Assembly: GCF_038069945.1 (NCBI RefSeq)
Contig: NZ_JBBPEV010000001.1
Coordinates: 558,001 to 622,000, forward strand
Reading direction: 5' to 3'
Origin: Aquabacterium sp. A3
GTDB taxonomy: Bacteria > Pseudomonadota > Gammaproteobacteria > Burkholderiales > Burkholderiaceae_C
Length of the DNA stretch: 64,000 bases
The notes under the pieces: model-generated
The model's input: the letters and a program-made list of their open reading frames with translations, nothing else
Databases searched by the model: none
Told to the model about the DNA's origin: nothing
In this document: positions 1 through 64,000 of the stretch, in pieces
Layout: every line of letters starts with the position of its first letter
How positions within the stretch are numbered: position 1 is the first letter of the stretch
Program-made: the position numbers and the translations under genes

Positions 1-1
1 C

Positions 2-703
2 GGAGGGTGCGCACAAGGCACGATCGCCAGCGCAGGCAACTGGAGCAGCTCGCTGAACGCATCGTGCCCCCTCGAACAGGGGGGTGTGGACGTGAAGGCT
101 GGTGCCATCGCCTGGAGCAGCTCGGCCTCGCCGAGCAACGCCGCCGTGGTGTCGTACGGCACCAGCGGCCTGGGCGTGATCTCGTCGCTCGACTCTGGCG
201 CTACCGGCTCGCACGCCATTGACAACATCGGCCTGATGGATTCACTGGTCCTGAAGTTCAGCGACAACGTGTCCATCAATTCCGTGAAGGTGGGCTGGAA
301 TGCCACCGACTCGGGCACCAGCAACAGCTCCGGCACCTACAACGACTCCGACCTGGCCGTGCTGGCCTGGGTGAGCGCCGACCCTGGCGACAATGCCAAG
401 CCGCTGGACCTGACACCCTGGAGCGGCTGGCAGCTGGTGGCCAAGGTGCCCAACATCGGGTCACTGTCTGGCAATCAGGCCAGCTTCAGCAACGGCGGCA
501 TCACCTCCAGCTACTGGATGATCGCCGCGTACACATCGGGTGATTACTGTGCTGACGCCTTCAAGCTGCTGGCGGTGGCAGGCACCAAAAGCGACACCAC
601 CACGCCGCCTGGCAACCAGGTGCCCGAGCCTGCCTCGCTGGCCCTGCTGGGCGCGGTGGCCGTTGGTCTGGGTCTGAGCCGTCGGCGGCGTCAGGGCACC
701 TGA
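2..703 (+). CDS. PEP-CTERM sorting domain protein (5' end outside window)
   Basis: This is an exported protein of unknown function carrying the C-terminal signal recognised by the exosortase/PEP-CTERM system, which places proteins on the cell surface or in exopolysaccharide. The reading frame is open to the left edge, so the N-terminus and signal peptide are not seen. The visible body is Ser/Gly/Thr/Asn-rich, as is usual for this class. The C-terminus shows the three expected parts: a VPEP motif, a hydrophobic segment (about 15 residues), and a final Arg cluster (SRRRR). A strong terminator follows 20 bases after the stop. The sorting-signal assignment is firm; the molecular role is unknown. 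Confidence 0.85.
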   Translation, partial: GGCAQGTIASAGNWSSSLNASCPLEQGGVDVKAGAIAWSSSASPSNAAVVSYGTSGLGVISSLDSGATGSHAIDNIGLMDSLVLKFSDNVSINSVKVGWNATDSGTSNSSGTYNDSDLAVLAWVSADPGDNAKPLDLTPWSGWQLVAKVPNIGSLSGNQASFSNGGITSSYWMIAAYTSGDYCADAFKLLAVAGTKSDTTTPPGNQVPEPASLALLGAVAVGLGLSRRRRQGT

Positions 704-720
704 GCCGACCGGCGCAGCAA

Positions 721-746
721 AAAGCCCCGCATCGCGGGGCTTTTTT
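721..746. terminator. Rho-independent terminator, probably bidirectional
   Basis: A 7-bp GC stem (724-730 with 734-740) has a 3-base loop, is flanked by AAA on the left and is followed by six T. It lies between the convergent PEP-CTERM gene and ppa. The A-run/T-run symmetry would let it stop transcription from both sides. Confidence 0.85.
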
Positions 747-786
747 CATGGCCCCACCAACGGGGGCCAGGAGCGACTCAGCGCCA

Positions 787-1323
787 TCAGTGGCCCTTGT
801 CCGCAAAGGCCTTCAAGCCCGTGCGCACCTCGTCCTTGGCGGCTTCGATGCCATCCCAGCCCACGACCTTCACCCACTTGCCGGGCTCCAGATCCTTGTA
901 GTGCTCGAAGAAGTGCTTGATCTGGCTCACCAGCAGTTCGGGCAGGTCTTCCATCGACTGGATGCCCTTGTACATGGCGCAGATCTTCTCGGTGGGAACA
1001 GCCACCAGCTTGGAGTCACCGCCGGCCTCGTCTTCCATTTTCAGGATGCCCAAAGGACGGCAGGGAATGACCACGCCGGGCTGCAGCGGGAACGGCGTGA
1101 CCACCAGCACGTCCACGGGATCACCGTCGGCGGCGATCGTCTGGGGCACGTAGCCGTAATTGCAGGGATAGTGCATGGACGTGCCCATGAACCGATCCAC
1201 GAAGACGGCACCGGTTTCGTGATCGATCTCGTACTTGATCGGATCAGCGTTGGCAGGAATTTCGATGATGACGTTGAAGACATCAGGCGCCTTGGCGCCA
1301 GCAGGTACGTTCAGCAGGCTCAT
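787..1323 (-). CDS. ppa: Inorganic pyrophosphatase (family I)
   Basis: Cytoplasmic hydrolysis of pyrophosphate to two phosphates, which drives biosynthetic reactions forward. The 178-aa length matches bacterial family I enzymes. The signature DGDPVDVLV with its metal-binding aspartates is present, as is the upstream EIP...KYE region and the YGYVP segment. The start chosen is ATG at 1323 (MSLLNVPAG), the usual N-terminus in Burkholderiales; a TTG five codons upstream is also in frame but unlikely. No good Shine-Dalgarno sequence is visible. The gene is single, convergent with the PEP-CTERM gene, and divergent from the phasin gene. Confidence 0.96.
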
Positions 1324-1447
1324 GGAGGGGCTCAACAAGTTGTAGATCGGTTCAAGCCCTCAAGTGTAGGCCAGGCGACCCTGTGTTGGACACCACGCGC
1401 GCAGCTTGACACCCCGTTCGCGGAGGTGGCCAGCACGACAGAAACAC

Positions 1448-1502
1448 TTTTTTGCTGCGCCGCACAAAAAACACTTGCAATCCGATTCAGGATCCATATA
1501 CT
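1448..1502 (+). promoter_or_regulatory. Candidate phasin promoter with upstream near-palindrome
   Basis: A sigma-70-like promoter is visible: TTGCAA at 1475-1480 and TATACT at 1497-1502, spaced by 16 bases and about 70 bases before the phasin start. Just upstream lies a 24-base near-palindrome (1448-1471): T6, a GC-rich core with TGC/GCA elements, then A6. Phasin genes in this order are commonly repressed by PhaR, which binds near the promoter, so this element is a candidate operator; that link is inference. Confidence 0.5.
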
Positions 1503-1569
1503 AAGAGTCATGTTGCAACGCAGCATTCATGCAACAAGCCACTGATCATCAACCTTGACGGAGATCCAC

Positions 1570-2118
1570 ATGCTGACCGCTGAACAACTGATGGCCGCCC
1601 ACAAAGCCAACATCGCCACCCTGTTTGACCTGAGCCAAAAGGCTTTTGAAGGCGTGGAAAAGCTGGTCGAACTGAACATGCAGGTTGCCAAGACCTCGAT
1701 GGACGAAGCTGCCGAGCATGCCAAGGCCGTGATGGCTGCCAAAGATCCTCAAGAACTGATGGCGCTGCAGGCTTCCCTGCTGCAGCCCTCGGCTGAGAAG
1801 GCTGCCGCTTATGGCCGTCATCTGTACGACATCGCCTCGAGCACCGGCAGCGAAGTGAGCAAGCTGGCCGAGTCCCAAGTGGCAGATGCCCAGAAAAAGT
1901 TCATGTCGGTGGTGGACAACGCCGTCAAGAATGCCCCTGCCGGCACTGAAAACGCTGTGGTGCTGGTGAAGTCGGCTGTGGCCGCCGCCAACAACGCTTT
2001 CGACTCGGTTCAAAAAGCCGCCAAGCAAGCCGCCGACGTGGCTGAAGCCAACTTCCAGGCCATCACCAGCACGGCCGTGAAGGCTTCGCAAGCCGCCAAG
2101 CCTCGCAAGGCTGCTTGA
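1570..2118 (+). CDS. Phasin family protein (PhaP-type)
   Basis: A small amphipathic helical protein (182 aa) that coats polyhydroxyalkanoate granules. The sequence begins MLTAEQLMAAHKANI, followed by the typical FDLSQKAFEGVEKLVELN segment of the Phasin_2 family. It is Ala/Lys-rich, has almost no aromatic residues after the N-terminus, and ends in a Lys/Ala tail (KPRKAA). The start at 1570 has a good ribosome-binding site (ACGGAGA). A TTG five codons upstream is in frame but lacks this support. It has its own promoter and terminator. No phaC/A/B genes lie in the window, so the PHA link rests on family knowledge. Confidence 0.92.
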   Translation: MLTAEQLMAAHKANIATLFDLSQKAFEGVEKLVELNMQVAKTSMDEAAEHAKAVMAAKDPQELMALQASLLQPSAEKAAAYGRHLYDIASSTGSEVSKLAESQVADAQKKFMSVVDNAVKNAPAGTENAVVLVKSAVAAANNAFDSVQKAAKQAADVAEANFQAITSTAVKASQAAKPRKAA

Positions 2119-2290
2119 TCCTGCAGGGACACTGCGCTGCCCTTCGGCTTACACAACTTTGCATTGCAAGCCGACCGCCAGCCTGAACTGTCTGTCCCTG
2201 GAAGGATCACACGGATGCCGCCCTGGACAAGCGGCACTCCCTGAAAGGTTGTCTCCTCGGTACCCCATGAACCTTTCTAAGGTACCTTTC

Positions 2291-2322
2291 AAGCCCGGTG
2301 GTTCTGCCATCGGGCTTTTTTT
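2291..2322 (+). terminator. Rho-independent terminator after phasin gene
   Basis: A stem of seven perfect pairs (AAGCCCG 2291-2297 with CGGGCTT 2311-2317), extended by four more including one G-T pair, with a 5-base loop and a following T-run. It sits about 170 bases after the phasin stop and immediately before aat. Confidence 0.8.
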
Positions 2323-2333
2323 ATGATTGGCAG

Positions 2334-3083
2334 ATGATTCCCTGGCTGGACGCAGACACCCCGTTTCCCGACACCCGCGAGGCCCTGGGCCCTGGGTCGG
2401 AGGCCCCTGGCCTGCTGGCGGTCGGTGGTGGGTTGAGCACGACGCGATTGCGTCAGGCCTACCGCCGGGGCATCTTTCCCTGGTTCAGCGAAGGACAGCC
2501 CGTGCTGTGGTGGAGTACCGCGCCCCGCATGGTGCTGCCAGTGGATGAATTCAGGGTGTCGCGCTCGCTGCGCAAGACCTTGCGCAAGTTCGTGCGCAGT
2601 CCGGGCCATGAAGTGAGGGTGGACCACGCCTTCGACCTGGTGCTCAATTTGTGCGCCGGCACACCGCGTGAAGGGCAATCGGGCACCTGGATCGTGCCGG
2701 AAATGCAAGCCGCCTACCGCGCCTGGCACCGCGAAGGCGATGTTCATTCTTTTGAAACCTGGGTGGATGGGCGCCTGGTGGGTGGGCTGTACGGCGTGTG
2801 TCAAGGCCGCATGTTTTACGGCGAGTCCATGTTCAGCCTGCAAGCAGACGCATCGAAGATTGCGCTGGCGGCCTTGGTCGGTTTCTGCAAGACCCAGGGA
2901 ATTGCCCTGATCGATTGTCAGCAGCAAACACGTCATCTGGGGTCATTGGGCGCACGCCCCTGGCCCAGAGAACGCTTCGAAGCGCACCTCAGACAGGTGG
3001 TTGATCTGCCACCGCCCACAGAATGGTCCTATGATCTGTCGGACTGGATGAGCGAGGATGTTGCCACCGCCGTGGCCCCCTGA
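2334..3083 (+). CDS. aat: Leucyl/phenylalanyl-tRNA--protein transferase
   Basis: Transfers Leu or Phe from aminoacyl-tRNA to proteins with N-terminal Arg or Lys, creating N-degrons read by ClpS/ClpAP. The 249-aa protein has the family landmarks: FPWF near residue 50, the [13 protein letters not shown] segment, HSFETW, GGLYGV and FYGESMFS. The chosen start (MIPWLDAD) is the standard family N-terminus. The gene is followed at once by bpt, the other N-degron transferase, so the pair probably forms one transcription unit. Confidence 0.97.
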
Positions 3084-3105
3084 ACTGCGACCTCATGAGC
3101 TGCCC

Positions 3106-3873
3106 GTGACCCACCTCAAAGACCTTCCGCTGGCGTCCCTGCAGTTCTACGCCACCGCACCCTACCCGTGCAGTTACCTTGAAGGCAAAACGGCACGTTC
3201 GCAGGTGGCCACGCCCAGCCACATCATCAATGCCGATGTGTACTCCGGCCTGGTCGCCAACGGCTTTCGCCGCAGCGGCATGTTCACCTACCGGCCATAC
3301 TGTGACGGATGCCGTGCCTGTGTGCCCCTGCGCATCCCTGTAGACCGGTTCAAGGCCAACCGCAGTCAGCGCAGAGCATGGCGAGACCACCAGGACCTGG
3401 AGGCACGCGTGCTGCGCTTGTGCTTCACCCCCGAACACTACCAGCTGTACCTGCGCTATCAAGCTGGGCGCCATGCGGGTGGTGGCATGGACCATGACTC
3501 GGTGGATCAGTATTCCCAGTTCCTGCTGCAAAGCCGGGTGAATTCAAGGCTGGTGGAATTCAGAACACCACCGCAGGCCGGCGAAAGCGTGGGCGCCTTG
3601 AAGATGGTCTCGATCCTGGACATCCTCAATGACGGGCTGTCGGCGGTCTACACCTTCTATGAGCCCGAGGATGGCCGCAGTTACGGCACCTACAACATCC
3701 TGTGGCAGATCGAACAGGCACGCGCCCTGGGGCTGTCCAACCTGTACCTGGGCTACTGGATTGCCGACAGCCGCAAAATGGCCTACAAGTCGCAGTTCCA
3801 TCCACATCAGTTGCTGGTCGGCGGACAGTGGCAGGATGCCGCTGGCCCGCTGTTTTCCAGCACGGCCGGCTGA
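3106..3873 (+). CDS. bpt: Arginyl/aspartate-leucyl transferase (Bpt/Ate family)
   Basis: Bacterial member of the arginyltransferase family. In proteobacteria these proteins transfer Leu to N-terminal Asp or Glu and so feed the ClpS pathway. Visible landmarks: [12 protein letters not shown] near the N-terminus, the Cys-rich [17 protein letters not shown], and the GCN5-like fold segment [14 protein letters not shown]...YLGYWI. A GTG start at 3106 gives the usual (M)THLKDLPL N-terminus. An upstream ATG at 3058 would overlap aat by 26 bases and add 16 Pro-rich residues not typical of the family. Start is therefore moderately uncertain; the function is clear. Confidence 0.93.
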
Positions 3874-3911
3874 GGGGCGGCGGACCACGCCTCAGCCAGC
3901 CTGAAAGAGGC

Positions 3912-4655
3912 TCATGGGCTGAGGATGACCGTGCCGCTGACGGTGACGCTCAGGGTGCCCTTGCCCGGCTCCACGGGCAGTGGTGCATCGGCCGCCTCCA
4001 TGGCCTTGGCCCGCATCGCCATCATGGGCGCACGATACTGCACACCAGGATCGGTGGACGACACCGAAATCTCGCCAAGGCTGTAGCCCTTGAAACCAAA
4101 GGCCTGAGCCATCTCTTGTGCCCGACTTTTGAACTGCCGGATGGCTTCTTGTGTGAGCGCAGACTCCTGGCGCTCGCGCAGGGCCCTGGACAGGCCGTAC
4201 TGCACCTGCCCCACCTGCAGCGTGCCCAGACGGCCCACTGTCTGGGCGATGCGGGCACCGTCCGTGCCCTCCAGCACCAGCTGGGCGCTGCCCTGCCAGC
4301 CGGCAATGCGCCCTTGGTTGCTGTAGCGGGGCTGCACCGAGAAACCACTGGTTCGCACCTCCATGCCCTCGTGTCCTTTTGCCGCCTTGCGGGCCTCGGC
4401 CAGGGCGGTGTCCAGCGCCTGCCGCACGGCCTGCTGAACCTCGTTGGCCTGGGTGCCGTCGCGCTGCACATGCATGGTCACGCTCATCCAGTCTTGCGTG
4501 AGTTCTTCAGAGGCCGAGGCGCTGAAACTGATGGTGTTGGCGCGCACGGACGCCTCCTGAGCCGACGCCCCTGCCCACGGCAGCGACAAGGCGGACCAGA
4601 CACAGCCGAGCCACAAGACTTGACGCGCACGTTGGCTGAAATGAACTTGATGCAT
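3912..4655 (-). CDS. SIMPL domain (DUF541) periplasmic protein
   Basis: A 247-aa exported protein with an N-terminal signal peptide (hydrophobic stretch ending near PWAGASAQ, residues 10-33) and one SIMPL/DUF541 domain. Family members are periplasmic or outer-membrane proteins of poorly defined function linked to oxidative stress. The domain shows the family pattern: repeated betas with ISFSASASEELTQDW, the Tyr-Gly-Leu motif in the middle (YGLSRALRERQ), and the C-terminal LSVTVSGTVIL strand. The start at 4655 gives a clean signal peptide; longer in-frame sequence upstream runs antiparallel through ompR and is not coding. It is divergent from ompR. Confidence 0.88.
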   Translation of the reverse strand: MHQVHFSQRARQVLWLGCVWSALSLPWAGASAQEASVRANTISFSASASEELTQDWMSVTMHVQRDGTQANEVQQAVRQALDTALAEARKAAKGHEGMEVRTSGFSVQPRYSNQGRIAGWQGSAQLVLEGTDGARIAQTVGRLGTLQVGQVQYGLSRALRERQESALTQEAIRQFKSRAQEMAQAFGFKGYSLGEISVSSTDPGVQYRAPMMAMRAKAMEAADAPLPVEPGKGTLSVTVSGTVILSP

Positions 4656-4767
4656 GGGTTCCCCACAACATTGAGATGAAGTCTTAACGCTCGAACGGCT
4701 GCAACGGTGGACCGCGCGCACCACGCGCAGGTGTACAGACTTGACGCAGCTTCGATCCAGCCGCAAT

Positions 4768-4839
4768 ATTTGTAACAAGCGGTCAGGCAAGCCCGAAATC
4801 ACGCCCAAAACCTGCGCACAATCCGCGCTTGTTACAAAT
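4768..4839. repeat. 14-bp perfect inverted repeat upstream of ompR-type gene
   Basis: The 14-base arm at 4768-4781 (core TTTGTAACAAG) is repeated exactly on the opposite strand at 4826-4839, with 44 bases between. Both arms lie in the 198-bp gap between the divergent SIMPL and ompR-type genes, and the second ends 15 bases before the ompR start. The GTAACA element resembles half-sites bound by OmpR-family regulators. Autoregulation by the adjacent response regulator is the simplest reading, but is inference. Confidence 0.6.
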
Positions 4840-4853
4840 GCCGAGGAAGATCC

Positions 4854-5591
4854 ATGACCTCCGTTTCCAGCAACCCGCGGCCCGATCGGGTCCTCGTCGT
4901 CGATGACGATGCGCGCATCAGAGACCTGCTGCGCCGCTACCTGAGCCAGGAGGGCTTTGACGTGCTGCTGGCAGAAGATGCCAAGGCACTGAACCGCCTG
5001 CTCACGCGTGAAACGGTCGACCTCATCGTGCTGGACCTCATGCTGCCCGGCGAAGATGGTTTGTCCATTTGCCGACGCCTGCGCGCCGCCAATGACATCA
5101 CCCCCATCATCATGCTCACGGCCAAGGTGGAGGATGTGGACCGCATCGTCGGTCTGGAGGTCGGCGCCGATGATTACCTGCCCAAGCCCTTCAATCCACG
5201 AGAACTGCTGGCGCGCATCCATGCGGTCTTGCGTCGCCGCCCCGCCCCTGAGGCGCCTGGCGCACCAGCCAAAGAAGCGCAAACGGTGGCCTTCGGGCCA
5301 TTCGAGTTCGATCTGGCGCTGCGCCGTCTCAGCAAGGAAGGCGAGCCCATTGCACTGACAACGGGTGAGTTCTCCATGCTCAAGGCCCTGGTGCGACACC
5401 CGCGTCAGCCCTTGAGCCGCGACAAACTCGCCCAACTGGCGCGCGGGCGCGAGTTCGAGCCCTTTGACCGCAGCCTGGACGTTCAGATTTCGCGGCTGCG
5501 CAAGATGATCGAGCCCGATCCTGCACAACCTCGCTACATTCAAACCGTCTGGGGCGTGGGTTATGTGTTTGTGCCGGATGGCGGGGCCTGA
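4854..5591 (+). CDS. ompR: OmpR-type response regulator
   Basis: Two-component DNA-binding response regulator (245 aa). Receiver domain residues 11-130: acidic pocket DDD at 17-19, phospho-acceptor Asp61 in VLDLMLPG, Lys111 in LPKPF. C-terminal winged-helix domain from about residue 145, ending with VWGVGYVFVPDG. Ribosome-binding site GAGGAAG lies before ATG 4854. The sensor gene starts 3 bases after the stop, so both are co-transcribed. Closest to OmpR of the EnvZ/OmpR pair, whose usual signals are osmolarity and envelope stress; its actual signal here is unknown. The long inverted repeat just upstream is a candidate operator. Confidence 0.9.
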   Translation: MTSVSSNPRPDRVLVVDDDARIRDLLRRYLSQEGFDVLLAEDAKALNRLLTRETVDLIVLDLMLPGEDGLSICRRLRAANDITPIIMLTAKVEDVDRIVGLEVGADDYLPKPFNPRELLARIHAVLRRRPAPEAPGAPAKEAQTVAFGPFEFDLALRRLSKEGEPIALTTGEFSMLKALVRHPRQPLSRDKLAQLARGREFEPFDRSLDVQISRLRKMIEPDPAQPRYIQTVWGVGYVFVPDGGA

Positions 5592-5594
5592 TCA

Positions 5595-6923
5595 ATGCCG
5601 CGCAAGCGCTTCGCGCTGAGTCTGTTCTGGCGAACCTTCATCCTGCTGGGTCTGCTGCTGATCGCCGGCATCGTGGCCTGGGTGCAAACGTTTCGGGCCC
5701 TGGAGTTCGAACCCCGCTCGGTCCAGGCGGCCCAGCAGATTGCCAGCCTGGTCAACCTCACGCGGGCGGGTTTGCGCTATGCCGACAGCATCAACCGGGT
5801 GACCCTGATCAAGACCCTGTCAGATCAGGAATCGTTGGTGCTCAAGCCACGCGAACCCACAGACCAGTGGGAGGCGTTCGAAGTCAGCCGATTCAGCCGA
5901 GCGATTGGCGAAGAGTTGCGCTCTCGACTGGGGCCCAACACCGTGGTGGCCGGCAGCGTCAATGGCGTGCCGGGCTTGTGGGTGGGCTTTCAGATCGAAC
6001 GGGACGCCTACTGGCTGCAAGCCGACACGCGGCGCATCGAGCCCATGACCGGGCGCACCTGGTTTGTGTGGGTGGGCATTGCCATGGTGGCCACGCTGCT
6101 GGGCTCGGCCGTGATCGCCCGCCTCATCAACCAGCCCTTGAAAGAACTCTCGTTCGCGGCCAGCCGCATACGAGAGGGTGAATACGACTCTGTGCTGGAT
6201 GAGTCCATGATCACGCGCGAGATTCGTGAGGTGAACCAGGGCTTCAACCGCATGGCGCGCGAGCTGGCCAAGGTGGAAGAAGACCGTGCCGTGATGCTGG
6301 CAGGCATCTCGCATGACCTGCGCACCCCGCTGGCCCGCATGCGCCTGGAGGCCGAGATGAGCGTGGTGGATGAAGAGGCCAAGCGCAACATGGCCGCCGA
6401 CATCGACCAGCTCGACGCCATCATCGACAAGTTCATGGACTACGCCCGGCCAGGCGAGGTCGAGCTGGTGCCTGTGCACCTGTCATCGGTGGTGGACAAG
6501 GCCATCAGCCAGTTCCGTGACACCAAGCGCATCCGCATCACGGCCAAACTGCCCATCGACACACGGGTGATGGCCGATGAAACCGAACTCAGCCGTGTGC
6601 TGACCAACTTGTTTGAGAACGCTCGCCGTTATGGGCGCAACACCTACACCGGCGTGACCAACGTCGAGGTGAACTACACGCGCTCAGGCTCGTGGGTGGT
6701 GCTCAGCGTGCGCGACCATGGGCCTGGCGTGGCGGTTGAAAAGCTGGCCCAGTTGACCACCCCCTTCTTCCGGGGAGACGCTGCGCGCACGGCCGCCACT
6801 GGCGCAGGCCTGGGCCTGGCCATTGTGGAAAAGGCGTTGCAACGCATGGGTGGCGGCTTTGAGCTGGCCAACGCCCAGGGGGGCGGCCTGGTGGCCCACA
6901 TCAAACTCAAGCGCGCCGCCTGA
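5595..6923 (+). CDS. envZ: EnvZ-type sensor histidine kinase
   Basis: Inner-membrane sensor kinase (442 aa), partner of the preceding regulator. TM1 at about residues 11-30, a periplasmic domain of about 125 residues, TM2 at about 156-176, then a HAMP linker (PLKELSFAASRIREGEYD), the phospho-acceptor His240 in GISHDLRTPLAR, and an HATPase domain with the N-box (NLFENARRYG), DHGPGV and GAGLGLAIVEKAL. All catalytic motifs are intact. It ends 18 bases before the convergent ispF stop. Confidence 0.9.
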   Translation: MPRKRFALSLFWRTFILLGLLLIAGIVAWVQTFRALEFEPRSVQAAQQIASLVNLTRAGLRYADSINRVTLIKTLSDQESLVLKPREPTDQWEAFEVSRFSRAIGEELRSRLGPNTVVAGSVNGVPGLWVGFQIERDAYWLQADTRRIEPMTGRTWFVWVGIAMVATLLGSAVIARLINQPLKELSFAASRIREGEYDSVLDESMITREIREVNQGFNRMARELAKVEEDRAVMLAGISHDLRTPLARMRLEAEMSVVDEEAKRNMAADIDQLDAIIDKFMDYARPGEVELVPVHLSSVVDKAISQFRDTKRIRITAKLPIDTRVMADETELSRVLTNLFENARRYGRNTYTGVTNVEVNYTRSGSWVVLSVRDHGPGVAVEKLAQLTTPFFRGDAARTAATGAGLGLAIVEKALQRMGGGFELANAQGGGLVAHIKLKRAA

Positions 6924-6941
6924 TCGATCGGCGCAAGGGCC

Positions 6942-7430
6942 TCAGGCTGCCGCCAGCAAACAGACTGCGCGCGCCTCGATGGAGCGGCCTTCGCCCACGG
7001 GGCCCATTTTTTCTGCCGTCTTGGCCTTGACGTTGACATGCGCCGTGGGGACGCCCAAGGCCTCGGCAATGTGAGTGCACATGGCGGGAATGTGGGGCGC
7101 CATTTTCGGGGCCTGGGCCACGATGGTGGCGTCGACATTGACCACCGTCCACCCTGAGGCCCTGACCCTGGTTGCGGCCTCGCGCAGCAACACCACCGAG
7201 TCGGCCCCTTTGAAAGCCGGGTCGGTGTCAGGGAAGTGCCGACCGATGTCGCCCAAACCTGCAGCGCCCAGCACCGCATCCGTAATGGCGTGCAAGAGCG
7301 CGTCGGCATCAGAGTGCCCCAGCAGACCATGGGTATGAGGGATGGTGACACCACCCAGTATCAGCGGACGACCGATGACCAGGGCATGGGTATCCCAGCC
7401 CTCCCCGATGCGGAAAGGAAAGCCGTTCAT
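6942..7430 (-). CDS. ispF: 2-C-methyl-D-erythritol 2,4-cyclodiphosphate synthase
   Basis: Fifth step of the MEP isoprenoid pathway: cyclises CDP-ME phosphate to MEcPP, releasing CMP. The 162-aa length is standard. Metal ligands are seen in DTH (Asp13, His15) and in the block [10 protein letters not shown], followed by [16 protein letters not shown]. The C-terminal [14 protein letters not shown] substrate loop is present. The start at 7430 ([15 protein letters not shown]) fits the family. In related bacteria ispD lies directly upstream; here it is 4 kb away on the same strand (11503-12255) with unrelated genes between. Confidence 0.97.
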
Positions 7431-7498
7431 GGGGCAACATTTTGACACGCCAAACTGGCGCACACCCGCGCGGGCTGCCCCGCTCAGGCCTCACCCCT

Positions 7499-8860
7499 TC
7501 ACGGCCGTGTCAGCTCGTCGACGATGCGCAGGCAAGTGGCGTCCAGCGCCTGCAGGTGGGCGACGATCTCGTCTCGCGAGGCTTCGGCGCGCTCCCACAT
7601 CACCGGCATGTAAATGCGGTCATCCAGTTCGACGATCATCTGGAGATGATCCAGGTTGGCAACGGCGGGCACCAGTTCGATCAGGCGAATGCGTGCATCT
7701 GGCGGCATCGCGCTGTTGGCGTTGCCGACATTGGTGGCATGGCAACTCTGCGGCATGGCGTTGCGCGCGCGCACGTTGCGCAGGATGCGGGTGAGCATCG
7801 TGCGCCCCAGGTAGGGCACGGCCTCGTAGAACAGATAAAGCCAGAAAGATTCACGCTGCTCGAACCTGCGCACGAACTCGTCTTGTTGCGCCTTGATGGA
7901 GGCAGCACGCTCGTGCAAGGTCTTGCGCCCTGATTCGATGATCAGGAAGGTGGCCACATGGTTGCCCCACAAGGGCCGGCTGGCCACGTCCGGCGCATGA
8001 AAACGCCTCAGGTCGATGGACGTGCGAATGACTGCGGCGGCGGCTGGATCGTGTGGCGCCTTGGCCAGGAAGGTTTCAGTCAGCACCAGCGTGATGAAGA
8101 CATTCACGGACACCCCCAGGCTGCGGGCCGCCTGCCTCAGTGTGCTGGCAGGGACGGGCAACACGTAGTGCTTGACGCAATGGTAGGACGGCACGGTGCG
8201 CCAAGGGGTACCGACGCGTTGAATGTGCAGGGGCGCGAGCCGCTTGGCCAGCGCGACGGCGTGCCGGCGAGATCGCCACATCTGACGTGGCCACTGCCAC
8301 CAATGAAGGGGCCGCACCGCATCAAGCAACGACGGTGCGTCCAGCGGTTGCTGGCTCATGGGGGGCCCGCCATTGAGGCGGTGCATGATCTCCGTGACCA
8401 GCCGCTGCATGGTGCGCCCATCGGCCAGCAGATGGTGAACCGACATGAACAACACAGGGGTGTGCGCATGGGGTATGTACCGAAAGCGGCACAGCAGACC
8501 ACGCTCCATGGGCAGCACCTCGTTGACCAGCCTGTTTTGCTCGTCTTCGAGGGCCTCCCGGTCCCCGGCGTCAAGGTGCGCCTCCACACGCCAGGCCATG
8601 TCAAAGAGTTGATCAAGGATGTCGTCGTCTGGCAGCACGCGCAATCGGTGCAGGTGCCATCCGGGCTCGACAACAGCCCGCAGGCGGGGGAACGCAGACA
8701 GCAGCTCTCGCACCACCGCCCTGACCGTGTCGGCGGGTACCGGCGCGTCCAGCCGCATGAGGTAAGGCAGCATGGTGCTGCCCATCAGACCTTCAACCGA
8801 CAGGTAGCCGTGTTCCGAATAGTTCAGCGCGATGACGCTGCCACCATGATCTCTTTGCAT
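7499..8860 (-). CDS. Condensation-domain superfamily acyltransferase, uncharacterised
   Basis: A 453-aa protein of the CoA-dependent acyltransferase / NRPS condensation-domain superfamily, with the catalytic HHxxxDG motif present as HHLLADG at residues 142-148. Members esterify or amidate acyl thioesters onto an alcohol or amine. The usual two-lobe layout is visible: an N-terminal lobe to about residue 180 and a C-terminal lobe with a WGNH-type segment (PLWGNHVATFLI near 305). It stands alone, with no carrier or adenylation domain or neighbouring synthase genes, so it is closer to free-standing acyltransferases (Pap/AATase/WS-type) than to a peptide synthetase module. Substrates are unknown. 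It is divergent from amtB. Confidence 0.7.
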   Translation of the reverse strand: MQRDHGGSVIALNYSEHGYLSVEGLMGSTMLPYLMRLDAPVPADTVRAVVRELLSAFPRLRAVVEPGWHLHRLRVLPDDDILDQLFDMAWRVEAHLDAGDREALEDEQNRLVNEVLPMERGLLCRFRYIPHAHTPVLFMSVHHLLADGRTMQRLVTEIMHRLNGGPPMSQQPLDAPSLLDAVRPLHWWQWPRQMWRSRRHAVALAKRLAPLHIQRVGTPWRTVPSYHCVKHYVLPVPASTLRQAARSLGVSVNVFITLVLTETFLAKAPHDPAAAAVIRTSIDLRRFHAPDVASRPLWGNHVATFLIIESGRKTLHERAASIKAQQDEFVRRFEQRESFWLYLFYEAVPYLGRTMLTRILRNVRARNAMPQSCHATNVGNANSAMPPDARIRLIELVPAVANLDHLQMIVELDDRIYMPVMWERAEASRDEIVAHLQALDATCLRIVDELTRP

Positions 8861-8877
8861 GACAAAGAACTCTACAG

Positions 8878-8907
8878 ATTAAACATTCCAGATCATACGC
8901 ACGACAA
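8878..8907 (-). promoter_or_regulatory. Candidate sigma-70 promoter of the condensation-domain gene
   Basis: On the minus strand TTGTCG (8907-8902) and TTTAAT (8883-8878) are spaced by 18 bases, about 18 bases before the ATG at 8860. The region is clearly richer in A/T than its surroundings. Only a consensus match supports it. Confidence 0.4.
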
Positions 8908-8949
8908 ACTGATTCATGACACGGGCAGATCGAGCACGCGCCCCTGAAG

Positions 8950-8993
8950 GCACAAATGCGGTGCAACACAGCATGCGCGCACCATAAACGTGC
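8950..8993 (+). promoter_or_regulatory. Two candidate NtrC (NtrB/C) binding sites
   Basis: Two copies of the NtrC half-site pattern GCAC-N7-GTGC are present, at 8950-8964 and 8979-8993, with centres 29 bases (about three helical turns) apart. They lie roughly 75-105 bases upstream of the start site predicted from the sigma-54 element at 9034-9049. This is the usual enhancer arrangement for nitrogen-controlled promoters. The pattern is read directly; binding is inference. Confidence 0.65.
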
Positions 8994-9033
8994 AAACAAT
9001 CCGTGGGCAAAGCGCGGCTGAGTGCCCCAATTC

Positions 9034-9049
9034 AGGCACATTTATTGCA
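9034..9049 (+). promoter_or_regulatory. Candidate sigma-54 (RpoN) promoter of amtB
   Basis: The -24/-12 element AGGCAC-N5-TTGCA is present with the exact GG-N10-GC spacing (GG 9035-9036, GC 9047-9048). Predicted transcription start is near 9060, about 70 bases before the amtB ATG. Together with the paired NtrC-like sites upstream it indicates induction under nitrogen limitation. Confidence 0.7.
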
Positions 9050-9129
9050 TTCATTTGGTGCGTGATCACCACCATGATGCGTTCTCGCATTGACGTGGTG
9101 CTTGTACTGTTCTTTCACGCATTCGAATC

Positions 9130-10332
9130 ATGGAACAACTCAAACAAAGCGCCGATGCGCTTTTCATTCTGCTGGGCGCCGTGATGGTGCTGGCCATGCA
9201 CGCAGGTTTTGCCTTCCTTGAACTGGGCACCGTGCGACACAAGAACCAGGTCAACGCCCTGGTCAAGATCCTGGTGGATTTCTGCGTTTCCACCCTGGTG
9301 TATTTTTTCGTGGGCTACACGGTGGCCTACGGCGTTGACTTCTTCGTTGATGCAGGCACCCTGGCCCAAGGCAATGGCTACGGCCTGGTGAAGTTCTTCT
9401 TTTTGCTGACGTTTGCGGCAGCCATCCCGGCCATCGTTTCTGGCGGCATTGCCGAACGCGCACGATTCGGCCCTCAACTGATGGCCACGGCCCTCATCGT
9501 GGGTATTTTTTATCCATTGTGCGAAGGCGCCATCTGGAACAACAAGTTCGGAGTGGCCGACTGGCTGCAATCGCTGGATGGCACCCCCATGCACGACTTC
9601 GCGGGCTCGGTGGTGGTCCATGCGTTCGGCGGCTGGATCGCTCTGCCTGCGGTGCTCATTCTGGGCGCCCGGCGCAACCGCTACCGCAAGGATGGCGCCA
9701 TGTCGGCCCACCCACCGTCCAGCATCCCCTTCCTGGCCCTGGGCTCGTGGGTGCTGGCCGTGGGCTGGTTTGGCTTCAACGTGATGAGCGCACAGACCAT
9801 CGACAAGATCTCCGGCCTGGTCGCCGTGAACTCGTTGATGGCGATGGTGGGTGGCACGCTGGTGGCGGTGATGATGGGTCGCAACGACCCGGGCTTTGCC
9901 TACAACGGTCCGCTGGCTGGCCTGGTGGCCGTCTGCGCGGGATCGGACATCATGCATCCCGCCGGCGCGCTGGTGGTGGGCGGCGTGGCGGGCGCCATCT
10001 TCGTGTGGCTGTTCACCCTGGTTCAAAACAAGTGGAAGATCGACGATGTGCTGGGTGTCTGGCCACTGCACGGTCTGTGCGGAGCCTGGGGCGGCATCGC
10101 TGCGGGCATCTTCGGGCAGACGGCGCTGGGTGGCATGGGCGGCGTGAGTTTGTTGACACAGACGGCCGGCACGGTGGGCGTAGTGTTGTTTGCCCTGGTG
10201 ACGGGGGCGGTCGTCTATGGCCTGCTGAGCAAGGTCTGGGGGCTGCGCCTGACGCATGAGGAGGAATACGATGGCGCCGACCTGTCCATCCACCGCATCA
10301 AGGCCACCCCCGAGCACGACGCCAACTGGTGA
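9130..10332 (+). CDS. amtB: Ammonium transporter (Amt/Rh family)
   Basis: Inner-membrane channel for ammonium/ammonia uptake (400 aa, about 11 TM segments). The pore twin-histidine pair is present: His164 in DFAGSVVVH and His314 in VWPLHGLCGAWGG. The conserved AFLELGTVR segment of TM1 and the Asp of the DFAGS signature (Asp156) are seen. There is no cleavable signal peptide in front, and no glnK next to it, unlike the common glnK-amtB pair, so PII control would have to come from elsewhere. The ATG at 9130 has no obvious Shine-Dalgarno sequence. Confidence 0.93.
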   Translation: MEQLKQSADALFILLGAVMVLAMHAGFAFLELGTVRHKNQVNALVKILVDFCVSTLVYFFVGYTVAYGVDFFVDAGTLAQGNGYGLVKFFFLLTFAAAIPAIVSGGIAERARFGPQLMATALIVGIFYPLCEGAIWNNKFGVADWLQSLDGTPMHDFAGSVVVHAFGGWIALPAVLILGARRNRYRKDGAMSAHPPSSIPFLALGSWVLAVGWFGFNVMSAQTIDKISGLVAVNSLMAMVGGTLVAVMMGRNDPGFAYNGPLAGLVAVCAGSDIMHPAGALVVGGVAGAIFVWLFTLVQNKWKIDDVLGVWPLHGLCGAWGGIAAGIFGQTALGGMGGVSLLTQTAGTVGVVLFALVTGAVVYGLLSKVWGLRLTHEEEYDGADLSIHRIKATPEHDANW

Positions 10333-10340
10333 GCCCCAGG

Positions 10341-10374
10341 TTGCAGAAAATGGCCATTTTGGCTAAAATGGCCA
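10341..10374 (+). promoter_or_regulatory. Promoter with overlapping operator palindromes for the Phd-zeta operon
   Basis: TTGCAG (10341-10346) and TAAAAT (10364-10369) form a promoter with ideal 17-base spacing. Over it lie two nested palindromes: a perfect 14-base one at 10347-10360, and a perfect 10-bp inverted repeat (10351-10360 with 10365-10374) with a 4-base spacer. The repeat covers the spacer and the -10 box, so a bound antitoxin would block RNA polymerase, as is known for Phd/YefM autorepression. Confidence 0.75.
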
Positions 10375-10398
10375 AACCATAGCTGAAGGCAGACCACG

Positions 10399-10737
10399 AT
10401 GACCGCCCTGCACCTGCGTAACCCCCTGGGAAATGACGTTGATGTGCCCGAGTTCTCGGCCACCGAAGCCAAAAACAGTTTTGGCCGGGTGCTGGACACC
10501 GCCTTCAGTCAGGGCATGGTGGCCATCACCAAGCGCGATCGCCCCACCGCTGTGGTGTTGTCGCTGGACGCTTACCAGGCCCTTCTGGATGCCCGAGATC
10601 AGGCCTTGGGCAGCCTGAGCCACGAGTTTGATGCCTTGTTGCAGCACATGCAGAGTCCGGCATCCCGTCAGGGCATGATGGATGCGTTTGATGCCTCGCC
10701 CGATGCGTTGGGACAGGCGGCCTTGAATGCATCCTGA
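10399..10737 (+). CDS. Phd/YefM family antitoxin
   Basis: A 112-aa antitoxin-like DNA-binding protein. The Phd/YefM fold is visible from residue 18: EFSATEAKNSFGRVLDTAF, then a strand pair around VAITKRDRPTAVVLS and DAYQALLDARD. The tail after residue 75 is probably the toxin-binding region. It starts 25 bases after an operator-like inverted repeat and precedes a zeta-like kinase gene by 101 bases. Phd-type antitoxins usually repress their own operon, which the operator supports. Confidence 0.82.
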   Translation: MTALHLRNPLGNDVDVPEFSATEAKNSFGRVLDTAFSQGMVAITKRDRPTAVVLSLDAYQALLDARDQALGSLSHEFDALLQHMQSPASRQGMMDAFDASPDALGQAALNAS

Positions 10738-10808
10738 GCGTCGCAGCCCATCGACAGCACATTGACGATGTCCCCACGCCGCTGGCTGGGGCTGACCCCA
10801 AGCAAACC

Positions 10809-10831
10809 AAGGCGCACAGCAGGTGCGCCTT
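10809..10831 (+). promoter_or_regulatory. Hairpin directly upstream of the zeta-like gene
   Basis: A perfect 8-bp inverted repeat (10809-10816 with 10824-10831) with a 7-base loop ends 7 bases before the ATG at 10839. No T-run follows, so it is not a normal terminator. It could hide the ribosome-binding site and lower toxin translation relative to antitoxin; this is inference. Confidence 0.4.
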
Positions 10832-10838
10832 GTCGCTG

Positions 10839-11558
10839 ATGAACTCAAAACACCCAGAGAGACCCCCTGTGGACACCCCGCACTGCCCCCGCCTGTTCGT
10901 GCTGGCGGGCACCAATGGCGCCGGCAAAAGCAGCATCGGAGGCGTCATGATCCGCGCCAGTGGCGCCCATTACTTCAACCCCGATGAGGCGGCCGCCCGC
11001 ATCCGCGCGGCGCAGCCCCACCTGAGCAGCACACAGGCCAACAGTGCAGCCTGGCACGAAGGCAAACGTCTGCTGCAGCATGCGATTGCGCAGCGACTGG
11101 ACTACAACTTCGAAACCACCCTGGGTGGGCAAAGCTTTGTCAGGCTGCTCAAGCAGGCGGCCGATGCGGGCTTTGAAGTGCGCATCTGGTACGTGGGGCT
11201 GTCCAGTCCTGAGCAGCACCTGGCGCGGGTCAAAGCGCGGGTGCGCAAGGGGGGACACGACATCCCTGAGACCGACATCCGGCGCCGATTCGACCAAAGC
11301 CGCCTGCAACTGATCAGCTTGCTGCCACACCTGAGGGAGCTGCGGGTCTATGACAACAGCGTCGAGGCCGACCCACAGCAGGGTCTGGCCCCCCGTCCGA
11401 CACTGGTGCTGCATTGGCAAGCCGGGCGGGTGTTGGCGCCGGCCGACGCCGCCTCGCTGGCAACCACCCCAGACTGGGCCAAGCCCATCGTGATGGCGGC
11501 GCTCAAGCGCGTGTCGACAACAGGCGCTCGGCCAAAGCGAAATCGCCCGGCCACGTGA
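10839..11558 (+). CDS. Zeta-toxin-like P-loop kinase
   Basis: A 239-aa ATPase of the zeta toxin / COG4185 family. Known zeta toxins phosphorylate UDP-N-acetylglucosamine and block cell-wall synthesis. Walker A GTNGAGKSS is at residues 24-32. The other family motifs are also in order: FNPDEAAARIR (catalytic Asp), WHEGKRLL, FETTLGG, and the Arg-rich RVRKGGHDIPETDIRRRF near residue 145. The start may be ATG 10839 or GTG 10869. The last 18 codons run antiparallel over the end of ispD (56-base overlap), so the C-terminal tail is probably not functional. It is paired with a Phd antitoxin rather than the usual epsilon or Xre-type partner. Confidence 0.78.
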   Translation: MNSKHPERPPVDTPHCPRLFVLAGTNGAGKSSIGGVMIRASGAHYFNPDEAAARIRAAQPHLSSTQANSAAWHEGKRLLQHAIAQRLDYNFETTLGGQSFVRLLKQAADAGFEVRIWYVGLSSPEQHLARVKARVRKGGHDIPETDIRRRFDQSRLQLISLLPHLRELRVYDNSVEADPQQGLAPRPTLVLHWQAGRVLAPADAASLATTPDWAKPIVMAALKRVSTTGARPKRNRPAT

Positions 11559-12255
11559 GCTTGATGTTTTCGAAGTCGCCGGTCACCAGGCGCGGCGTGT
11601 GGCCCAACATCTCGATGGCGCTGGCCTCATCGGTCACGGCCGCCGCCGTGGCGGGGTCGGACAAGGCCGCCGCCAGCGCGGGCTGAAGCAGGCCCAGGCG
11701 GAACATTTGTGGCGTCTGGGCGGCCCACTTGGCCGTGCGGTCCACCGTTTGCTGGGCGCGGGGCTCGCCCTGGGGGCCCGGGGCTGCGGCCTTCAGGGTG
11801 TCTGCCAGCGGCAGGGCCAGCAGCCCACCCACCTCATCGTCATCACAGGCCGCGATCAAACGATCAACCCACTCCGGGCGCAACAGGCAACGAGCCGCGT
11901 CGTGCACCAGCACCCAATCATGTGGATGGGCGCCGCGCGCCAGCAGTTCGTTCAGGCCGTTGGCCACACTCTCGGCCCGGCTGGCGCCACCCACGCGCGC
12001 CACCCAGGCCCGATCGCCCGTGAAGCCAGGGGCGTGCTGCTCGAAGGCCGCATCACCCGGCGACAACACCACCAGGGTGGCCGCCAGACGCGGCACGGCC
12101 TGCAAGGCTGCCAGGGTGTGCGCCACCACCGCCCGCCCAGCCACCGGGTGGTATTGCTTCGGCCCACCCACACCGGCACGCTCGCCCACGCCGGCACAGG
12201 GCACCAGGGCAAAACAACGGGGCTGAAACGTGGGTGACTCGACGGTGTATGACAT
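11503..12255 (-). CDS. ispD: 2-C-methyl-D-erythritol 4-phosphate cytidylyltransferase
   Basis: Third MEP pathway step: couples CTP to MEP. The 250-aa protein has the nucleotide-binding N-terminus ALVPCAGVGERAG...PKQY, the VHDAARCLL block, and VTDEASAIEMLGH with the substrate-binding residues. The end LAERLL is normal for the family. ATG 12255 is chosen; a further in-frame start at 12273 is less likely. It is divergent from mfd. Its expected partner ispF lies 4 kb downstream on the same strand, beyond an inserted block. Confidence 0.95.
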   Translation of the reverse strand: MSYTVESPTFQPRCFALVPCAGVGERAGVGGPKQYHPVAGRAVVAHTLAALQAVPRLAATLVVLSPGDAAFEQHAPGFTGDRAWVARVGGASRAESVANGLNELLARGAHPHDWVLVHDAARCLLRPEWVDRLIAACDDDEVGGLLALPLADTLKAAAPGPQGEPRAQQTVDRTAKWAAQTPQMFRLGLLQPALAAALSDPATAAAVTDEASAIEMLGHTPRLVTGDFENIKLTWPGDFALAERLLSTRA

Positions 12256-12347
12256 GGCGTCATTCTCGCCCACCTACAATCAAGGCCACGTCGAACCGAT
12301 TCGCCCGGCCACCCCTGTGCCCGGGCGCTTTGTCTTTTGTGAACGCC

Positions 12348-15300
12348 ATGCTGCCCGCCCTGCCCCTGCCCTCGATCGCTCACGGCAAACGCCACACCGT
12401 GCCCCGCCCGACCGGCTCGGCCGACGCCCTGCTGCTGGCGCAGTTTGCGCTGGCTCGCAAAGCACAAGGCCAATTGACCGCACTGATGACGGCCGATCCA
12501 GCCGACGCCGTGCGGCTGCTGGACGAAATGGTCTTTTTTGCGCCCGGTCTGCGCTGCGCGGTGTTTCCAGATTGGGAAACGCTGCCCTACGACACGTTTT
12601 CGCCGCACCAGGACCTGATTTCGGAACGTCTGGCCACGCTGTGGCGCATGCAGCAGGGCGTGAAGGGCGAAGGCGACACGGGCGTCGATGTGGTGCTGCT
12701 GCCCGCCACCACCGCCCTGACCCGGCTGGCGCCACCGTCCTTCCTGGCGGCCTACACCTTCCATTTCAAGCAAAAGCAGAAGCTGGACGAGGCCGCGCTC
12801 AAATCCCAGCTCACGCTGGCGGGCTACAACCACGTCAGCCAGGTGGTGTCGCCGGGCGAATACGCCGTGCGCGGTGGGCTGATCGACCTCTTCCCCATGG
12901 GCTCGCCCGTGCCCTACCGGGTGGACCTGTTTGGTGACGAGGTGGATTCCATCCGCACCTTCGACCCCGACAGCCAGCGCAGCCTCTACCCCGTGCCCGA
13001 GGTGCGGCTGCTACCGGGCCGAGAGTTCCCGATGGACGAGACGGCGCGCGGTGCCTTCCGCGACCGCTGGCGCGAACGCATCGAGGGCGATCCGACCAAA
13101 TCACGCATCTACAAAGACATCGGCAGTGGCGTGGCCACAGCGGGCATCGAGTACTACCTGCCGCTGTTCTTTGACGAGACGGCCACCTTCTTCACCCACC
13201 TGGGCGATCCGTCTCAAGGCGGCGCGGCCGTGGTGCTGCACGGCGACATCGACGAAGCGCTGCGCCGCTTCTGGACCGAAACGCGCGAGAGGCATCGCTT
13301 CCTGCAGCACGACCCCGAACGGCCCATCCTGCCACCCGAGGCCTTGTTCCTGAAGCCTGAAGACTTCTTCACCCTGGCCAACGCCCATGCGCAACTGGTG
13401 GTGCGCGGCAGCGAGCCGGTGGACTGGGCCCGCCCCCTGCCGGCGCTGAGCGTGGAGCGTGGCGGGCAAGACCCGCTGCGCAAGCTGGAGCAGCACATCG
13501 CCCAGACGCCCGCACGCGTGCTGGTGGTGGCCGAAAGCCCTGGCCGACGCGAAAGCCTGATGGAGTTGCTGCGCGACCACCGCATCGACCTGCCCAGCCT
13601 GGATGGCCTTCAGGCCTTCGTGGAGAGTGATCACCGCCATGCCATCACCGTGGCGCCTTTGGCGGCCGGCTTTATCTGGCACGACCCGGCCCAGCCCGAG
13701 CGTAGCCTGCACCTGGTGACGGAGACCGAGCTGTTCGACGCCGCCCCCGCCACGCGCCGACGCCGCAAGAACGACCAGGCCACCGACATCGACACCCTGG
13801 TCAAGGACCTGTCGGAACTCAACGTGGGCGACCCGGTGGTGCACAGCAACCACGGCATCGGGCGCTACCAGGGACTGATCAACCTGGACCTGGGCGAAGG
13901 GCCATCAGAGTTCTTGCACCTGGAGTACGCCGACAAGGCCGTGCTGTATGTGCCCGTGTCGCAACTGCACCTGATCAGCCGCTACACGGGGGTGAGCGCC
14001 GACGAGGCCCCGCTGCACAAGCTGGGCTCGCCGCAGTGGGACAAGGCCAAGCGCAAGGCCGCCGAGCAGGTGCGCGACACCGCAGCCGAGCTGCTCAACC
14101 TCTATGCCCGCCGCGCAGCCCGCGAAGGCCACGCCTTCCGCTTCAACGCGCAGGACTACGAGGCCTTTGCCACCAGCTTCGGCTTTGAAGAAACGCCCGA
14201 CCAACGCGCCGCCATCCACGCTGTGGTGCAAGACATGATCAGCCCCCGCCCCATGGACCGCCTGGTGTGCGGCGATGTGGGCTTTGGCAAGACCGAAGTG
14301 GCCCTGCGCGCCATGTTCGTGGCCGTGACCAGCGGCAAGCAAGTGGCCCTGCTGGCGCCCACCACCCTGCTGGCCGAACAGCATTACAACAACATCTCGG
14401 ATCGTTTTGCCCAATGGCCGGTGAAGGTGGCCGAGATGTCGCGCTTCAGATCGGCCAAGGAAATCAAGCAGGCGATGCAAGGCATCGAAGACGGCACCAT
14501 CGACATCGTGGTGGGCACCCACAAGCTCTTGAGCGACACCGTGAAGTTCAAGCGCCTGGGCCTGCTCATCATCGACGAAGAACACCGTTTCGGCGTGCGC
14601 CACAAAGAGGCCATCAAGGCCATGCGCGCCGACATCGACGTGCTCACGCTCACGGCCACACCCATCCCTCGCACCCTGGGCATGGCGATGGAGGGCCTGC
14701 GTGATTTGAGCGTGATCGCCACCGCACCCCAGCGCCGCCTGGCCATCAAGACCTTTGTGCGCAGCGAAAACTCCAGCGTCATCCGCGAGGCCGTGCTGCG
14801 TGAGCTCAAACGCGGTGGCCAGGTCTACTTCCTGCACAACGAGGTGGACACGATCGAGAACCGGCGCGACAAACTGCAGGAACTCATCCCGGAGGCCCGC
14901 ATCGGCGTGGCCCACGGCCAGATGCCCGAGCGTGAGCTGGAGCGCGTCATGCGCGACTTTGTGGCCCAGCGCCACAACGTGCTGTTGTGCTCCACCATCA
15001 TCGAAACCGGCATCGACGTGCCCAGCGCCAACACCATCGTGATGAGCCGCGCCGACAAGTTTGGCCTGGCGCAGCTGCACCAGCTGCGTGGCCGCGTGGG
15101 GCGCTCGCACCACCAGGCTTACGCCTACCTGCTGGTGCCCGATGTGGAAGGCCTGACCAAGCAGGCCGCGCAGCGCCTGGACGCCATCCAGAGCATGGAA
15201 GAGCTGGGCAGCGGCTTCTACCTGGCCATGCACGACCTGGAGATCCGAGGCGCCGGCGAGGTGCTGGGCGACAACCAGAGCGGCAACATGATGGAGGTGG

Positions 15301-15842
15301 GCTTCCAGCTGTACAACGAGATGCTGGGCGAGGCCGTGCGCGCCCTCAAGTCAGGCAAAGAGCCGGATCTGCTCTCGCCCTCAGGCTTGTTTGGCAGCAA
15401 CACCGACATCAACCTGCACGCCCCCGCCTTGCTGCCCGATGCGTATTGCGGCGATGTGCATGTGCGCCTGAGCCTGTACAAGCGCCTGGCCACGGCCGAC
15501 TCGGTCGACAAGATCGAGACCATGCTGGAAGAGATCGTGGACCGCTTTGGCAAGCTGCCGGCCCAGGCGCAAACCCTGTTCGACACCCACAAGCTGCGTG
15601 TGCTGTGCAAGCCCTATGGCGTGATCAAGATCGACGCGGCCCCCGGCGTGATCAACGTGACCTTCCGTCCCAACCCGCCGGTGGACCCGATGCGCATCAT
15701 CGAGCTGGTGCAAAAGAACCGCCACATCAAGCTGGCCGGCAACGAGAAGCTGCGCATCGAAAAAGAGTTGAAAGACCCGAAGGACCGCGCGCAGTACGTG
15801 CGCGAGCTGATGCGGCAGCTGGGGCAACCGCTGGCGTCCTGA
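12348..15842 (+). CDS. mfd: Transcription-repair coupling factor
   Basis: Removes RNA polymerase stalled at DNA lesions and recruits UvrA. The 1164-aa protein has the full domain set: UvrB-like N-terminal module (GSADALLLAQFALA, PDWETLPYDTFSPHQDLISERL), the RNA-polymerase interaction domain (from the CarD-like LNVGDPVVHSNHGIGRYQGL at about residue 490), and the RecG-like translocase with Walker A GDVGFGKTE, DEEH box, and QLRGRVGR. The C-terminal TRCF domain follows. Start ATG 12348 follows a TACAAT box at 12275-12280; GTG 12339 is an alternative. Confidence 0.98.
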   Translation: MLPALPLPSIAHGKRHTVPRPTGSADALLLAQFALARKAQGQLTALMTADPADAVRLLDEMVFFAPGLRCAVFPDWETLPYDTFSPHQDLISERLATLWRMQQGVKGEGDTGVDVVLLPATTALTRLAPPSFLAAYTFHFKQKQKLDEAALKSQLTLAGYNHVSQVVSPGEYAVRGGLIDLFPMGSPVPYRVDLFGDEVDSIRTFDPDSQRSLYPVPEVRLLPGREFPMDETARGAFRDRWRERIEGDPTKSRIYKDIGSGVATAGIEYYLPLFFDETATFFTHLGDPSQGGAAVVLHGDIDEALRRFWTETRERHRFLQHDPERPILPPEALFLKPEDFFTLANAHAQLVVRGSEPVDWARPLPALSVERGGQDPLRKLEQHIAQTPARVLVVAESPGRRESLMELLRDHRIDLPSLDGLQAFVESDHRHAITVAPLAAGFIWHDPAQPERSLHLVTETELFDAAPATRRRRKNDQATDIDTLVKDLSELNVGDPVVHSNHGIGRYQGLINLDLGEGPSEFLHLEYADKAVLYVPVSQLHLISRYTGVSADEAPLHKLGSPQWDKAKRKAAEQVRDTAAELLNLYARRAAREGHAFRFNAQDYEAFATSFGFEETPDQRAAIHAVVQDMISPRPMDRLVCGDVGFGKTEVALRAMFVAVTSGKQVALLAPTTLLAEQHYNNISDRFAQWPVKVAEMSRFRSAKEIKQAMQGIEDGTIDIVVGTHKLLSDTVKFKRLGLLIIDEEHRFGVRHKEAIKAMRADIDVLTLTATPIPRTLGMAMEGLRDLSVIATAPQRRLAIKTFVRSENSSVIREAVLRELKRGGQVYFLHNEVDTIENRRDKLQELIPEARIGVAHGQMPERELERVMRDFVAQRHNVLLCSTIIETGIDVPSANTIVMSRADKFGLAQLHQLRGRVGRSHHQAYAYLLVPDVEGLTKQAAQRLDAIQSMEELGSGFYLAMHDLEIRGAGEVLGDNQSGNMMEVGFQLYNEMLGEAVRALKSGKEPDLLSPSGLFGSNTDINLHAPALLPDAYCGDVHVRLSLYKRLATADSVDKIETMLEEIVDRFGKLPAQAQTLFDTHKLRVLCKPYGVIKIDAAPGVINVTFRPNPPVDPMRIIELVQKNRHIKLAGNEKLRIEKELKDPKDRAQYVRELMRQLGQPLAS

Positions 15843-15844
15843 AC

Positions 15845-16513
15845 TCAATCAGACAGGCGTTCCAGGTCTTCCAGGGCCATGAGCAGGCTGACGCGATCGG
15901 TCTCGGCCACCTGCTGCCAGGGCCGGCCGCTCAGCGCGCCCTCCAGGGCCCACAGCAGGTTGAGTGACGCCCTTGAACCGCACACGCGACGTGTGGCCAG
16001 GTAGGCGCGCACCGCCCCCAGCTCACGCAGTTGCGCCTCGGTGTGGATGCCGGCCTGTGCCAGCATGGCGCCACTGGCAGCCCCCAGATTGCGCAGGCCA
16101 GCAACGCCCGCCGAGGGCGCCACCGTTGCCGGTGAGCTGGCCTTGCGCCCCGGGCGGCGAGCGCCTTGCGCCCGCAGCGCCGCCTCATACCCACGCTGAG
16201 CCCACACGGCCATGGCATCGAGGTCTTCATATGCTTCGGCAGGGGCCTCGTGGTAGCGCAACTGCCCCGTCTTGCCCGCCTTGGTGACGTAGCTGAAGGC
16301 TTTCAGCCCGTGCTGGTCAAAGGCAGCCTGGTTCTGATCATCCACCTTGAAGTACAGGCGCTCGTCCAGCACCAGGGCAAACATCAAGCCCTCGCGGTAC
16401 AGCCCGTGCCCACCAAACATGGCGCGCGAGCGCACCGGGCCGAACCGTTTCATCAGATCGACCAGGTGCTGAACAAAGGCCGCCCGGGCGGCGGCGGTGC
16501 TGGCGGTGCTCAT
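15845..16513 (-). CDS. TfoX-type competence regulator-like protein (N and C domains)
   Basis: A 222-aa cytoplasmic protein with both TfoX domains: the N-terminal TfoX_N domain (residues 10-105, with GPVRSRAMFGGHGLYREG and FALVLDERLYFKVD) and the C-terminal helix-hairpin-like TfoX_C domain (GLRNLGAASGAMLAQAGI, then LGAVRAYLAT). In gamma-proteobacteria such proteins promote competence gene expression; in beta-proteobacteria the role is mostly untested. It is convergent with mfd, with 2 bases between stop codons. Confidence 0.88.
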   Translation of the reverse strand: MSTASTAAARAAFVQHLVDLMKRFGPVRSRAMFGGHGLYREGLMFALVLDERLYFKVDDQNQAAFDQHGLKAFSYVTKAGKTGQLRYHEAPAEAYEDLDAMAVWAQRGYEAALRAQGARRPGRKASSPATVAPSAGVAGLRNLGAASGAMLAQAGIHTEAQLRELGAVRAYLATRRVCGSRASLNLLWALEGALSGRPWQQVAETDRVSLLMALEDLERLSD

Positions 16514-16578
16514 GCGCCCATTGTGGCGCCGATGGATGAAACAGCGATAATCGCGGCTTCGCCAACACGACGCGCGCC

Positions 16579-17274
16579 ATGTCTTCCGAATTCGCCCCTG
16601 GTCTGATCATTCAGCACTTCACGCCACCGCTGCGCCTGGCTGACTTCAAGGCCATCGCCTTCGACATGGACTCCACGCTCATCAACATCGAGTGCATCGA
16701 CGAGATCGCCGATGCCGTGGGCAAAAAGGCCGAGGTGGCAGCCATCACCGAAGCCGCGATGCGCGGTGAAATCACCGACTTCAAGGACAGCCTGCGCCGC
16801 CGCGTCGCCCTGTTGAAGGGCGTGCCCGCCGAAGCGCTGCAAACGGTGTACGACCAGCGCTTGAAGATCAACCCTGGCGCTCCTGAGCTGATCAACGCCG
16901 CCAAAGCCGCCGGCTTGCAAACCCTGCTGGTCTCGGGCGGTTTCACGTTTTTTGCCGACCGTGTGCGTGAGCGCCTGGGCATGCACGAGGCCCACGCCAA
17001 CACGCTGGAGATCGACGGCGGCCTGCTGACCGGCCAGGTGCTGGGCGACATCGTGGATGGCGCCGCCAAGCAGCAACACCTGCTGGCCCTGTGCCAACGG
17101 CTGGGATGCGCCCCCCGCCAATCGATCGCCGTGGGCGACGGCGCCAACGACCTGCCGATGATGGGGGTCTCGGGACTGAGCGTGGCCTACCACGCCAAGC
17201 CCAAGGTGCGAGAACAGGCGATGGTTTCGATCCAGGCCGGTGGCCTGGACCGCGTGCTCGAACTGTTCAGCTGA
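16579..17274 (+). CDS. serB: Phosphoserine phosphatase
   Basis: Last step of serine synthesis: hydrolyses O-phosphoserine. HAD-superfamily enzyme of 231 aa. Motif I is DMDSTLI with nucleophile Asp29 and general acid Asp31; motif II is LLVSGGFTFF; motif III is the conserved Lys region; motif IV is VGDGANDLPMM. The N-terminus lacks the ACT-like extension seen in some homologues. A GATAAT box at 16546-16551 precedes the gene. It converges with rraA with 1 base between stops. Confidence 0.96.
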   Translation: MSSEFAPGLIIQHFTPPLRLADFKAIAFDMDSTLINIECIDEIADAVGKKAEVAAITEAAMRGEITDFKDSLRRRVALLKGVPAEALQTVYDQRLKINPGAPELINAAKAAGLQTLLVSGGFTFFADRVRERLGMHEAHANTLEIDGGLLTGQVLGDIVDGAAKQQHLLALCQRLGCAPRQSIAVGDGANDLPMMGVSGLSVAYHAKPKVREQAMVSIQAGGLDRVLELFS

Positions 17275-17275
17275 A

Positions 17276-17773
17276 TCAGATCAGGGGCTTGGACGCGATC
17301 ACGATGCCGTCTTCGTCGGCATAGAGCCAATCGCCCGGGCGCACCCACACACCCTGGATCTGCACGGCCACGTCGCTCTGGCCTTCGTTGCGCTTCTCGG
17401 TGGGCAGGGGCATCAGCCCCAGGGCGCGGATGCCCACGTCGCACGCCGCCAGTTCGGCCGAATCGCGCACGCAACCATCCACCACCACACCGGCCCAGCC
17501 GTTCTTGGCTGCGGCCTTGCCCAGGTTACCCCCCACCAGCGCACGGCGCAGCGAGGCGCCGCCGTCCACCACCAGGACGCGGCCCTGGCCAGGCGAGTCC
17601 ACCGCGGCCTTGACCAGGGTGTTGTCTTCGAAACACTTCACCGTGGCCACCGGGCCCGCAAACTTCAGGCGCTGCCCGTAGTCCTTGAATACAGGAGGCA
17701 GCACGCGGAAGTCGCCATCGGTGTCGTTCTTGTGTGCATCGCACAGGTCGCAAGTGGCAAAACTCAGGCTCAT
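17276..17773 (-). CDS. rraA: RraA family protein (HMG aldolase / RNase E regulator-like)
   Basis: A 165-aa protein of the RraA fold. E. coli RraA binds RNase E and slows RNA decay; many relatives are 4-hydroxy-4-methyl-2-oxoglutarate aldolases. Visible family motifs: ATCDLCDAH at the start, GPVATVKCFEDN, VLVVDGGASLRRALVGGNLG, and GVVVDGCVRDSAEL, which contains the Arg and Asp of the aldolase metal/substrate site. Both catalytic residues are kept, so enzyme activity is possible. Start ATG 17773 is chosen over the longer frame because it gives the family N-terminus. Confidence 0.9.
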   Translation of the reverse strand: MSLSFATCDLCDAHKNDTDGDFRVLPPVFKDYGQRLKFAGPVATVKCFEDNTLVKAAVDSPGQGRVLVVDGGASLRRALVGGNLGKAAAKNGWAGVVVDGCVRDSAELAACDVGIRALGLMPLPTEKRNEGQSDVAVQIQGVWVRPGDWLYADEDGIVIASKPLI

Positions 17774-17990
17774 GGTTGTCGTCGGTTGATCACACAATGA
17801 CCACCGCCCCTGGGGAGGCGAGGCCCTCAATGGTCAGGATTATCGCGCTCGCACCCCTCAGTTGCGCGAGAAGCCGCTCGCGTGAACGCCATGGGTCACA
17901 ATGCCATGGCCTGATGCCCCCTCAAGTGAGTGGCCTCTAGGCACTATTGCCGATGTTCACCGCCCTCCAAGCGGTCCAGAGTTTGAATTC

Positions 17991-19793
17991 ATGGCCTCCA
18001 CAGAAGCAAACGTCACCCGCCCCACCCCTGCCCGAAAGCCCGCTCGCTGGCCCCGCATCACTGGCTCACGCTTCTGGATGCTCCTGCTGTTTGTGTTGCT
18101 GCTCTTTGTGGTGCGGGTGGTGGTCGTCGAAGGCTATGGGATCACCCTGTTCATGGACGAGGCCCAGTACTGGGACTGGTCACGCCACCTGGATTGGGGC
18201 TTTCACGACAAACCCCCACTGATCGTCGCCTTGGTGGCGCTGAGCACCGCGCTGTTCGGTTCTGGCGAGTTGGGGGTCAAGGCCCTGGCCATGGCCTTGT
18301 ACCCCATCACGGCGCTGTGCCTGGTGGGCTTTGCCCGGGCGCTTTGGCCCACCAGCAGCGGCGTGCGCACCGGCATCGTGGCGGCCGCCGTCTTCATCTC
18401 GCTGCCCGCCATCGGGTTGCTGGGCCTGCTGGCCAGCACCGATGCGCCCTTGCTGCTGTGCTGGACGCTGGCAGCATGGGCCTTGTGGCGCGCGCAGGTC
18501 ACCGATCGGCTGAAGTACTGGGGCGCACTGGGCGTGGTGCTGGGGCTGGGCATGTTGAGCAAGTACAGCATGGCGGCTTTCGCGGTGACCATGGTGTGGG
18601 CGTTGTGGGGCATTCACGGCCCCCGCAAAGGCCTGCTCCGCCCCGGTCCTTGGCTGGCCCTGGCGCTCGCGGCACTGATCATGGCCCCGCACGTGTGGTG
18701 GAACATGCAGCACGGCTACCCCACCCTTCAATACACCGCGCAGGCGGCCACGCAAGCCGGGCAAGGCGGGGGTTTCCGAGGCGGCTTGACCTACCTGGTC
18801 AGCCTCATGCTGATGTTCGGCCCGCTGACACTGCTGGCTGCGGTCTGGCTGTGGCGCAAGCCGGTTCCGGCCATGCCGGCACGCACCGCAGACGGCAACA
18901 GCCAGCCTGCCACCAGCGCCGGCTCCAGCCGATGGGCAAGCAGCACGCACCTGTCGTCTCGCCTGGAGGGCGCTTCGGCGTTGCCCTCCACCCTGATCAC
19001 CCAGCCTGGTTCGGCCGGCACCGTGAAACGCTCGGTTGCCAAGGGCTCGGCGTATTACATGGCCGCCGTCAGCAGCTACCGCTATCTGTGGGCGGCCAGC
19101 CTTCCGCTGCTGCTGGTGGCCATCGCTCAGGCCTTTTTCGCCCAGGCCTTCATCCACTGGGCGGCACCGTCTCTGGTGGGATTGACGCTGCTGGTGGCCT
19201 CGCGCCTGAGCCAGCCGATGGTGCCCCTGGCCGCGCCCAGACCGAACGGTTGGCTCATCATCGTGATCGTGCTGAACCTGGCGCTCACCGCCGGCATGCT
19301 GCACCTGCGCGACATGAGCAGCACCACCCTGTCAGAGCGACTGGACGTGCTCTCTCGCCTCAGAGGCTGGGACACCGCCTTCCAGCAGCTCGAGCCCGCC
19401 CTCACCGACCCGGTGGTGCAAGGCCTGCCGCTGTTGTCCAGCGACCCCGAACTGATCGCGCAAAGCCAGTACCACCTGCGGCACCTCAAGGCGCGCACCT
19501 TTTACTGGAACCCCGAACAACTGAAGAACCACCACTACGCCGCCGAACAAAGCCTGCCCAACCGGGTGGGGGCGGATGTGGTTCTGCTGTCGCAGAACGC
19601 CTCCGACGAGGACATCACCGGCCGATTTGCGTGGGTGCGGCCGCTCAAAGAAGTGAGCGTGCCCACCGGTCCCGGCACGGAGGTGCGCATGCGCCTGGTG
19701 CTGTTGCGGGGCTTCCTGGGCTACGATGACGCCACCTACCGCCGCCAAAGCGGTGGTCAGGCCCCATCGATGGAGACCCCGGTCAATGATTGA
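17991..19793 (+). CDS. GT39-family (ArnT-like) glycosyltransferase
   Basis: A polytopic inner-membrane glycosyltransferase (600 aa) of the PMT/ArnT class, which moves sugars from lipid-phosphate donors to lipids or proteins. The first periplasmic loop has the catalytic acidic pair in MDEAQYWDW (Asp56, Glu57) and DWGFHDKPPLI. About ten TM segments follow, and a soluble C-terminal region. A Ser/Thr/Ala-rich stretch of about 75 residues (about 305-380) separates the middle TM segments and is unusual. It overlaps the downstream PAP2 gene by 8 bases (ATGATTGA), indicating translational coupling. Start ATG 17991 is chosen. Confidence 0.85.
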   Translation: MASTEANVTRPTPARKPARWPRITGSRFWMLLLFVLLLFVVRVVVVEGYGITLFMDEAQYWDWSRHLDWGFHDKPPLIVALVALSTALFGSGELGVKALAMALYPITALCLVGFARALWPTSSGVRTGIVAAAVFISLPAIGLLGLLASTDAPLLLCWTLAAWALWRAQVTDRLKYWGALGVVLGLGMLSKYSMAAFAVTMVWALWGIHGPRKGLLRPGPWLALALAALIMAPHVWWNMQHGYPTLQYTAQAATQAGQGGGFRGGLTYLVSLMLMFGPLTLLAAVWLWRKPVPAMPARTADGNSQPATSAGSSRWASSTHLSSRLEGASALPSTLITQPGSAGTVKRSVAKGSAYYMAAVSSYRYLWAASLPLLLVAIAQAFFAQAFIHWAAPSLVGLTLLVASRLSQPMVPLAAPRPNGWLIIVIVLNLALTAGMLHLRDMSSTTLSERLDVLSRLRGWDTAFQQLEPALTDPVVQGLPLLSSDPELIAQSQYHLRHLKARTFYWNPEQLKNHHYAAEQSLPNRVGADVVLLSQNASDEDITGRFAWVRPLKEVSVPTGPGTEVRMRLVLLRGFLGYDDATYRRQSGGQAPSMETPVND

Positions 19794-20532
19794 CCGCCCA
19801 GGAAACCGACACCCTCGCCCCACCGAAGCCCCTCCTGAAGCCCGCCCCCTGGAATACACCCTGGGGGCGGCGTTGTTCTTTTTGCTGGCCATCTACGCCA
19901 AGTTCCCCTTGCTCGACGTGTGGATCAGCGCCCGGTACTTTCAACCGGGTCAGGGGTTCGTGCTGGCCTCATCCCCCGTGTTGGGCGCCTTGCACACATG
20001 GACACCACGGGTCGGCCTGGCACTCGTGGCCTTGCTGCTGGCCTGGTTGGCGATCAGCCCGCTGCTGGCCTGGCTGCTGCGACAACGCGCGGCGCGCCTC
20101 ATGGGCTTTGGCCGCCGCACGGCCGTGCTGGCACTCTTGCTGGCGCTGGTGGGCCCCGGCCTGTTGGGTGAGGGCCTGGCCAAACAAACCATGGGGCGTC
20201 CGCGCCCGGTGCAAACCGAGCTCTTTGGCGGCACGCAGCCTTTTCAGGGGCCTTTCCAGATCGGCGACAATCCGGCAGAGCACCGCAGTTTTTTCAGCAC
20301 CACGGCCGCGGCCGGATTTGCCCTGATGGGCTTGGGCCTGGCCTGCGGACCTGTCTGGCGCCGCCGATGGTGGATCATCGGTCTGGTGACGGGCAGCGTC
20401 CTGGGCATGGCCCGCGTGATGCAAGGCGCCCACTTCTTCAGTGACGTCGTGTTTGCGTTTTACGCCGTGTGGCTGAGCCAACTGCTGCTGGCCTGGGTGG
20501 CCGACACCTGGTTTCCCCCGCGAACCCACTGA
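19786..20532 (+). CDS. PAP2-family membrane phosphatase with altered motif 2
   Basis: A 248-aa, six-TM inner-membrane protein of the PAP2 lipid phosphatase family. Motif 1 is present (Lys133 to GRPRP at 137-141) and motif 3 is present (Arg210, His216, Asp220 in ARVMQGAHFFSD). Motif 2, normally PSGH, reads FFSTT (residues 169-173), so its histidine is missing. The gene overlaps the preceding GT39 gene by 8 bases, which suggests a joint role such as recycling the lipid carrier used by the transferase or trimming lipid A or undecaprenyl phosphates. Activity is uncertain because of the altered motif. Confidence 0.85.
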   Translation: MIDRPGNRHPRPTEAPPEARPLEYTLGAALFFLLAIYAKFPLLDVWISARYFQPGQGFVLASSPVLGALHTWTPRVGLALVALLLAWLAISPLLAWLLRQRAARLMGFGRRTAVLALLLALVGPGLLGEGLAKQTMGRPRPVQTELFGGTQPFQGPFQIGDNPAEHRSFFSTTAAAGFALMGLGLACGPVWRRRWWIIGLVTGSVLGMARVMQGAHFFSDVVFAFYAVWLSQLLLAWVADTWFPPRTH

Positions 20533-20535
20533 TCC

Positions 20536-21657
20536 ATGACCTCCCCCGTCACCATCACTTTCGATTACGACCGGCAAGACGCCCAGGGCGCCACCTGCAC
20601 GGCCCACGCCTGGGCCAAGGTGCCCCCCGCGCTGGACGCAGAAACCAAGGCTTCGGTGCGCCAGCGCATCAAAGAGCAGCTCAAGGCGCACAACGCCGTG
20701 CTCGTGGCCCATTACTACGTGGATGGCGACATCCAGGATCTGGCGCTGGAAACCGGCGGCTGCGTGTCGGATTCGCTGGAGATGGCCCGCTTCGGGCGCG
20801 ACCACGCCGCGCAGACCTTGATCGTAGCTGGCGTGAAGTTCATGGGCGAGTCGGCCAAGATCCTCAGCCCTGAGAAGCGCGTGCTGATGCCCGACCTGGA
20901 CGCCACCTGCTCGCTGGACCTGGGTTGCCCCGCCGAGGATTTCACCGCCTTCTGTGACGCCCACCCCGACCGCAAGGTGGTGGTCTATGCCAACACCAGC
21001 GCCGCCGTGAAGGCCCGCGCCGACTGGATGGTGACATCGTCATGCGCGCTGGCCATCGTCGAGCACCTCAAGGCCCAGGGCGAGAAGATCTTGTGGGCGC
21101 CTGACCGCCATCTGGGCCGCTACATCCAGAAGCAGACCGGCGCCGACATGCTGATGTGGAACGGCGCCTGCATCGTGCACGATGAGTTCAAGGCGCTCGA
21201 ACTGGACCTGCTGCGCAAGGAGCACCCCAAGGCCAAGATCCTGGTGCACCCCGAGTCGCCCGAGAGCGTGGTGGCCCAGGCCGATGTGGTGGGCTCCACC
21301 TCGCAGTTGCTCAAGGCCGTGGTTGAGATGGATGCGCCCGAATTCATCGTGGCCACCGACAACGGCATCCTGCACCGCATGCGCCAGATGGCCCCGAACA
21401 AGGTGCTGATCGAGGCCCCCACGGCGGGCAACAGCGCCACGTGCAAGAGCTGCGCCCACTGCCCCTGGATGGCCATGAACGCCCTGCAGGGCATCCTGGA
21501 CTGCCTGGAGCAAGGCACGGGCGAGATCACCGTGCCCGAAGACATCCGTGCCAAGGCCCACGGCTGCATCGACCGCATGCTGGCCTTCGTGGCCCAGAAC
21601 CCTTCTGCGATTGCCAAGCCTGCCCAAGGCTTCGTGCCCAACATCGGCGCGGCCTGA
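20536..21657 (+). CDS. nadA: Quinolinate synthase
   Basis: Condenses iminoaspartate with dihydroxyacetone phosphate to quinolinate, using a [4Fe-4S] cluster. The 373-aa protein shows the family motifs [69 protein letters not shown], and the C-terminal Cys motif [12 protein letters not shown]. It starts 3 bases after the PAP2 stop and is followed 25 bases on by nadC. Confidence 0.97.
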
Positions 21658-21682
21658 GCCGCCCATAGCCGCCCTGCGCATC

Positions 21683-22588
21683 ATGTTCGACCACAACGAG
21701 ACCCTGGAAGACGCCCGCGCGCGCAATGTGCGCGATGCCCTGTTTGAAGACGTGGGCGTGTGCGACTGGACCGCCCAACTGGTGCCCGCTGGCCAGCGCG
21801 TGAAAGCACGGCTGATCGTGCGCGAACCCGCTGTGCTTTGCGGCCGTGACTGGTTTGAGGCCGGCCTGCTGCAACTCGATCCCTCCGCCATCATGCGCTG
21901 GGCCTACGCCGAAGGTGACTGGATGGCCGCCGACACCGAGGTCTGCCTGATCGAGGCCGATGCCCGCGCCCTGCTGACGGCCGAGCGCCCCGGCATCAAC
22001 TTCCTGCAAACGCTGTCGGCCGTGGCCACGGTGACCCGCCGGCACATGGAAGCCATCGAGGGCGCCTCGCCCAACCCGCGCGGCTGCGTGGTGCTGGACA
22101 CCCGCAAGACCCTGCCCGGCCTGCGCCTGGCGCAAAAGTACGCGGTGCGCGTAGGCGGCGGCGCCAACCAGCGCCTGGCCTTGTACGACGGCATCCTCAT
22201 CAAAGAAAACCACATTGCCGCGGCCGGTAGCGTGACCGCCGCCGTGAAGACCGCCCAGGCGCTGGTGGCGGCACAGGCCTCACCGCTGCGCGAACAGATC
22301 ACGATCCAGGTCGAAGTGGAAACGCTGGCGCAATTGCGTGAAGCGCTACAGGCGGGCGCTGTCAGCGTGCTGCTGGACAACTTCAGCCCGCAAATGATGC
22401 GCGACGCGGTCGCCATCAATCAGGAGGTGGCTGACGGCGTGGCCATGCTGGAGGTGTCTGGCGGCGTGACGCTGGACCAACTGCGCGGCATCGCCGAGAC
22501 CGGCGTGGACCGCATTTCGGTGGGCAAGCTGACGAAGGACGTGCGCGCCATCGATTTTTCGCTGCGGGTGCTGGAGCGGCTGGGCTGA
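21683..22588 (+). CDS. nadC: Nicotinate-nucleotide pyrophosphorylase (carboxylating)
   Basis: Converts quinolinate and PRPP to nicotinate mononucleotide, CO2 and pyrophosphate. The 301-aa protein has ERPGINFLQTLSAVAT, DTRKTLPGLRLAQKYAV, the GGGANQRLALYDGILIKENHI block and VEVETLAQ. ATG 21683 (MFDHNETLEDARA) is chosen. A longer in-frame reading would run through the end of nadA and is not credible. Forms an operon with nadA. Confidence 0.96.
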   Translation: MFDHNETLEDARARNVRDALFEDVGVCDWTAQLVPAGQRVKARLIVREPAVLCGRDWFEAGLLQLDPSAIMRWAYAEGDWMAADTEVCLIEADARALLTAERPGINFLQTLSAVATVTRRHMEAIEGASPNPRGCVVLDTRKTLPGLRLAQKYAVRVGGGANQRLALYDGILIKENHIAAAGSVTAAVKTAQALVAAQASPLREQITIQVEVETLAQLREALQAGAVSVLLDNFSPQMMRDAVAINQEVADGVAMLEVSGGVTLDQLRGIAETGVDRISVGKLTKDVRAIDFSLRVLERLG

Positions 22589-22613
22589 TGCGCTGGCAGA
22601 CAAAGGCACGCCC

Positions 22614-23246
22614 TTGAGCAGCGAACGGGTACCTTACGGCGAAGGCAAGGCCAGGCTGCTGGCGGCGGCAGCAGAGTGGATGGCCGAGCATGGCAGCCTG
22701 GCCGGACTCACGCTGAGGGCCCTGGCGGCGGCGGCCGGCGTCAGTCACAACGCCATCTACCGGCACTATGGGTCGGTTGAAGACATGTCCATGGACCTGG
22801 CGGCCGACTTTGTCCAGCAACTGCGTCAGGGGCTGGCTGACGCTCGCGCCACACTGAAGCCCGGTGAAGCGCCGACCCGGGCCGTGGTGGGCTGGTTGTT
22901 CGACTTTGCCTTGCAGCACCCGGCCCATTTCAAAGCCGCTCAGATGACGCGGCAGGGCCCCCCAGGTGCTGCACGCGACCTGCTGGAGTCACACCTCGAC
23001 GAGGTGCGACGCGACATGCAAACGCAACTGATGCAAAAGGGCATGCTGCCCAGCATCTCGGCCGCCGATCTGGAGACCGCGCTGGCCATCATCATCGAAC
23101 ACACCTTCACGCTGTGCATCCGTTGCATCGAGGCGCCCCAGCAACGCGAGGCCCTGCTCGTGCGCGCCGAGCAGGGCTTCACCTGGGTGCTCAGCGGCGC
23201 CGCGCTCACGGCCGCGACAGGTAATCTGCCAAAGCCCGGCCCATGA
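22614..23246 (+). CDS. TetR/AcrR family transcriptional regulator
   Basis: A 210-aa TetR-type repressor. The helix-turn-helix lies in residues 15-60 (LLAAAAEWMAEHG, LTLRALAAAAGVSHNAIYRHYGSVEDM). The C-terminal ligand domain resembles the TetR_C_33 / WHG group. The only suitable start is TTG at 22614, because the first in-frame ATG would cut into the HTH. The last 41 bases overlap the end of the convergent serine hydrolase gene. Its targets are unknown; the neighbouring hydrolase and amidohydrolase are natural candidates. Confidence 0.85.
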   Translation: MSSERVPYGEGKARLLAAAAEWMAEHGSLAGLTLRALAAAAGVSHNAIYRHYGSVEDMSMDLAADFVQQLRQGLADARATLKPGEAPTRAVVGWLFDFALQHPAHFKAAQMTRQGPPGAARDLLESHLDEVRRDMQTQLMQKGMLPSISAADLETALAIIIEHTFTLCIRCIEAPQQREALLVRAEQGFTWVLSGAALTAATGNLPKPGP

Positions 23247-24408
23247 ACACGTTCTCTTCGGCATGGGCCCCCGGCGTGTCGAAGTCACCGCTCATGCGAA
23301 CGATCACCACGTCTTGCTCAGGCAGCACGTGAATGGCCTGACCAAACACACCCAGGGCCGAGAAATCTCCGCGTTCGCCCGCCAGTGGCCACCAGTGGTA
23401 GCCAAAGCCGTACAGGCCGAATTCGTTGCCGTCACGCGGCACGTTGGCCCAGTTGCCCGTATCGGCATCCAGGCGGGTTGAACGCCGCACCCAGTCCTGA
23501 GGCACCAGTTGGCGTCCATACAAGGCCCCGCCACGCGCATACATCAGGCCGAACGCGGCATAGCTGCGGGTGGTGGCGTACAGGCAGCAGAAAGTAAAGG
23601 CCTGGCCTTCGCGGTCCACCAACACCTTCGCGTCATCGGGCATGGCCATGCGTTGCCAAAGCTTGCGCTGCAGGTAGTCCTTGTACGGCATCCCCACGGC
23701 TTTCTCCAGCGCGCTGCTGATGGCTTGGGAATTGATGCTCGCATACTCGTAGCGGCTGCCAGGCACGTAGGCCGAGGTCAGGGCCGCGTCGTAAGTCTTC
23801 TGCGCAAGATTTTGCCCTTGCCGCCCGAAGGTGTAGAAGTTGGTGATGACGTCCAGAAACAGCTTGAAGCGATCAGCTTCTTCATCGTACGCCACCCCGG
23901 ACGACATCTGCAGAGCCTGCTTGAACGTCACGCCGGCAAAGCCGTTGAGCGCCAGCGAAGGATCGTAGGCGTCCATTCGGTCGTCCACCGAGCCAATGGC
24001 ACCTTCAGCGATCGCCACCCCCACCAGGGCCGACAGCACCTGCTTGCCGATGGACCACGATTGATGCAATGACCGCCGGTGGTACGGGAAACGGTTGAAC
24101 TCGTGAACGATCTTGCCATCCTTGAGCACCAGCAGCGCACGCACCTTGGCCTCGCTCAGGTATTGGTCCAAGGACTTTGTCTGCCCCTTGAACTCGTACC
24201 TGAACTTCGAAATGGGCGCCCGGGGCTGGCCTGTGGGCAAGGCCACCGGGTAAGGTGCGGCCTCGACGGTCTGGCGGGGCAACACGGCTTCGGGCAAAAA
24301 CAAGGATGGTGGCAGGCTCTGCGCAGTGGCCACGGTTACCGTGCCCAACAACACGGGCAACAACACAGGCGCCACCGTTCGGCGAAGCGCAGCGATCAAT
24401 CTGTTCAT
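23206..24408 (-). CDS. Class C beta-lactamase-like serine hydrolase, secreted
   Basis: A 400-aa exported hydrolase of the beta-lactamase/DD-peptidase superfamily (COG1680). Signal peptide at residues 1-30. The nucleophile motif SxxK is SIGK (in QSWSIGKQVLSALVG, about residue 120) and the YxN motif is YASIN (about 224-228). The third (K/H)xG-type motif is not obvious. Such proteins are often esterases or amide hydrolases, not true beta-lactamases. ATG 24408 has AGGAG at 5 bases; ATG 24411, one codon upstream, is also possible. A Tat-exported amidohydrolase gene lies upstream on the same strand. Confidence 0.85.
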   Translation of the reverse strand: MNRLIAALRRTVAPVLLPVLLGTVTVATAQSLPPSLFLPEAVLPRQTVEAAPYPVALPTGQPRAPISKFRYEFKGQTKSLDQYLSEAKVRALLVLKDGKIVHEFNRFPYHRRSLHQSWSIGKQVLSALVGVAIAEGAIGSVDDRMDAYDPSLALNGFAGVTFKQALQMSSGVAYDEEADRFKLFLDVITNFYTFGRQGQNLAQKTYDAALTSAYVPGSRYEYASINSQAISSALEKAVGMPYKDYLQRKLWQRMAMPDDAKVLVDREGQAFTFCCLYATTRSYAAFGLMYARGGALYGRQLVPQDWVRRSTRLDADTGNWANVPRDGNEFGLYGFGYHWWPLAGERGDFSALGVFGQAIHVLPEQDVVIVRMSGDFDTPGAHAEENVFMGRALADYLSRP

Positions 24409-24448
24409 CATGTCTCCTTTGGCAAGTCAAACAACGCCCGCACAGGCA

Positions 24449-25543
24449 TCACGCCAGACGGGCTTTCAAGCGAGGCATCTGGGCCAAGGCATTGGCACGG
24501 TCCACCATCGCCCGTTCGCTGGACGAGAAGGTGTCATTGAGTTCGGCGTTCGGATCACCAGGCCACTTGAGGGAGTACACCAACTTCGAGTACGGGAAGT
24601 CCGATCCGAACAGGATGTGGCCGGTGTCTGTCACTTTGCGGGCGGCCGCCATGGCAGGCGGAGCCGCTGACAGCGCCGTGTCGAAGTACAACCTGGAGAA
24701 CGCACTGTTGCGGGCGTCCAGGTGCAGCGCCAACAGACCTGCTCGGTAGGACAAGAATGGAATGGCGCCGCCAGCATGCGCCAACATCCACCGTATGCGT
24801 GGATACCGCCAGAAGATGCCCTTGTAGAGCATGTTGGTGGCCGCGCGCGTTGTCTCGAACGGGAACTCGAGCACAAAGTTGGGAATGTCCACCTCGGGCC
24901 GGGTTGGCGGCGCCACCGGATGCACAAACACGAAGGCGCCCAGGTCGTTGAGGGTTCTCATCAACGGTGCGAGCAGCGGGTCGCCCAGGTAGGTGCCACC
25001 ATGGTTCGAATACAAACCCACGCCATCCAGACCCAACACCGTCACGGCCCGATGCGCTTCCTGACACGCGGCCTCGACTTCGCGCTCGTCGGTGGCGTTG
25101 CTCAGCGGCAAGACCGCGAACGCGCCGAAGCGGCGGTGCGCCTCACTGTAGGCTGGCGCGCCCAGCAAGGCCTGTCGAACGTAGTCGTTGAGTTGACGGG
25201 CCATGTACACCCGGCTATCAAGGTCGGGCAAGAAACCCAGCCCGGGCTCGGACAGCGACACCACCTGGGCGGCGATCCTGAACTTGTCCATGAAGCTGAC
25301 CGCCTCCTGAATCGACCAGGATGGCAAGGGAATGCCCCCATCGCCCTGCACGCCATAGGCCCGAAGCGCATCACGGAAAAAGTCGGGAATGAAGTGGGCA
25401 TGCACGTCGATGCGACTGTTGCCGGTGGCTGCCGCCGCGCTGCGTACGCCCCCCAAGGCACCCACGGCCCCCATGCCCCCACCCAACAGCAACCGCAATG
25501 AGTTGCGGCGCGTGATGCTGCCCACCCCATGTGCCTGTGACAT
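24449..25543 (-). CDS. Tat-exported amidohydrolase family 2 (ACMSD-like)
   Basis: A 364-aa metal-dependent hydrolase or decarboxylase of the amidohydrolase-2 family. The N-terminus has a Tat-type signal (TRRNSLRLLLGGG, then an Ala-rich stretch ending near residue 40). Metal-site motifs follow: the HxH in DVHAHF, His in FVHPVA, His in MLAHAGGAIPF and Asp in FGSDFPY. The closest well-known relatives are ACMSD and 6-methylsalicylate-type decarboxylases, but export to the periplasm argues for a different substrate. A ribosome-binding site (AGGGG) lies before ATG 25543. Probably co-transcribed with the serine hydrolase 40 bases downstream. Confidence 0.85.
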   Translation of the reverse strand: MSQAHGVGSITRRNSLRLLLGGGMGAVGALGGVRSAAAATGNSRIDVHAHFIPDFFRDALRAYGVQGDGGIPLPSWSIQEAVSFMDKFRIAAQVVSLSEPGLGFLPDLDSRVYMARQLNDYVRQALLGAPAYSEAHRRFGAFAVLPLSNATDEREVEAACQEAHRAVTVLGLDGVGLYSNHGGTYLGDPLLAPLMRTLNDLGAFVFVHPVAPPTRPEVDIPNFVLEFPFETTRAATNMLYKGIFWRYPRIRWMLAHAGGAIPFLSYRAGLLALHLDARNSAFSRLYFDTALSAAPPAMAAARKVTDTGHILFGSDFPYSKLVYSLKWPGDPNAELNDTFSSSERAMVDRANALAQMPRLKARLA

Positions 25544-25715
25544 GAAACACCCCTGAAAACACAAGATGAGTACAAATGTACACATTGCGCATCAAGGTAC
25601 CTAGGCGGGATTTCACCGATTACCGCGCCTTGCGATAACTTGTGCTCGGCTTGCCCTCCACGGCTCAACCCGACTTGGCAGAAAATGCCAAGATCTTTCA
25701 GAGTGTGTTGTTCAC

Positions 25716-26000
25716 ATGCCCGCCGACTTCACGTCCTTGCACAACTACCACGAGCAACAGGTGCTGCAACTGGTGATCGACCTGTCGCCACGCTACCCCC
25801 TGCTCACCGAGGATCAGCACCCGGACGTGGCCTGCGTGGCCTTGAACCGACTGCCTCCCAGGTACATCCGACACAAGGTGGACCTGGCCTTTCACATGAC
25901 CGAGAAAGAGCGCAACGACAATGAGCAACTGGTGCGCGAGGCGGTCGAGTTTGCGTTCGAGTTCGTGCAAGCGCGCTACGCCATGCGGGCGCGGCGCTGA
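25716..26000 (+). CDS. ComFB domain protein
   Basis: A 94-aa soluble protein matching the late competence protein ComFB family: NYHEQQVLQLVIDLSPRYP, then the LNRLPPRYIRHKVDLAFHM core. In cyanobacteria ComFB-type proteins bind cyclic di-nucleotides; in proteobacteria the role is open. The gene stands alone between the divergent amidohydrolase and the convergent nadB gene. It is the second competence-linked family in the window besides TfoX. Confidence 0.8.
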   Translation: MPADFTSLHNYHEQQVLQLVIDLSPRYPLLTEDQHPDVACVALNRLPPRYIRHKVDLAFHMTEKERNDNEQLVREAVEFAFEFVQARYAMRARR

Positions 26001-26031
26001 ATGGGGCGAACAGGACTGAACGGCGGCCGAT

Positions 26032-27684
26032 TCAGGGCTGCCAGGCGTCCTTGCGCTTGGGCTTCTTGCACAGGATGGTGGGAAAGCTCACCGGCAACGT
26101 ACGCGGGTAATCGCGGCTGAAGTGCAGCCCGCGGCTTTCCTGCCTCGACAAGGCCGAGCGCACGATCAGCTCGGCGCAGTCCACCAGGTTGCGCAATTCC
26201 AGCAAGTCGCGGCTCACGCGGAAGGCCGCGTAGTAATCGTCAATTTCGTTGCGCAGCAGCTTGATGCGGTGCAACGCGCGCTCCAGGCGGCGCGTGGTGC
26301 GCACAATGCCCACGTAGTTCCACATCAGCAGGCGCAACTCATCCCAGTTGTGCGAGATGACCACCTCTTCGTCGGCATCCGTCACCTGGCTTTCGTCCCA
26401 GTCACGCACGCGCGGCACCTGATCGGGCAAGGTGGCCTGGATGTCTTCGGCGCAGGTGCGGCCCAGCACCACGCACTCCAGCAAGGAATTGCTGGCCAGG
26501 CGGTTGGCCCCATGCAGGCCGGTGTAGGTGGTCTCGCCCACGGCATACAGACCCGGCAGGTCGGTGCGGCCATGCAGGTCGGTCACCACGCCGCCGCAGG
26601 TGTAGTGCGCGGCCGGCACCACCGGAATCGGCTGGCGGGCGATGTCAATACCCAGGCTCATGCACCGCGCATGGATGGTGGGAAAGTGCTCTTTGAGGAA
26701 GGCCTCGCCCAGGTGCGTGGCGTCCAGCCAGACGTGGTCCAGGCCGTGTTTTTTCATCTCGAAGTCGATGGCGCGGGCCACGATGTCTCGCGGGGCCAAC
26801 TCACCACGCTCATCATGGTCGGGCATGAACCGCGTACCGTCGGGCAGGCGCAGGATGCCGCCTTCGCCCCGCAACGCTTCGGTGATGAGGAAGCTGCGCT
26901 CTTGCGGGTGATACAGGCACGTGGGGTGAAACTGGATGAACTCCATGTTCGACACCCGGCACCCGGCCCGCCACGCCATCGCGATGCCGTCGCCTGTCGA
27001 GGTATCAGGGTTGCTGGTGTAGCGGTACACCTTGCCCACGCCTCCGGAGGCCAGCACCACAGCCGATGCGGCCAGGGTCTCGACGCGTCCGTGTTCGATG
27101 TCCAGGGCATACACGCCGTGGCAGCGACCTGCGTCCAGCGAACGCACCATCGTCGGGTCTTGCTGTGAGCGCTTGAGGTGGCGGTTGGTGATCAGGTCGA
27201 TCGCCATCCATTTTTCACGCAAGGTGATGTTGGGGTGCTTGCGCACTTCGTCCAGCAACACGTCATGAATGGCCTTGCCGGTGGCGTCGGCGGCGTGGGC
27301 GATGCGCCTCACGGCATGACCACCTTCGCGGGTGAGGTGCAGGCCCAGCGGCCCGGTCGGGTCTGGCGAAAACGGCACGCCCCGCTCTACCAGCCACTCG
27401 ACCGCCTGAGCGCTGTGCCGGGCGATGAACTCGGCCGTGCGCTCGTCCACCAGGCCGGCACCCGCCTCTTGCGTGTCGCGCACATGAGACTCGACGCTGT
27501 CGTCGCTGCCCAGCACGCCCACGATACCGCCCTGGGCCCAGGCCGTGGCCGCCTCTTCGAGGCGGCGCTTGGCCAGCACCACCACGGGTTGCTTGTCGGC
27601 CAGGTGCAAAGCCACCGTGAGGCCTGCCAGTCCGGCGCCAATGACCACCACGGGCAGTGAAGAATCGGTTCCAGCAGACGGCAT
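26032..27684 (-). CDS. nadB: L-aspartate oxidase
   Basis: FAD enzyme that oxidises L-aspartate to iminoaspartate for NadA. The 550-aa protein has the FAD dinucleotide motif VVVIGAGLAGLTVALHLA at the N-terminus, WAQGGIVG, REGGHAVRRIAHA, and the substrate/active-site region VPAAHYTCGGVVTDLHGRTDLPGLYAVGE. ATG 27684 (MPSAGTDSSLP) is chosen over a longer frame rich in Ala/Pro. Together with nadA and nadC it completes de novo NAD synthesis to NaMN, but it lies on the opposite strand and four genes away. Confidence 0.97.
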   Translation of the reverse strand: MPSAGTDSSLPVVVIGAGLAGLTVALHLADKQPVVVLAKRRLEEAATAWAQGGIVGVLGSDDSVESHVRDTQEAGAGLVDERTAEFIARHSAQAVEWLVERGVPFSPDPTGPLGLHLTREGGHAVRRIAHAADATGKAIHDVLLDEVRKHPNITLREKWMAIDLITNRHLKRSQQDPTMVRSLDAGRCHGVYALDIEHGRVETLAASAVVLASGGVGKVYRYTSNPDTSTGDGIAMAWRAGCRVSNMEFIQFHPTCLYHPQERSFLITEALRGEGGILRLPDGTRFMPDHDERGELAPRDIVARAIDFEMKKHGLDHVWLDATHLGEAFLKEHFPTIHARCMSLGIDIARQPIPVVPAAHYTCGGVVTDLHGRTDLPGLYAVGETTYTGLHGANRLASNSLLECVVLGRTCAEDIQATLPDQVPRVRDWDESQVTDADEEVVISHNWDELRLLMWNYVGIVRTTRRLERALHRIKLLRNEIDDYYAAFRVSRDLLELRNLVDCAELIVRSALSRQESRGLHFSRDYPRTLPVSFPTILCKKPKRKDAWQP

Positions 27685-27731
27685 AGATGGGCAGGGTGTC
27701 ACGCACCCCGAGGCGGATGAAGCTGTCGATT

Positions 27732-29318
27732 TTATCGCTGCGGCGTCGCGCCAGCCTGGTCGGACGCTGGACAGCGCGGCTGGCCACAAAAGCGCTGGCA
27801 GAAGGGGCACCCCCACACCGGCAGCCATGACGGGAAGGCGTAATACCGCGCGTTGACCGGGGCCTGGACCGCCGTCCGGTAAGCCGGGTAGTCAAACCCT
27901 TCGCCCTCAACCGCGTAGAACGTCACGCCACGCACCTCGGCCGACAGGACACGCACCGAACGAAAGTAAGGCGCGTAGTCTGCCAATGCAGGCTCACGGG
28001 CCTGCACGATGCGGACGGTGCGCCCGTGAAACGCGGCGTAATCGACATTCAGGTCGTCCTGCCGGGCGTACTTGCTGCCCGGCCCAATGACGGGAACATG
28101 CCGGCCCAGGGCGTAGCCATAGACCGAACCCGATGCATATGAACTGGCCCCCATCACCACCCCGGGGGCCTCAAAGGCCCGCACCACCGCAGGGGCCTCG
28201 ACGGCGTTGATCACCCGAGGGTACACGCGGCTGTTCTCCCAGGTGGACAAGGGCGTGAGCGCCAAGACCAGCACCGCGATCAGGTGCACGGCCAGAAACG
28301 CGGCCATGACCTTGGCCAGCGAACGCCGACGTTCGGGCTCTCCGGACCATGCCGCCATGAGGAAGAGAAAGGGGTAAAAGGCCATGACCCAATGCAGGCC
28401 GATGTCCTTGCGCAGCGACACCCAGGCAAAGCACAACAAGGGCACCACCGCCACACACACCATCAGCGCCTGCCCACGCACCAGGGCCCCCAGACCCGCA
28501 CGGCCACGCCAGAACCACCACAGCAGGCCAGGGCCCAGCAGGTACAGCATCATGCCCAGGAACGCCGCCGGGCCGTCCCAGCCCCAGTCGCTGCCCTGGT
28601 TGCGGTTGACCAGGTTGAACATGATGTTCGTCCAGCAGTGGTGGAGGTTCCACCACACATTGAGCGCGGCGGCGGGCAAGGCAAAGATCACCAGCCACAC
28701 CAGCCCCCACCACCTCGACCGCGCCCACACCACGAAGTAGACCAGGTAAGCCACCCCCAGCAGCACGGCAAAGTACTTGGACAAAAACGCCGCACCGATG
28801 CACACACCGCTCAGTGCGTACCACAGCGTGGCGGGCTGGCCGCAGACGGCTCGCTGCTCGCCCCGCGCCAGACACGCCACCGAGGCGACCGCCCAGAAAA
28901 TCAAGGGCGTGTCGGTGGCCATGAGCGACACCAGCCAGTTGAAGGGCGTGAGCCAGAAGAAGAGCACGGCCCAGGCCGCGCGCACCCGGTCTACCGGAGC
29001 CCAGGCCCACCACATCAGCCATCCCACGGCCAAAGGCAACAGCACGGCAGGCATGCGCACGGCCCATTCGGCCTCGCCCAGCAACCACCGTGAGCCCGCG
29101 ATCCACCACGCCGCCATGGGCGGATGGTCGTAGTAGCCGTAATCCAGAAAACGCGACCACCAGTAAAACAGGGCCTCGTCGCCCGTCAATGGCAAGCCGG
29201 CCGCCAGCATGAGGCGCACGGCCAGCGAACCCAGTGCCACCGCCCAGAGCCAGCCCGCCGGTGGCATGGCGGCAAACGGCGTGGCCGCCGGGGCAGAAGA
29301 ATGGGCAACAAAAGCCAT
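27732..29318 (-). CDS. GT39-family glycosyltransferase with Cys-rich tail
   Basis: A second polytopic membrane glycosyltransferase of the PMT/ArnT class (528 aa, about 10-12 TM). The first loop carries the acidic motif TGDEALFYWW (Asp47, Glu48) and FLDYGYYDHPPM. Sequence is clearly different from the first GT39 in the window, so they are not recent duplicates. The C-terminus has an odd tail with four Cys in the pattern C-x2-C-x3-C-x4-C (WGCPFCQRFCGQPRC), ending 47 bases before the nadB start. The tail may bind metal or be a lost-stop extension. Donor and acceptor are unknown. Confidence 0.82.
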   Translation of the reverse strand: MAFVAHSSAPAATPFAAMPPAGWLWAVALGSLAVRLMLAAGLPLTGDEALFYWWSRFLDYGYYDHPPMAAWWIAGSRWLLGEAEWAVRMPAVLLPLAVGWLMWWAWAPVDRVRAAWAVLFFWLTPFNWLVSLMATDTPLIFWAVASVACLARGEQRAVCGQPATLWYALSGVCIGAAFLSKYFAVLLGVAYLVYFVVWARSRWWGLVWLVIFALPAAALNVWWNLHHCWTNIMFNLVNRNQGSDWGWDGPAAFLGMMLYLLGPGLLWWFWRGRAGLGALVRGQALMVCVAVVPLLCFAWVSLRKDIGLHWVMAFYPFLFLMAAWSGEPERRRSLAKVMAAFLAVHLIAVLVLALTPLSTWENSRVYPRVINAVEAPAVVRAFEAPGVVMGASSYASGSVYGYALGRHVPVIGPGSKYARQDDLNVDYAAFHGRTVRIVQAREPALADYAPYFRSVRVLSAEVRGVTFYAVEGEGFDYPAYRTAVQAPVNARYYAFPSWLPVWGCPFCQRFCGQPRCPASDQAGATPQR

Positions 29319-29431
29319 GAAGTCAGGCGCTCGACGAGGGTCAGTTAGCAGGCCCGGCGATTGTAGGTGCCGCTGATAACATGAGCCCATTGAGCAACAA
29401 CGGCTGGCCCACCGGCCCACGAGGAGACCCC

Positions 29432-30409
29432 ATGCACGCCTGGATTTGCGAGGCCCTTGACGGCCCTGATGCGCTTCAATGGAAAGAACAAGCCACACCT
29501 GAGCCCGGCAAGGGCGAGGTGCGCGTGGCCATCAAGGCCGCCAGCCTGAACTTTCCGGACCTGTTGATCGTGCAAGGCAAGTACCAGATGAAGCCCCCCC
29601 TGCCTTTTGTGCCAGGCGCCGAGTTTGCGGGTGTGGTGGAGGCCGTGGGCGATGGTGTGAAGCACCTGGCCGTGGGCACGCAGGTGGCCGGCTTTGCCGG
29701 AACGGGTGGCTTTGGCACCCACGTGGTGGCGCCCGCGTTCACGCTGATGCCCCTGCCCCCGGTGTTTTCGTTCGGCGATGCCGCAGCGTTCTTGTGCACT
29801 TATGGCACCACCTACCACGCGCTGATGGACCGTGCAGCCCTCAAGGCCGGCGAAACCGTGCTGGTGCTGGGCGCCGCTGGCGGCGTGGGCACGGCCGCCA
29901 TCCAGATCGCCAAGGCCGCAGGCGCCAAGGTGATTGCAGCCGCCTCCACCGATGACAAATGCGCCTTGTGCACCGCACTGGGCGCCGATGCCACCATCAA
30001 CTACAGCAAACAGAACCTGCGCGACGCCATCAAGACCCTGACCGAGGGCACGGGCCCCGACGTCATTTACGACCCCGTAGGTGGCGAGATGACCGAACAA
30101 GCCTTCCGCTCGATCGCCTGGCGAGGCCGGCACCTGATCATCGGCTTTGCCAATGGCCCCATCCCGGCCCTGCCCCTGAACCTCCCGCTGCTCAAAGGCG
30201 CCTCGGTGATGGGCGTTTTCTGGGGCGAGTTTGCCAAGCGCGAGCCGCAAAACAACGCCGCCTGCCTGATGCAGTTGGCCGCCTGGTACATGGAAGGCAA
30301 GATCAAGCCCGTGGTGGAGCACACGCTGCCCATGAGCCAGCTCAAACAAGCCTTTGCCCTGATGGGCTCGCGCCAGGTGCGCGGCAAGGTCGTGCTGCTC
30401 AACGAGTGA
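29432..30409 (+). CDS. NADPH:quinone oxidoreductase-like MDR family protein
   Basis: A 325-aa zinc-independent medium-chain dehydrogenase/reductase (Qor type). GroES-like N-domain (KAASLNFPDLLIVQGKYQ, PFVPGAEFAGVVEAVG) and Rossmann domain with VLGAAGGVGTAAIQIAK. No structural or catalytic zinc Cys cluster is visible, as expected for quinone reductases. ATG 29432 has a good GAGGAG at 29421-29426; an upstream in-frame ATG at 29381 is less likely. It converges with queG. Substrate is not defined by sequence. Confidence 0.9.
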   Translation: MHAWICEALDGPDALQWKEQATPEPGKGEVRVAIKAASLNFPDLLIVQGKYQMKPPLPFVPGAEFAGVVEAVGDGVKHLAVGTQVAGFAGTGGFGTHVVAPAFTLMPLPPVFSFGDAAAFLCTYGTTYHALMDRAALKAGETVLVLGAAGGVGTAAIQIAKAAGAKVIAAASTDDKCALCTALGADATINYSKQNLRDAIKTLTEGTGPDVIYDPVGGEMTEQAFRSIAWRGRHLIIGFANGPIPALPLNLPLLKGASVMGVFWGEFAKREPQNNAACLMQLAAWYMEGKIKPVVEHTLPMSQLKQAFALMGSRQVRGKVVLLNE

Positions 30410-30433
30410 TTGATCGCAGGACGTCGAAGTACG

Positions 30434-31621
30434 TCACGGTCCCGCCTGGCCGAGCGCCCACTGCACGTGCTCGGCCACCAGCGCACCTTCATCTTCACGC
30501 CCCAGCGCCGTGAACAGGCCACGTGCTGACCAGGCGTGCAAGGCCGTCAAGAGAGCACCGTGGTGCTCACTGGCGCTGTCGGTCGCGGCCAGCGCGTTGC
30601 CCATGGCCACCGCCAGATTGCGCTGCCAGCGCACAAAGCCGATGCGGCGGATCGGGCTGCCTTCGGTGTGGCGCAAGAACATGGCTTCATCCCAGGACCA
30701 CAAGTCCAACAAGGTGGGGCCGTCCAGCGCCGGACGCACATCAAAGTCAGGTACGCGGGCGCGCTGCGCAAACTTGTTCCAGGGGCAAGCCAGTTGGCAA
30801 TCATCGCAGCCGTAGATGCGGTTGCCCATCAAGGGCCGCAACGCCGGGGGAATCGGCCCAGGATGCTCGATGGTGAGGTAAGAGATGCAGCGGCGCGCAT
30901 CCACCTGATGTTCTGCCACGATGGCCTGGGTGGGGCACAGGTCCATGCACGCGCGACAAGCTCCACAATGGGCTGACACCGGGTCGGTCTCCGGCAGGGG
31001 CAGGTCCACATAGATCTCACCCAGAAAGAAGGTCGACCCCGCCTCGCGCGACAGCAGCAACGTGTGCTTGCCACGCCAGCCCACACCGCTGCGACTGGCC
31101 AACTCCACCTCCAGCACCGGGGCCGAGTCGGTGAATACACGGTGGCCGAAAGGCCCCACCATCGCCGCCAGGTGGTCGGCCAGCTTCTGCAGCCTCGCTC
31201 GCAAAACCTTGTGATAGTCGCGCCCTCGGGCATACATCGACACCGTCGCGCTGACGGGCTGGCGCAGACGGGCCCATTCGATGGCCTGCCAGCCATCGGG
31301 CACGCTGGCGGGCAGGTAGTCCATGCGCGCCGTGATCACACGCACGGTGCCCGGCACCAGCTCGGCGGGGCGCGCGCGCTTGAGCCCATGGGCGGCCATG
31401 TAGTGCATCTCGCCATGAAAGCCCTGCGCCAGCCAGGCCAACAAACCAGGCTCGGCACTTGACAAATCCACGCCAGCTACGCCAATCTGAGAAAATCCCA
31501 ATTCGGCCCCTTTCACACGCAGAGCCTGCAGCAGCGCTGATGCGTCCGGATGTGCCGCGCGCTTCAGGCCTGAGCCCGCCTGATCGGCACTGATAACAGG
31601 GGTTTGACGTTGACGATGCAT
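30434..31621 (-). CDS. queG: Epoxyqueuosine reductase
   Basis: Cobalamin- and [4Fe-4S]-dependent reductase that makes queuosine in tRNA from epoxyqueuosine. The 395-aa protein has the N-terminal cobalamin-binding fold (KGAELGFSQIGVAG, YMAAHGLKR, RVITARMDYLP), catalytic Asp region (VFTDSAPVLE), the first cluster CGACRACMDLCP and the second CDDCQLACPWN. The start codon (31621) overlaps, on the opposite strand, the tsaE start (31616) in a single ATGCAT. Confidence 0.95.
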   Translation of the reverse strand: MHRQRQTPVISADQAGSGLKRAAHPDASALLQALRVKGAELGFSQIGVAGVDLSSAEPGLLAWLAQGFHGEMHYMAAHGLKRARPAELVPGTVRVITARMDYLPASVPDGWQAIEWARLRQPVSATVSMYARGRDYHKVLRARLQKLADHLAAMVGPFGHRVFTDSAPVLEVELASRSGVGWRGKHTLLLSREAGSTFFLGEIYVDLPLPETDPVSAHCGACRACMDLCPTQAIVAEHQVDARRCISYLTIEHPGPIPPALRPLMGNRIYGCDDCQLACPWNKFAQRARVPDFDVRPALDGPTLLDLWSWDEAMFLRHTEGSPIRRIGFVRWQRNLAVAMGNALAATDSASEHHGALLTALHAWSARGLFTALGREDEGALVAEHVQWALGQAGP

Positions 31622-32176
31622 GCACAGATCCTAGCAAGCGCAGACCTTGCGCCATCCCTGCAGGCCGATTGGCCTGACGAGCCGGCGTGTTGCGACTGGG
31701 CAACACGCCTGGCCGCCTTCGTTCGACCCTCTTTGATCGCCGGAGGCTCTCTGGACATTCACCTGCTCGGCACCCTCGGCGCGGGCAAAACAACGTTCAC
31801 ACGGCACCTGCTGAGGGCCTTGGGCGTGCAGGGCCGCATCAAAAGCCCCAGCTACGCCGTCGTTGAGAGCCACCCATCGCCCGAGTTCGACATTCACCAT
31901 TTTGACTTTTACCGGTTCAACGACCCCCATGAATGGGAAGACGCGGGCTTTCGTGACGTGTTCGGCGCCACAGGACTGCGCCTGGTGGAATGGCCCGAGA
32001 AAGCCCAAGGGCTGCTGCCCACCCCGGCCTTGCGCCTGCACATTGAGCCTGTGGACGAGCACCGGCGGACCATCACATTGCAAAGCCTGACCCCCGAAGG
32101 CGCCGCGCTGCTGGCCGACATGCAGCGCTCCGCGCCGGCCACCGCGCCCGTCACCGCACAGGAGCACCAGACATGA
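31616..32176 (+). CDS. tsaE: tRNA t6A threonylcarbamoylation ATPase TsaE
   Basis: ATPase of the TsaBDE complex that adds threonylcarbamoyl to A37 of tRNA. The 186-aa protein has Walker A LGTLGAGKTTF at about residues 55-65, SPSYAVVESH, HHFDFYRF and WEDAGFRDVF; WPEKA matches the family's W(A/P)E(K/R) motif. It is slightly longer than E. coli TsaE due to N-terminal and C-terminal tails. It overlaps the next gene by 4 bases (ATGA), giving the conserved order tsaE-amiC-mutL. Confidence 0.94.
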   Translation: MHAQILASADLAPSLQADWPDEPACCDWATRLAAFVRPSLIAGGSLDIHLLGTLGAGKTTFTRHLLRALGVQGRIKSPSYAVVESHPSPEFDIHHFDFYRFNDPHEWEDAGFRDVFGATGLRLVEWPEKAQGLLPTPALRLHIEPVDEHRRTITLQSLTPEGAALLADMQRSAPATAPVTAQEHQT

Positions 32177-33660
32177 GCCATCGGCCCGGGTCGCCCCAGT
32201 CTGCGCGCCGCCGCCTGCTGCAACACGGGTTGGGCGGCGTGGCCCTGCTGGTGCTGGGCCCGCACGAACTGGCCTGGGGCGCTCAGTTGCTGGCGGTGCG
32301 CGTGTGGCCGGCCCAGGACTACACGCGTGTCACGCTCGAATCGGACGTGCCCTTGAATGCCACCTTCTTCCAGGTGGACCACCCGGATCGCCTGGTCATT
32401 GACATCGAGGGCCTCGAGATGAACAACCAGCTCAAGGAGCTGGTGAGCAAGGTGCGTGCAGACGACCCCTTCATCGCGGGCGTGCGTGCAGGACAAAATC
32501 GCCCCAAAGTGGTCCGTGTGGTGCTGGACCTCAAACAGGCCATTGAACCCCAGGTGTTTGGCTTGCCGCCGGTGGCCGCGTACCAGCATCGGCTGGTGTT
32601 TGACCTGCACCCCAAGCACGCCCCTGACCCCTTGTTGGCGCTGCTGCAGGCCGAGCACGCCGAACGCAAGCCGCTGACCCCGGTGGTCTCCTCGCCCACA
32701 TCGGACGGCCCGGGCGCCACCGCGTCGGCAGGCAGCCAGGCAGCATCCAACGATGCGGCAGAGGCCATGAATGACGCCCTGGGCGAGTTCCTGGACAAGC
32801 TCAACCAACAGGCCGGCGGCACCGTGGCCTCCACACCCCCCGCCTCGACGGCGCCGGGGCCAGCTGGTGAGCCCCCCCGCGTGGCCAACCGCAGCAACGG
32901 CAAAACCGACGCACGTCAAGCCACGCCGGGCAAACGACTGGCGCAGGCAGAGCGCCTGATCATCGTGGCGCTGGACGCCGGCCACGGTGGGGAAGACCCC
33001 GGCGCCATCGGCCCCTCGGGTCTCTACGAAAAAGACGTGGTGCTGTCGGTGGCCAAAAAGCTGCGTGCGCGCATCAACGCCCAGCCGGGGATGCGGGCCT
33101 TCTTGACCCGCGAATCAGACTACTTCGTGCCACTGCATGACCGCGTCAACAAGGCCCGACGCGTACAAGCCGACCTGTTCATCTCCATCCACGCCGACGC
33201 GTTCATGAACCCTCAGGCTCGGGGCGCCTCGGTGTTTGCACTGTCTGACAAGGGGGCCACCAGCACCGCCGCACGCTGGCTGGCCAAGAAGGAGAACGCC
33301 TCTGACCTGGTCGGCGGGGTCAACATCCGGGTGCAAGACGCGCATGTGATGCGCGCCATGCTGGACATGTCGACCACCGCGCAGATCCAGGACAGCCTGA
33401 AACTGGGGCACGCCGTGCTGGGTCACCTGGGCAAGGTGGGGCGACTGCACAAACCCCGCGTCGAGCAGGCAGGGTTTGCGGTGCTCAAAGCCCCGGACAT
33501 TCCATCCATTCTGGTGGAGACGGGCTTCATCACCAACCCCGAAGAAGAATCCAAGCTGAAAAACGAGGCTTACCAAAACGAACTGGCCGATGCCCTGATG
33601 GCGGGCATCAAGCGCTATTTCGACAAGAACCCACCGCTGGCCCGCAAACGCAACCTTTGA
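32173..33660 (+). CDS. amiC: N-acetylmuramoyl-L-alanine amidase (AmiC type)
   Basis: Periplasmic cell-wall amidase for daughter-cell separation. The 495-aa protein begins with a Tat-like signal (SARRRLLQHGLGGVALLVLG), as in E. coli AmiC. An AMIN domain follows (about 40-150: YTRVTLESDVPLNATFF, DHPDRLVIDIEG), then a Pro/Ala/Ser linker (about 160-255), and the Amidase_3 catalytic domain with zinc residues in ALDAGHGGEDPGA, YEKDVVL and SIHADAF, and the C-terminal catalytic Glu in SILVETGFITN. Confidence 0.95.
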   Translation: MSHRPGSPQSARRRLLQHGLGGVALLVLGPHELAWGAQLLAVRVWPAQDYTRVTLESDVPLNATFFQVDHPDRLVIDIEGLEMNNQLKELVSKVRADDPFIAGVRAGQNRPKVVRVVLDLKQAIEPQVFGLPPVAAYQHRLVFDLHPKHAPDPLLALLQAEHAERKPLTPVVSSPTSDGPGATASAGSQAASNDAAEAMNDALGEFLDKLNQQAGGTVASTPPASTAPGPAGEPPRVANRSNGKTDARQATPGKRLAQAERLIIVALDAGHGGEDPGAIGPSGLYEKDVVLSVAKKLRARINAQPGMRAFLTRESDYFVPLHDRVNKARRVQADLFISIHADAFMNPQARGASVFALSDKGATSTAARWLAKKENASDLVGGVNIRVQDAHVMRAMLDMSTTAQIQDSLKLGHAVLGHLGKVGRLHKPRVEQAGFAVLKAPDIPSILVETGFITNPEEESKLKNEAYQNELADALMAGIKRYFDKNPPLARKRNL

Positions 33661-33697
33661 CGCCCCCCAAAGCCGGACGCGCTTCTACAATACGGCG

Positions 33698-35635
<1,938 letters not shown>

Positions 35636-35645
35636 ACCCCACACC

Positions 35646-36716
35646 ATGACCGAACGTAAAAAAATCGGGCTGCCTGCGCGCCCAGCGGCTTCGCCAGCCG
35701 GCGATGAGCCCGCTCAGCAGCGATTCAAACCGCCAGTGCGTGGCACCGCGCCACGACAGCGCCCCACGGCCGCCCAGGCCGAGCAGGCACGCCGAGAGCG
35801 CGCCGAACGCCAGGCACAGCCAGCCTACCCAGACCGTCACGAACGCTCCGAGCGGCCAGCGCGTGGAGAGCTCCGCACAGAGCACCGCCCTCGCCCCGCC
35901 CAGCCCCGGCCCACCCAGGCACCCACGCCGCCCGCACCCGTGCGTGAAGACGATGGGCGGGTGCGCCTGTCCAAACTGATGAGCGAGCAGGGGCTGGCGT
36001 CACGGCGCGAGGCCGACACCTGGATCGAGCAGGGCTGGGTGCGCGTGGACGGTGAAGTGGTCAGCGAGCTGGGCGTGCGCATCTTCCCTCATCAACACAT
36101 CAGCATCGACCCGGCTGCGCGGGATCAGCAGGCCCAGCGCGTCACCATCTTGTTGCACAAGCCGATTGGCTATGTGTCCGGGCAGGCCGAAGACGGCCAC
36201 GAACCTGCGGTGGTGCTCATCACGCCAGACAACCACTGGAAGGATGACGGCACCCCCATCCGCTTCAACCGTGCGCACCTGCGCAAGCTGGCGCCGGCGG
36301 GGCGTCTGGACATCGACTCGACCGGCATGCTGGTGCTCACGCAAGATGGCCGGGTGGCCAAGCAGCTGATCGGCGAAGACACCGAGATCGAAAAAGAGTA
36401 CCTGGTTCGGGTGCAATGGCTGGCCGACCCCGAGGCCCAGGATGTCTCTGCCGTGGTGCCCGCAGAGGTCATCGACCGCCTGCGTCATGGCCTGCACCTG
36501 GACGATCGGGCCCTGAAGCCCGCCAAGGTGTCTTGGCAGAACGAGCATCAACTGCGCTTCGTGCTCAAGGAAGGACGCAAGCGTCAGATTCGCCGCATGT
36601 GCGAATTGGTGGGCCTGAAGGTGGTCGGGCTCAAGCGTGTGCGCATGGGCCGCATCCCCCTGGGCAAGCTGCCTTTGGGTCAATGGCGCTACCTGGGCCC
36701 CCATGAACGCTTCTGA
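35646..36716 (+). CDS. RluB/RluF-type rRNA pseudouridine synthase
   Basis: Pseudouridine synthase of the RsuA/RluB/E/F group (356 aa), which modifies one uridine in 23S rRNA. The first about 105 residues are Arg/Pro/Gln/Ala-rich and probably disordered. An S4 RNA-binding domain follows (VRLSKLMSEQGLASRREAD...VRVDGEVV), then the catalytic domain with GRLDIDSTGMLVLTQDG (catalytic Asp in GRLDID) and KEGRKRQIRRMCELVGL. The IEKEYLVRV segment favours RluF or RluB. The start ATG 35646 is 10 bases after the mutL stop. Confidence 0.9.
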   Translation: MTERKKIGLPARPAASPAGDEPAQQRFKPPVRGTAPRQRPTAAQAEQARRERAERQAQPAYPDRHERSERPARGELRTEHRPRPAQPRPTQAPTPPAPVREDDGRVRLSKLMSEQGLASRREADTWIEQGWVRVDGEVVSELGVRIFPHQHISIDPAARDQQAQRVTILLHKPIGYVSGQAEDGHEPAVVLITPDNHWKDDGTPIRFNRAHLRKLAPAGRLDIDSTGMLVLTQDGRVAKQLIGEDTEIEKEYLVRVQWLADPEAQDVSAVVPAEVIDRLRHGLHLDDRALKPAKVSWQNEHQLRFVLKEGRKRQIRRMCELVGLKVVGLKRVRMGRIPLGKLPLGQWRYLGPHERF

Positions 36717-37971
36717 GCCCGCCCCCGGGCCCTCGCGTGAGGGCCTGCCCGCCTGGGTGGTTGTGGCGGCCTTGGGCTGCCTGACGGGCCTTCAACCCCT
36801 GAGCACCGACATGTACCTGCCCGCGTTGCCAGAAATGCAACGTGGCCTGGGCATGAGCAACGCCACCGCGCAATGGACCCTGTCGGTGCTGATCATGGCG
36901 TTCGGCATCGGGCAACTGGTGTCCGGCCCGATCGCCGACCGCTTCGGGCGTCAACCCGTGCTGCGTTGGGGCCTGGCAGGCTACGTGCTGGCCAGCCTGA
37001 TGGCCACCGTGGCGGTGCACACCGGCATGATGTTGCTGGCGCGGGCGGCGCAAGGTGCGTGCCTGTCGGCGGCCGTGGTGTGTGGCCGGGCCATGGTGCG
37101 TGACCTGTACCCCCCTGAAGATGGCGCCCGCGTGATGGCCCGGGGCATGAGCGTGCTGGGCATCCTGGCGCTGGTCGGGCCCGTCCTGGGTGGGCTGGCC
37201 GCCACCCTGGCTGGCTGGCGCGCCACCGTGTCGCTGATGCTGATCTCGGGGCTGGCGCTGCTGGTGTTCGTGTGGCGTCGTTTGCCTGAAACCCTGCCTG
37301 ACGACCGGCGACAACCGCACCTGCGGTGGGGGCTGCTGATCAGGCAATGGTGGCAAATTTCCGGCCACCCCACCTTCCGGGCCCATACGCTGCTGACCTC
37401 GTCCACCTATGCGGGCCTGTACGTCTATCTGGCCTTGTCGGCCTTCGTGTTCATTGACATGCTGGGGCAATCGCGCACCTGGTACGGCCTGTCGGGCGCC
37501 ACCCTGTCCCTGAGCTACCTGCTGGGCACCATCTACTGCCGCAAGGTGCTGCCTGCGCGTGGGCTGCCAGGCACGGTGCGCGTGGCCGGCTGGTGTTCGC
37601 TGGCAGGGGGGCTGTGCATGGCCGGCCTGTCCGTGTGGCAAGGGGTGCTGGGCTGGCCCCTGTCAGCCTACGCCCTGCTGCCGGGCATGTGGCTGTACGC
37701 CTTCGCTCACGGCATCCATCAACCCTGTGGCCAAACGGGCGTCGTCGCGGCCTTTCCCCGGCAAGCGGGGGCTGCTTCCGCCCTCTCTGGTTTCGTGCTG
37801 TCCAGCCTGGCCTTTGTGGTGGGTGCGGTGCTGGCGTGGTGGTCTGCGCAGCCCGGATGGGCCGGCACCGTCCACCCCATGACACTGGGTGTGGCGCTCG
37901 GAGGCACCCTGACCGCGTGGACCGCGCTGAGGCGTGTGCAGCGCCACGGCCTGCCTGACGGTGCGGCATGA
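36703..37971 (+). CDS. MFS transporter, Bcr/CflA drug-efflux type
   Basis: A 422-aa inner-membrane proton antiporter of the DHA1 family with 12 TM segments. Near TM1 it has [13 protein letters not shown], typical of Bcr/CflA; motif A is [17 protein letters not shown]; the TM5 antiporter motif region is [10 protein letters not shown]. It overlaps the end of the pseudouridine synthase gene by 14 bases and the start of miaA by 4 bases, so it is built into the operon. Substrate is not predictable. Confidence 0.88.
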
Positions 37972-38954
37972 ACAAGCACCAACCGCCCTTGTGGATTCTG
38001 GCCGGGCCCACCGCCTGCGGCAAAACCGCGCTGGCACTGGCGCTGGCACAGCAGATCGATCTGGAGATCATCAGCGTTGATTCGGCCCTGATCTACCAGG
38101 GCATGGACATCGGCACGGCCAAACCCACGGCACAAGAGCGGCAGCAAGTGCCCCATCACCTCATCGACATCCTCGACCCGAGGGACAACTACAGCGCTGC
38201 CCGGTTCGTGACCGACACGCACAGGCTGGTGGCCGACATCAGGGCAAGGGGGCGCACCCCCCTGCTGGTGGGCGGCACCATGCTGTACATCAAGGCCCTG
38301 CTGGAGGGCCTTGACGACATGCCGGCCGCCGACCCGGCCATCAGAGCCCGTCTGGACGAGGCCTTCGCGCGAGAAGGCAGCCCGGCCATGCATCAGCAAT
38401 TGGCATTGGTGGACCCCGTGACCGCGCAGCGATTGGCGCCAGGCGACACCCAGCGCATTCAGCGCGCCCTTGAGGTTTGGCACAGCACCGGACGGCCGCT
38501 GTCCAGCTTTCACCGCCGGCAAGCCAGCGACGCGCCGAAGGTGCCTGCGCGCCTGGTCTCGCTGGAGCCCGACAGCCGGCCCTGGCTGCATCAACGTGTG
38601 GCGCTGCGCTTTCAACAGATGATCGAGCAAGGCTTCATCGACGAGGTGCATCGCCTGCGCGCGCGAGGCGATCTGCACGTGGGTCTGCCCTCCATCCGCT
38701 GCGTGGGCTACCGCCAAGTGTGGGAAGCCCTGGATGCAGGGCACGACCTGCGGCAAGCTGCCGTCTTGGCCCAGGTGGTGGAACAGGGCATCGCGGCCAC
38801 CCGTCAACTGGCCAAACGCCAGATCACCTGGTTGCGCAGCATGCCGCAACGCCATGTGGTGCGATGCGACTTGGTGGGGCCATCCGAGGCCATGGGTTCG
38901 ACATCTCAGCGCGACATGCTCAAGGCCGCACTGGCCGCTTTTCAAGCCGACTGA
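37968..38954 (+). CDS. miaA: tRNA dimethylallyltransferase
   Basis: Transfers a dimethylallyl group to A37 of tRNAs reading UNN codons. The 328-aa protein has the P-loop [31 protein letters not shown], the substrate-loop [19 protein letters not shown], and the C-terminal [13 protein letters not shown] and [15 protein letters not shown]. In most Burkholderiales it follows mutL directly; here two genes lie between. Confidence 0.97.
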
Positions 38955-39031
38955 TTCGCTCGGCTTGATCTGGATTAAGGAGGGTGGCGCGGTGGCGTCC
39001 TATGCTGGGCGCCTTGCTCCAGAGCCCATCC

Positions 39032-39802
39032 ATGCCTCACGAACTCTTCCGCAGTCGCGGCCATGTCTGCCTGATGTTTTCTGACCTGTGCACCGAAGGG
39101 GGCGAGGCGGTTCAGGCCAACCAGTTTCTGGTGGTCAATGACGACACTGGCGCCATCATCGATCCGGGTGGCAACCTGGCCTACAGCGAGCTGTACCTGG
39201 GCATGACCCGGCATTTCGCGCCCTCACGCCTGTCGGCCATCCTCGCCTCTCACGCCGACCCCGACATCATCGCCTCGCTGGACCGCTGGATGACGGCCAC
39301 GCCGACAGCCAAGCTGTACGTTTCGACCCTCTGGGAGCGCTTCGTGCCCCATTTCTGCAAACCCGGCAAGACCACGGGGCGCGTGGCGGGCATTCCCGAT
39401 CAGGGCATGCGCATTCCCATTGGCCGGGGCGAACTCATCGCCCTGCCCGCCCACTTCATGCACGCCGAAGGCAACTTCCAGTTCTACGACCCCGTCAGCC
39501 GCATCCTGTTCTCGGGCGATCTGGGCGCGTCCATGCTGCCCCCCGGCGAGTGCAGCCGATTCATCGAGTCGCTGGACACCCTGCCCCACGGCATGCAGGC
39601 CTTTCACCAACGCTACATGGTGTCCAACAAGGTATTGCGCCTGTGGGCTCAGATGGTGCGTACCCTGCCGATCGACATGATCGTGCCGCAACACGGTGCC
39701 CCGATGCGAGGCGCCGCCGTGGGCCAGTTCATCAACTGGATTGAACAATTGCCTTGCGGCATTGACCTCATGGGGCCGGCCCACTACGCCGTGCCGGCCT
39801 GA
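39032..39802 (+). CDS. Metallo-beta-lactamase-fold protein, ODP/flavodiiron-like
   Basis: A 256-aa soluble MBL-fold protein that lacks the normal HxHxDH motif. The pattern HADPDI (His74, Asp76, Asp78), His144, Asp163 and His221 matches flavodiiron and ODP (oxygen-binding diiron) proteins in order, with 18 residues between His144 and Asp163 exactly as in flavodiiron enzymes. No flavodoxin or rubredoxin domain is attached. ODP proteins bind oxygen at a diiron site and work as sensors. Function here is inferred only from the ligand pattern. Start ATG 39032 is chosen over 38984. Confidence 0.8.
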   Translation: MPHELFRSRGHVCLMFSDLCTEGGEAVQANQFLVVNDDTGAIIDPGGNLAYSELYLGMTRHFAPSRLSAILASHADPDIIASLDRWMTATPTAKLYVSTLWERFVPHFCKPGKTTGRVAGIPDQGMRIPIGRGELIALPAHFMHAEGNFQFYDPVSRILFSGDLGASMLPPGECSRFIESLDTLPHGMQAFHQRYMVSNKVLRLWAQMVRTLPIDMIVPQHGAPMRGAAVGQFINWIEQLPCGIDLMGPAHYAVPA

Positions 39803-39881
39803 AGCACCCAAGTCCAAGGTCAGCGGCAAGCAAGCCTCTTCAAGCAGGCTCGACCATAATCTGGCACGCTCTCAGCCTGCC

Positions 39882-41699
39882 ATGACCAACGACAACCTTC
39901 GCCGTACCGCCCCCATGGGCACCACCCCGCGCGCCCTGTCTGCGCTCTGGCCCTTCATGCGCCCCTACCGAGGGCATCTGGTGCTGGCGGCCTTGTTTTT
40001 GGTGCTGGCCGCACTCACCACCCTGGCGCTGCCCATGGCGCTGCGCCTGCTGATCGACCAGGGCCTGGTCTCCAGCGACCCCGGTGAACGCCTGATGCAA
40101 ATGCGCGAACACTTTCTGGCGCTGTTTGGCGTGGGCGCGGCGCTGGGGGTGTTCTCGGCCGCCCGCTACTTCATGGTGAGCTGGCTGGGCGAACGCATCA
40201 CCTCCAACCTGAAAGAAGCCGTGTACGCCCACGTGCTGCGGCAAAGCCCGGAGTTTTTTGAAACCACGCAGACTGGCGAGGTGGTCTCGCGCCTGACGGC
40301 CGACACCACCCTCATCCAGACCGTGGTGGGCGCCAGCGTGTCCATGGGCCTGCGCAACGCCATCATGGGCATCGGCGCCCTGGTCATGCTCGTCATCACC
40401 AACCCGGTGGTGATGGCGCAGGTGATCGGCGGCCTGGTGCTGTTGCTGCTGCCGGCCCTCGTCTACGGACGACGGGTGCGCAAACTCTCGCGCGCCAGCC
40501 AGGATCGCATCGCCGACGCCAGCGCCATCGCCGCCGAGGTGCTCAACGCCGTGCCCGTGGTGCAAAGCCACACGGCCGAGGCCCGCGAAGCCCGGCGCTT
40601 TGATGACGCCACCGAGCAGGCCTTCCGCACGGCCGAGCGGCGCATCCGCGCCCGTGCCATGCTGGTGGCCTTCATCATCATCGCCACCACCGGCGCCCTG
40701 CTGTGGGGCCTGTACCAGGGCACACAGGCCGTGCTGGCCGGCCAGATCACGGCCGGACACATGGGCCAGACGGTGGTCTATGTCATTTTGCTGCTGGGCT
40801 CGGTGGCCGCCTTGTCCGAGGTGTATGGCGACATCCTGCGAGCGGCTGGCGCCACCGAGCGCCTGATGGAGCTGCTGGCCAGCCGCTCTCCGATCGCCTC
40901 GCCAGACCAGCCAGCCACGCTGCCCGCGCAGGCCGACGGTGCCCGCGTGGACCTGCGCGCGGTCAGCTTCCACTACCCCTCGCGTCCCGGGCAACTGGCG
41001 CTGCAGGGTCTGGCGCTGAGCATCTACCCCGGTGAAACCGTGGCCCTGGTGGGCCCCAGTGGCGCTGGCAAAAGCACGGTGTTTCAGTTGCTGCTGCGCT
41101 ACTACGACCCGCAGCATGGCGAAGTGCAACTGGACGGCACCCCCATCCAGCGCCTGCGGCTGGAAGACCTGCGCCAGCGGATCGCCATCGTGCCGCAAGA
41201 CAGCACCCTGTTTTCCACCACCGCGCTGGAGAACATCCGCTATGGCCGCCCCGATGCCAGCGACGACGAGGTGATGGCCGCCGCCCGTGCAGCCCATGCC
41301 GACGGCTTCATCCAGGCCTTGCCTGAGGGTTACCAGACCTTCCTGGGAGAGCGTGGCGTGCGCCTGTCTGGTGGACAGCGCCAGCGCATCAGCATCGCCA
41401 GGGCCATCCTCAAGAATGCACCGCTGCTCTTGCTGGACGAGGCCACCAGTGCACTGGACACTGAAAGCGAACGCGCGGTGCAAGCCGCCCTGGAACAGGC
41501 CATGAAGGGGCGCACCACCCTGGTCATTGCCCACCGGTTGAGCACCGTCATCCACGCCGATCGCATCATCGTGATGGACGGTGGCAAGATGGTCGACAGC
41601 GGCACCCATCAGGAACTGATGGACCGCAGCGGCCTGTACGCCCGACTGGCATCCATGCAGTTTGGAGCCCCCACAACGCCAGCCAGTGGCCCCACGTGA
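39882..41699 (+). CDS. ABC exporter, MsbA-like (fused TMD-NBD)
   Basis: A 605-aa half-transporter that works as a homodimer. Residues 20-320 form six TM segments; the NBD has Walker A GPSGAGKST, Q-loop VPQDSTLF, signature LSGGQRQRISIARA, Walker B LLLLDEATSALD and the H-loop AHRLST. This type exports lipids (MsbA), drugs or peptides. ATG 39882 follows a CATAAT box by about 20 bases and is preferred to the longer frame that overlaps the previous gene. The substrate is unknown. Confidence 0.88.
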   Translation: MTNDNLRRTAPMGTTPRALSALWPFMRPYRGHLVLAALFLVLAALTTLALPMALRLLIDQGLVSSDPGERLMQMREHFLALFGVGAALGVFSAARYFMVSWLGERITSNLKEAVYAHVLRQSPEFFETTQTGEVVSRLTADTTLIQTVVGASVSMGLRNAIMGIGALVMLVITNPVVMAQVIGGLVLLLLPALVYGRRVRKLSRASQDRIADASAIAAEVLNAVPVVQSHTAEAREARRFDDATEQAFRTAERRIRARAMLVAFIIIATTGALLWGLYQGTQAVLAGQITAGHMGQTVVYVILLLGSVAALSEVYGDILRAAGATERLMELLASRSPIASPDQPATLPAQADGARVDLRAVSFHYPSRPGQLALQGLALSIYPGETVALVGPSGAGKSTVFQLLLRYYDPQHGEVQLDGTPIQRLRLEDLRQRIAIVPQDSTLFSTTALENIRYGRPDASDDEVMAAARAAHADGFIQALPEGYQTFLGERGVRLSGGQRQRISIARAILKNAPLLLLDEATSALDTESERAVQAALEQAMKGRTTLVIAHRLSTVIHADRIIVMDGGKMVDSGTHQELMDRSGLYARLASMQFGAPTTPASGPT

Positions 41700-41809
41700 C
41701 CCAGGACGTGAAGAAAGGTAAGGCCGTCGCCCACCCGTCATCCTGGCATGTGCTTGCCGCGTTATGTGAACACGCAACGGCAAACGCCACCCACCAAGGA
41801 GAACATCAC

Positions 41810-42493
41810 ATGAAGCCCTACGCAATGTCGTCTCGCATGCAACGCCTGCCGCGCGCCCTGATGCTGGCGCCCGCCCTGGTGGCGCTGGCCATGGCGGGCT
41901 GCGCCAACATGACGCCCGAGCAACAGGCCACGGCCAAGGGGGCCGCCATCGGTGCCGTGACGGGCGCCGTGCTGGGCAAGGTCACTGGCGGCAAGCCCGC
42001 CACGGGCGCAGCCATTGGCGGCGTCATTGGCGCTGTGGCTGGCAATGTCTGGTCCCGCAACATGGAAGAGCAAAAGCGTGCGATGGAGGCCGCCACCCAA
42101 GGCACGCCAGTCGAAGTGACACGCACGGCCGACAACCAGCTGAAGCTGGACATCCCCAGCGACATCTCCTTTGACCGCAACAGCGCCGCCATCAAGCCTG
42201 AACTGCGCAGCGTGCTCGACGCCTTCGCACGCGGTGCCAGCCAGAACGGCAGCATGATCGTGCGCGTGGTCGGCCACACCGACAGCACCGGCACCGATGC
42301 CATCAACGATCCGCTGTCGCAGCGCCGCGCAGACAGCGTTCGCGACTATCTCAGCGATCGGGGCGTGTCAGCCAGCCGCATCGAAACCGCCGGCCGTGGC
42401 TCACGCGAGCCCATCGCCAGCAACGCCACCGCCGCCGGACAGGCCAAGAACCGCCGCGTGGAAATCTTCCTGCGCGAACCGGGTCAATCCTGA
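41810..42493 (+). CDS. OmpA-family lipoprotein (YiaD-like) with glycine zipper
   Basis: A 227-aa outer-membrane lipoprotein. Signal peptide with lipobox LAMAGC (Cys31). A glycine-zipper segment follows (residues 40-80, repeated GAAIGAV/GAVLGK/GAAIGGV). The C-terminal OmpA peptidoglycan-binding domain has FDRNSAAIKPELRSVLDAFA, VVGHTDSTG and the NRRVEIFL end. AAGGAG precedes ATG 41810. A terminator follows. It probably tethers the outer membrane to the wall. Confidence 0.9.
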   Translation: MKPYAMSSRMQRLPRALMLAPALVALAMAGCANMTPEQQATAKGAAIGAVTGAVLGKVTGGKPATGAAIGGVIGAVAGNVWSRNMEEQKRAMEAATQGTPVEVTRTADNQLKLDIPSDISFDRNSAAIKPELRSVLDAFARGASQNGSMIVRVVGHTDSTGTDAINDPLSQRRADSVRDYLSDRGVSASRIETAGRGSREPIASNATAAGQAKNRRVEIFLREPGQS

Positions 42494-42545
42494 TCGCCGT
42501 ATCGCCATGCCACCCTCGGGACCGCATGGCTGATGAGACAATGAG

Positions 42546-42580
42546 ACAGCCGGTTTCCTTTGGGGGCCGGCTGTTTGTCT
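42546..42580 (+). terminator. Terminator after OmpA-family gene
   Basis: An 8-bp perfect stem (42546-42553 with 42567-42574) with a 13-base loop is followed by a T-rich stretch ending TTTT. It lies between the OmpA lipoprotein gene and thyA. The loop is long and the T-run is broken, so efficiency may be moderate. Confidence 0.6.
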
Positions 42581-42599
42581 TTTCACGCCCAGAACACCC

Positions 42600-43430
42600 A
42601 TGAGCCGACCCGTCCGCAGCCAGTACGAAGACTTCATGCGCCACGTGCACACCACCGGCGTGCTCAAGACCGACCGCACCGGCACCGGCACGCGCAGCGT
42701 GTTCGGCCACCAGATGCGCTTTGACCTGTCCGAAGGCTTTCCCCTGGTGACCACCAAAAAGGTTCACCTGAAATCCATCATCATCGAACTGCTGTGGTTT
42801 CTGCGTGGGGATGACAACGTCAAGTGGCTGCAAGAGCGCGGCGTGACCATCTGGGACGAGTGGGCCCGTGAAGATGGCTCGCTGGGCCCGGTGTACGGCG
42901 TGCAGTGGCGCAACTGGCCCAAGCCCGATGGCACCCATGTCGACCAGATTGCCGAAGTCGTCAAGCAACTCAAGACCAGCCCTGATTCGCGCCGCATCAT
43001 CGTCAGTGCGTGGAACCCAGGCCTGATCGACCAGATGGCGCTGCCCCCCTGCCACGCCTTCTTCCAGTTCTACGTGGCCCCGCCGCAGACGGAAGGCGCC
43101 AAGCCGAAGCTCAGCTGCCAGCTTTATCAGCGCAGCGCCGACATCTTCCTGGGCGTGCCGTTCAACATTGCGTCATACGCCCTGCTCACCCACATGCTGG
43201 CCCAGCAGTGCGACCTGGACGTGGGCGACTTCATCTGGACGGGCGGCGACTGCCACATCTACAGCAACCACACCGAGCAGGTCGAGCTGCAACTCAGCCG
43301 CACGCCCCACCCCTACCCGGTGCTGAACATCAAGCGCAAGCCCGACTCCATCTTCGACTACGAGTACGAGGACTTTGAAGTGCTGGAGTACGAGCACCAC
43401 CCGGCCATCAAGGCCCCGGTGGCGGTGTGA
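42600..43430 (+). CDS. thyA: Thymidylate synthase
   Basis: Methylates dUMP to dTMP using methylene-tetrahydrofolate. The 276-aa protein has [11 protein letters not shown], the [10 protein letters not shown] loop, the catalytic Cys in [35 protein letters not shown] and the C-terminal valine. It is a few residues longer than the E. coli enzyme owing to a short insertion after FYV. The next gene is folA, 2 bases downstream. Confidence 0.98.
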
Positions 43431-43432
43431 GC

Positions 43433-43951
43433 ATGGCTGCCGCCCGCCCCCAGGTGCTGAGCCTGATCGCCGCCGTGGCCGCCAACGGCGCCATCGGTCG
43501 CGACAACGACCTGCTCTGGCACGACAGCCGCGACCAGAAGCACTTCCGCGCCACCACCCTGGGCTGCCCAGTCATCATGGGCCGCCGCACCTGGGATTCG
43601 CTGCCCGAGCGCTTCCGCCCCCTGCCCGGCCGCCGCAACATCGTCATCACCCGCAACACCACCTGGCAGGCCCCCGGCGCCGAGGTGGCCCACAGTCTGG
43701 ACGAGGCCCTGGCCCTGGTGGCCGAGGCCCCCAAGGCCTTCGTGATGGGCGGTGGCGAGCTCTACGCCCTGGCCCTGCCCCTGGCCGACGAGCTGGAGCT
43801 GACCGAGGTGGACGCCACCTTCGAGGCCGACACCTTCTTTCCAAGCTGGCCTCGCGCGCAGTTCGAAGCCGTGCGCCGTGAAGCCCACCCCGCAGGCCCT
43901 GCCGGCGAGCCCGGCTTTGCCTTCGTGACCTACCGCCGTCTGATCGATTGA
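43433..43951 (+). CDS. folA: Dihydrofolate reductase
   Basis: Regenerates tetrahydrofolate after the ThyA reaction. The 172-aa protein has LIAAVAANGAIGRDNDLLWH with the catalytic acid in the following helix, VIMGRRTWDSLP, GRRNIVITRN and FVMGGGELY. The start is ATG 43433; GTG 43427 would overlap the thyA stop and is also possible. The pairing with thyA is the usual folate-thymidylate operon. Confidence 0.95.
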   Translation: MAAARPQVLSLIAAVAANGAIGRDNDLLWHDSRDQKHFRATTLGCPVIMGRRTWDSLPERFRPLPGRRNIVITRNTTWQAPGAEVAHSLDEALALVAEAPKAFVMGGGELYALALPLADELELTEVDATFEADTFFPSWPRAQFEAVRREAHPAGPAGEPGFAFVTYRRLID

Positions 43952-43962
43952 GCACCCTCCCC

Positions 43963-44742
43963 ATGCAACTTGCCACCTGGAACGTCAACTCCCTGTCTGT
44001 GCGCCTGCCCCAGTTGCTGGACTGGCTGGCCGCCAACCCGGTCGATGCCCTGGTGCTGCAGGAAACCAAGCTGACCGACGACAAGTTCCCGGCGGCCGAG
44101 CTGCAGGCGGCGGGCTACCACGCCCAGTGGTTCGGCCAGAAAACCTACAACGGCGTGGCCCTGCTCAGCCGCGAACCGGCCACCGACATCGTGCGCAACA
44201 TCCCGGGCTTTGCAGATGAACAGGCCCGCGTGATCGCCGGCACCGTGCCCCACCCCACGCTGGGCACCGTGCGGGTGATTGGCGCCTACTTCCCCAATGG
44301 CCAGGCCCCGGGCAGCGACAAGTTCGCCTACAAGATGGCCTGGCTGGAGGCCCTGAACGCCTGGGTGAAAGACGAGCTGCAGCGCCACCCGAACCTGGTG
44401 CTGATGGGCGACTACAACATCGCCCCCACCGACGACGACGTGTACGACCCGGTGGGCTGGAAAGACCAGATCCACTGCACGGTGGAAGAACGCGAGCATT
44501 TCCAGCGCCTGCTGGGCCTGGGCCTGTCGGACGCCTTCCGGCAGTTTGAACAAGCCCCTCGACTGTGGAGCTGGTGGGACTACCGCAACCTAGCCTTCCG
44601 CAAGAACCAGGGCCTGCGCATCGACCACATCCTGTTGAGCCAAGCCCTCCAGCCCCGCGCCACGGCCTGCGTGATCGACAAGGTGCCGCGCAAAAACGAG
44701 CGCCCCAGCGACCACGCGCCCGTGGTGGTCACGCTCGCTTGA
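43963..44742 (+). CDS. xthA: Exodeoxyribonuclease III
   Basis: AP endonuclease and 3'-5' exonuclease of base-excision repair. The 259-aa protein has LATWNVNSL, LQETKLTDDKFP with the metal-binding Glu, LMGDYNIAPTDDDVY, LRIDHILLS and SDHAPVVV with the catalytic Asp-His. ATG 43963 is preferred over an upstream TTG at 43948. It is probably co-transcribed with thyA-folA (11-base gap). Confidence 0.95.
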   Translation: MQLATWNVNSLSVRLPQLLDWLAANPVDALVLQETKLTDDKFPAAELQAAGYHAQWFGQKTYNGVALLSREPATDIVRNIPGFADEQARVIAGTVPHPTLGTVRVIGAYFPNGQAPGSDKFAYKMAWLEALNAWVKDELQRHPNLVLMGDYNIAPTDDDVYDPVGWKDQIHCTVEEREHFQRLLGLGLSDAFRQFEQAPRLWSWWDYRNLAFRKNQGLRIDHILLSQALQPRATACVIDKVPRKNERPSDHAPVVVTLA

Positions 44743-44768
44743 CGCCAGGCGGGACTGCGGCGTAGCAT
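44739..44768 (+). promoter_or_regulatory. Candidate promoter of the attenuator-chorismate mutase unit
   Basis: TTGACG at 44739-44744 overlaps the xthA stop codon, and TAGCAT at 44763-44768 follows at 18 bases. The predicted start is near 44775, a few bases before the leader-peptide ATG at 44778, giving a nearly leaderless leader peptide. Consensus match only. Confidence 0.5.
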
Positions 44769-44777
44769 GGGCACATC

Positions 44778-44858
44778 ATGGATCGCATGCTGAACGCCAA
44801 CCTCATGGTCACCGGTTCGTGGTGGCGCTGCCTTGTTTCAGGCGGCATGCGTTCGTGA
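44778..44858 (+). CDS. Leader peptide with tandem Trp codons (trpL-like)
   Basis: A 26-codon reading frame with two adjacent Trp codons (residues 15-16, bases 44820-44825) in the context GSWWRC, close to the GWWR of the E. coli trp leader. Shorter starts at ATG 44787 and 44805 are in frame. It is placed immediately ahead of competing RNA hairpins and a terminator, which is the architecture of a translating-ribosome attenuator. Trp is the rarest residue, so a WW pair in a 26-codon frame is unlikely by chance. No clear Shine-Dalgarno sequence is seen. Confidence 0.75.
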   Translation: MDRMLNANLMVTGSWWRCLVSGGMRS

Positions 44859-44913
44859 TTTCGGGCCCTGATGGGCCACCCCACCGACAGCCGCCCATCC
44901 AGGCGGCTTTTTT
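44827..44913 (+). promoter_or_regulatory. Trp-type transcription attenuator (1:2, 2:3 and 3:4 hairpins)
   Basis: Four segments can be read. Segment 1 (44827-44833, just after the Trp codons) pairs with segment 2 (44840-44846). Segment 2 (GGCGGC 44841-44846) can instead pair with segment 3 (GCCGCC 44890-44895). Segment 3 (44889-44895) pairs with segment 4 (44902-44908) to form a 7-bp terminator followed by six T. Segments 2 and 4 share the direct repeat CAGGCGGC, so they compete for segment 3. A ribosome stalled on the Trp codons would cover segment 1, free segment 2 and prevent termination. Confidence 0.75.
44889..44913 (+). terminator. Terminator hairpin of the attenuator
   Basis: AGCCGCC (44889-44895), a 6-base loop, GGCGGCT (44902-44908) and a T-run to 44913. 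It also could stop read-through from xthA. It lies 43 bases before the chorismate mutase start. Confidence 0.8.
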
Positions 44914-44956
44914 CATGTAGGCATTCCTGAGATGGGCACACCCTCAGGAGCTTGAC

Positions 44957-45325
44957 ATGACCTCATCGACCCCTTCTCCGCACATCGCTCCCCCCCTCAT
45001 TGCTCAATGCGACAGCCTTGCCGAAGTGCGGCTGCGCATCGACCAGGCGGATCGCTTGCTGGTGGCCTTGCTGGCCGAACGCGCCCACTACGTGCGCCAG
45101 GCGGCCCGGTTCAAACAAACGCCTGCGGACGTCCAGGCGCCTCAGCGGGTGCAAACCGTGATCGGCCAGGCCTTGGCGCAGGCGCGCCAGGTGGGTGCTC
45201 CACCGGCCGTGGTCGAGGCCACCTACCGCGCGATGATCACGGCGTTTGTGCAGGAAGAAGCCCGCGAGCTCGACCGGCTGGCCGACCGGACGGTCAAGGT
45301 CGATGCACAGGCAGCAGCTTCTTGA
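44957..45325 (+). CDS. Chorismate mutase (AroQ class)
   Basis: A 122-aa all-helical chorismate mutase of the AroQ/PchB type, converting chorismate to prephenate. Visible motifs: LAEVRLRIDQADRLLVALLAERAHYVRQAARFK (the Arg, Asp and Lys of helix 1) and the later VEATYRAMITAFVQEE. No prephenate dehydratase domain is fused. AGGAG lies 6 bases before the ATG. In related Comamonadaceae I recall such a gene within trp operons (between trpE and trpG); here it is alone, behind a Trp-type attenuator. Its last 32 bases overlap the end of mutY on the other strand. Isochorismate-pyruvate lyase activity cannot be excluded. Confidence 0.85.
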   Translation: MTSSTPSPHIAPPLIAQCDSLAEVRLRIDQADRLLVALLAERAHYVRQAARFKQTPADVQAPQRVQTVIGQALAQARQVGAPPAVVEATYRAMITAFVQEEARELDRLADRTVKVDAQAAAS

Positions 45326-46415
45326 GCGGCGCGGGCAAGCCCACGCTGTGCAACTGATCCAGCGCCACCCACCGGCCGGTGCCTGCGGCATCCCCCCCCA
45401 CGGCAGGCCCTGCCAGGGTGCCCATCACGGCCGGCCTGGCAGGTCGCGCCAACACCAGGCGCTGGGGGTGCAAACGCCAGTCCAGGTGCGTCAGCACGTG
45501 GTCGATGGGCGGTTGAGGTTCAGGATCGCCCTCGCCCAAGGCCTGGGTCAAGGCCAGCGCCGCCAACTCGGTGTCCAGCAAGGGCAAGGTCCACAACCCG
45601 GCCCACACGCCAGTGTCCGGGCGCTGAATCAGCCACACGTGCTCGTCATGCTCCAGCCACAACCACCAGCTTTCGCGCTTCGAGCGCTTGAGCTTGCGGG
45701 TCTTGACCGGAAACGCCTCGGGGCGGCCTTGCTGGCGGGCTTCACACAGGTCGCTCCATGGGCACACCAGGCAACTGGGCTTGCGCTGGCTGCACACGGT
45801 GGCCCCCAAATCCATCACGCCCTGGGTGTAGGCCGGCATGTCCGCAGCCCGCTGGGGCAGCACCAACTCGGCGGCCTCCCACAAGGCGCGCTCATGGGCA
45901 GCCACCGACAGGTTGCCGCCCCAGGCCAATGCACGGGTCAACACCCGCTTCACATTGCCGTCCAGGATGGCCGTGCGTTCATCAAAGCAAAAGCCTGCGA
46001 TGGCCGCGGCCGTGGATCGGCCGATGCCCGGCAGTTGCGCCAAAGCTTGGGCATTTCCAGGAAAGAGGCCACCGTGGTCGCTGACCACCACCTGCGCACA
46101 ACGGTGCAGGTTGCGCGCCCGGCTGTAGTAACCCAGGCCCGCCCACAAAGCCAACACCTCGTCCAACGAGGCGGTGGCCAGGGCCTGCACGTCCGGAAAC
46201 GCCCTCAAAAAACGATCGTAGTAGCCCAGCACCGTGCTGACCTGGGTCTGCTGCAGCATGATCTCTGACAGCCACACCCGGTAGGGGTCGCGTGTTTGCT
46301 GCCATGGCAGGTGGTGCCGACCTTCCTGACGCTGCCAAGCCACCAGCCGATCAGCCAGCGCGGGGCTCAGGGCCTGGGCTCGCGCCAGCAGGCCCTGCAC
46401 ATCATCGGCACTCAT
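45294..46415 (-). CDS. mutY: A/G-specific adenine DNA glycosylase
   Basis: Removes adenine mispaired with 8-oxoguanine. The 373-aa protein has the catalytic Glu in EIMLQQTQV, the helix-hairpin-helix LPGIGRSTAAAIAGFCF with catalytic Asp in ILDGNVKRVLTR, and the Fe-S cluster ligands C-x6-C-x2-C-x5-C (CSQRKPSCLVCPWSDLC). A C-terminal NUDIX-like domain recognises 8-oxoG. The start overlaps the stop of the upstream dynamin-like gene (ATGA), so translation is coupled. Confidence 0.96.
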   Translation of the reverse strand: MSADDVQGLLARAQALSPALADRLVAWQRQEGRHHLPWQQTRDPYRVWLSEIMLQQTQVSTVLGYYDRFLRAFPDVQALATASLDEVLALWAGLGYYSRARNLHRCAQVVVSDHGGLFPGNAQALAQLPGIGRSTAAAIAGFCFDERTAILDGNVKRVLTRALAWGGNLSVAAHERALWEAAELVLPQRAADMPAYTQGVMDLGATVCSQRKPSCLVCPWSDLCEARQQGRPEAFPVKTRKLKRSKRESWWLWLEHDEHVWLIQRPDTGVWAGLWTLPLLDTELAALALTQALGEGDPEPQPPIDHVLTHLDWRLHPQRLVLARPARPAVMGTLAGPAVGGDAAGTGRWVALDQLHSVGLPAPLKKLLPVHRP

Positions 46416-48412
46416 GAGCTGGCCATCGACCCCACGGATTCGGTGTGTGCATCAGGCATGCCGGACTCATCCGGCGCCGCTGCGGCCTCGGCGGTCGTGG
46501 GCTGCGCCTGCACGATCACCTCACCCACCAGGGTTTGCAAACGGGTCTGCAACTGCAAGACGCGCTCGTCCATGGCCTGCACTTCCTGCAAACGGGCATC
46601 GAGCTCGGTGGACGCCGTCTGGATGCGGTCCAGCGACTCGTAACGTCGCTTGAAATTGCGGCGTCGCTCGCGCAACTGGCTGTCCACCTGCGACGACGCG
46701 GTCTTGTTCCACAACTCGATGTCGTTGCTCACGGTTTCAAACACCACGCGCAAACGGGACACCAGCATGCGACGGAACTGCTCCTGAAAACCGGGCTGCG
46801 CCAGACGAAACGCCTGGCTGAGGCCCAAGTACTGCACATAGTTGCGCTCGATCAGTTGCAGATCCTCGGTGTACTTGCGCACCTCCAGCGGCGCCTCAAC
46901 CGCCAGGCTGAAGCCGAACTCGGCATTGAGCTTGGCATACGACGCCGACAGCATGGCGTGAATCTCGTCGCTGCGCTGCTGGGCTTCTTCGATCAGGGCG
47001 CCAAGCCGCTGACACAGCTCCAGGAACGCCTTTTTGGCCCCCAACGGCAGCCACGAGCCGCCCAGCACCTGCTGCAACTGGTCCACCTCCAGACGCAGGC
47101 GGTCGGCCGACAGGTCCTGCAAGGCATGCCGCAACATGCGCGCATGAACTGACCGCATCGCTTGCAAACGCGCGGTGCACTGCTCGAACTCGCTGGCCTC
47201 GGCCTGCACGCGCTGCAGCATCAACTGAACCTTGCCCGCGCTTTTGCCCTTGAGTCCACGCAGCTCCAGCAACTGATCAGCGTACTGCCGCCGCATCTCA
47301 CCGAAGCGACGTTGCAGTTGCTGCTGCAAGCGCTGCGCACCGTCGCAGGCCGACTGCGCCAGATGCTCGCGCCGCTTGGGCAGCAGGCGCTCCGACAGGG
47401 CCTGCTCAAAGTCTTCAAGCCGACTGCCGTTCAAGGCATCGGCGTCGCCCTGCAGGCGCGCGGCCAAGGCCTGGCGCGCCGATATCGGAAACACATGCGA
47501 GGCGGGGATCTCCAGGGTGTGGGCCACGCTCTCGCACTGCCGCTGAATGACCGCCTGCACCTGCTCGGGCGTGCTCAAGGGGTCGGCCAGGGAGTCGATC
47601 TTGTTGAGTGCCACAAACCGGGCCAGCGCCGGTCCACACAGGTGGTCTCGCCAGATGGCCAGGTCGGATTTGGTGACGCCGGTGTCTGCGCCCAGGATGA
47701 ACACCGTGGCGTGTGCCTGTGGCAGCAAGCCCAGGGTCAGTTCGGGCTCGGTGCCAATCGCGTTGAGGCCGGGCGTGTCCAGCACCACCAGGCCGCGCTT
47801 GAGCAAGGGGTGGGGCAGGTTGATGCGGGCATGTCGCCACGCCGGCACCTCCACCAAGCCCTCGGCATCCTGAGGCGGGTTGTCTTCGGGCGTTTCAGCA
47901 TGCCAAAAGCCCAGCTTCATGGCCTGATCGGTGTCCACGCGACGGGTGCGCATGACCTCGCCCAGCACCTCGGCCATCTGATCCGGGTTGGACAGGTCCA
48001 GATCGAAGCGCTGCCATGCCCCCGGCACCCGGCGATACTCGCTCAGCGATGGCGCTTCAAGCCGGGTCTCGATGGGCAGCAGACTCAGGCCCACAGGCTC
48101 ATCGGCGTCGTAGCCCAACTCCACCGGGCACATGGTGGTGCGGCCCGCCGAGGCCGGCATGATCCGCCGCCCCTTGTCCGAGAAAAAGATGGCGTTGATC
48201 AGCTCGGACTTGCCCCGAGAGAACTCGGCCACGAACGCCACCATGAGCTTTTCGCCCGACAGCCGGTGGCGCATGGCCTCGAACCATTCGGACGAGGCGT
48301 CGTCCAGCAGATCGTGCTCGCGGGCAAAACGCGCCAGCGCCGCCAGGCGTGCATCGGTGTCGCTGCGCCACTGCCCAAGGGCATCCAGTTGGCTGACAAA
48401 GGAGGGCATCAT
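46412..48412 (-). CDS. Dynamin-family GTPase, bacterial
   Basis: A 666-aa dynamin-like protein. G1 is AEFSRGKSE (Gly67-Lys68-Ser69), G2 Thr lies in GRTTMCPVEL, G3 is DTPG (212-215) and G4 is NKID (270-273). Long helical segments from about residue 330 to 640 resemble the stalk, with no clear TM span or PH domain. Bacterial dynamins reshape or protect membranes, but roles are mostly untested. It overlaps mutY by 4 bases, an unexpected operon partner for a repair glycosylase. Either of two adjacent ATGs (48412, 48409) may start it. Confidence 0.85.
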   Translation of the reverse strand: MMPSFVSQLDALGQWRSDTDARLAALARFAREHDLLDDASSEWFEAMRHRLSGEKLMVAFVAEFSRGKSELINAIFFSDKGRRIMPASAGRTTMCPVELGYDADEPVGLSLLPIETRLEAPSLSEYRRVPGAWQRFDLDLSNPDQMAEVLGEVMRTRRVDTDQAMKLGFWHAETPEDNPPQDAEGLVEVPAWRHARINLPHPLLKRGLVVLDTPGLNAIGTEPELTLGLLPQAHATVFILGADTGVTKSDLAIWRDHLCGPALARFVALNKIDSLADPLSTPEQVQAVIQRQCESVAHTLEIPASHVFPISARQALAARLQGDADALNGSRLEDFEQALSERLLPKRREHLAQSACDGAQRLQQQLQRRFGEMRRQYADQLLELRGLKGKSAGKVQLMLQRVQAEASEFEQCTARLQAMRSVHARMLRHALQDLSADRLRLEVDQLQQVLGGSWLPLGAKKAFLELCQRLGALIEEAQQRSDEIHAMLSASYAKLNAEFGFSLAVEAPLEVRKYTEDLQLIERNYVQYLGLSQAFRLAQPGFQEQFRRMLVSRLRVVFETVSNDIELWNKTASSQVDSQLRERRRNFKRRYESLDRIQTASTELDARLQEVQAMDERVLQLQTRLQTLVGEVIVQAQPTTAEAAAAPDESGMPDAHTESVGSMASS

Positions 48413-48483
48413 GGGCGCATGCTATCGCATCGTGATGGATCCCGATAGACGGAACTGCGTCAGGAATCCCGACGATGCAACTC

Positions 48484-49311
48484 TCACCGTTTCTGACACC
48501 TCGGGCAAAAGTACGTGGCGCGCTGCGCCTGCACCACCCGCCTGACTGGCGTGGCACAGATCCGACACGGCTGCCCTTCCCGGCCATAGACGGCCGTCAG
48601 GTTCTGAAAATTGCCCAGATGGCCATCGGCGCTGAAATCCTTGAGGCTGGAGCCACCCGCGGCAATCGCCTGCATGAGCACGTCCTGAACAGCCTGCAAC
48701 AGACGCTGGCAGCGTGGGCCGCTGAGCCGCCCGGCGGCCAGTCGGGGGTCGATGCCGGCCCGAAACAGGGCCTCGCATGCGTAAATATTGCCCGCCCCCA
48801 CCACCACATCGCCCGCCATCAACACCGGCTTGATCGCAGCCCGACGCCCGCGCCACGCCTGCCGCAGCACCGGCCCGGACAGCGCCGGGTCAAAAGGCTC
48901 GCGGCCCAGCCGGGACAAGAGCTTGCCCGGCAGCCCCTCGTGTCGCGAAGCGCCCCACACGACGGCCCCGAAACGGCGGGGGTCCGTCAAACGCAAGACA
49001 CCGGCCGAGGTGAGCAGATCGACATGGTCATGCGCCCCGGGGGGCGTGCCGTTCGCCACCAGGCGCAAGGAACCCGACATGCCCAGGTGCCACAACAGAC
49101 CACCGGCCGGCGCGGCCTCGCCAGACAGCGGCAGCCAAAGGTACTTGCCCATGCGCTCCACGGCGTCGACGCGCGCACCCAACACCTGCTCGGCCGAGCA
49201 TCCCAGCGGCCACCGCAGCGCTTTCCCCAGGCGCAAACCCTCAACCCGGGCCCCGGTCAAACGATCAGACAGGGACAAACGGGTGACTTCAACTTCTGGC
49301 AATTCCGGCAT
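48484..49311 (-). CDS. mutM: Formamidopyrimidine-DNA glycosylase (Fpg)
   Basis: Excises 8-oxoguanine and opened purines and cuts the AP site. The 275-aa protein begins with the catalytic [10 protein letters not shown] (Pro1 nucleophile after Met removal, Glu2), has [38 protein letters not shown] and the C-terminal zinc finger CRIC...CPRC. The ATG at 49311 is fixed by the PELPEVE motif. A GATAAT box lies 6 bases before it. Sits near mutY, giving both GO-system glycosylases side by side. Confidence 0.97.
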
Positions 49312-49366
49312 GAACCGATTATCGAACGCTGGATCCATAGAATGTCTGCAGAACTTCGGAGACCTC

Positions 49367-51202
49367 ATGCGTCGTTTGTCTTTGCCCCCCGCCCTGCATC
49401 GCCCCATGGTCATGGGCCTGTCGGGGCTTTGCGCAAGCCTGGTGATGGCGGCCTTGTCCAGCACGGCGGTGGCGCGACCTCCGGCACCAGCGGTGGAGCC
49501 TGTCCCCGCCACGCCATCGGCCAACACCATCGAGCTGCCAGGCGATGCCAAACCAGGGGTGCGCAATTCCGAGATGGACGCACAACTCTTCTACCAGTCG
49601 CTGGTGGCAGAGATGCAGGTGCGCCAGGGCCAACCGGGGGTGGGCTACCAGATTTACCTGGAGACCGCTCGCCGACGGGGTGACGATCAGCTGTTTCGCA
49701 GGGCGGTGGACATCGCACTGCAAGCCCGCGCGGGCGAGCAGGCCCTGAGCGCCGCACAGGCCTGGCGCGACGCCAACCCCCGCTCGCTGGAGGCCGCTCA
49801 GTTCGTGTCCCAGTTGCTGCTGGTGTTCAACCGGGTGGATCAACTGGCGCCGCCCCTGTCTGACCTGATCACGCTCACGCCTGCCGACCAGCAGGCCCAG
49901 GTGCTGGGCTCGCTGCCACGCAGCTTGCAGCGCATCAAAGACCGACAGGCCGCGGCCACGCTCATCGATCAGGTTACTGCGCCGTGGCGCGAAGGTGACA
50001 AGGAGAAGGTCGAGGCCTGGGTGGCCAGTGGCGAAGGATGGGCACAGGCACGCCAGCCCGACAAGGCGCTTGCGGCGTTGAAACGCGCGCTGACACTGGA
50101 CCCCGTCAACATCATGGCCGGCCTCCAGGCCGTCGAGCTCACCGATCAGAACCCGGATGCCCAGGCACTGGTGGATGCGCAGCTGCTGCGCAGTGACGCC
50201 CCTCCCCTGGTGAGGCTGGCGTACGCCCGCAAGCTGGCGGCACGTGGTCAATTCGAAACCGCCGAGGGCGAACTCAAGCAATTGATTCAGTTGCAGCCTC
50301 AAGCACAAGGCACACGCATCCTGCTGGCGGCCGTCCAGCTTGAACGCAAAAAACTGGACGAGGCCGAAGCCACCCTCCGCCCGCTGGCACAACTGATCCC
50401 CAAGGCGCGCCAGGAGGCCTCCGAGGCGCTCAGCCCCGAGCTGGAGCAAGCCGCCCTGATGCAGGCCCAGATTGCCGAGCAGCGCAAGCAGTTCGGGCAG
50501 GCCCTGAACTGGCTGCAACGCGCCGACCCCACAGGCAAGAAGATGAGCGTGCAGGCACAGCGGGCGCGCCTCATGGCCAGTCAGGGCCAACTGGCCAGCG
50601 CAAGGGCACTGATCCGCGCACTGCCAGAAGACGAGCCCCGCGACGGTGTGGCCAAGGTTCAGGCCGAAGCCGGCCTGCTGCGCGACGCACGGCAATGGCG
50701 CGAGGCCCATCGGGTGCTGGGCGAAGGCGTCGAGCGCTTCCCCGAGGTGAGCGAGCTGCTCTATGACCAGGCCATGATGGCCGACAAGCTTGGCGATCAC
50801 GACGACATGGAACGCTTGCTCAAGCGGCTGATCGAGATCGACCCCGACAACGCCAATGCGCTCAATGCCCTGGGCTACAGCCTGGCTGATCGCGGCGTGC
50901 GGCTGGATGAAGCCCGACAGTTGCTGGACAAGGCCATCAGCCTCAAGCCCGGTGACCCCTTCATCACGGACAGCCTGGGCTGGCTGGCGTTCCGCGAAGG
51001 CAACGTGCCCGAAGCCCGGAAACTGCTGCAGCAGGCCTGGGACAGCCGTCAGGACGCCGAAATTGGCGCGCACCTGGGTGAGGTGCTCTGGCAGTTGAAC
51101 GAGCAAACCCGCGCACGCCAGATCTGGCGAGACGCCTGGCAGCGCGACAGCGACAACACCGTGCTGCAAGACACGCTCAAACGTTTCGGCGTGAGCTTCT
51201 GA
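49367..51202 (+). CDS. Exported TPR-repeat protein
   Basis: A 611-aa protein with a signal peptide (residues 1-35) and tetratricopeptide-like repeats throughout, clearest near the C-terminus ([47 protein letters not shown]). Similar proteins stand upstream of lolB and ispE across the beta-proteobacteria and are thought to be periplasmic or outer-membrane scaffolds. CGGAGAC precedes ATG 49367. The lolB gene begins 1 base after the stop. Confidence 0.88.
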
Positions 51203-51203
51203 C

Positions 51204-51815
51204 ATGGCAGCCCACTGTCGATCGGCGCGCGCGCGCTGGGCCGCGCACAGCCTCGTCACCATCAGCAGCGCGGCCCTTTTCAGCGCCTGTCAGCACGTCC
51301 CTCCAGCGCCGCCAGCCACTGTGGCCGAGCCAGCGCCTGCGGCCTCACCCGTGGCAGTGCCCTTGCGTGAGTGGGAGGGGCGCATGAGCATCAAGCTCGA
51401 TGCCCATGAAGGGCGTGAGCCTGAAGGGCTCAGCCTGGCCTTTCACCTTCAGTTGCAAGGCGAAGCCGGTCAACTGTCGCTCATGACCCCGCTGGGCACC
51501 CAGATGGCCGAGATTCGCTGGGATGCCCAACAAGCCGTGCTGCGCGACAGCGAAGGCGAGCAGCAATACCCCAGCCTGGAAGAACTCAGTGCGGCCTTGC
51601 TGGGCGAAGTGCTTCCGCTGGCCGTGCTGCCGTACTGGCTGGACGGCCAGGCCGACCCGGCCACCCCCTCGACCCCCAGCCCCCAGGCCGAAGGCTTCGA
51701 ACAGCTGGGCTGGCACATCGATCTCAGTGGCCAGGCACGAGACCTGATCGTGGCGCGCCGCCCTGCCAGCGTCGAGCAGCGAGGCATCACCCTGCGGGCG
51801 CGCCTGCTGCACTGA
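51204..51815 (+). CDS. lolB: Outer-membrane lipoprotein insertion receptor LolB
   Basis: Receives lipoproteins from LolA and inserts them into the outer membrane. The 203-aa protein has a lipobox ending at Cys29 (ALFSAC), then an Ala/Pro-rich linker, and the LolB core with WEGRMSIKLDA, LQGEAGQLSLMTPLGTQMAEIRWD and LPYWLDGQADP. It lies between the TPR protein and ispE, the conserved place for lolB. Confidence 0.9.
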   Translation: MAAHCRSARARWAAHSLVTISSAALFSACQHVPPAPPATVAEPAPAASPVAVPLREWEGRMSIKLDAHEGREPEGLSLAFHLQLQGEAGQLSLMTPLGTQMAEIRWDAQQAVLRDSEGEQQYPSLEELSAALLGEVLPLAVLPYWLDGQADPATPSTPSPQAEGFEQLGWHIDLSGQARDLIVARRPASVEQRGITLRARLLH

Positions 51816-51843
51816 GCCCCCTGCAGTTTGACTGTCACCCACC

Positions 51844-52788
51844 ATGCCTGCACTGCTGGACCTGCCCGCCCCCGCCAAGATCAACCTCTTCCTGCACGTG
51901 GTGGGACGGCGGGCCGATGGCTACCACCTGCTGGAGTCGGTCTTTGCCCTGACCGACTGGCACGACACACTGCACATCGAAACCCGCAGCGACGGTCAGA
52001 TTCAACGGCATGACCTGCGGTCGACGTCGTTGACTGCCCCCGCGCCCCAGCTACCGCCCGACGATCTGTGCGTTCGGGCGGCACGCCTGCTTCAGCAAGA
52101 AGCCGGAACATCGCTGGGATGCGACATCCACCTGGACAAATCTTTGCCCTCTGGCGCAGGACTGGGTGGAGGCAGTTCGGACGCTGCCACCGTGCTCATG
52201 GCACTCAATCACCTCTGGCAACTGCACTGGCCCACCACCCGCCTGGCCGGCCTGGGCTTGAGGCTGGGGGCCGACGTGCCGTTTTTCATCCATGGCCAGA
52301 CCGCCTGGGTGTCGGGTATTGGCGACATCATCAGCCCGCTCCCGGCTCACCCGGCCCTGGCGCAGGTGTATTCAAGCGCTGTGGCCATCCTCAAGCCGCC
52401 CGTGAGCGTGCCCACCCCCGCCATTTTTGGCTCACCGCACCTGAAACGCGACACGCCTCATGCTATAGTCGCGGACTTTCTTGCAGCGCCTCAGAGCTTT
52501 GGGCGCAACGATCTGCAAGGGGCCGCCGAAGCCTACGTGCCTGGCGAACACCCTGAGCAGGCGGGGCAATTAACCGAAGCTCTCGCGATCTTGCACAACC
52601 GCTACGGCAACAGCCGGATGACAGGTTCAGGCAGCGCGGTGTTTGCGTGGGTAGCCCCACCAAATCTCGTCACGCCATCCAGTCCCGTCGGCTCAGTGAC
52701 CCTGGATGGTTTGCCTGGATCGCAGTGGCTGGGTCGAGTGTGTCGCACGCTGGATCGGCATCCACTTCATGCGCGACTGTCGGGCTGA
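51844..52788 (+). CDS. ispE: 4-(cytidine 5'-diphospho)-2-C-methyl-D-erythritol kinase
   Basis: GHMP kinase for the fourth MEP pathway step. The 314-aa protein has PAPAKINLFLHVVGRRADGYH, the ATP-binding loop PSGAGLGGGSSDAATVL, and the C-terminal MTGSGSAVFAW. It is the third isoprenoid gene in the window, after ispF and ispD. A strong tRNA promoter follows 40 bases after its stop. Confidence 0.96.
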   Translation: MPALLDLPAPAKINLFLHVVGRRADGYHLLESVFALTDWHDTLHIETRSDGQIQRHDLRSTSLTAPAPQLPPDDLCVRAARLLQQEAGTSLGCDIHLDKSLPSGAGLGGGSSDAATVLMALNHLWQLHWPTTRLAGLGLRLGADVPFFIHGQTAWVSGIGDIISPLPAHPALAQVYSSAVAILKPPVSVPTPAIFGSPHLKRDTPHAIVADFLAAPQSFGRNDLQGAAEAYVPGEHPEQAGQLTEALAILHNRYGNSRMTGSGSAVFAWVAPPNLVTPSSPVGSVTLDGLPGSQWLGRVCRTLDRHPLHARLSG

Positions 52789-52828
52789 AACAGCCTGATC
52801 AGACGCCCTGATGGTTCCGAGCAACAGC

Positions 52829-52858
52829 TTGCAAAAGCATCAAAAACCCGGCTATAAT
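52829..52858 (+). promoter_or_regulatory. Promoter of tRNA-Gln
   Basis: TTGCAA (52829-52834) and a perfect TATAAT (52853-52858) spaced by 18 bases. The predicted start is near 52865, 60 bases before the mature tRNA. This is the best -10 match in the window. Confidence 0.75.
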
Positions 52859-52924
52859 GTGAGGCTCTGATCAAGAGTGCAGCTACTAGGTTGCAGTCGG
52901 CAATTTGCAGACTGTGTCCTGTGT

Positions 52925-53001
52925 AGGGGAGTCGCCAAGTTGGTTAAGGCATCGGATTTTGATTCCGACATGCGAGGGTTCGAGTCCTTCCTCCCCTGCC
53001 A
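52925..53001 (+). tRNA. tRNA-Gln (anticodon TTG)
   Basis: The full cloverleaf can be drawn: acceptor AGGGGAG pairs with CTCCCCT, D-stem GCC/GGC, anticodon stem TCGGA/TCCGA with loop TTTTGAT (anticodon TTG), T-arm GAGGG-TTCGAGT-CCTTC with one G-T pair. Discriminator G and an encoded CCA end at 53001. It is placed between ispE and prs, as usual in beta- and gamma-proteobacteria. Confidence 0.95.
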
Positions 53002-53148
53002 AAGTTTTTGCAGAAGTCTTCATCGCCTGTTTCAGGCGCACCTGCCCGCCACCTTCCTCGAAGGCTGATTCAAACCAACCGACGGTTGGCGTCTACCGCG
53101 GGCGAGGTGAAGGGCAGACGTCATTGTTCAACGTCCAGCAGCCCGCCC

Positions 53149-54111
53149 ATGCTCTCCGACACCGTACTGTTCACTGGCAACGCCAATCCGGCCCTTGCCC
53201 AGGAAATTGCTTCCATCCTTGGACTTGGTCTGGGCCAGGCGGCCGTGGGTCGCTTCTCCGATGGTGAAACCACGGTAGAGATCCAGCAGAACGTGCGTGG
53301 GCGCGAGGTGTTCGTGGTGCAGTCCACCTGCGCCCCCACGAACGACAACCTGATGGAATTGCTGATCATGGTCGACGCCCTCAAGCGCGCGTCGGCACAA
53401 CGCATCACGGCCGTCATTCCCTACTTCGGCTACGCCCGCCAAGACCGCCGCCCGCGCTCCACGCGGGTGCCGATTTCGGCCCGCGTCGTGGCCAACATGC
53501 TCGAAGCCGTGGGGGTCAACCGCGTGCTGACAATGGACCTGCACGCCGACCAGATCCAGGGCTTTTTTGACATCCCGGTCGACAACATCTATGCGTCGCC
53601 CGTGCTGCTGTCCGACCTGCAAGCCAAGAATTACGAAGACCTGGTGGTGGTTTCGCCCGACGTGGGCGGTGTGGTGCGCGCACGCGCCCTGGCCAAGCAA
53701 CTGGGCTGCGATCTGGCCATCATCGACAAGCGTCGCCCCAAGGCCAACGTGTCTGAAGTGATGCACGTGATTGGCGAGATCGAAAACCGCAACTGCGTGA
53801 TCATGGACGACATGATCGACACCGCCGGCACCCTGGTGAAGGCCGCCGAAGTGCTCAAAGAGCGTGGTGCCAAGAGCGTGTACGCCTACTGCACACACGC
53901 TGTCTTCTCTGGCCCGGCCATCGAGCGCATCAAGGCCTCGCACCTGGACGAAGTCGTGATCACCAACACCATCCCGCTGAACGAGTCGGCCAAGGGCACG
54001 CCCAAGATCCGCCAGCTCAGCACCGCCTTCCTGTTTGCCGAGACCATCCGCCGCATCACCGATGGCGAATCGGTCACGTCCCTGTTTGCCGAGCAGAACA
54101 ACAACTTCTGA
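53149..54111 (+). CDS. prs: Ribose-phosphate pyrophosphokinase
   Basis: Makes PRPP from ribose 5-phosphate and ATP, feeding purine, pyrimidine, His, Trp and NAD synthesis (NadC in this window uses it). The 320-aa protein has [50 protein letters not shown], and the PRPP loop [16 protein letters not shown] 53149 ([14 protein letters not shown]) is preferred over a longer frame that starts inside the tRNA trailer. Confidence 0.97.
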
Positions 54112-54122
54112 TCGGTTTCCCG

Positions 54123-54152
54123 GGCTGCGCTGACCACAGCGCGGCCTTTTTC
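54123..54152 (+). terminator. Terminator between prs and rplY
   Basis: A 10-bp stem with one G-T pair (54123-54132 with 54137-54146), a 4-base loop and a T5 run. Partial read-through to rplY and pth is likely, since they are usually linked to prs. Confidence 0.8.
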
Positions 54153-54196
54153 TCAGCGCCTGGTCGCGGGCGCTTCACATCAACTTGGAGTCATCC

Positions 54197-54820
54197 ATGA
54201 AATTCACCGCATTCGAGCGTTCACTGCAGGGGACCGGAGCGAGCCGCCGCCTGCGTGGCGCTGGCAAGACCCCCGGCATCGTCTACGGCGCCGGCAAGGC
54301 CCCCCAGAACATCGAGCTGGACCACAACGCCCTCTACCACGCCATGCGCAAAGAGTCTTTCCATTCGTCCATCCTGGACATGGAAATCAACGGCCAGGTC
54401 GAGAAGGTTCTGCTGCGCGACTTCCAGAAGCACCCCTTCAAGCCCCTGGTGCTGCACGTGGACTTCCAGCGCATCGACGCCACCACCCGCATCCGCAAGA
54501 AGGTGCCCCTGCACTTCGTCAACGAGGCTGAATCGCAAGCCGTCAAGATCGACAAGTGCATCATCAACCACGTGGTGACCGAGCTGGAAATCGAGTGCCT
54601 GGCCGAGCAGCTGCCCGAGTTCCTGACCGTGGACCTGTCGACCGCCGTCAAGGGTCAGACCATCCACGTGGAAGACCTCAAGCTGGACAAGCACATCAAG
54701 GTGTTGACCCACGGTCGCAAGAACCCCACCATCGCCACGGTGGTCGAGCCGGTCGAGGAAGTCATTGTGGCGGCCACCACCACGGCCGAACCCGCCAAGG
54801 GCAAGAAGGGCAAGAAGTAA
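54197..54820 (+). CDS. rplY: 50S ribosomal protein L25 (Ctc type)
   Basis: Binds 5S rRNA; the long form (207 aa) has an N-terminal L25 domain (residues 1-90, [17 protein letters not shown]) and a C-terminal beta domain, ending in a Lys-rich tail (PAKGKKGKK). TTGGAG lies before ATG 54197. A terminator lies downstream, before pth. Confidence 0.96.
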
Positions 54821-54863
54821 TCTTCAGCCCCTGCGTTCAGGCCTGTGCAGACAGGCCTGCGTC

Positions 54864-54890
54864 AAGCCCCGCTTTGGCGGGGCTTTTGTT
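54864..54890 (+). terminator. Terminator after rplY
   Basis: A perfect 9-bp stem (54864-54872 with 54877-54885), a 4-base loop TTTG and a T-rich tail. It closes the rplY transcript 44 bases after its stop. Confidence 0.85.
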
Positions 54891-54937
54891 TTGGGCGCTT
54901 GTCGTGTGCAATCGTCCCTGCTTCACTGTCATCCATC

Positions 54938-55543
54938 ATGATTCGCCTGTTCGTTGGTCTGGGCAACCCAGGCCCCCAGTACGAAGACACCCGCCATAAC
55001 GCCGGCTTCTGGTACATCGATGCCCTGGCCCGTCAGCTTGGCGTCAGCCTGCAGCCCGACCGCAACTATCACGGTCTGGTGGCGCGCGCGAACACGCCCG
55101 AAGGTCCGGTGTGGCTGCTGCAGCCGCAGACGTTCATGAACCTCTCGGGCAAGTCGGTGGCGGCCCTGGCCCGTTTTTTCAAGGTGGCGCCTGCCGAAGT
55201 GCTGGTGGCCCATGACGAGCTCGATCTGCTGCCTGGGCAAGTCAAACTCAAACAGGGTGGTGGCCATGCCGGACACAACGGGCTGCGTGACATCCATGCG
55301 CAACTGGGTGATCCGGGCTACTGGCGTCTGCGCCTGGGCATCGGGCACCCAGGCATCAAGTCGGAGGTGGCGGCCTATGTGTTGCGCAAGCCTCCAGCGG
55401 CCGAACGCGAAGCCATCGAGAAATGCATCCAGCAGTCGCTGGACGCCACCGCCTGTTTTCTGTCGGGCGACCTGCCGGGCGCCATCCACAAGGTGCATGC
55501 CCAGCCCCAGCGCCCCAAACCCCCACGTCCCACCCCAAGTTGA
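54938..55543 (+). CDS. pth: Peptidyl-tRNA hydrolase
   Basis: Recycles peptidyl-tRNA by cleaving the ester bond. The 201-aa protein has [20 protein letters not shown] with the catalytic His, [40 protein letters not shown] and [13 protein letters not shown] 54938 is preferred over a frame that begins inside the terminator. The tail is slightly extended and Pro-rich. Confidence 0.97.
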
Positions 55544-55558
55544 GAGGCCACGCCTGCC

Positions 55559-56005
55559 ATGCCCTGCTGCAACGCACTGACCAAGATGATGCCCATGCTG
55601 CTGGCAGGTTTGATCATCAACACACCAGCCTGGGCGGTCTATCGTTGCGCAGCACTGCCAGGACAGGCGCCCACCTACAGCCAATGGCCTTGTGAGGCCC
55701 GGGGCCAACCCATCAAGGTGGACGACCCGCGCTCGCCCCAACAGGCCGCGCAGGCCCGGCGCGACCACGCACAGGCCCAAAAGGTGGCCAAACAGTTTGA
55801 CCGCCGCATGCGCCAGGAGGCGCGCGCGCGACGCAAGGAGCACCCGACCGCCATCGACGGGCCCGTGCGGCAGGTGTCTGTGGGACAGCCCGAGGCCCGC
55901 GACAAGCCACCCCGCCGACGCAAACACCTGACCAAGGACACCGATCAGGCGGAGCGCACCTTCAGGGCCGTGCAGCCCAAAAACACCGCACGCGTCACGC
56001 CTTGA
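55559..56005 (+). CDS. Hypothetical secreted protein, DUF4124-like N-terminus
   Basis: A 148-aa protein with a signal peptide (residues about 10-26, ending AWA) followed by YRCAALPGQAPTYSQWPCEARG, which has the two Cys and Tyr spacing of DUF4124-type exported proteins. The remaining two thirds are highly charged, rich in Arg, Lys, Gln and Asp (QQAAQARRDHAQAQKVAKQF) and probably a coiled or disordered tail. It starts 15 bases after the pth stop. Function unknown. Confidence 0.65.
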   Translation: MPCCNALTKMMPMLLAGLIINTPAWAVYRCAALPGQAPTYSQWPCEARGQPIKVDDPRSPQQAAQARRDHAQAQKVAKQFDRRMRQEARARRKEHPTAIDGPVRQVSVGQPEARDKPPRRRKHLTKDTDQAERTFRAVQPKNTARVTP

Positions 56006-56029
56006 GCCGGCCTGCGCGCCACGCCAGGC

Positions 56030-57470
<1,441 letters not shown>

Positions 57471-57480
57471 GTGAAGCTGC

Positions 57481-57508
57481 GATTGTAAAAAGCCGCGCGC
57501 CTACAATC
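57481..57508. promoter_or_regulatory. Divergent -10 boxes of rsmD and ftsY
   Basis: The 46-bp gap holds a 7-bp inverted repeat: GATTGTA (57481-57487) and TACAATC (57502-57508). Each strand therefore carries a TACAAT -10 box pointing to its own gene. The ftsY box ends 9 bases before the ATG, so that transcript would have almost no leader. No strong -35 boxes are visible. Confidence 0.45.
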
Positions 57509-57516
57509 TCGACATC

Positions 57517-58635
57517 ATGTTCAGTTTCATCAAGAAAAAGCTGGGCTGGGGTGCCTCCGAGGACGCCAGCCCCCCGGAGACACCAGCGGCCAAGGCGGTG
57601 CCAGAGGCGCCCCAAGCGCCACAAATGCCCGAAGCGCCCAAGGTGATGGCACCCGCCGCCATGCCACCGGCCGCGGCACAGCCTTTGGCAAGCTCGCCCC
57701 CCCAGGCAACGGCCCCGATCGAACGTCGCTCGTGGCTGGACAAGCTGCGTCAGGGCCTGCGCAAGACCGGCAGCAGCATCGCACAGGTGTTCACGGGCAC
57801 GCAGATCGACGACGCCCTTTACGAAGAGCTGGAGGCCGCCTTGCTGATGGCCGACGCTGGCGTGGCCGCCACAGAACACCTGCTGAAGGACCTGAAACGC
57901 CGCGTGAAAGAGACCAAGGCCACGGCCCCCGAACAGGTCAAAGCGCTGCTGATCGAGGCCATCACAGACCTGCTTGAGCCCCTGGAAAAGCCGCTGTCGG
58001 TGGGTGAACACACGCCCACCGTGATGATGGTGGCCGGTGTCAATGGCGCGGGCAAGACCACGACCATTGGCAAGCTGACCCGTCATCTGGCCGATGCACG
58101 GCAAAAAGTGCTGCTGGCCGCCGCCGACACCTTTCGTGCGGCCGCCAGAGAGCAATTGTCGGTCTGGGCCAACCGCAACGAGGTGGAAATCGTCAGTCAG
58201 GAGGGCGGAGACCCGGCGGCAGTGACCTTCGATGCCGTGCAGGCTGGCCTGGCCCGGCACTGTGATGTCGTCATCGCCGACACGGCGGGCCGACTGGCCA
58301 CCCAACTCCACCTGATGGACGAGCTACGCAAGATCAAGCGCGTGATCGGCAAGGCCATGGAGGGCGCACCGCACGAGGTGCTGCTGGTCGTCGACGGCAA
58401 CACCGGACAGAATGCCTTGTCTCAGGTGAAGGCCTTCGACGAAGCGCTGGGGCTGACCGGACTCATCGTGACCAAACTGGATGGCACGGCCAAAGGCGGG
58501 GTGCTGGCGGCGATTGCGCTGTGGTCGCAGACGCGGCAGGCGCCCGTGCCCGTGTACTTCATCGGGGTCGGAGAAAAGCTGGAAGATCTGCAGACGTTCA
58601 GCGCCCGCGAATTTGCTCAAGCCCTCCTGGCCTGA
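57517..58635 (+). CDS. ftsY: Signal recognition particle receptor FtsY
   Basis: GTPase receptor that docks the SRP-ribosome complex at the membrane. The 372-aa protein has a short Ala/Pro-rich A-domain (residues 1-65), an N-domain helical bundle, and the G-domain: GVNGAGKTTTIGKL, DTFRAAAREQL, DTAGRLATQLHLM, TKLDGTAKGG, VYFIGVGEKLEDL. Its partner Ffh is 1.2 kb downstream on the other strand. The last 19 bases overlap the convergent DUF2726 gene. Confidence 0.97.
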   Translation: MFSFIKKKLGWGASEDASPPETPAAKAVPEAPQAPQMPEAPKVMAPAAMPPAAAQPLASSPPQATAPIERRSWLDKLRQGLRKTGSSIAQVFTGTQIDDALYEELEAALLMADAGVAATEHLLKDLKRRVKETKATAPEQVKALLIEAITDLLEPLEKPLSVGEHTPTVMMVAGVNGAGKTTTIGKLTRHLADARQKVLLAAADTFRAAAREQLSVWANRNEVEIVSQEGGDPAAVTFDAVQAGLARHCDVVIADTAGRLATQLHLMDELRKIKRVIGKAMEGAPHEVLLVVDGNTGQNALSQVKAFDEALGLTGLIVTKLDGTAKGGVLAAIALWSQTRQAPVPVYFIGVGEKLEDLQTFSAREFAQALLA

Positions 58636-59606
58636 GGCGCCACACTCACCAGCCGCGGCTTGTTGGGCCGATCCTCGATGAGGGCCATGCCCGATGGACG
58701 CGAGGACCGCGGCGCGTCATCGTCCGGCGTCAGGCCGGTGGCAGGGTCGGTGTCAAGGTCATCAAACCAGGTCGACGGTGGGGGCTCCTTGCGTTCGCCC
58801 TCTTGCGCACCCGCCTCGTCAGCGTCCATCTGCGCGTGCCCGTCATCCTCTGACTGCGTCCAGGCGTGGATGTCAAAATCCAGCGCCTGATGCGCTGGCG
58901 GCTCCGGCGCACGGGCCGACGACAATCCAGACTGCATCGACGCCACCACGGCAGCCGCCTCCGCATCGCGTCGGGCCAGGCTGGCATCCTGGTAGCCCGA
59001 GCGCCCCGAGGTCTGCAAAGCAGAGCCCAGGATGGCCTCACGGGCCACGGCCGGCCCGGGCAACGCACCTTCCAGCCAGACATGCACGGGAATGCGGGCG
59101 GCGTGCAAGACCTTGTCCATGCGTTGCTGCCGCTTCAAGGCGCTTTCTTTGGTGCCCGCATGCCCTTGGCGCACCTCGACCACGGCCACCACCTGCGACG
59201 ACATGTCACAAACCACCAGATCGGCGCACAAAGAGCCCACCCGCCGCAGCCATTCGGCGTAGGAGTTCCTGGTGGGAACCTTGACGAAACGGGCCACCGG
59301 CACCTGCGCCAGGATGATGTGATCCGGCAAGGCTCGCCGCAAGACGTGATAAGCCTCACGTTCTCCAGACTTGAGCACCCGGGTGGCCAGGGGTTCCCAG
59401 GCGGCCAGGGTGTCGAGTTGCTCGTCATGCTCAACGGCGCGACGCACACGCCGGCGCCGACTGCGTCGCCCGCCGGCATCTCCGTCCGAGGCCGAACGGC
59501 GCGCATCGCGGCCAGACTTCTGGCGCTGAAACCACCACGCGCCCATCAAGCCTGCCGACCCCAGCGCAGCTGCCAGGATCAGCGGCCACATCGAGATCAA
59601 ATCCAT
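58617..59606 (-). CDS. DUF2726 domain protein with N-terminal membrane anchor
   Basis: A 329-aa protein with one N-terminal TM segment (residues 8-26), an Arg-rich stretch (SRRRRVRRA), and a DUF2726 domain (about 75-200: VLKSGEREAYHVLRRALPDHIILAQVPVARFVKV, then LVVCDMSSQVVAVVEV) that resembles restriction-endonuclease-like folds. The C-terminal third is acidic and probably disordered. DUF2726 occurs with nucleases and helicases but its role is unproven. Confidence 0.75.
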   Translation of the reverse strand: MDLISMWPLILAAALGSAGLMGAWWFQRQKSGRDARRSASDGDAGGRRSRRRRVRRAVEHDEQLDTLAAWEPLATRVLKSGEREAYHVLRRALPDHIILAQVPVARFVKVPTRNSYAEWLRRVGSLCADLVVCDMSSQVVAVVEVRQGHAGTKESALKRQQRMDKVLHAARIPVHVWLEGALPGPAVAREAILGSALQTSGRSGYQDASLARRDAEAAAVVASMQSGLSSARAPEPPAHQALDFDIHAWTQSEDDGHAQMDADEAGAQEGERKEPPPSTWFDDLDTDPATGLTPDDDAPRSSRPSGMALIEDRPNKPRLVSVAPQARRA

Positions 59607-59843
59607 CGTCCAGCCTTCCAGGTGTCGTTGAAGTGGTCACTGCAGGCCAACCGTCCCGTGGGACATCTTGACCTTGGGGTTCGCCGACTATTTCGGCTGC
59701 ACGCCGGCGCAACTGAAGTGCGCGTGACGACCCGTGACCGCAGTTTCAGACCCTAACATCCGCCCTGCCTGCGAACAAGGGGGAAACCGACCTGGCAGCA
59801 GGTGAAAATTGTGAGGGAGCGTAGCAGGGCTGGTCAGCGCTTT

Positions 59844-61223
59844 TCAGCGCCCCATGCCGGGCAGCCCCTTCATGCCGCCCATGCGCTTCATCATCTTGAA
59901 GAGGCCGCCGCCCTTCATCTTTTTCATCATGTCCTGCATCTGGCCGAACTGGTTGAGCAGGCGGTTCACATCCTGGATTTGCACCCCGGCGCCCGCCGCG
60001 ATGCGGCGCTTGCGACTGGCCTTGCTTTTGCCGTCGGTGAGCAAGGCGGGTTGGCGGCGCTCCTTGGCCGTCATGGCGTTGATGATGCCCTCCATGCGTC
60101 GCATGTCGCGCTCGGCACGGTCCATGTCGGCGTGGCCGGCCTTGGCCGCCATCTCGGCCGGCAGCTTGTCCATCAGGGTGGACAGGCCGCCCATCTTCTT
60201 CATCTGGCCGAGCTGCATGAGGAAGTCGTTGAAGTCGAACTCCACCCCCGACTTGACCTTCTCGGCCAGCTTCTGGGCGGCGGCCATGTCGACGCCCTTT
60301 TGCACCTCTTCGACCAGGGCCACGATGTCGCCCATGCCCAGCACGCGGCCCGCATGGCGATCGGCATCGAACACCTCCAGGCCATCGATCTTTTCCGACA
60401 CGCCCGCGAACTTGATGGGCACGCCCGTGATCTGCCGCACCGACAGGGCCGCACCACCGCGAGAATCGCCGTCCAGCTTGGTCAGCACCACACCGGTCAG
60501 GGGCAGCGCCTCCTTGAAGGCCTTGGCGGTGTTGACCGCGTCCTGCCCCTGCATGGCATCCACCACGAACAGGGTTTCGACCGGATTCAGTTGGGCGTGC
60601 AAGGCCTTGATCTCGGCCATCAGGGCCTCATCAATGGCCAGGCGGCCGGCCGTGTCCACCAGCAGCACGTCAAAGTAGTGTCGGCGGGCGTGGTCCAGCG
60701 CGGCCGCCGCGATCTCGGCAGGTTTCTGCTCGGGGTTGGACGGAAACCACTCCCCCCCAGCCTGGCCTGTGACGGTCTTGAGCTGCTCGATCGCCGCGGG
60801 CCGGTACACGTCGGCCGACACGGTGAGCACCTTTTTCTTGCGTTTCTCGATGAGGTGCCGTGTGAGCTTGGCCGTGGTGGTGGTCTTGCCCGCCCCCTGC
60901 AAACCCGCCATGAGGATGACCGCCGGTGGCTGCGCCGCCAGATTCAGGTCGGCCACACCGTCGCCCATGGTGGCGGCCAGCTCCTTTTGAACGATGCTGA
61001 CGAGCACCTGCCCGGGCGTCAGCGAGGACACCACCTCCTGCCCCAGTGCCTTGTCCTTGACGCGGGCGATGAAATCCTTCACCACGGGCAGGGCCACGTC
61101 GGCCTCCAGCAAGGCCATGCGGACCTCACGGAGCATGTCCTGCACATTGGATTCCGTGATGCGGGACTGCCCCCGCATGGTCTTGACGAGACGGCTCAGC
61201 CGTTCGGTGAGGTTCGATGCCAT
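59844..61223 (-). CDS. ffh: Signal recognition particle protein Ffh
   Basis: Binds signal peptides and 4.5S RNA and targets nascent membrane proteins to FtsY. The 459-aa protein has the N-domain, G-domain motifs GLQGAGKTTTTAKL, DTAGRLAIDEALM and TKLDGDSRGGAAL, and the Met-rich M-domain ending MKKMKGGGLFKMMKRMGG. The 237-base gap after its stop (59607-59843) holds no feature that I can recognise. It is divergent from the CcsA-like gene. Confidence 0.98.
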   Translation of the reverse strand: MASNLTERLSRLVKTMRGQSRITESNVQDMLREVRMALLEADVALPVVKDFIARVKDKALGQEVVSSLTPGQVLVSIVQKELAATMGDGVADLNLAAQPPAVILMAGLQGAGKTTTTAKLTRHLIEKRKKKVLTVSADVYRPAAIEQLKTVTGQAGGEWFPSNPEQKPAEIAAAALDHARRHYFDVLLVDTAGRLAIDEALMAEIKALHAQLNPVETLFVVDAMQGQDAVNTAKAFKEALPLTGVVLTKLDGDSRGGAALSVRQITGVPIKFAGVSEKIDGLEVFDADRHAGRVLGMGDIVALVEEVQKGVDMAAAQKLAEKVKSGVEFDFNDFLMQLGQMKKMGGLSTLMDKLPAEMAAKAGHADMDRAERDMRRMEGIINAMTAKERRQPALLTDGKSKASRKRRIAAGAGVQIQDVNRLLNQFGQMQDMMKKMKGGGLFKMMKRMGGMKGLPGMGR

Positions 61224-61257
61224 GAAATGGTCGCGCTTGCTCTTTTAAACTGGAGCC

Positions 61258-62115
61258 ATGATTTTATCGCCCGCCCTACACACCAGTTGGCCAGCCGGTC
61301 TGGCTGTCCTGGCTTATCTGGTCGCCGCCCTGTGGCCGGTGCGCCCCGAGCGACCCGCGCCACAGGACGATCGAGGGGTGTGGCTGGCCCTCACCGTGGC
61401 CTGGCTGGCGCAAGGCATCGCCCTGGCGCTGGACATCTTCCCACCTGAACCCGGCGCCTCCAGCCGCTTCGGCTTTGCCCCCGCCTTGTCGATGACCTTG
61501 TGGGTGGTGGTCGGGGTCTATGGCCTGGAGAGTCGCCGGCTGGGCTGGCCCTCGGTGCGCCGTGGGCTGGCGGTGCTGGCCATGCTGGCTGTGGCGGTGG
61601 CCTGGCTCTTTCCGGGGCAGACTCAGCCCGACGTCACGGCCATCTGGGCGCCCGTGCACTGGCTGACGGGGCTGGCTGCTTACGGACTGATCGGTGCTGC
61701 ACTGCTGCACGCGGTGTTTCTGAGGCGCGCCGAACGACAGCTCAGGCAGCGTCACTCGACGCTGCCGGTCGCCCACCTCACGCCGCCACCGCCAGCCCCT
61801 GGGGCGCTGGGCATGCCCTTGCTTCAGCTGGAATCCCTGACCATGAAGTTCGTTGGCGCGGGGTTCCTGATGCTCAGCCTGACCCTGGCGCTGGGGGCGG
61901 TGTTTGCTCAGCCATGGCGATGGGACCACAAAACGGTGTTTTCGGTGCTGTCGTGGGTGGTGTTTGCCATATTGATGGTGGGGCGGCTGCGGTTTGGCTG
62001 GCGCGGACGACAAGCCAGCCGCTGGCTGCTGGCCGGATCGGGCCTGCTGCTGCTGGCGTACGTGGGCTCCCGCTTCGTCCTGGAAGTGCTGCTGTCGCGC
62101 GCCGCAGGAGGCTGA
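61258..62115 (+). CDS. CcsA/YpjD-like cytochrome c assembly membrane protein
   Basis: A 285-aa inner-membrane protein with about eight TM segments, matching the cytochrome c assembly family found next to ffh in proteobacteria (YpjD type). Conserved His residues lie in APVHWLTGLAAYGLIGAALLHAVFL and near WRWDHKTVFSVLSW. The tryptophan-rich heme motif WWD is not present, so heme handling is uncertain. A short 34-bp gap separates it from the ffh start on the other strand. Confidence 0.82.
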   Translation: MILSPALHTSWPAGLAVLAYLVAALWPVRPERPAPQDDRGVWLALTVAWLAQGIALALDIFPPEPGASSRFGFAPALSMTLWVVVGVYGLESRRLGWPSVRRGLAVLAMLAVAVAWLFPGQTQPDVTAIWAPVHWLTGLAAYGLIGAALLHAVFLRRAERQLRQRHSTLPVAHLTPPPPAPGALGMPLLQLESLTMKFVGAGFLMLSLTLALGAVFAQPWRWDHKTVFSVLSWVVFAILMVGRLRFGWRGRQASRWLLAGSGLLLLAYVGSRFVLEVLLSRAAGG

Positions 62116-62118
62116 TGC

Positions 62119-62394
62119 ATGGGCGCCGTCCTCAAGCTGCTGCTGGTCATCGTGGTGGGCCTGTGGCTGTGGTACTCACCCGCACTGCGCCGTCTGTGGC
62201 GCCCTGGCGACAAGCCCAGGCCTCCCGGCGCCAACCTGCCCGAACGCATGGTGCGCTGCGCACACTGCGGCATCCACCTGCCTGAAAGCGATGCCGTGCG
62301 CTCGCCCGAGGGATCGCTGTATTGCTCTGCCTCGCACTGTTCTCGGGGCACACGTGCCGAACAACAAGACCATCCCCAAGACCACCATGGCTGA
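62119..62394 (+). CDS. PP0621-family small membrane protein, Cys motif
   Basis: A 91-aa protein with one N-terminal TM segment (residues 3-19) and a small metal-binding-like motif with Cys47, Cys50, Cys69 and Cys74 (CAHC and YCSASHC). It belongs to the short PP0621 proteins placed between ccsA-like and pilS genes in this group of bacteria. It starts 3 bases after the CcsA-like gene and its end overlaps the pilS start by 8 bases. Function unknown. Confidence 0.75.
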   Translation: MGAVLKLLLVIVVGLWLWYSPALRRLWRPGDKPRPPGANLPERMVRCAHCGIHLPESDAVRSPEGSLYCSASHCSRGTRAEQQDHPQDHHG

Positions 62395-64000
62395 CCGCCC
62401 GCGCGCACAGGGCCCCCAGGGGGCCGACCAGCAGGGCTCCTGGTTCGGTGCGATCGATGAGGCGTCGCCGACGGTGTGGCCGGCCAGCGTTCAGGGCCCT
62501 GAGCCCACGGCCGCATCGGCATCACCATCGTCCTCGGTCAAAACGGGCATCTCGCCACAGTGGCCCTCGTTTCAACGCGTGCACCGGGCGTTTCTGGGGG
62601 CACGGGTGGCCGTGTCAGCGGTGCTCTCCGGTCTGGTCATGCTGGCTGCGGCGCTGGGCACGGCACCCCCGGGATGGTTGCTGATGCTGATTGGCGGTCA
62701 CCTGGTGCTGACCCTCGCGGCATGGATGTGGCCTGGCCTGCGAGAGCCCCGCGGGCGTGACGGCGGAGGCCTCAACACCGGGCAGGCTTTGGCCACCGTG
62801 GGGGTGGACCTGAGCCTGTTTGCCCTGCTGCACCACCTCACGGGTCCCCATCTGAACTCACAGGCCCTGCTGGTGCTGCCCGTGCTGATGGCCGCCGTCC
62901 TGTTGCCCAGGCTCATGGCCATGGGCGTGGCGGCCACCGTGACCATCACCTTGCTGAGTGCCGCCTGGATACAAGGGCAAGAAGGCGGTCAGACGGCCTC
63001 GCTGCTGGTTCAGGCAGGGGTCACCGGCTTTGGCCTGTTCGTGATGTCGATGCTGGCGTCAGAACTGTCCACCCGGCTGGCCAGAGAAGAACGCAGCGCC
63101 CGCGGCAGCCTGGAGCTGGCACGCCAGCAGGCTCGACTGAACCGCCTGGTGATCGAAGAAATGAGCGATGGCGTCATGGTGGTCGACCGCCAAGGCCGCG
63201 TGCGAACCGCCAACCCCGCCGCCCGGCGCTTGCTGTCTGCGCAGGGACAGGCCGCGCCGGCGCCATTCAAACTGCATGGCGTGCCGGCCTGGGCCCCGCT
63301 GGTGAGGGCGATCGGCCAGGGGCAACAGCAAGGCGGCCTGGGTGACAACGGCATCGAGATCAGCCTGCGCTTTGACGACCAGAGCAGCCGAGACCTGCGG
63401 GTGCGCCTGCGATTCACACGCGAGCAATCGCCCCGGCAGGTCGAAGACATGTGTGTGGTGCTGCTGGAAGACCTGCGCAGCGTGCGCGCGCGTGAGCGGC
63501 AGGCCAAGCTGGCCGCCATGGGACGCATGTCGGCCGGCATCGCACACGAGATCCGCAACCCCCTGGCGGCCATTGCCCAGGCCAACGCCTTGCTGGAAGA
63601 AGACCCGTTGTCGCCCACACAACGTCGCCTGACTCGCATGATTGCCGACAACGTCGGCCGACTCAAACACATCGTCAACGACATCCTCGCCGTGGCACCG
63701 GGTTTGAGGCCGCCGGCGCCACTCATCGAACCGATCGAGCAGGTCGTCGCCATCTGCAATGAATGGCGAGGGGTTCATGCCCTGGGTGCAGGTTCCGACA
63801 GCATCCTGGAGATCGATCCGGGCAACACCGTTCGACACGGCCCCATCCGTTGCCGCTTCGAGCCAGAGCACCTCCACCGGGTCATCACCAATTTGCTGGA
63901 CAACGCCTTGCGCTACCACAGCGGCGAACCCGGGGCCTTGCTCGTGAGCCTGCGCCTGCTGAATCAGGGACACAGCCCAGCCCAATTGATGGTGTCGGTG
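62387..64000 (+). CDS. pilS: Sensor histidine kinase PilS (3' end outside window)
   Basis: Sensor of the PilS-PilR pair that controls type IV pilin expression. The frame is open from ATG 62387 to the right edge (538 codons seen). It has several N-terminal TM segments (about residues 70-225), a PAS domain (VIEEMSDGVMVVDRQGRVRT near 255), the phospho-acceptor His387 in AGIAHEIRNPLAAIAQ, and the start of the ATPase domain with the N-box NLLDNALRYHSG. The order ffh-ccsA-PP0621-pilS is conserved, and pilR is expected next. The N-terminal 65 residues are Pro/Ser/Ala-rich. Confidence 0.9.
   Translation, partial: MADRPRAQGPQGADQQGSWFGAIDEASPTVWPASVQGPEPTAASASPSSSVKTGISPQWPSFQRVHRAFLGARVAVSAVLSGLVMLAAALGTAPPGWLLMLIGGHLVLTLAAWMWPGLREPRGRDGGGLNTGQALATVGVDLSLFALLHHLTGPHLNSQALLVLPVLMAAVLLPRLMAMGVAATVTITLLSAAWIQGQEGGQTASLLVQAGVTGFGLFVMSMLASELSTRLAREERSARGSLELARQQARLNRLVIEEMSDGVMVVDRQGRVRTANPAARRLLSAQGQAAPAPFKLHGVPAWAPLVRAIGQGQQQGGLGDNGIEISLRFDDQSSRDLRVRLRFTREQSPRQVEDMCVVLLEDLRSVRARERQAKLAAMGRMSAGIAHEIRNPLAAIAQANALLEEDPLSPTQRRLTRMIADNVGRLKHIVNDILAVAPGLRPPAPLIEPIEQVVAICNEWRGVHALGAGSDSILEIDPGNTVRHGPIRCRFEPEHLHRVITNLLDNALRYHSGEPGALLVSLRLLNQGHSPAQLMVSV

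Follow-up and report, generated by a model that had tools for sequence, protein, structure and literature searches.

Textbook attenuators sense the end product made by the operon under their control, and the Trp and Phe/Tyr branches of amino-acid synthesis are usually controlled apart; chorismate mutase (CM) sends chorismate toward Phe and Tyr. In trp attenuators of the E. coli trpL type, a leader peptide with tandem Trp codons is followed by mutually exclusive hairpins and an intrinsic terminator, with the leader stop codon beside segment 2. The Bacillus subtilis trpE leader is controlled by a protein, TRAP, which acts through both termination and Shine-Dalgarno (SD) sequestration. The trp attenuators of Corynebacterium and Streptomyces share the E. 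coli anatomy (PMC1262725). The trpL RNA (rnTrpL) of Sinorhizobium meliloti begins at the leader ATG and is reported as a possible leaderless mRNA (PMC7298713). Predicted attenuators that precede tyrA-containing operons, a related case, are mentioned in another study (PMC1173090). In the part of the open-access literature that was covered, no Trp attenuator on a CM was found; earlier notice in key reviews is possible.

The original prediction had placed a Trp-codon attenuator in front of an orphan CM gene of Aquabacterium sp. A3, in a 64,000-nucleotide stretch of contig NZ_JBBPEV010000001.1, hereafter referred to as the window. The parts that it named, a 26-codon leader, tandem Trp codons, competing segments, a repeat of CAGGCGGC and a T-run terminator, were all read directly in the DNA. 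Features are on the forward strand unless stated otherwise. A σ70-type promoter (TTGACG-18 nt-TAGCAT, 44739..44768) is the sole promoter-like match in 1.5 kb, where 0.1 was expected. Its −35 box overlaps the stop codon (44740-44742) of the upstream neighbour, an exonuclease-like gene (43948..44742, PF03372) that we take to be xthA. The leader peptide ORF (MDRMLNANLMVTGSWWRCLVSGGMRS, 44778..44858) runs from the ATG at 44778 to a TGA stop at 44856-44858, and its codons 15 and 16 are the regulatory tandem Trp codons TGG TGG (44820..44825). Segment 1 (GCTGCCT, 44827..44833) has segment 2 (44840..44846) as its partner; by direct reading and folding, segment 2 can pair instead with segment 3 as antiterminator. 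Segment 3 (AGCCGCC, 44889..44895) is the 5′ arm of the terminator and segment 4 (44902..44908, from terminator search and alignment) the 3′ arm. The sequence CAGGCGGC occurs twice, at 44839-44846 (segment 2) and 44900-44907 (segment 4). The intrinsic terminator, found both by direct reading and by terminator search, consists of a hairpin at 44889-44908 and a T run at 44908..44913; in the interval 43900-45400 three terminator-like sites were found, with 0.8 expected.

The gene behind the terminator (44957..45325) codes for a monofunctional AroQ/PchB-type CM of 122 amino acids, which matches PF01817 (CM_2) at 61.9 bits against a cut-off of 27. The next gene, presumably mutY (45294..46415, reverse strand; PF00730, PF14815), is convergent, and the CM gene therefore stands alone, with none downstream on its own strand. 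Rfam covariance models, among which we presume a Trp_leader family, gave no match up to E 1 in positions 43000-47000 of the window.

Conservation and folding of the probable attenuator RNA

An RNA model built from 11 loci or copies was applied to 42 Aquabacterium genomes. The best 100 candidates per genome were scored and matches were listed to about 22 bits, a procedure by which weak distant relatives may be missed; one further scan with the model scored the best 10 candidates per genome. The model matched 12 of the 42 genomes at 52–85 bits, with the next best match at 35.6 bits. A W.W ORF was absent from 16 of 18 weaker matches in the genus (about 27–36 bits) and from six of eight matches in the family (34–38 bits); a chance one was present in the other two of each set (L124 and L131 in the genus). 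The 12 genomes with the RNA element are exactly those with the orphan CM or its remnant, which marks the layout as more than chance. The CM is intact behind the element in 10 of them and decayed in two. A CM profile run over the 42 genomes detected 10 full-length orphan CMs (173–201 bits) and a truncated copy in G036; the decayed CM frame that is all that G025 retains was missed by the profile and detected in other searches. No orphan CM of the window type was found with the profile in the remaining 30 genomes. PchB-like CMs at 67–75 bits are present in G021, G023 and G064, without a matching RNA element.

The leader frame is kept in all 12 loci with most other residues varying: residues preceding the Trp pair differ among loci, and the pair itself is constant. 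The corresponding columns (1–6 of alignment A2) are invariant in 11 of 11 rows, and the codons are present in the twelfth locus (L145/L113) too. All 12 loci have a TAnn[AT]T box whose end is 6–9 nt 5′ of the leader ATG (6 or 7 in 11 loci, 9 in the window), and a TTGAC or TGGAC box 17–18 nt upstream of the first box. With this spacing the message very likely begins near the leader ATG, and the leader is probably read from a leaderless mRNA. Relative to the first nucleotide of segment 2, the leader stop codon lies at −5 to +16 nt in the 11 loci listed. One of the 12 loci, L015, is deviant, with segment 2 altered and the T run broken.

For the RNA 44775-44917 the predicted folding energy is −60.8 kcal/mol (z −2.67), and an energy as low was seen in 2 of 200 shuffles. 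The original prediction had expected three hairpins on folding. In the bare RNA, with the ribosome absent, 3:4 formed, while 1:2 appeared only in part, as 4 pairs within a larger structure, and the probability of 2:3 was at most 0.19 in full-length equilibrium folds. When segment 1 was masked and segment 4 was taken as not yet transcribed, the probability of 2:3, as computed for the native sequences, was 0.83–1.00 in 12 of 12 loci. The low value at full-length equilibrium implies that attenuation needs kinetic (co-transcriptional) folding; folding kinetics matter in known attenuators too. Probabilities of 3:4 were not used for the window, L003, L004, L009 and L014, where the terminator begins with A and the computed figure is misregistered.

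Alignment of the loci gave further evidence for the helices, with the reservation that the structure was derived from the very rows tested. Over 1:2 and 3:4 together, 96.5% of cells are paired and 7 cells are changed on both sides, and either value was reached in 0 of 500 shuffles. Less clear, among five measures, are the 3 pairs with changes on both sides (as high in 10 of 500 shuffles) and the count of further pair types (93 of 500). Helix 1:2 has 92.4% of cells paired; helix 3:4 has 100%, with 2 pairs changed on both sides and five of its seven pairs never varying. Covariation is seen for 1:2 and 3:4 and none for 2:3, for which the support is invariant complementarity.

A leader with tandem cognate codons, a mutually exclusive antiterminator and terminator, and an intrinsic terminator before the gene are all present in silico, and by this anatomy the element is very probably a classical ribosome-mediated Trp attenuator. 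It is likewise highly likely, in our estimate, that the attenuator acts on transcription, senses charged tRNA-Trp and controls the stand-alone CM. Transcription would start close to the leader ATG, and the spacing suggests that the leader would be translated from a leaderless mRNA. With Trp plentiful, the ribosome would reach the stop codon beside segment 2, 3:4 would form and transcription would end. With Trp-tRNA scarce, the ribosome would stall on TGG TGG and cover segment 1, 2:3 would form and the polymerase would read into the CM gene; Trp shortage is thus predicted to raise CM. The element differs from trp operon attenuators in preceding a CM rather than trp genes, in its probable leaderless leader and in an extra segment 5. 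The leaderless start is similar to that of S. meliloti rnTrpL, a likeness drawn without sequence comparison, but rnTrpL controls trpE(G).

Segment 5 and the SD region of the CM gene

Segment 5 (TCCTGAGATGGGC, 44925..44937) sits between the terminator and the CM gene. In this interval, CCTG is followed by a stretch complementary to segment 3, to the terminator loop and to where segment 4 begins. Segment 5 is partly complementary also to the CM SD region (CTCAGGAG, 44943..44950), with which it is predicted to pair; in the folds the SD region is mostly paired, with an unpaired probability of 0.02 in the window. The duplex of segment 5 with the terminator region has an energy of −20.1 kcal/mol in the window, and values for 11 of the 12 loci range from −20.1 to −29.4 kcal/mol; the exception is L015 (−13.0 kcal/mol, no better than shuffles). 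The sum over loci is −267 against a shuffled mean of −144, with 0 of 300 shuffles as low. The complements co-vary, being CCCATC/GATGGG in the window group, CCTTTC/GAAAGG in L009 and CCCCTC/GAGGGG in L010. Conservation of segment 5 suggests that there may be control at the CM ribosome-binding site.

A two-tier switch would follow if segment 5 had two alternative partners, the CM ribosome-binding site in the off state and, in the on state, the terminator loop together with the segment 4 that 2:3 sets free; Trp shortage would then open both transcription and translation. We regard this extension of the attenuator as possible though doubtful. In its favour, 11 of the 12 loci have a segment 5 that is complementary to the terminator region, with pairs that change together, and the pairing of segment 5 with the SD region, summed over loci, goes beyond shuffles (−178.7 against −139.5; 0 of 300). 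However, the SD pairing reaches p<0.05 in just 3 of 12 single loci (the window, L007 and L008), and when 2:3 is forced the SD region is still mostly paired in the folds (unpaired probability 0.02 in the window, 0.00–0.21 in 11 loci and 0.47 in L015), which would limit CM output. Weak single-locus pairing and an SD region that stays paired under forced 2:3 make the translational layer a lead rather than a result. The combination of termination and SD control is possibly akin to that of the B. subtilis TRAP system, but the Aquabacterium element would be ribosome-mediated and its second layer is putative.

Relation to trp operons

Two readings had been offered of the Trp attenuator on the CM gene: that a piece of a trp operon moved together with its control region, or that Trp shortage truly controls the other branch. 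No trp gene is found near the window CM; trpE of the same genome is on another contig behind another Trp leader. The genome codes for two CM_2 proteins, the orphan and one in a 384-residue frame that reads, by eye, as a PheA-type fusion. Across the genus, trpE is over cut-off in 39 of 42 genomes, and the exceptions (G009, G015 and G030) are assemblies 53–82% complete. A leader of the type MF....K..KG..DRGAWPWR was counted by eye in 27 of 30 fetched genus trpE loci; L172 and L174, which lack it, are second trpE-like genes (about 54% identity), and in L198 the start was not located. The likeness that had been sought between the CM leader and trpE upstream regions did not hold up, the GAWPWR-type trpE leader of the genus being quite different from the SWWRC type in front of CM.

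The earlier suggestion of a CM inside trp operons of related bacteria proved correct for part of the family. CM homologues are frequent beyond the genus as well: with the own genus counted in, 116 of the 399 genomes of the family match (E<=1e-9), some of them through PheA fusions. Neither trpE nor trpG lies within 1.5 kb at the 12 highest-scoring CM loci outside the genus (L202-L213). Among 40 loci chosen by hand from ranks below these 12, with some skipped, 38 have trpE-CM or trpE-CM-trpG, a proportion that is not a family-wide rate. A W.W leader precedes trpE in 34 of the 38, and the trp-operon CMs too should therefore be Trp-controlled. In this they resemble the Aquabacterium CM; they differ in that the CM lies inside the operon, belongs to a separate CM clade and has a leader of the GAWPWR type. 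No account of trpE-CM-trpG in this family was found in the open-access literature so far as it was covered, and earlier notice is possible.

One origin of the orphan unit would be the direct escape of a CM gene, along with its Trp control region, from a trpE-CM-trpG operon; this gene order is common in the family. Both kinds of leader also look leaderless (by a TAnnnT test that is loose for the trpE set). A tree of CM sequences places the 40 trp-operon CMs in a single clade (support 99–100) that leaves the orphan CMs out, and the 10 attenuated CMs group apart with a support of 25 with the outgroup and 90 without. An AU test does allow orphan and trp-operon CMs to be sister groups (p 0.839), and the constrained tree even surpassed the one from the free quick search by 22.6 log units. 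The CM tree is built on few columns, and many of its forks are open. Tree 1 left out truncated or PheA-type rows (L014, L016, L107 and L111), loci present in duplicate and a randomly drawn part of the group designated "other", by which 123 rows were cut to 95, and one outgroup was then added. Tree 2 was also without the outgroup and four long rows. L015, which has no CM match, is in neither tree.

The leaders differ as well: the family trpE leaders are of the GAWPWR type and have a T run of at least 4 behind them in only 12 of 60 loci (two of the 60, L173 and L178, were scored in the wrong ORF, and both have a GAWPWR-type ORF, RRAWPWRR in L178), whereas the CM leaders are of the SWWRC type. 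In addition, no trpE or trpG match was found at any of the eight attenuated loci among 74 CM loci. A direct recent escape is thus weakened by the tree and by the different trpE leader, and we consider it unlikely.

Cross-branch control fits these sequence data better than a moved piece of a trp operon. A separate Trp-codon leader in front of trpE in the same cell points to balance as the likely use of the controlled CM: derepressed anthranilate synthase would drain chorismate, and extra CM would keep Phe and Tyr supplied. Coupling of Trp to CM probably exists in two wirings, the attenuated orphan CM and trpE-CM-trpG. A Trp sensor would here act on the enzyme through which chorismate is committed to the competing branch, with the second wiring found in related genera, and the two wirings suggest a feed-forward tuning of chorismate partition by Trp starvation. 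More tentatively, the unit with segment 5 might be a self-contained, transplantable Trp-sensing cassette by which Trp shortage, acting on transcription as well as translation, raises flux into the Phe/Tyr branch; in related genera the same coupling would have arisen separately, through insertion of a CM into their trp operon.

In Rubrivivax benzoatilyticus exposed to aniline, AroQ is reported to rise 5.5-fold and TrpE 5.6-fold, with AroG, AroC and TrpB unchanged (PMC3922755). By analogy, the joint rise agrees with common control of AroQ and TrpE; linkage of that aroQ gene to trpE is putative.

The enzyme and the genomic contexts of the unit

The nearest solved structures are those of PchB (2h9c, E 3.5e-9), with a gap-free alignment. 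PchB positions 14, 31, 42 and 53, which we take to be the cationic active-site residues, are R, R, K and R in all 10 intact copies. The orphan CM has this Arg/Arg/Lys/Arg active site, as well as the Pfam family, in common with PchB and the E. coli CM. It differs from PchB in having Glu in place of Gln90, and from most CMs in having Val (Ala in one copy) in place of Glu at position 54 (PchB crystal numbering), where PchB also has Val. Val is also found there in a Mycobacterium CM, and Glu in the other CMs tested (PMC12329711). With Val instead of Glu at this position, the CM activity may be modest. By profile and catalytic residues, the protein is an AroQ-class CM of predicted activity.

An isochorismate-pyruvate lyase or another PchB-like enzyme, which would link Trp to salicylate-like chemistry, is an improbable reading of the same protein. 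The PchB structures are the closest, Val54 is as in PchB and the best NCBIfam model is the isochorismate lyase NF005475. However, this match has 67 of the 126 bits of the lyase cut-off, and all 13 NCBIfam models listed are below theirs. Isochorismate synthase (TIGR00543) is over cut-off in 2 of 42 genus genomes, neither of which has the orphan CM, and in none of the 10 genomes with an intact copy; its absence alongside the orphan CM speaks for CM activity.

The CM loci were collected in several searches. An initial search covered the own genome and 60 relatives, 61 in all, and yielded eight close orthologues in the genus with 55–72% identity and two partial ones; a short ORF with the Trp pair, for example MNTRTNHVLLTTSWWRCPHPAA or MNTAFQALNTAQAVQGLWWRRHVPAALRA, is located upstream in each of these ten loci. 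In the protein search, all 100 proteins among the matches listed belong to CM_2. A contig scan with a single CM protein as query found no relative, and alignment A1 was used after it. Of the 74 CM loci obtained with A1, the layout is confined to the eight close ones; of the other 66, six have some W.W ORF upstream without the layout, and upstream DNA was shorter than 140 nt in at least two (L061 and L065).

The unit occurs in two types of context. It lies behind xthA in the window, G026 and G022 and, as judged by eye, in G025. In G005, G002, G028, G019, G003 and G020 it is situated between glycosyltransferase-like and polysaccharide-type genes, names that were assigned by eye; G062 was placed in this second type by its flanking frames. 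Promoter, leader with the Trp pair and terminator are alike in both unrelated contexts. Although a good intrinsic terminator stands at 44889-44913, behind the end of xthA at 44742, the reading of the site as only an xthA terminator with a chance Trp ORF is very improbable and was rejected, since the unit stays intact behind an unrelated gene, the Trp pair, whose conservation had been set beforehand as the refuting test, keeps its frame in all 12 loci, and the layout is restricted to the eight close loci of 74.

The CM unit is dispensable, given its patchy occurrence (10 intact in 42 genomes) and the decay of the enzyme in 2 of the 12 loci that keep the leader. From this distribution and the two decayed copies we infer that the unit is a fine-tuning accessory.

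The trpE leader peptide and the trpE-trpG interval

In the genome of the window, a short leader peptide of the MFIHRVFITGCSDRGAWPWRKP type precedes trpE on the minus strand at about 11875-11937 of the trpE-bearing locus L026. The same type is found among the family loci L173-L201 and L230-L269, and its conservation reaches well past the Trp codons. By a loose test, the trpE leader of the family was leaderless-looking in 57 of 60 loci, and a run of at least four T residues was present downstream of it in only 12 of the 60. Possibly this leader works with no intrinsic terminator, the peptide itself perhaps exerting the effect.

In L026, trpE is parted from trpG by two long frames (6394-10226) that, by eye, look unrelated to Trp synthesis.

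PchB in a genome of the set

A PchB protein is encoded on the minus strand of locus L011 (genome G021, positions 1477-1782), scoring 142 bits against a lyase cut-off of 126. No isochorismate synthase at or above its own cut-off was detected in G021.

Decayed mutases and the second context

At L014 (G036) and L015 (G025) the leader and attenuator persist, while the frame of the stand-alone chorismate mutase is truncated or decayed. Of the four cationic active-site residues, L014 has lost three.

In the second context, next to a glycosyltransferase-like gene (L029, 5402-7621), the mutase is followed after a few bases by a same-strand gene judged by eye to be of polysaccharide type. That gene would also come under the Trp switch.
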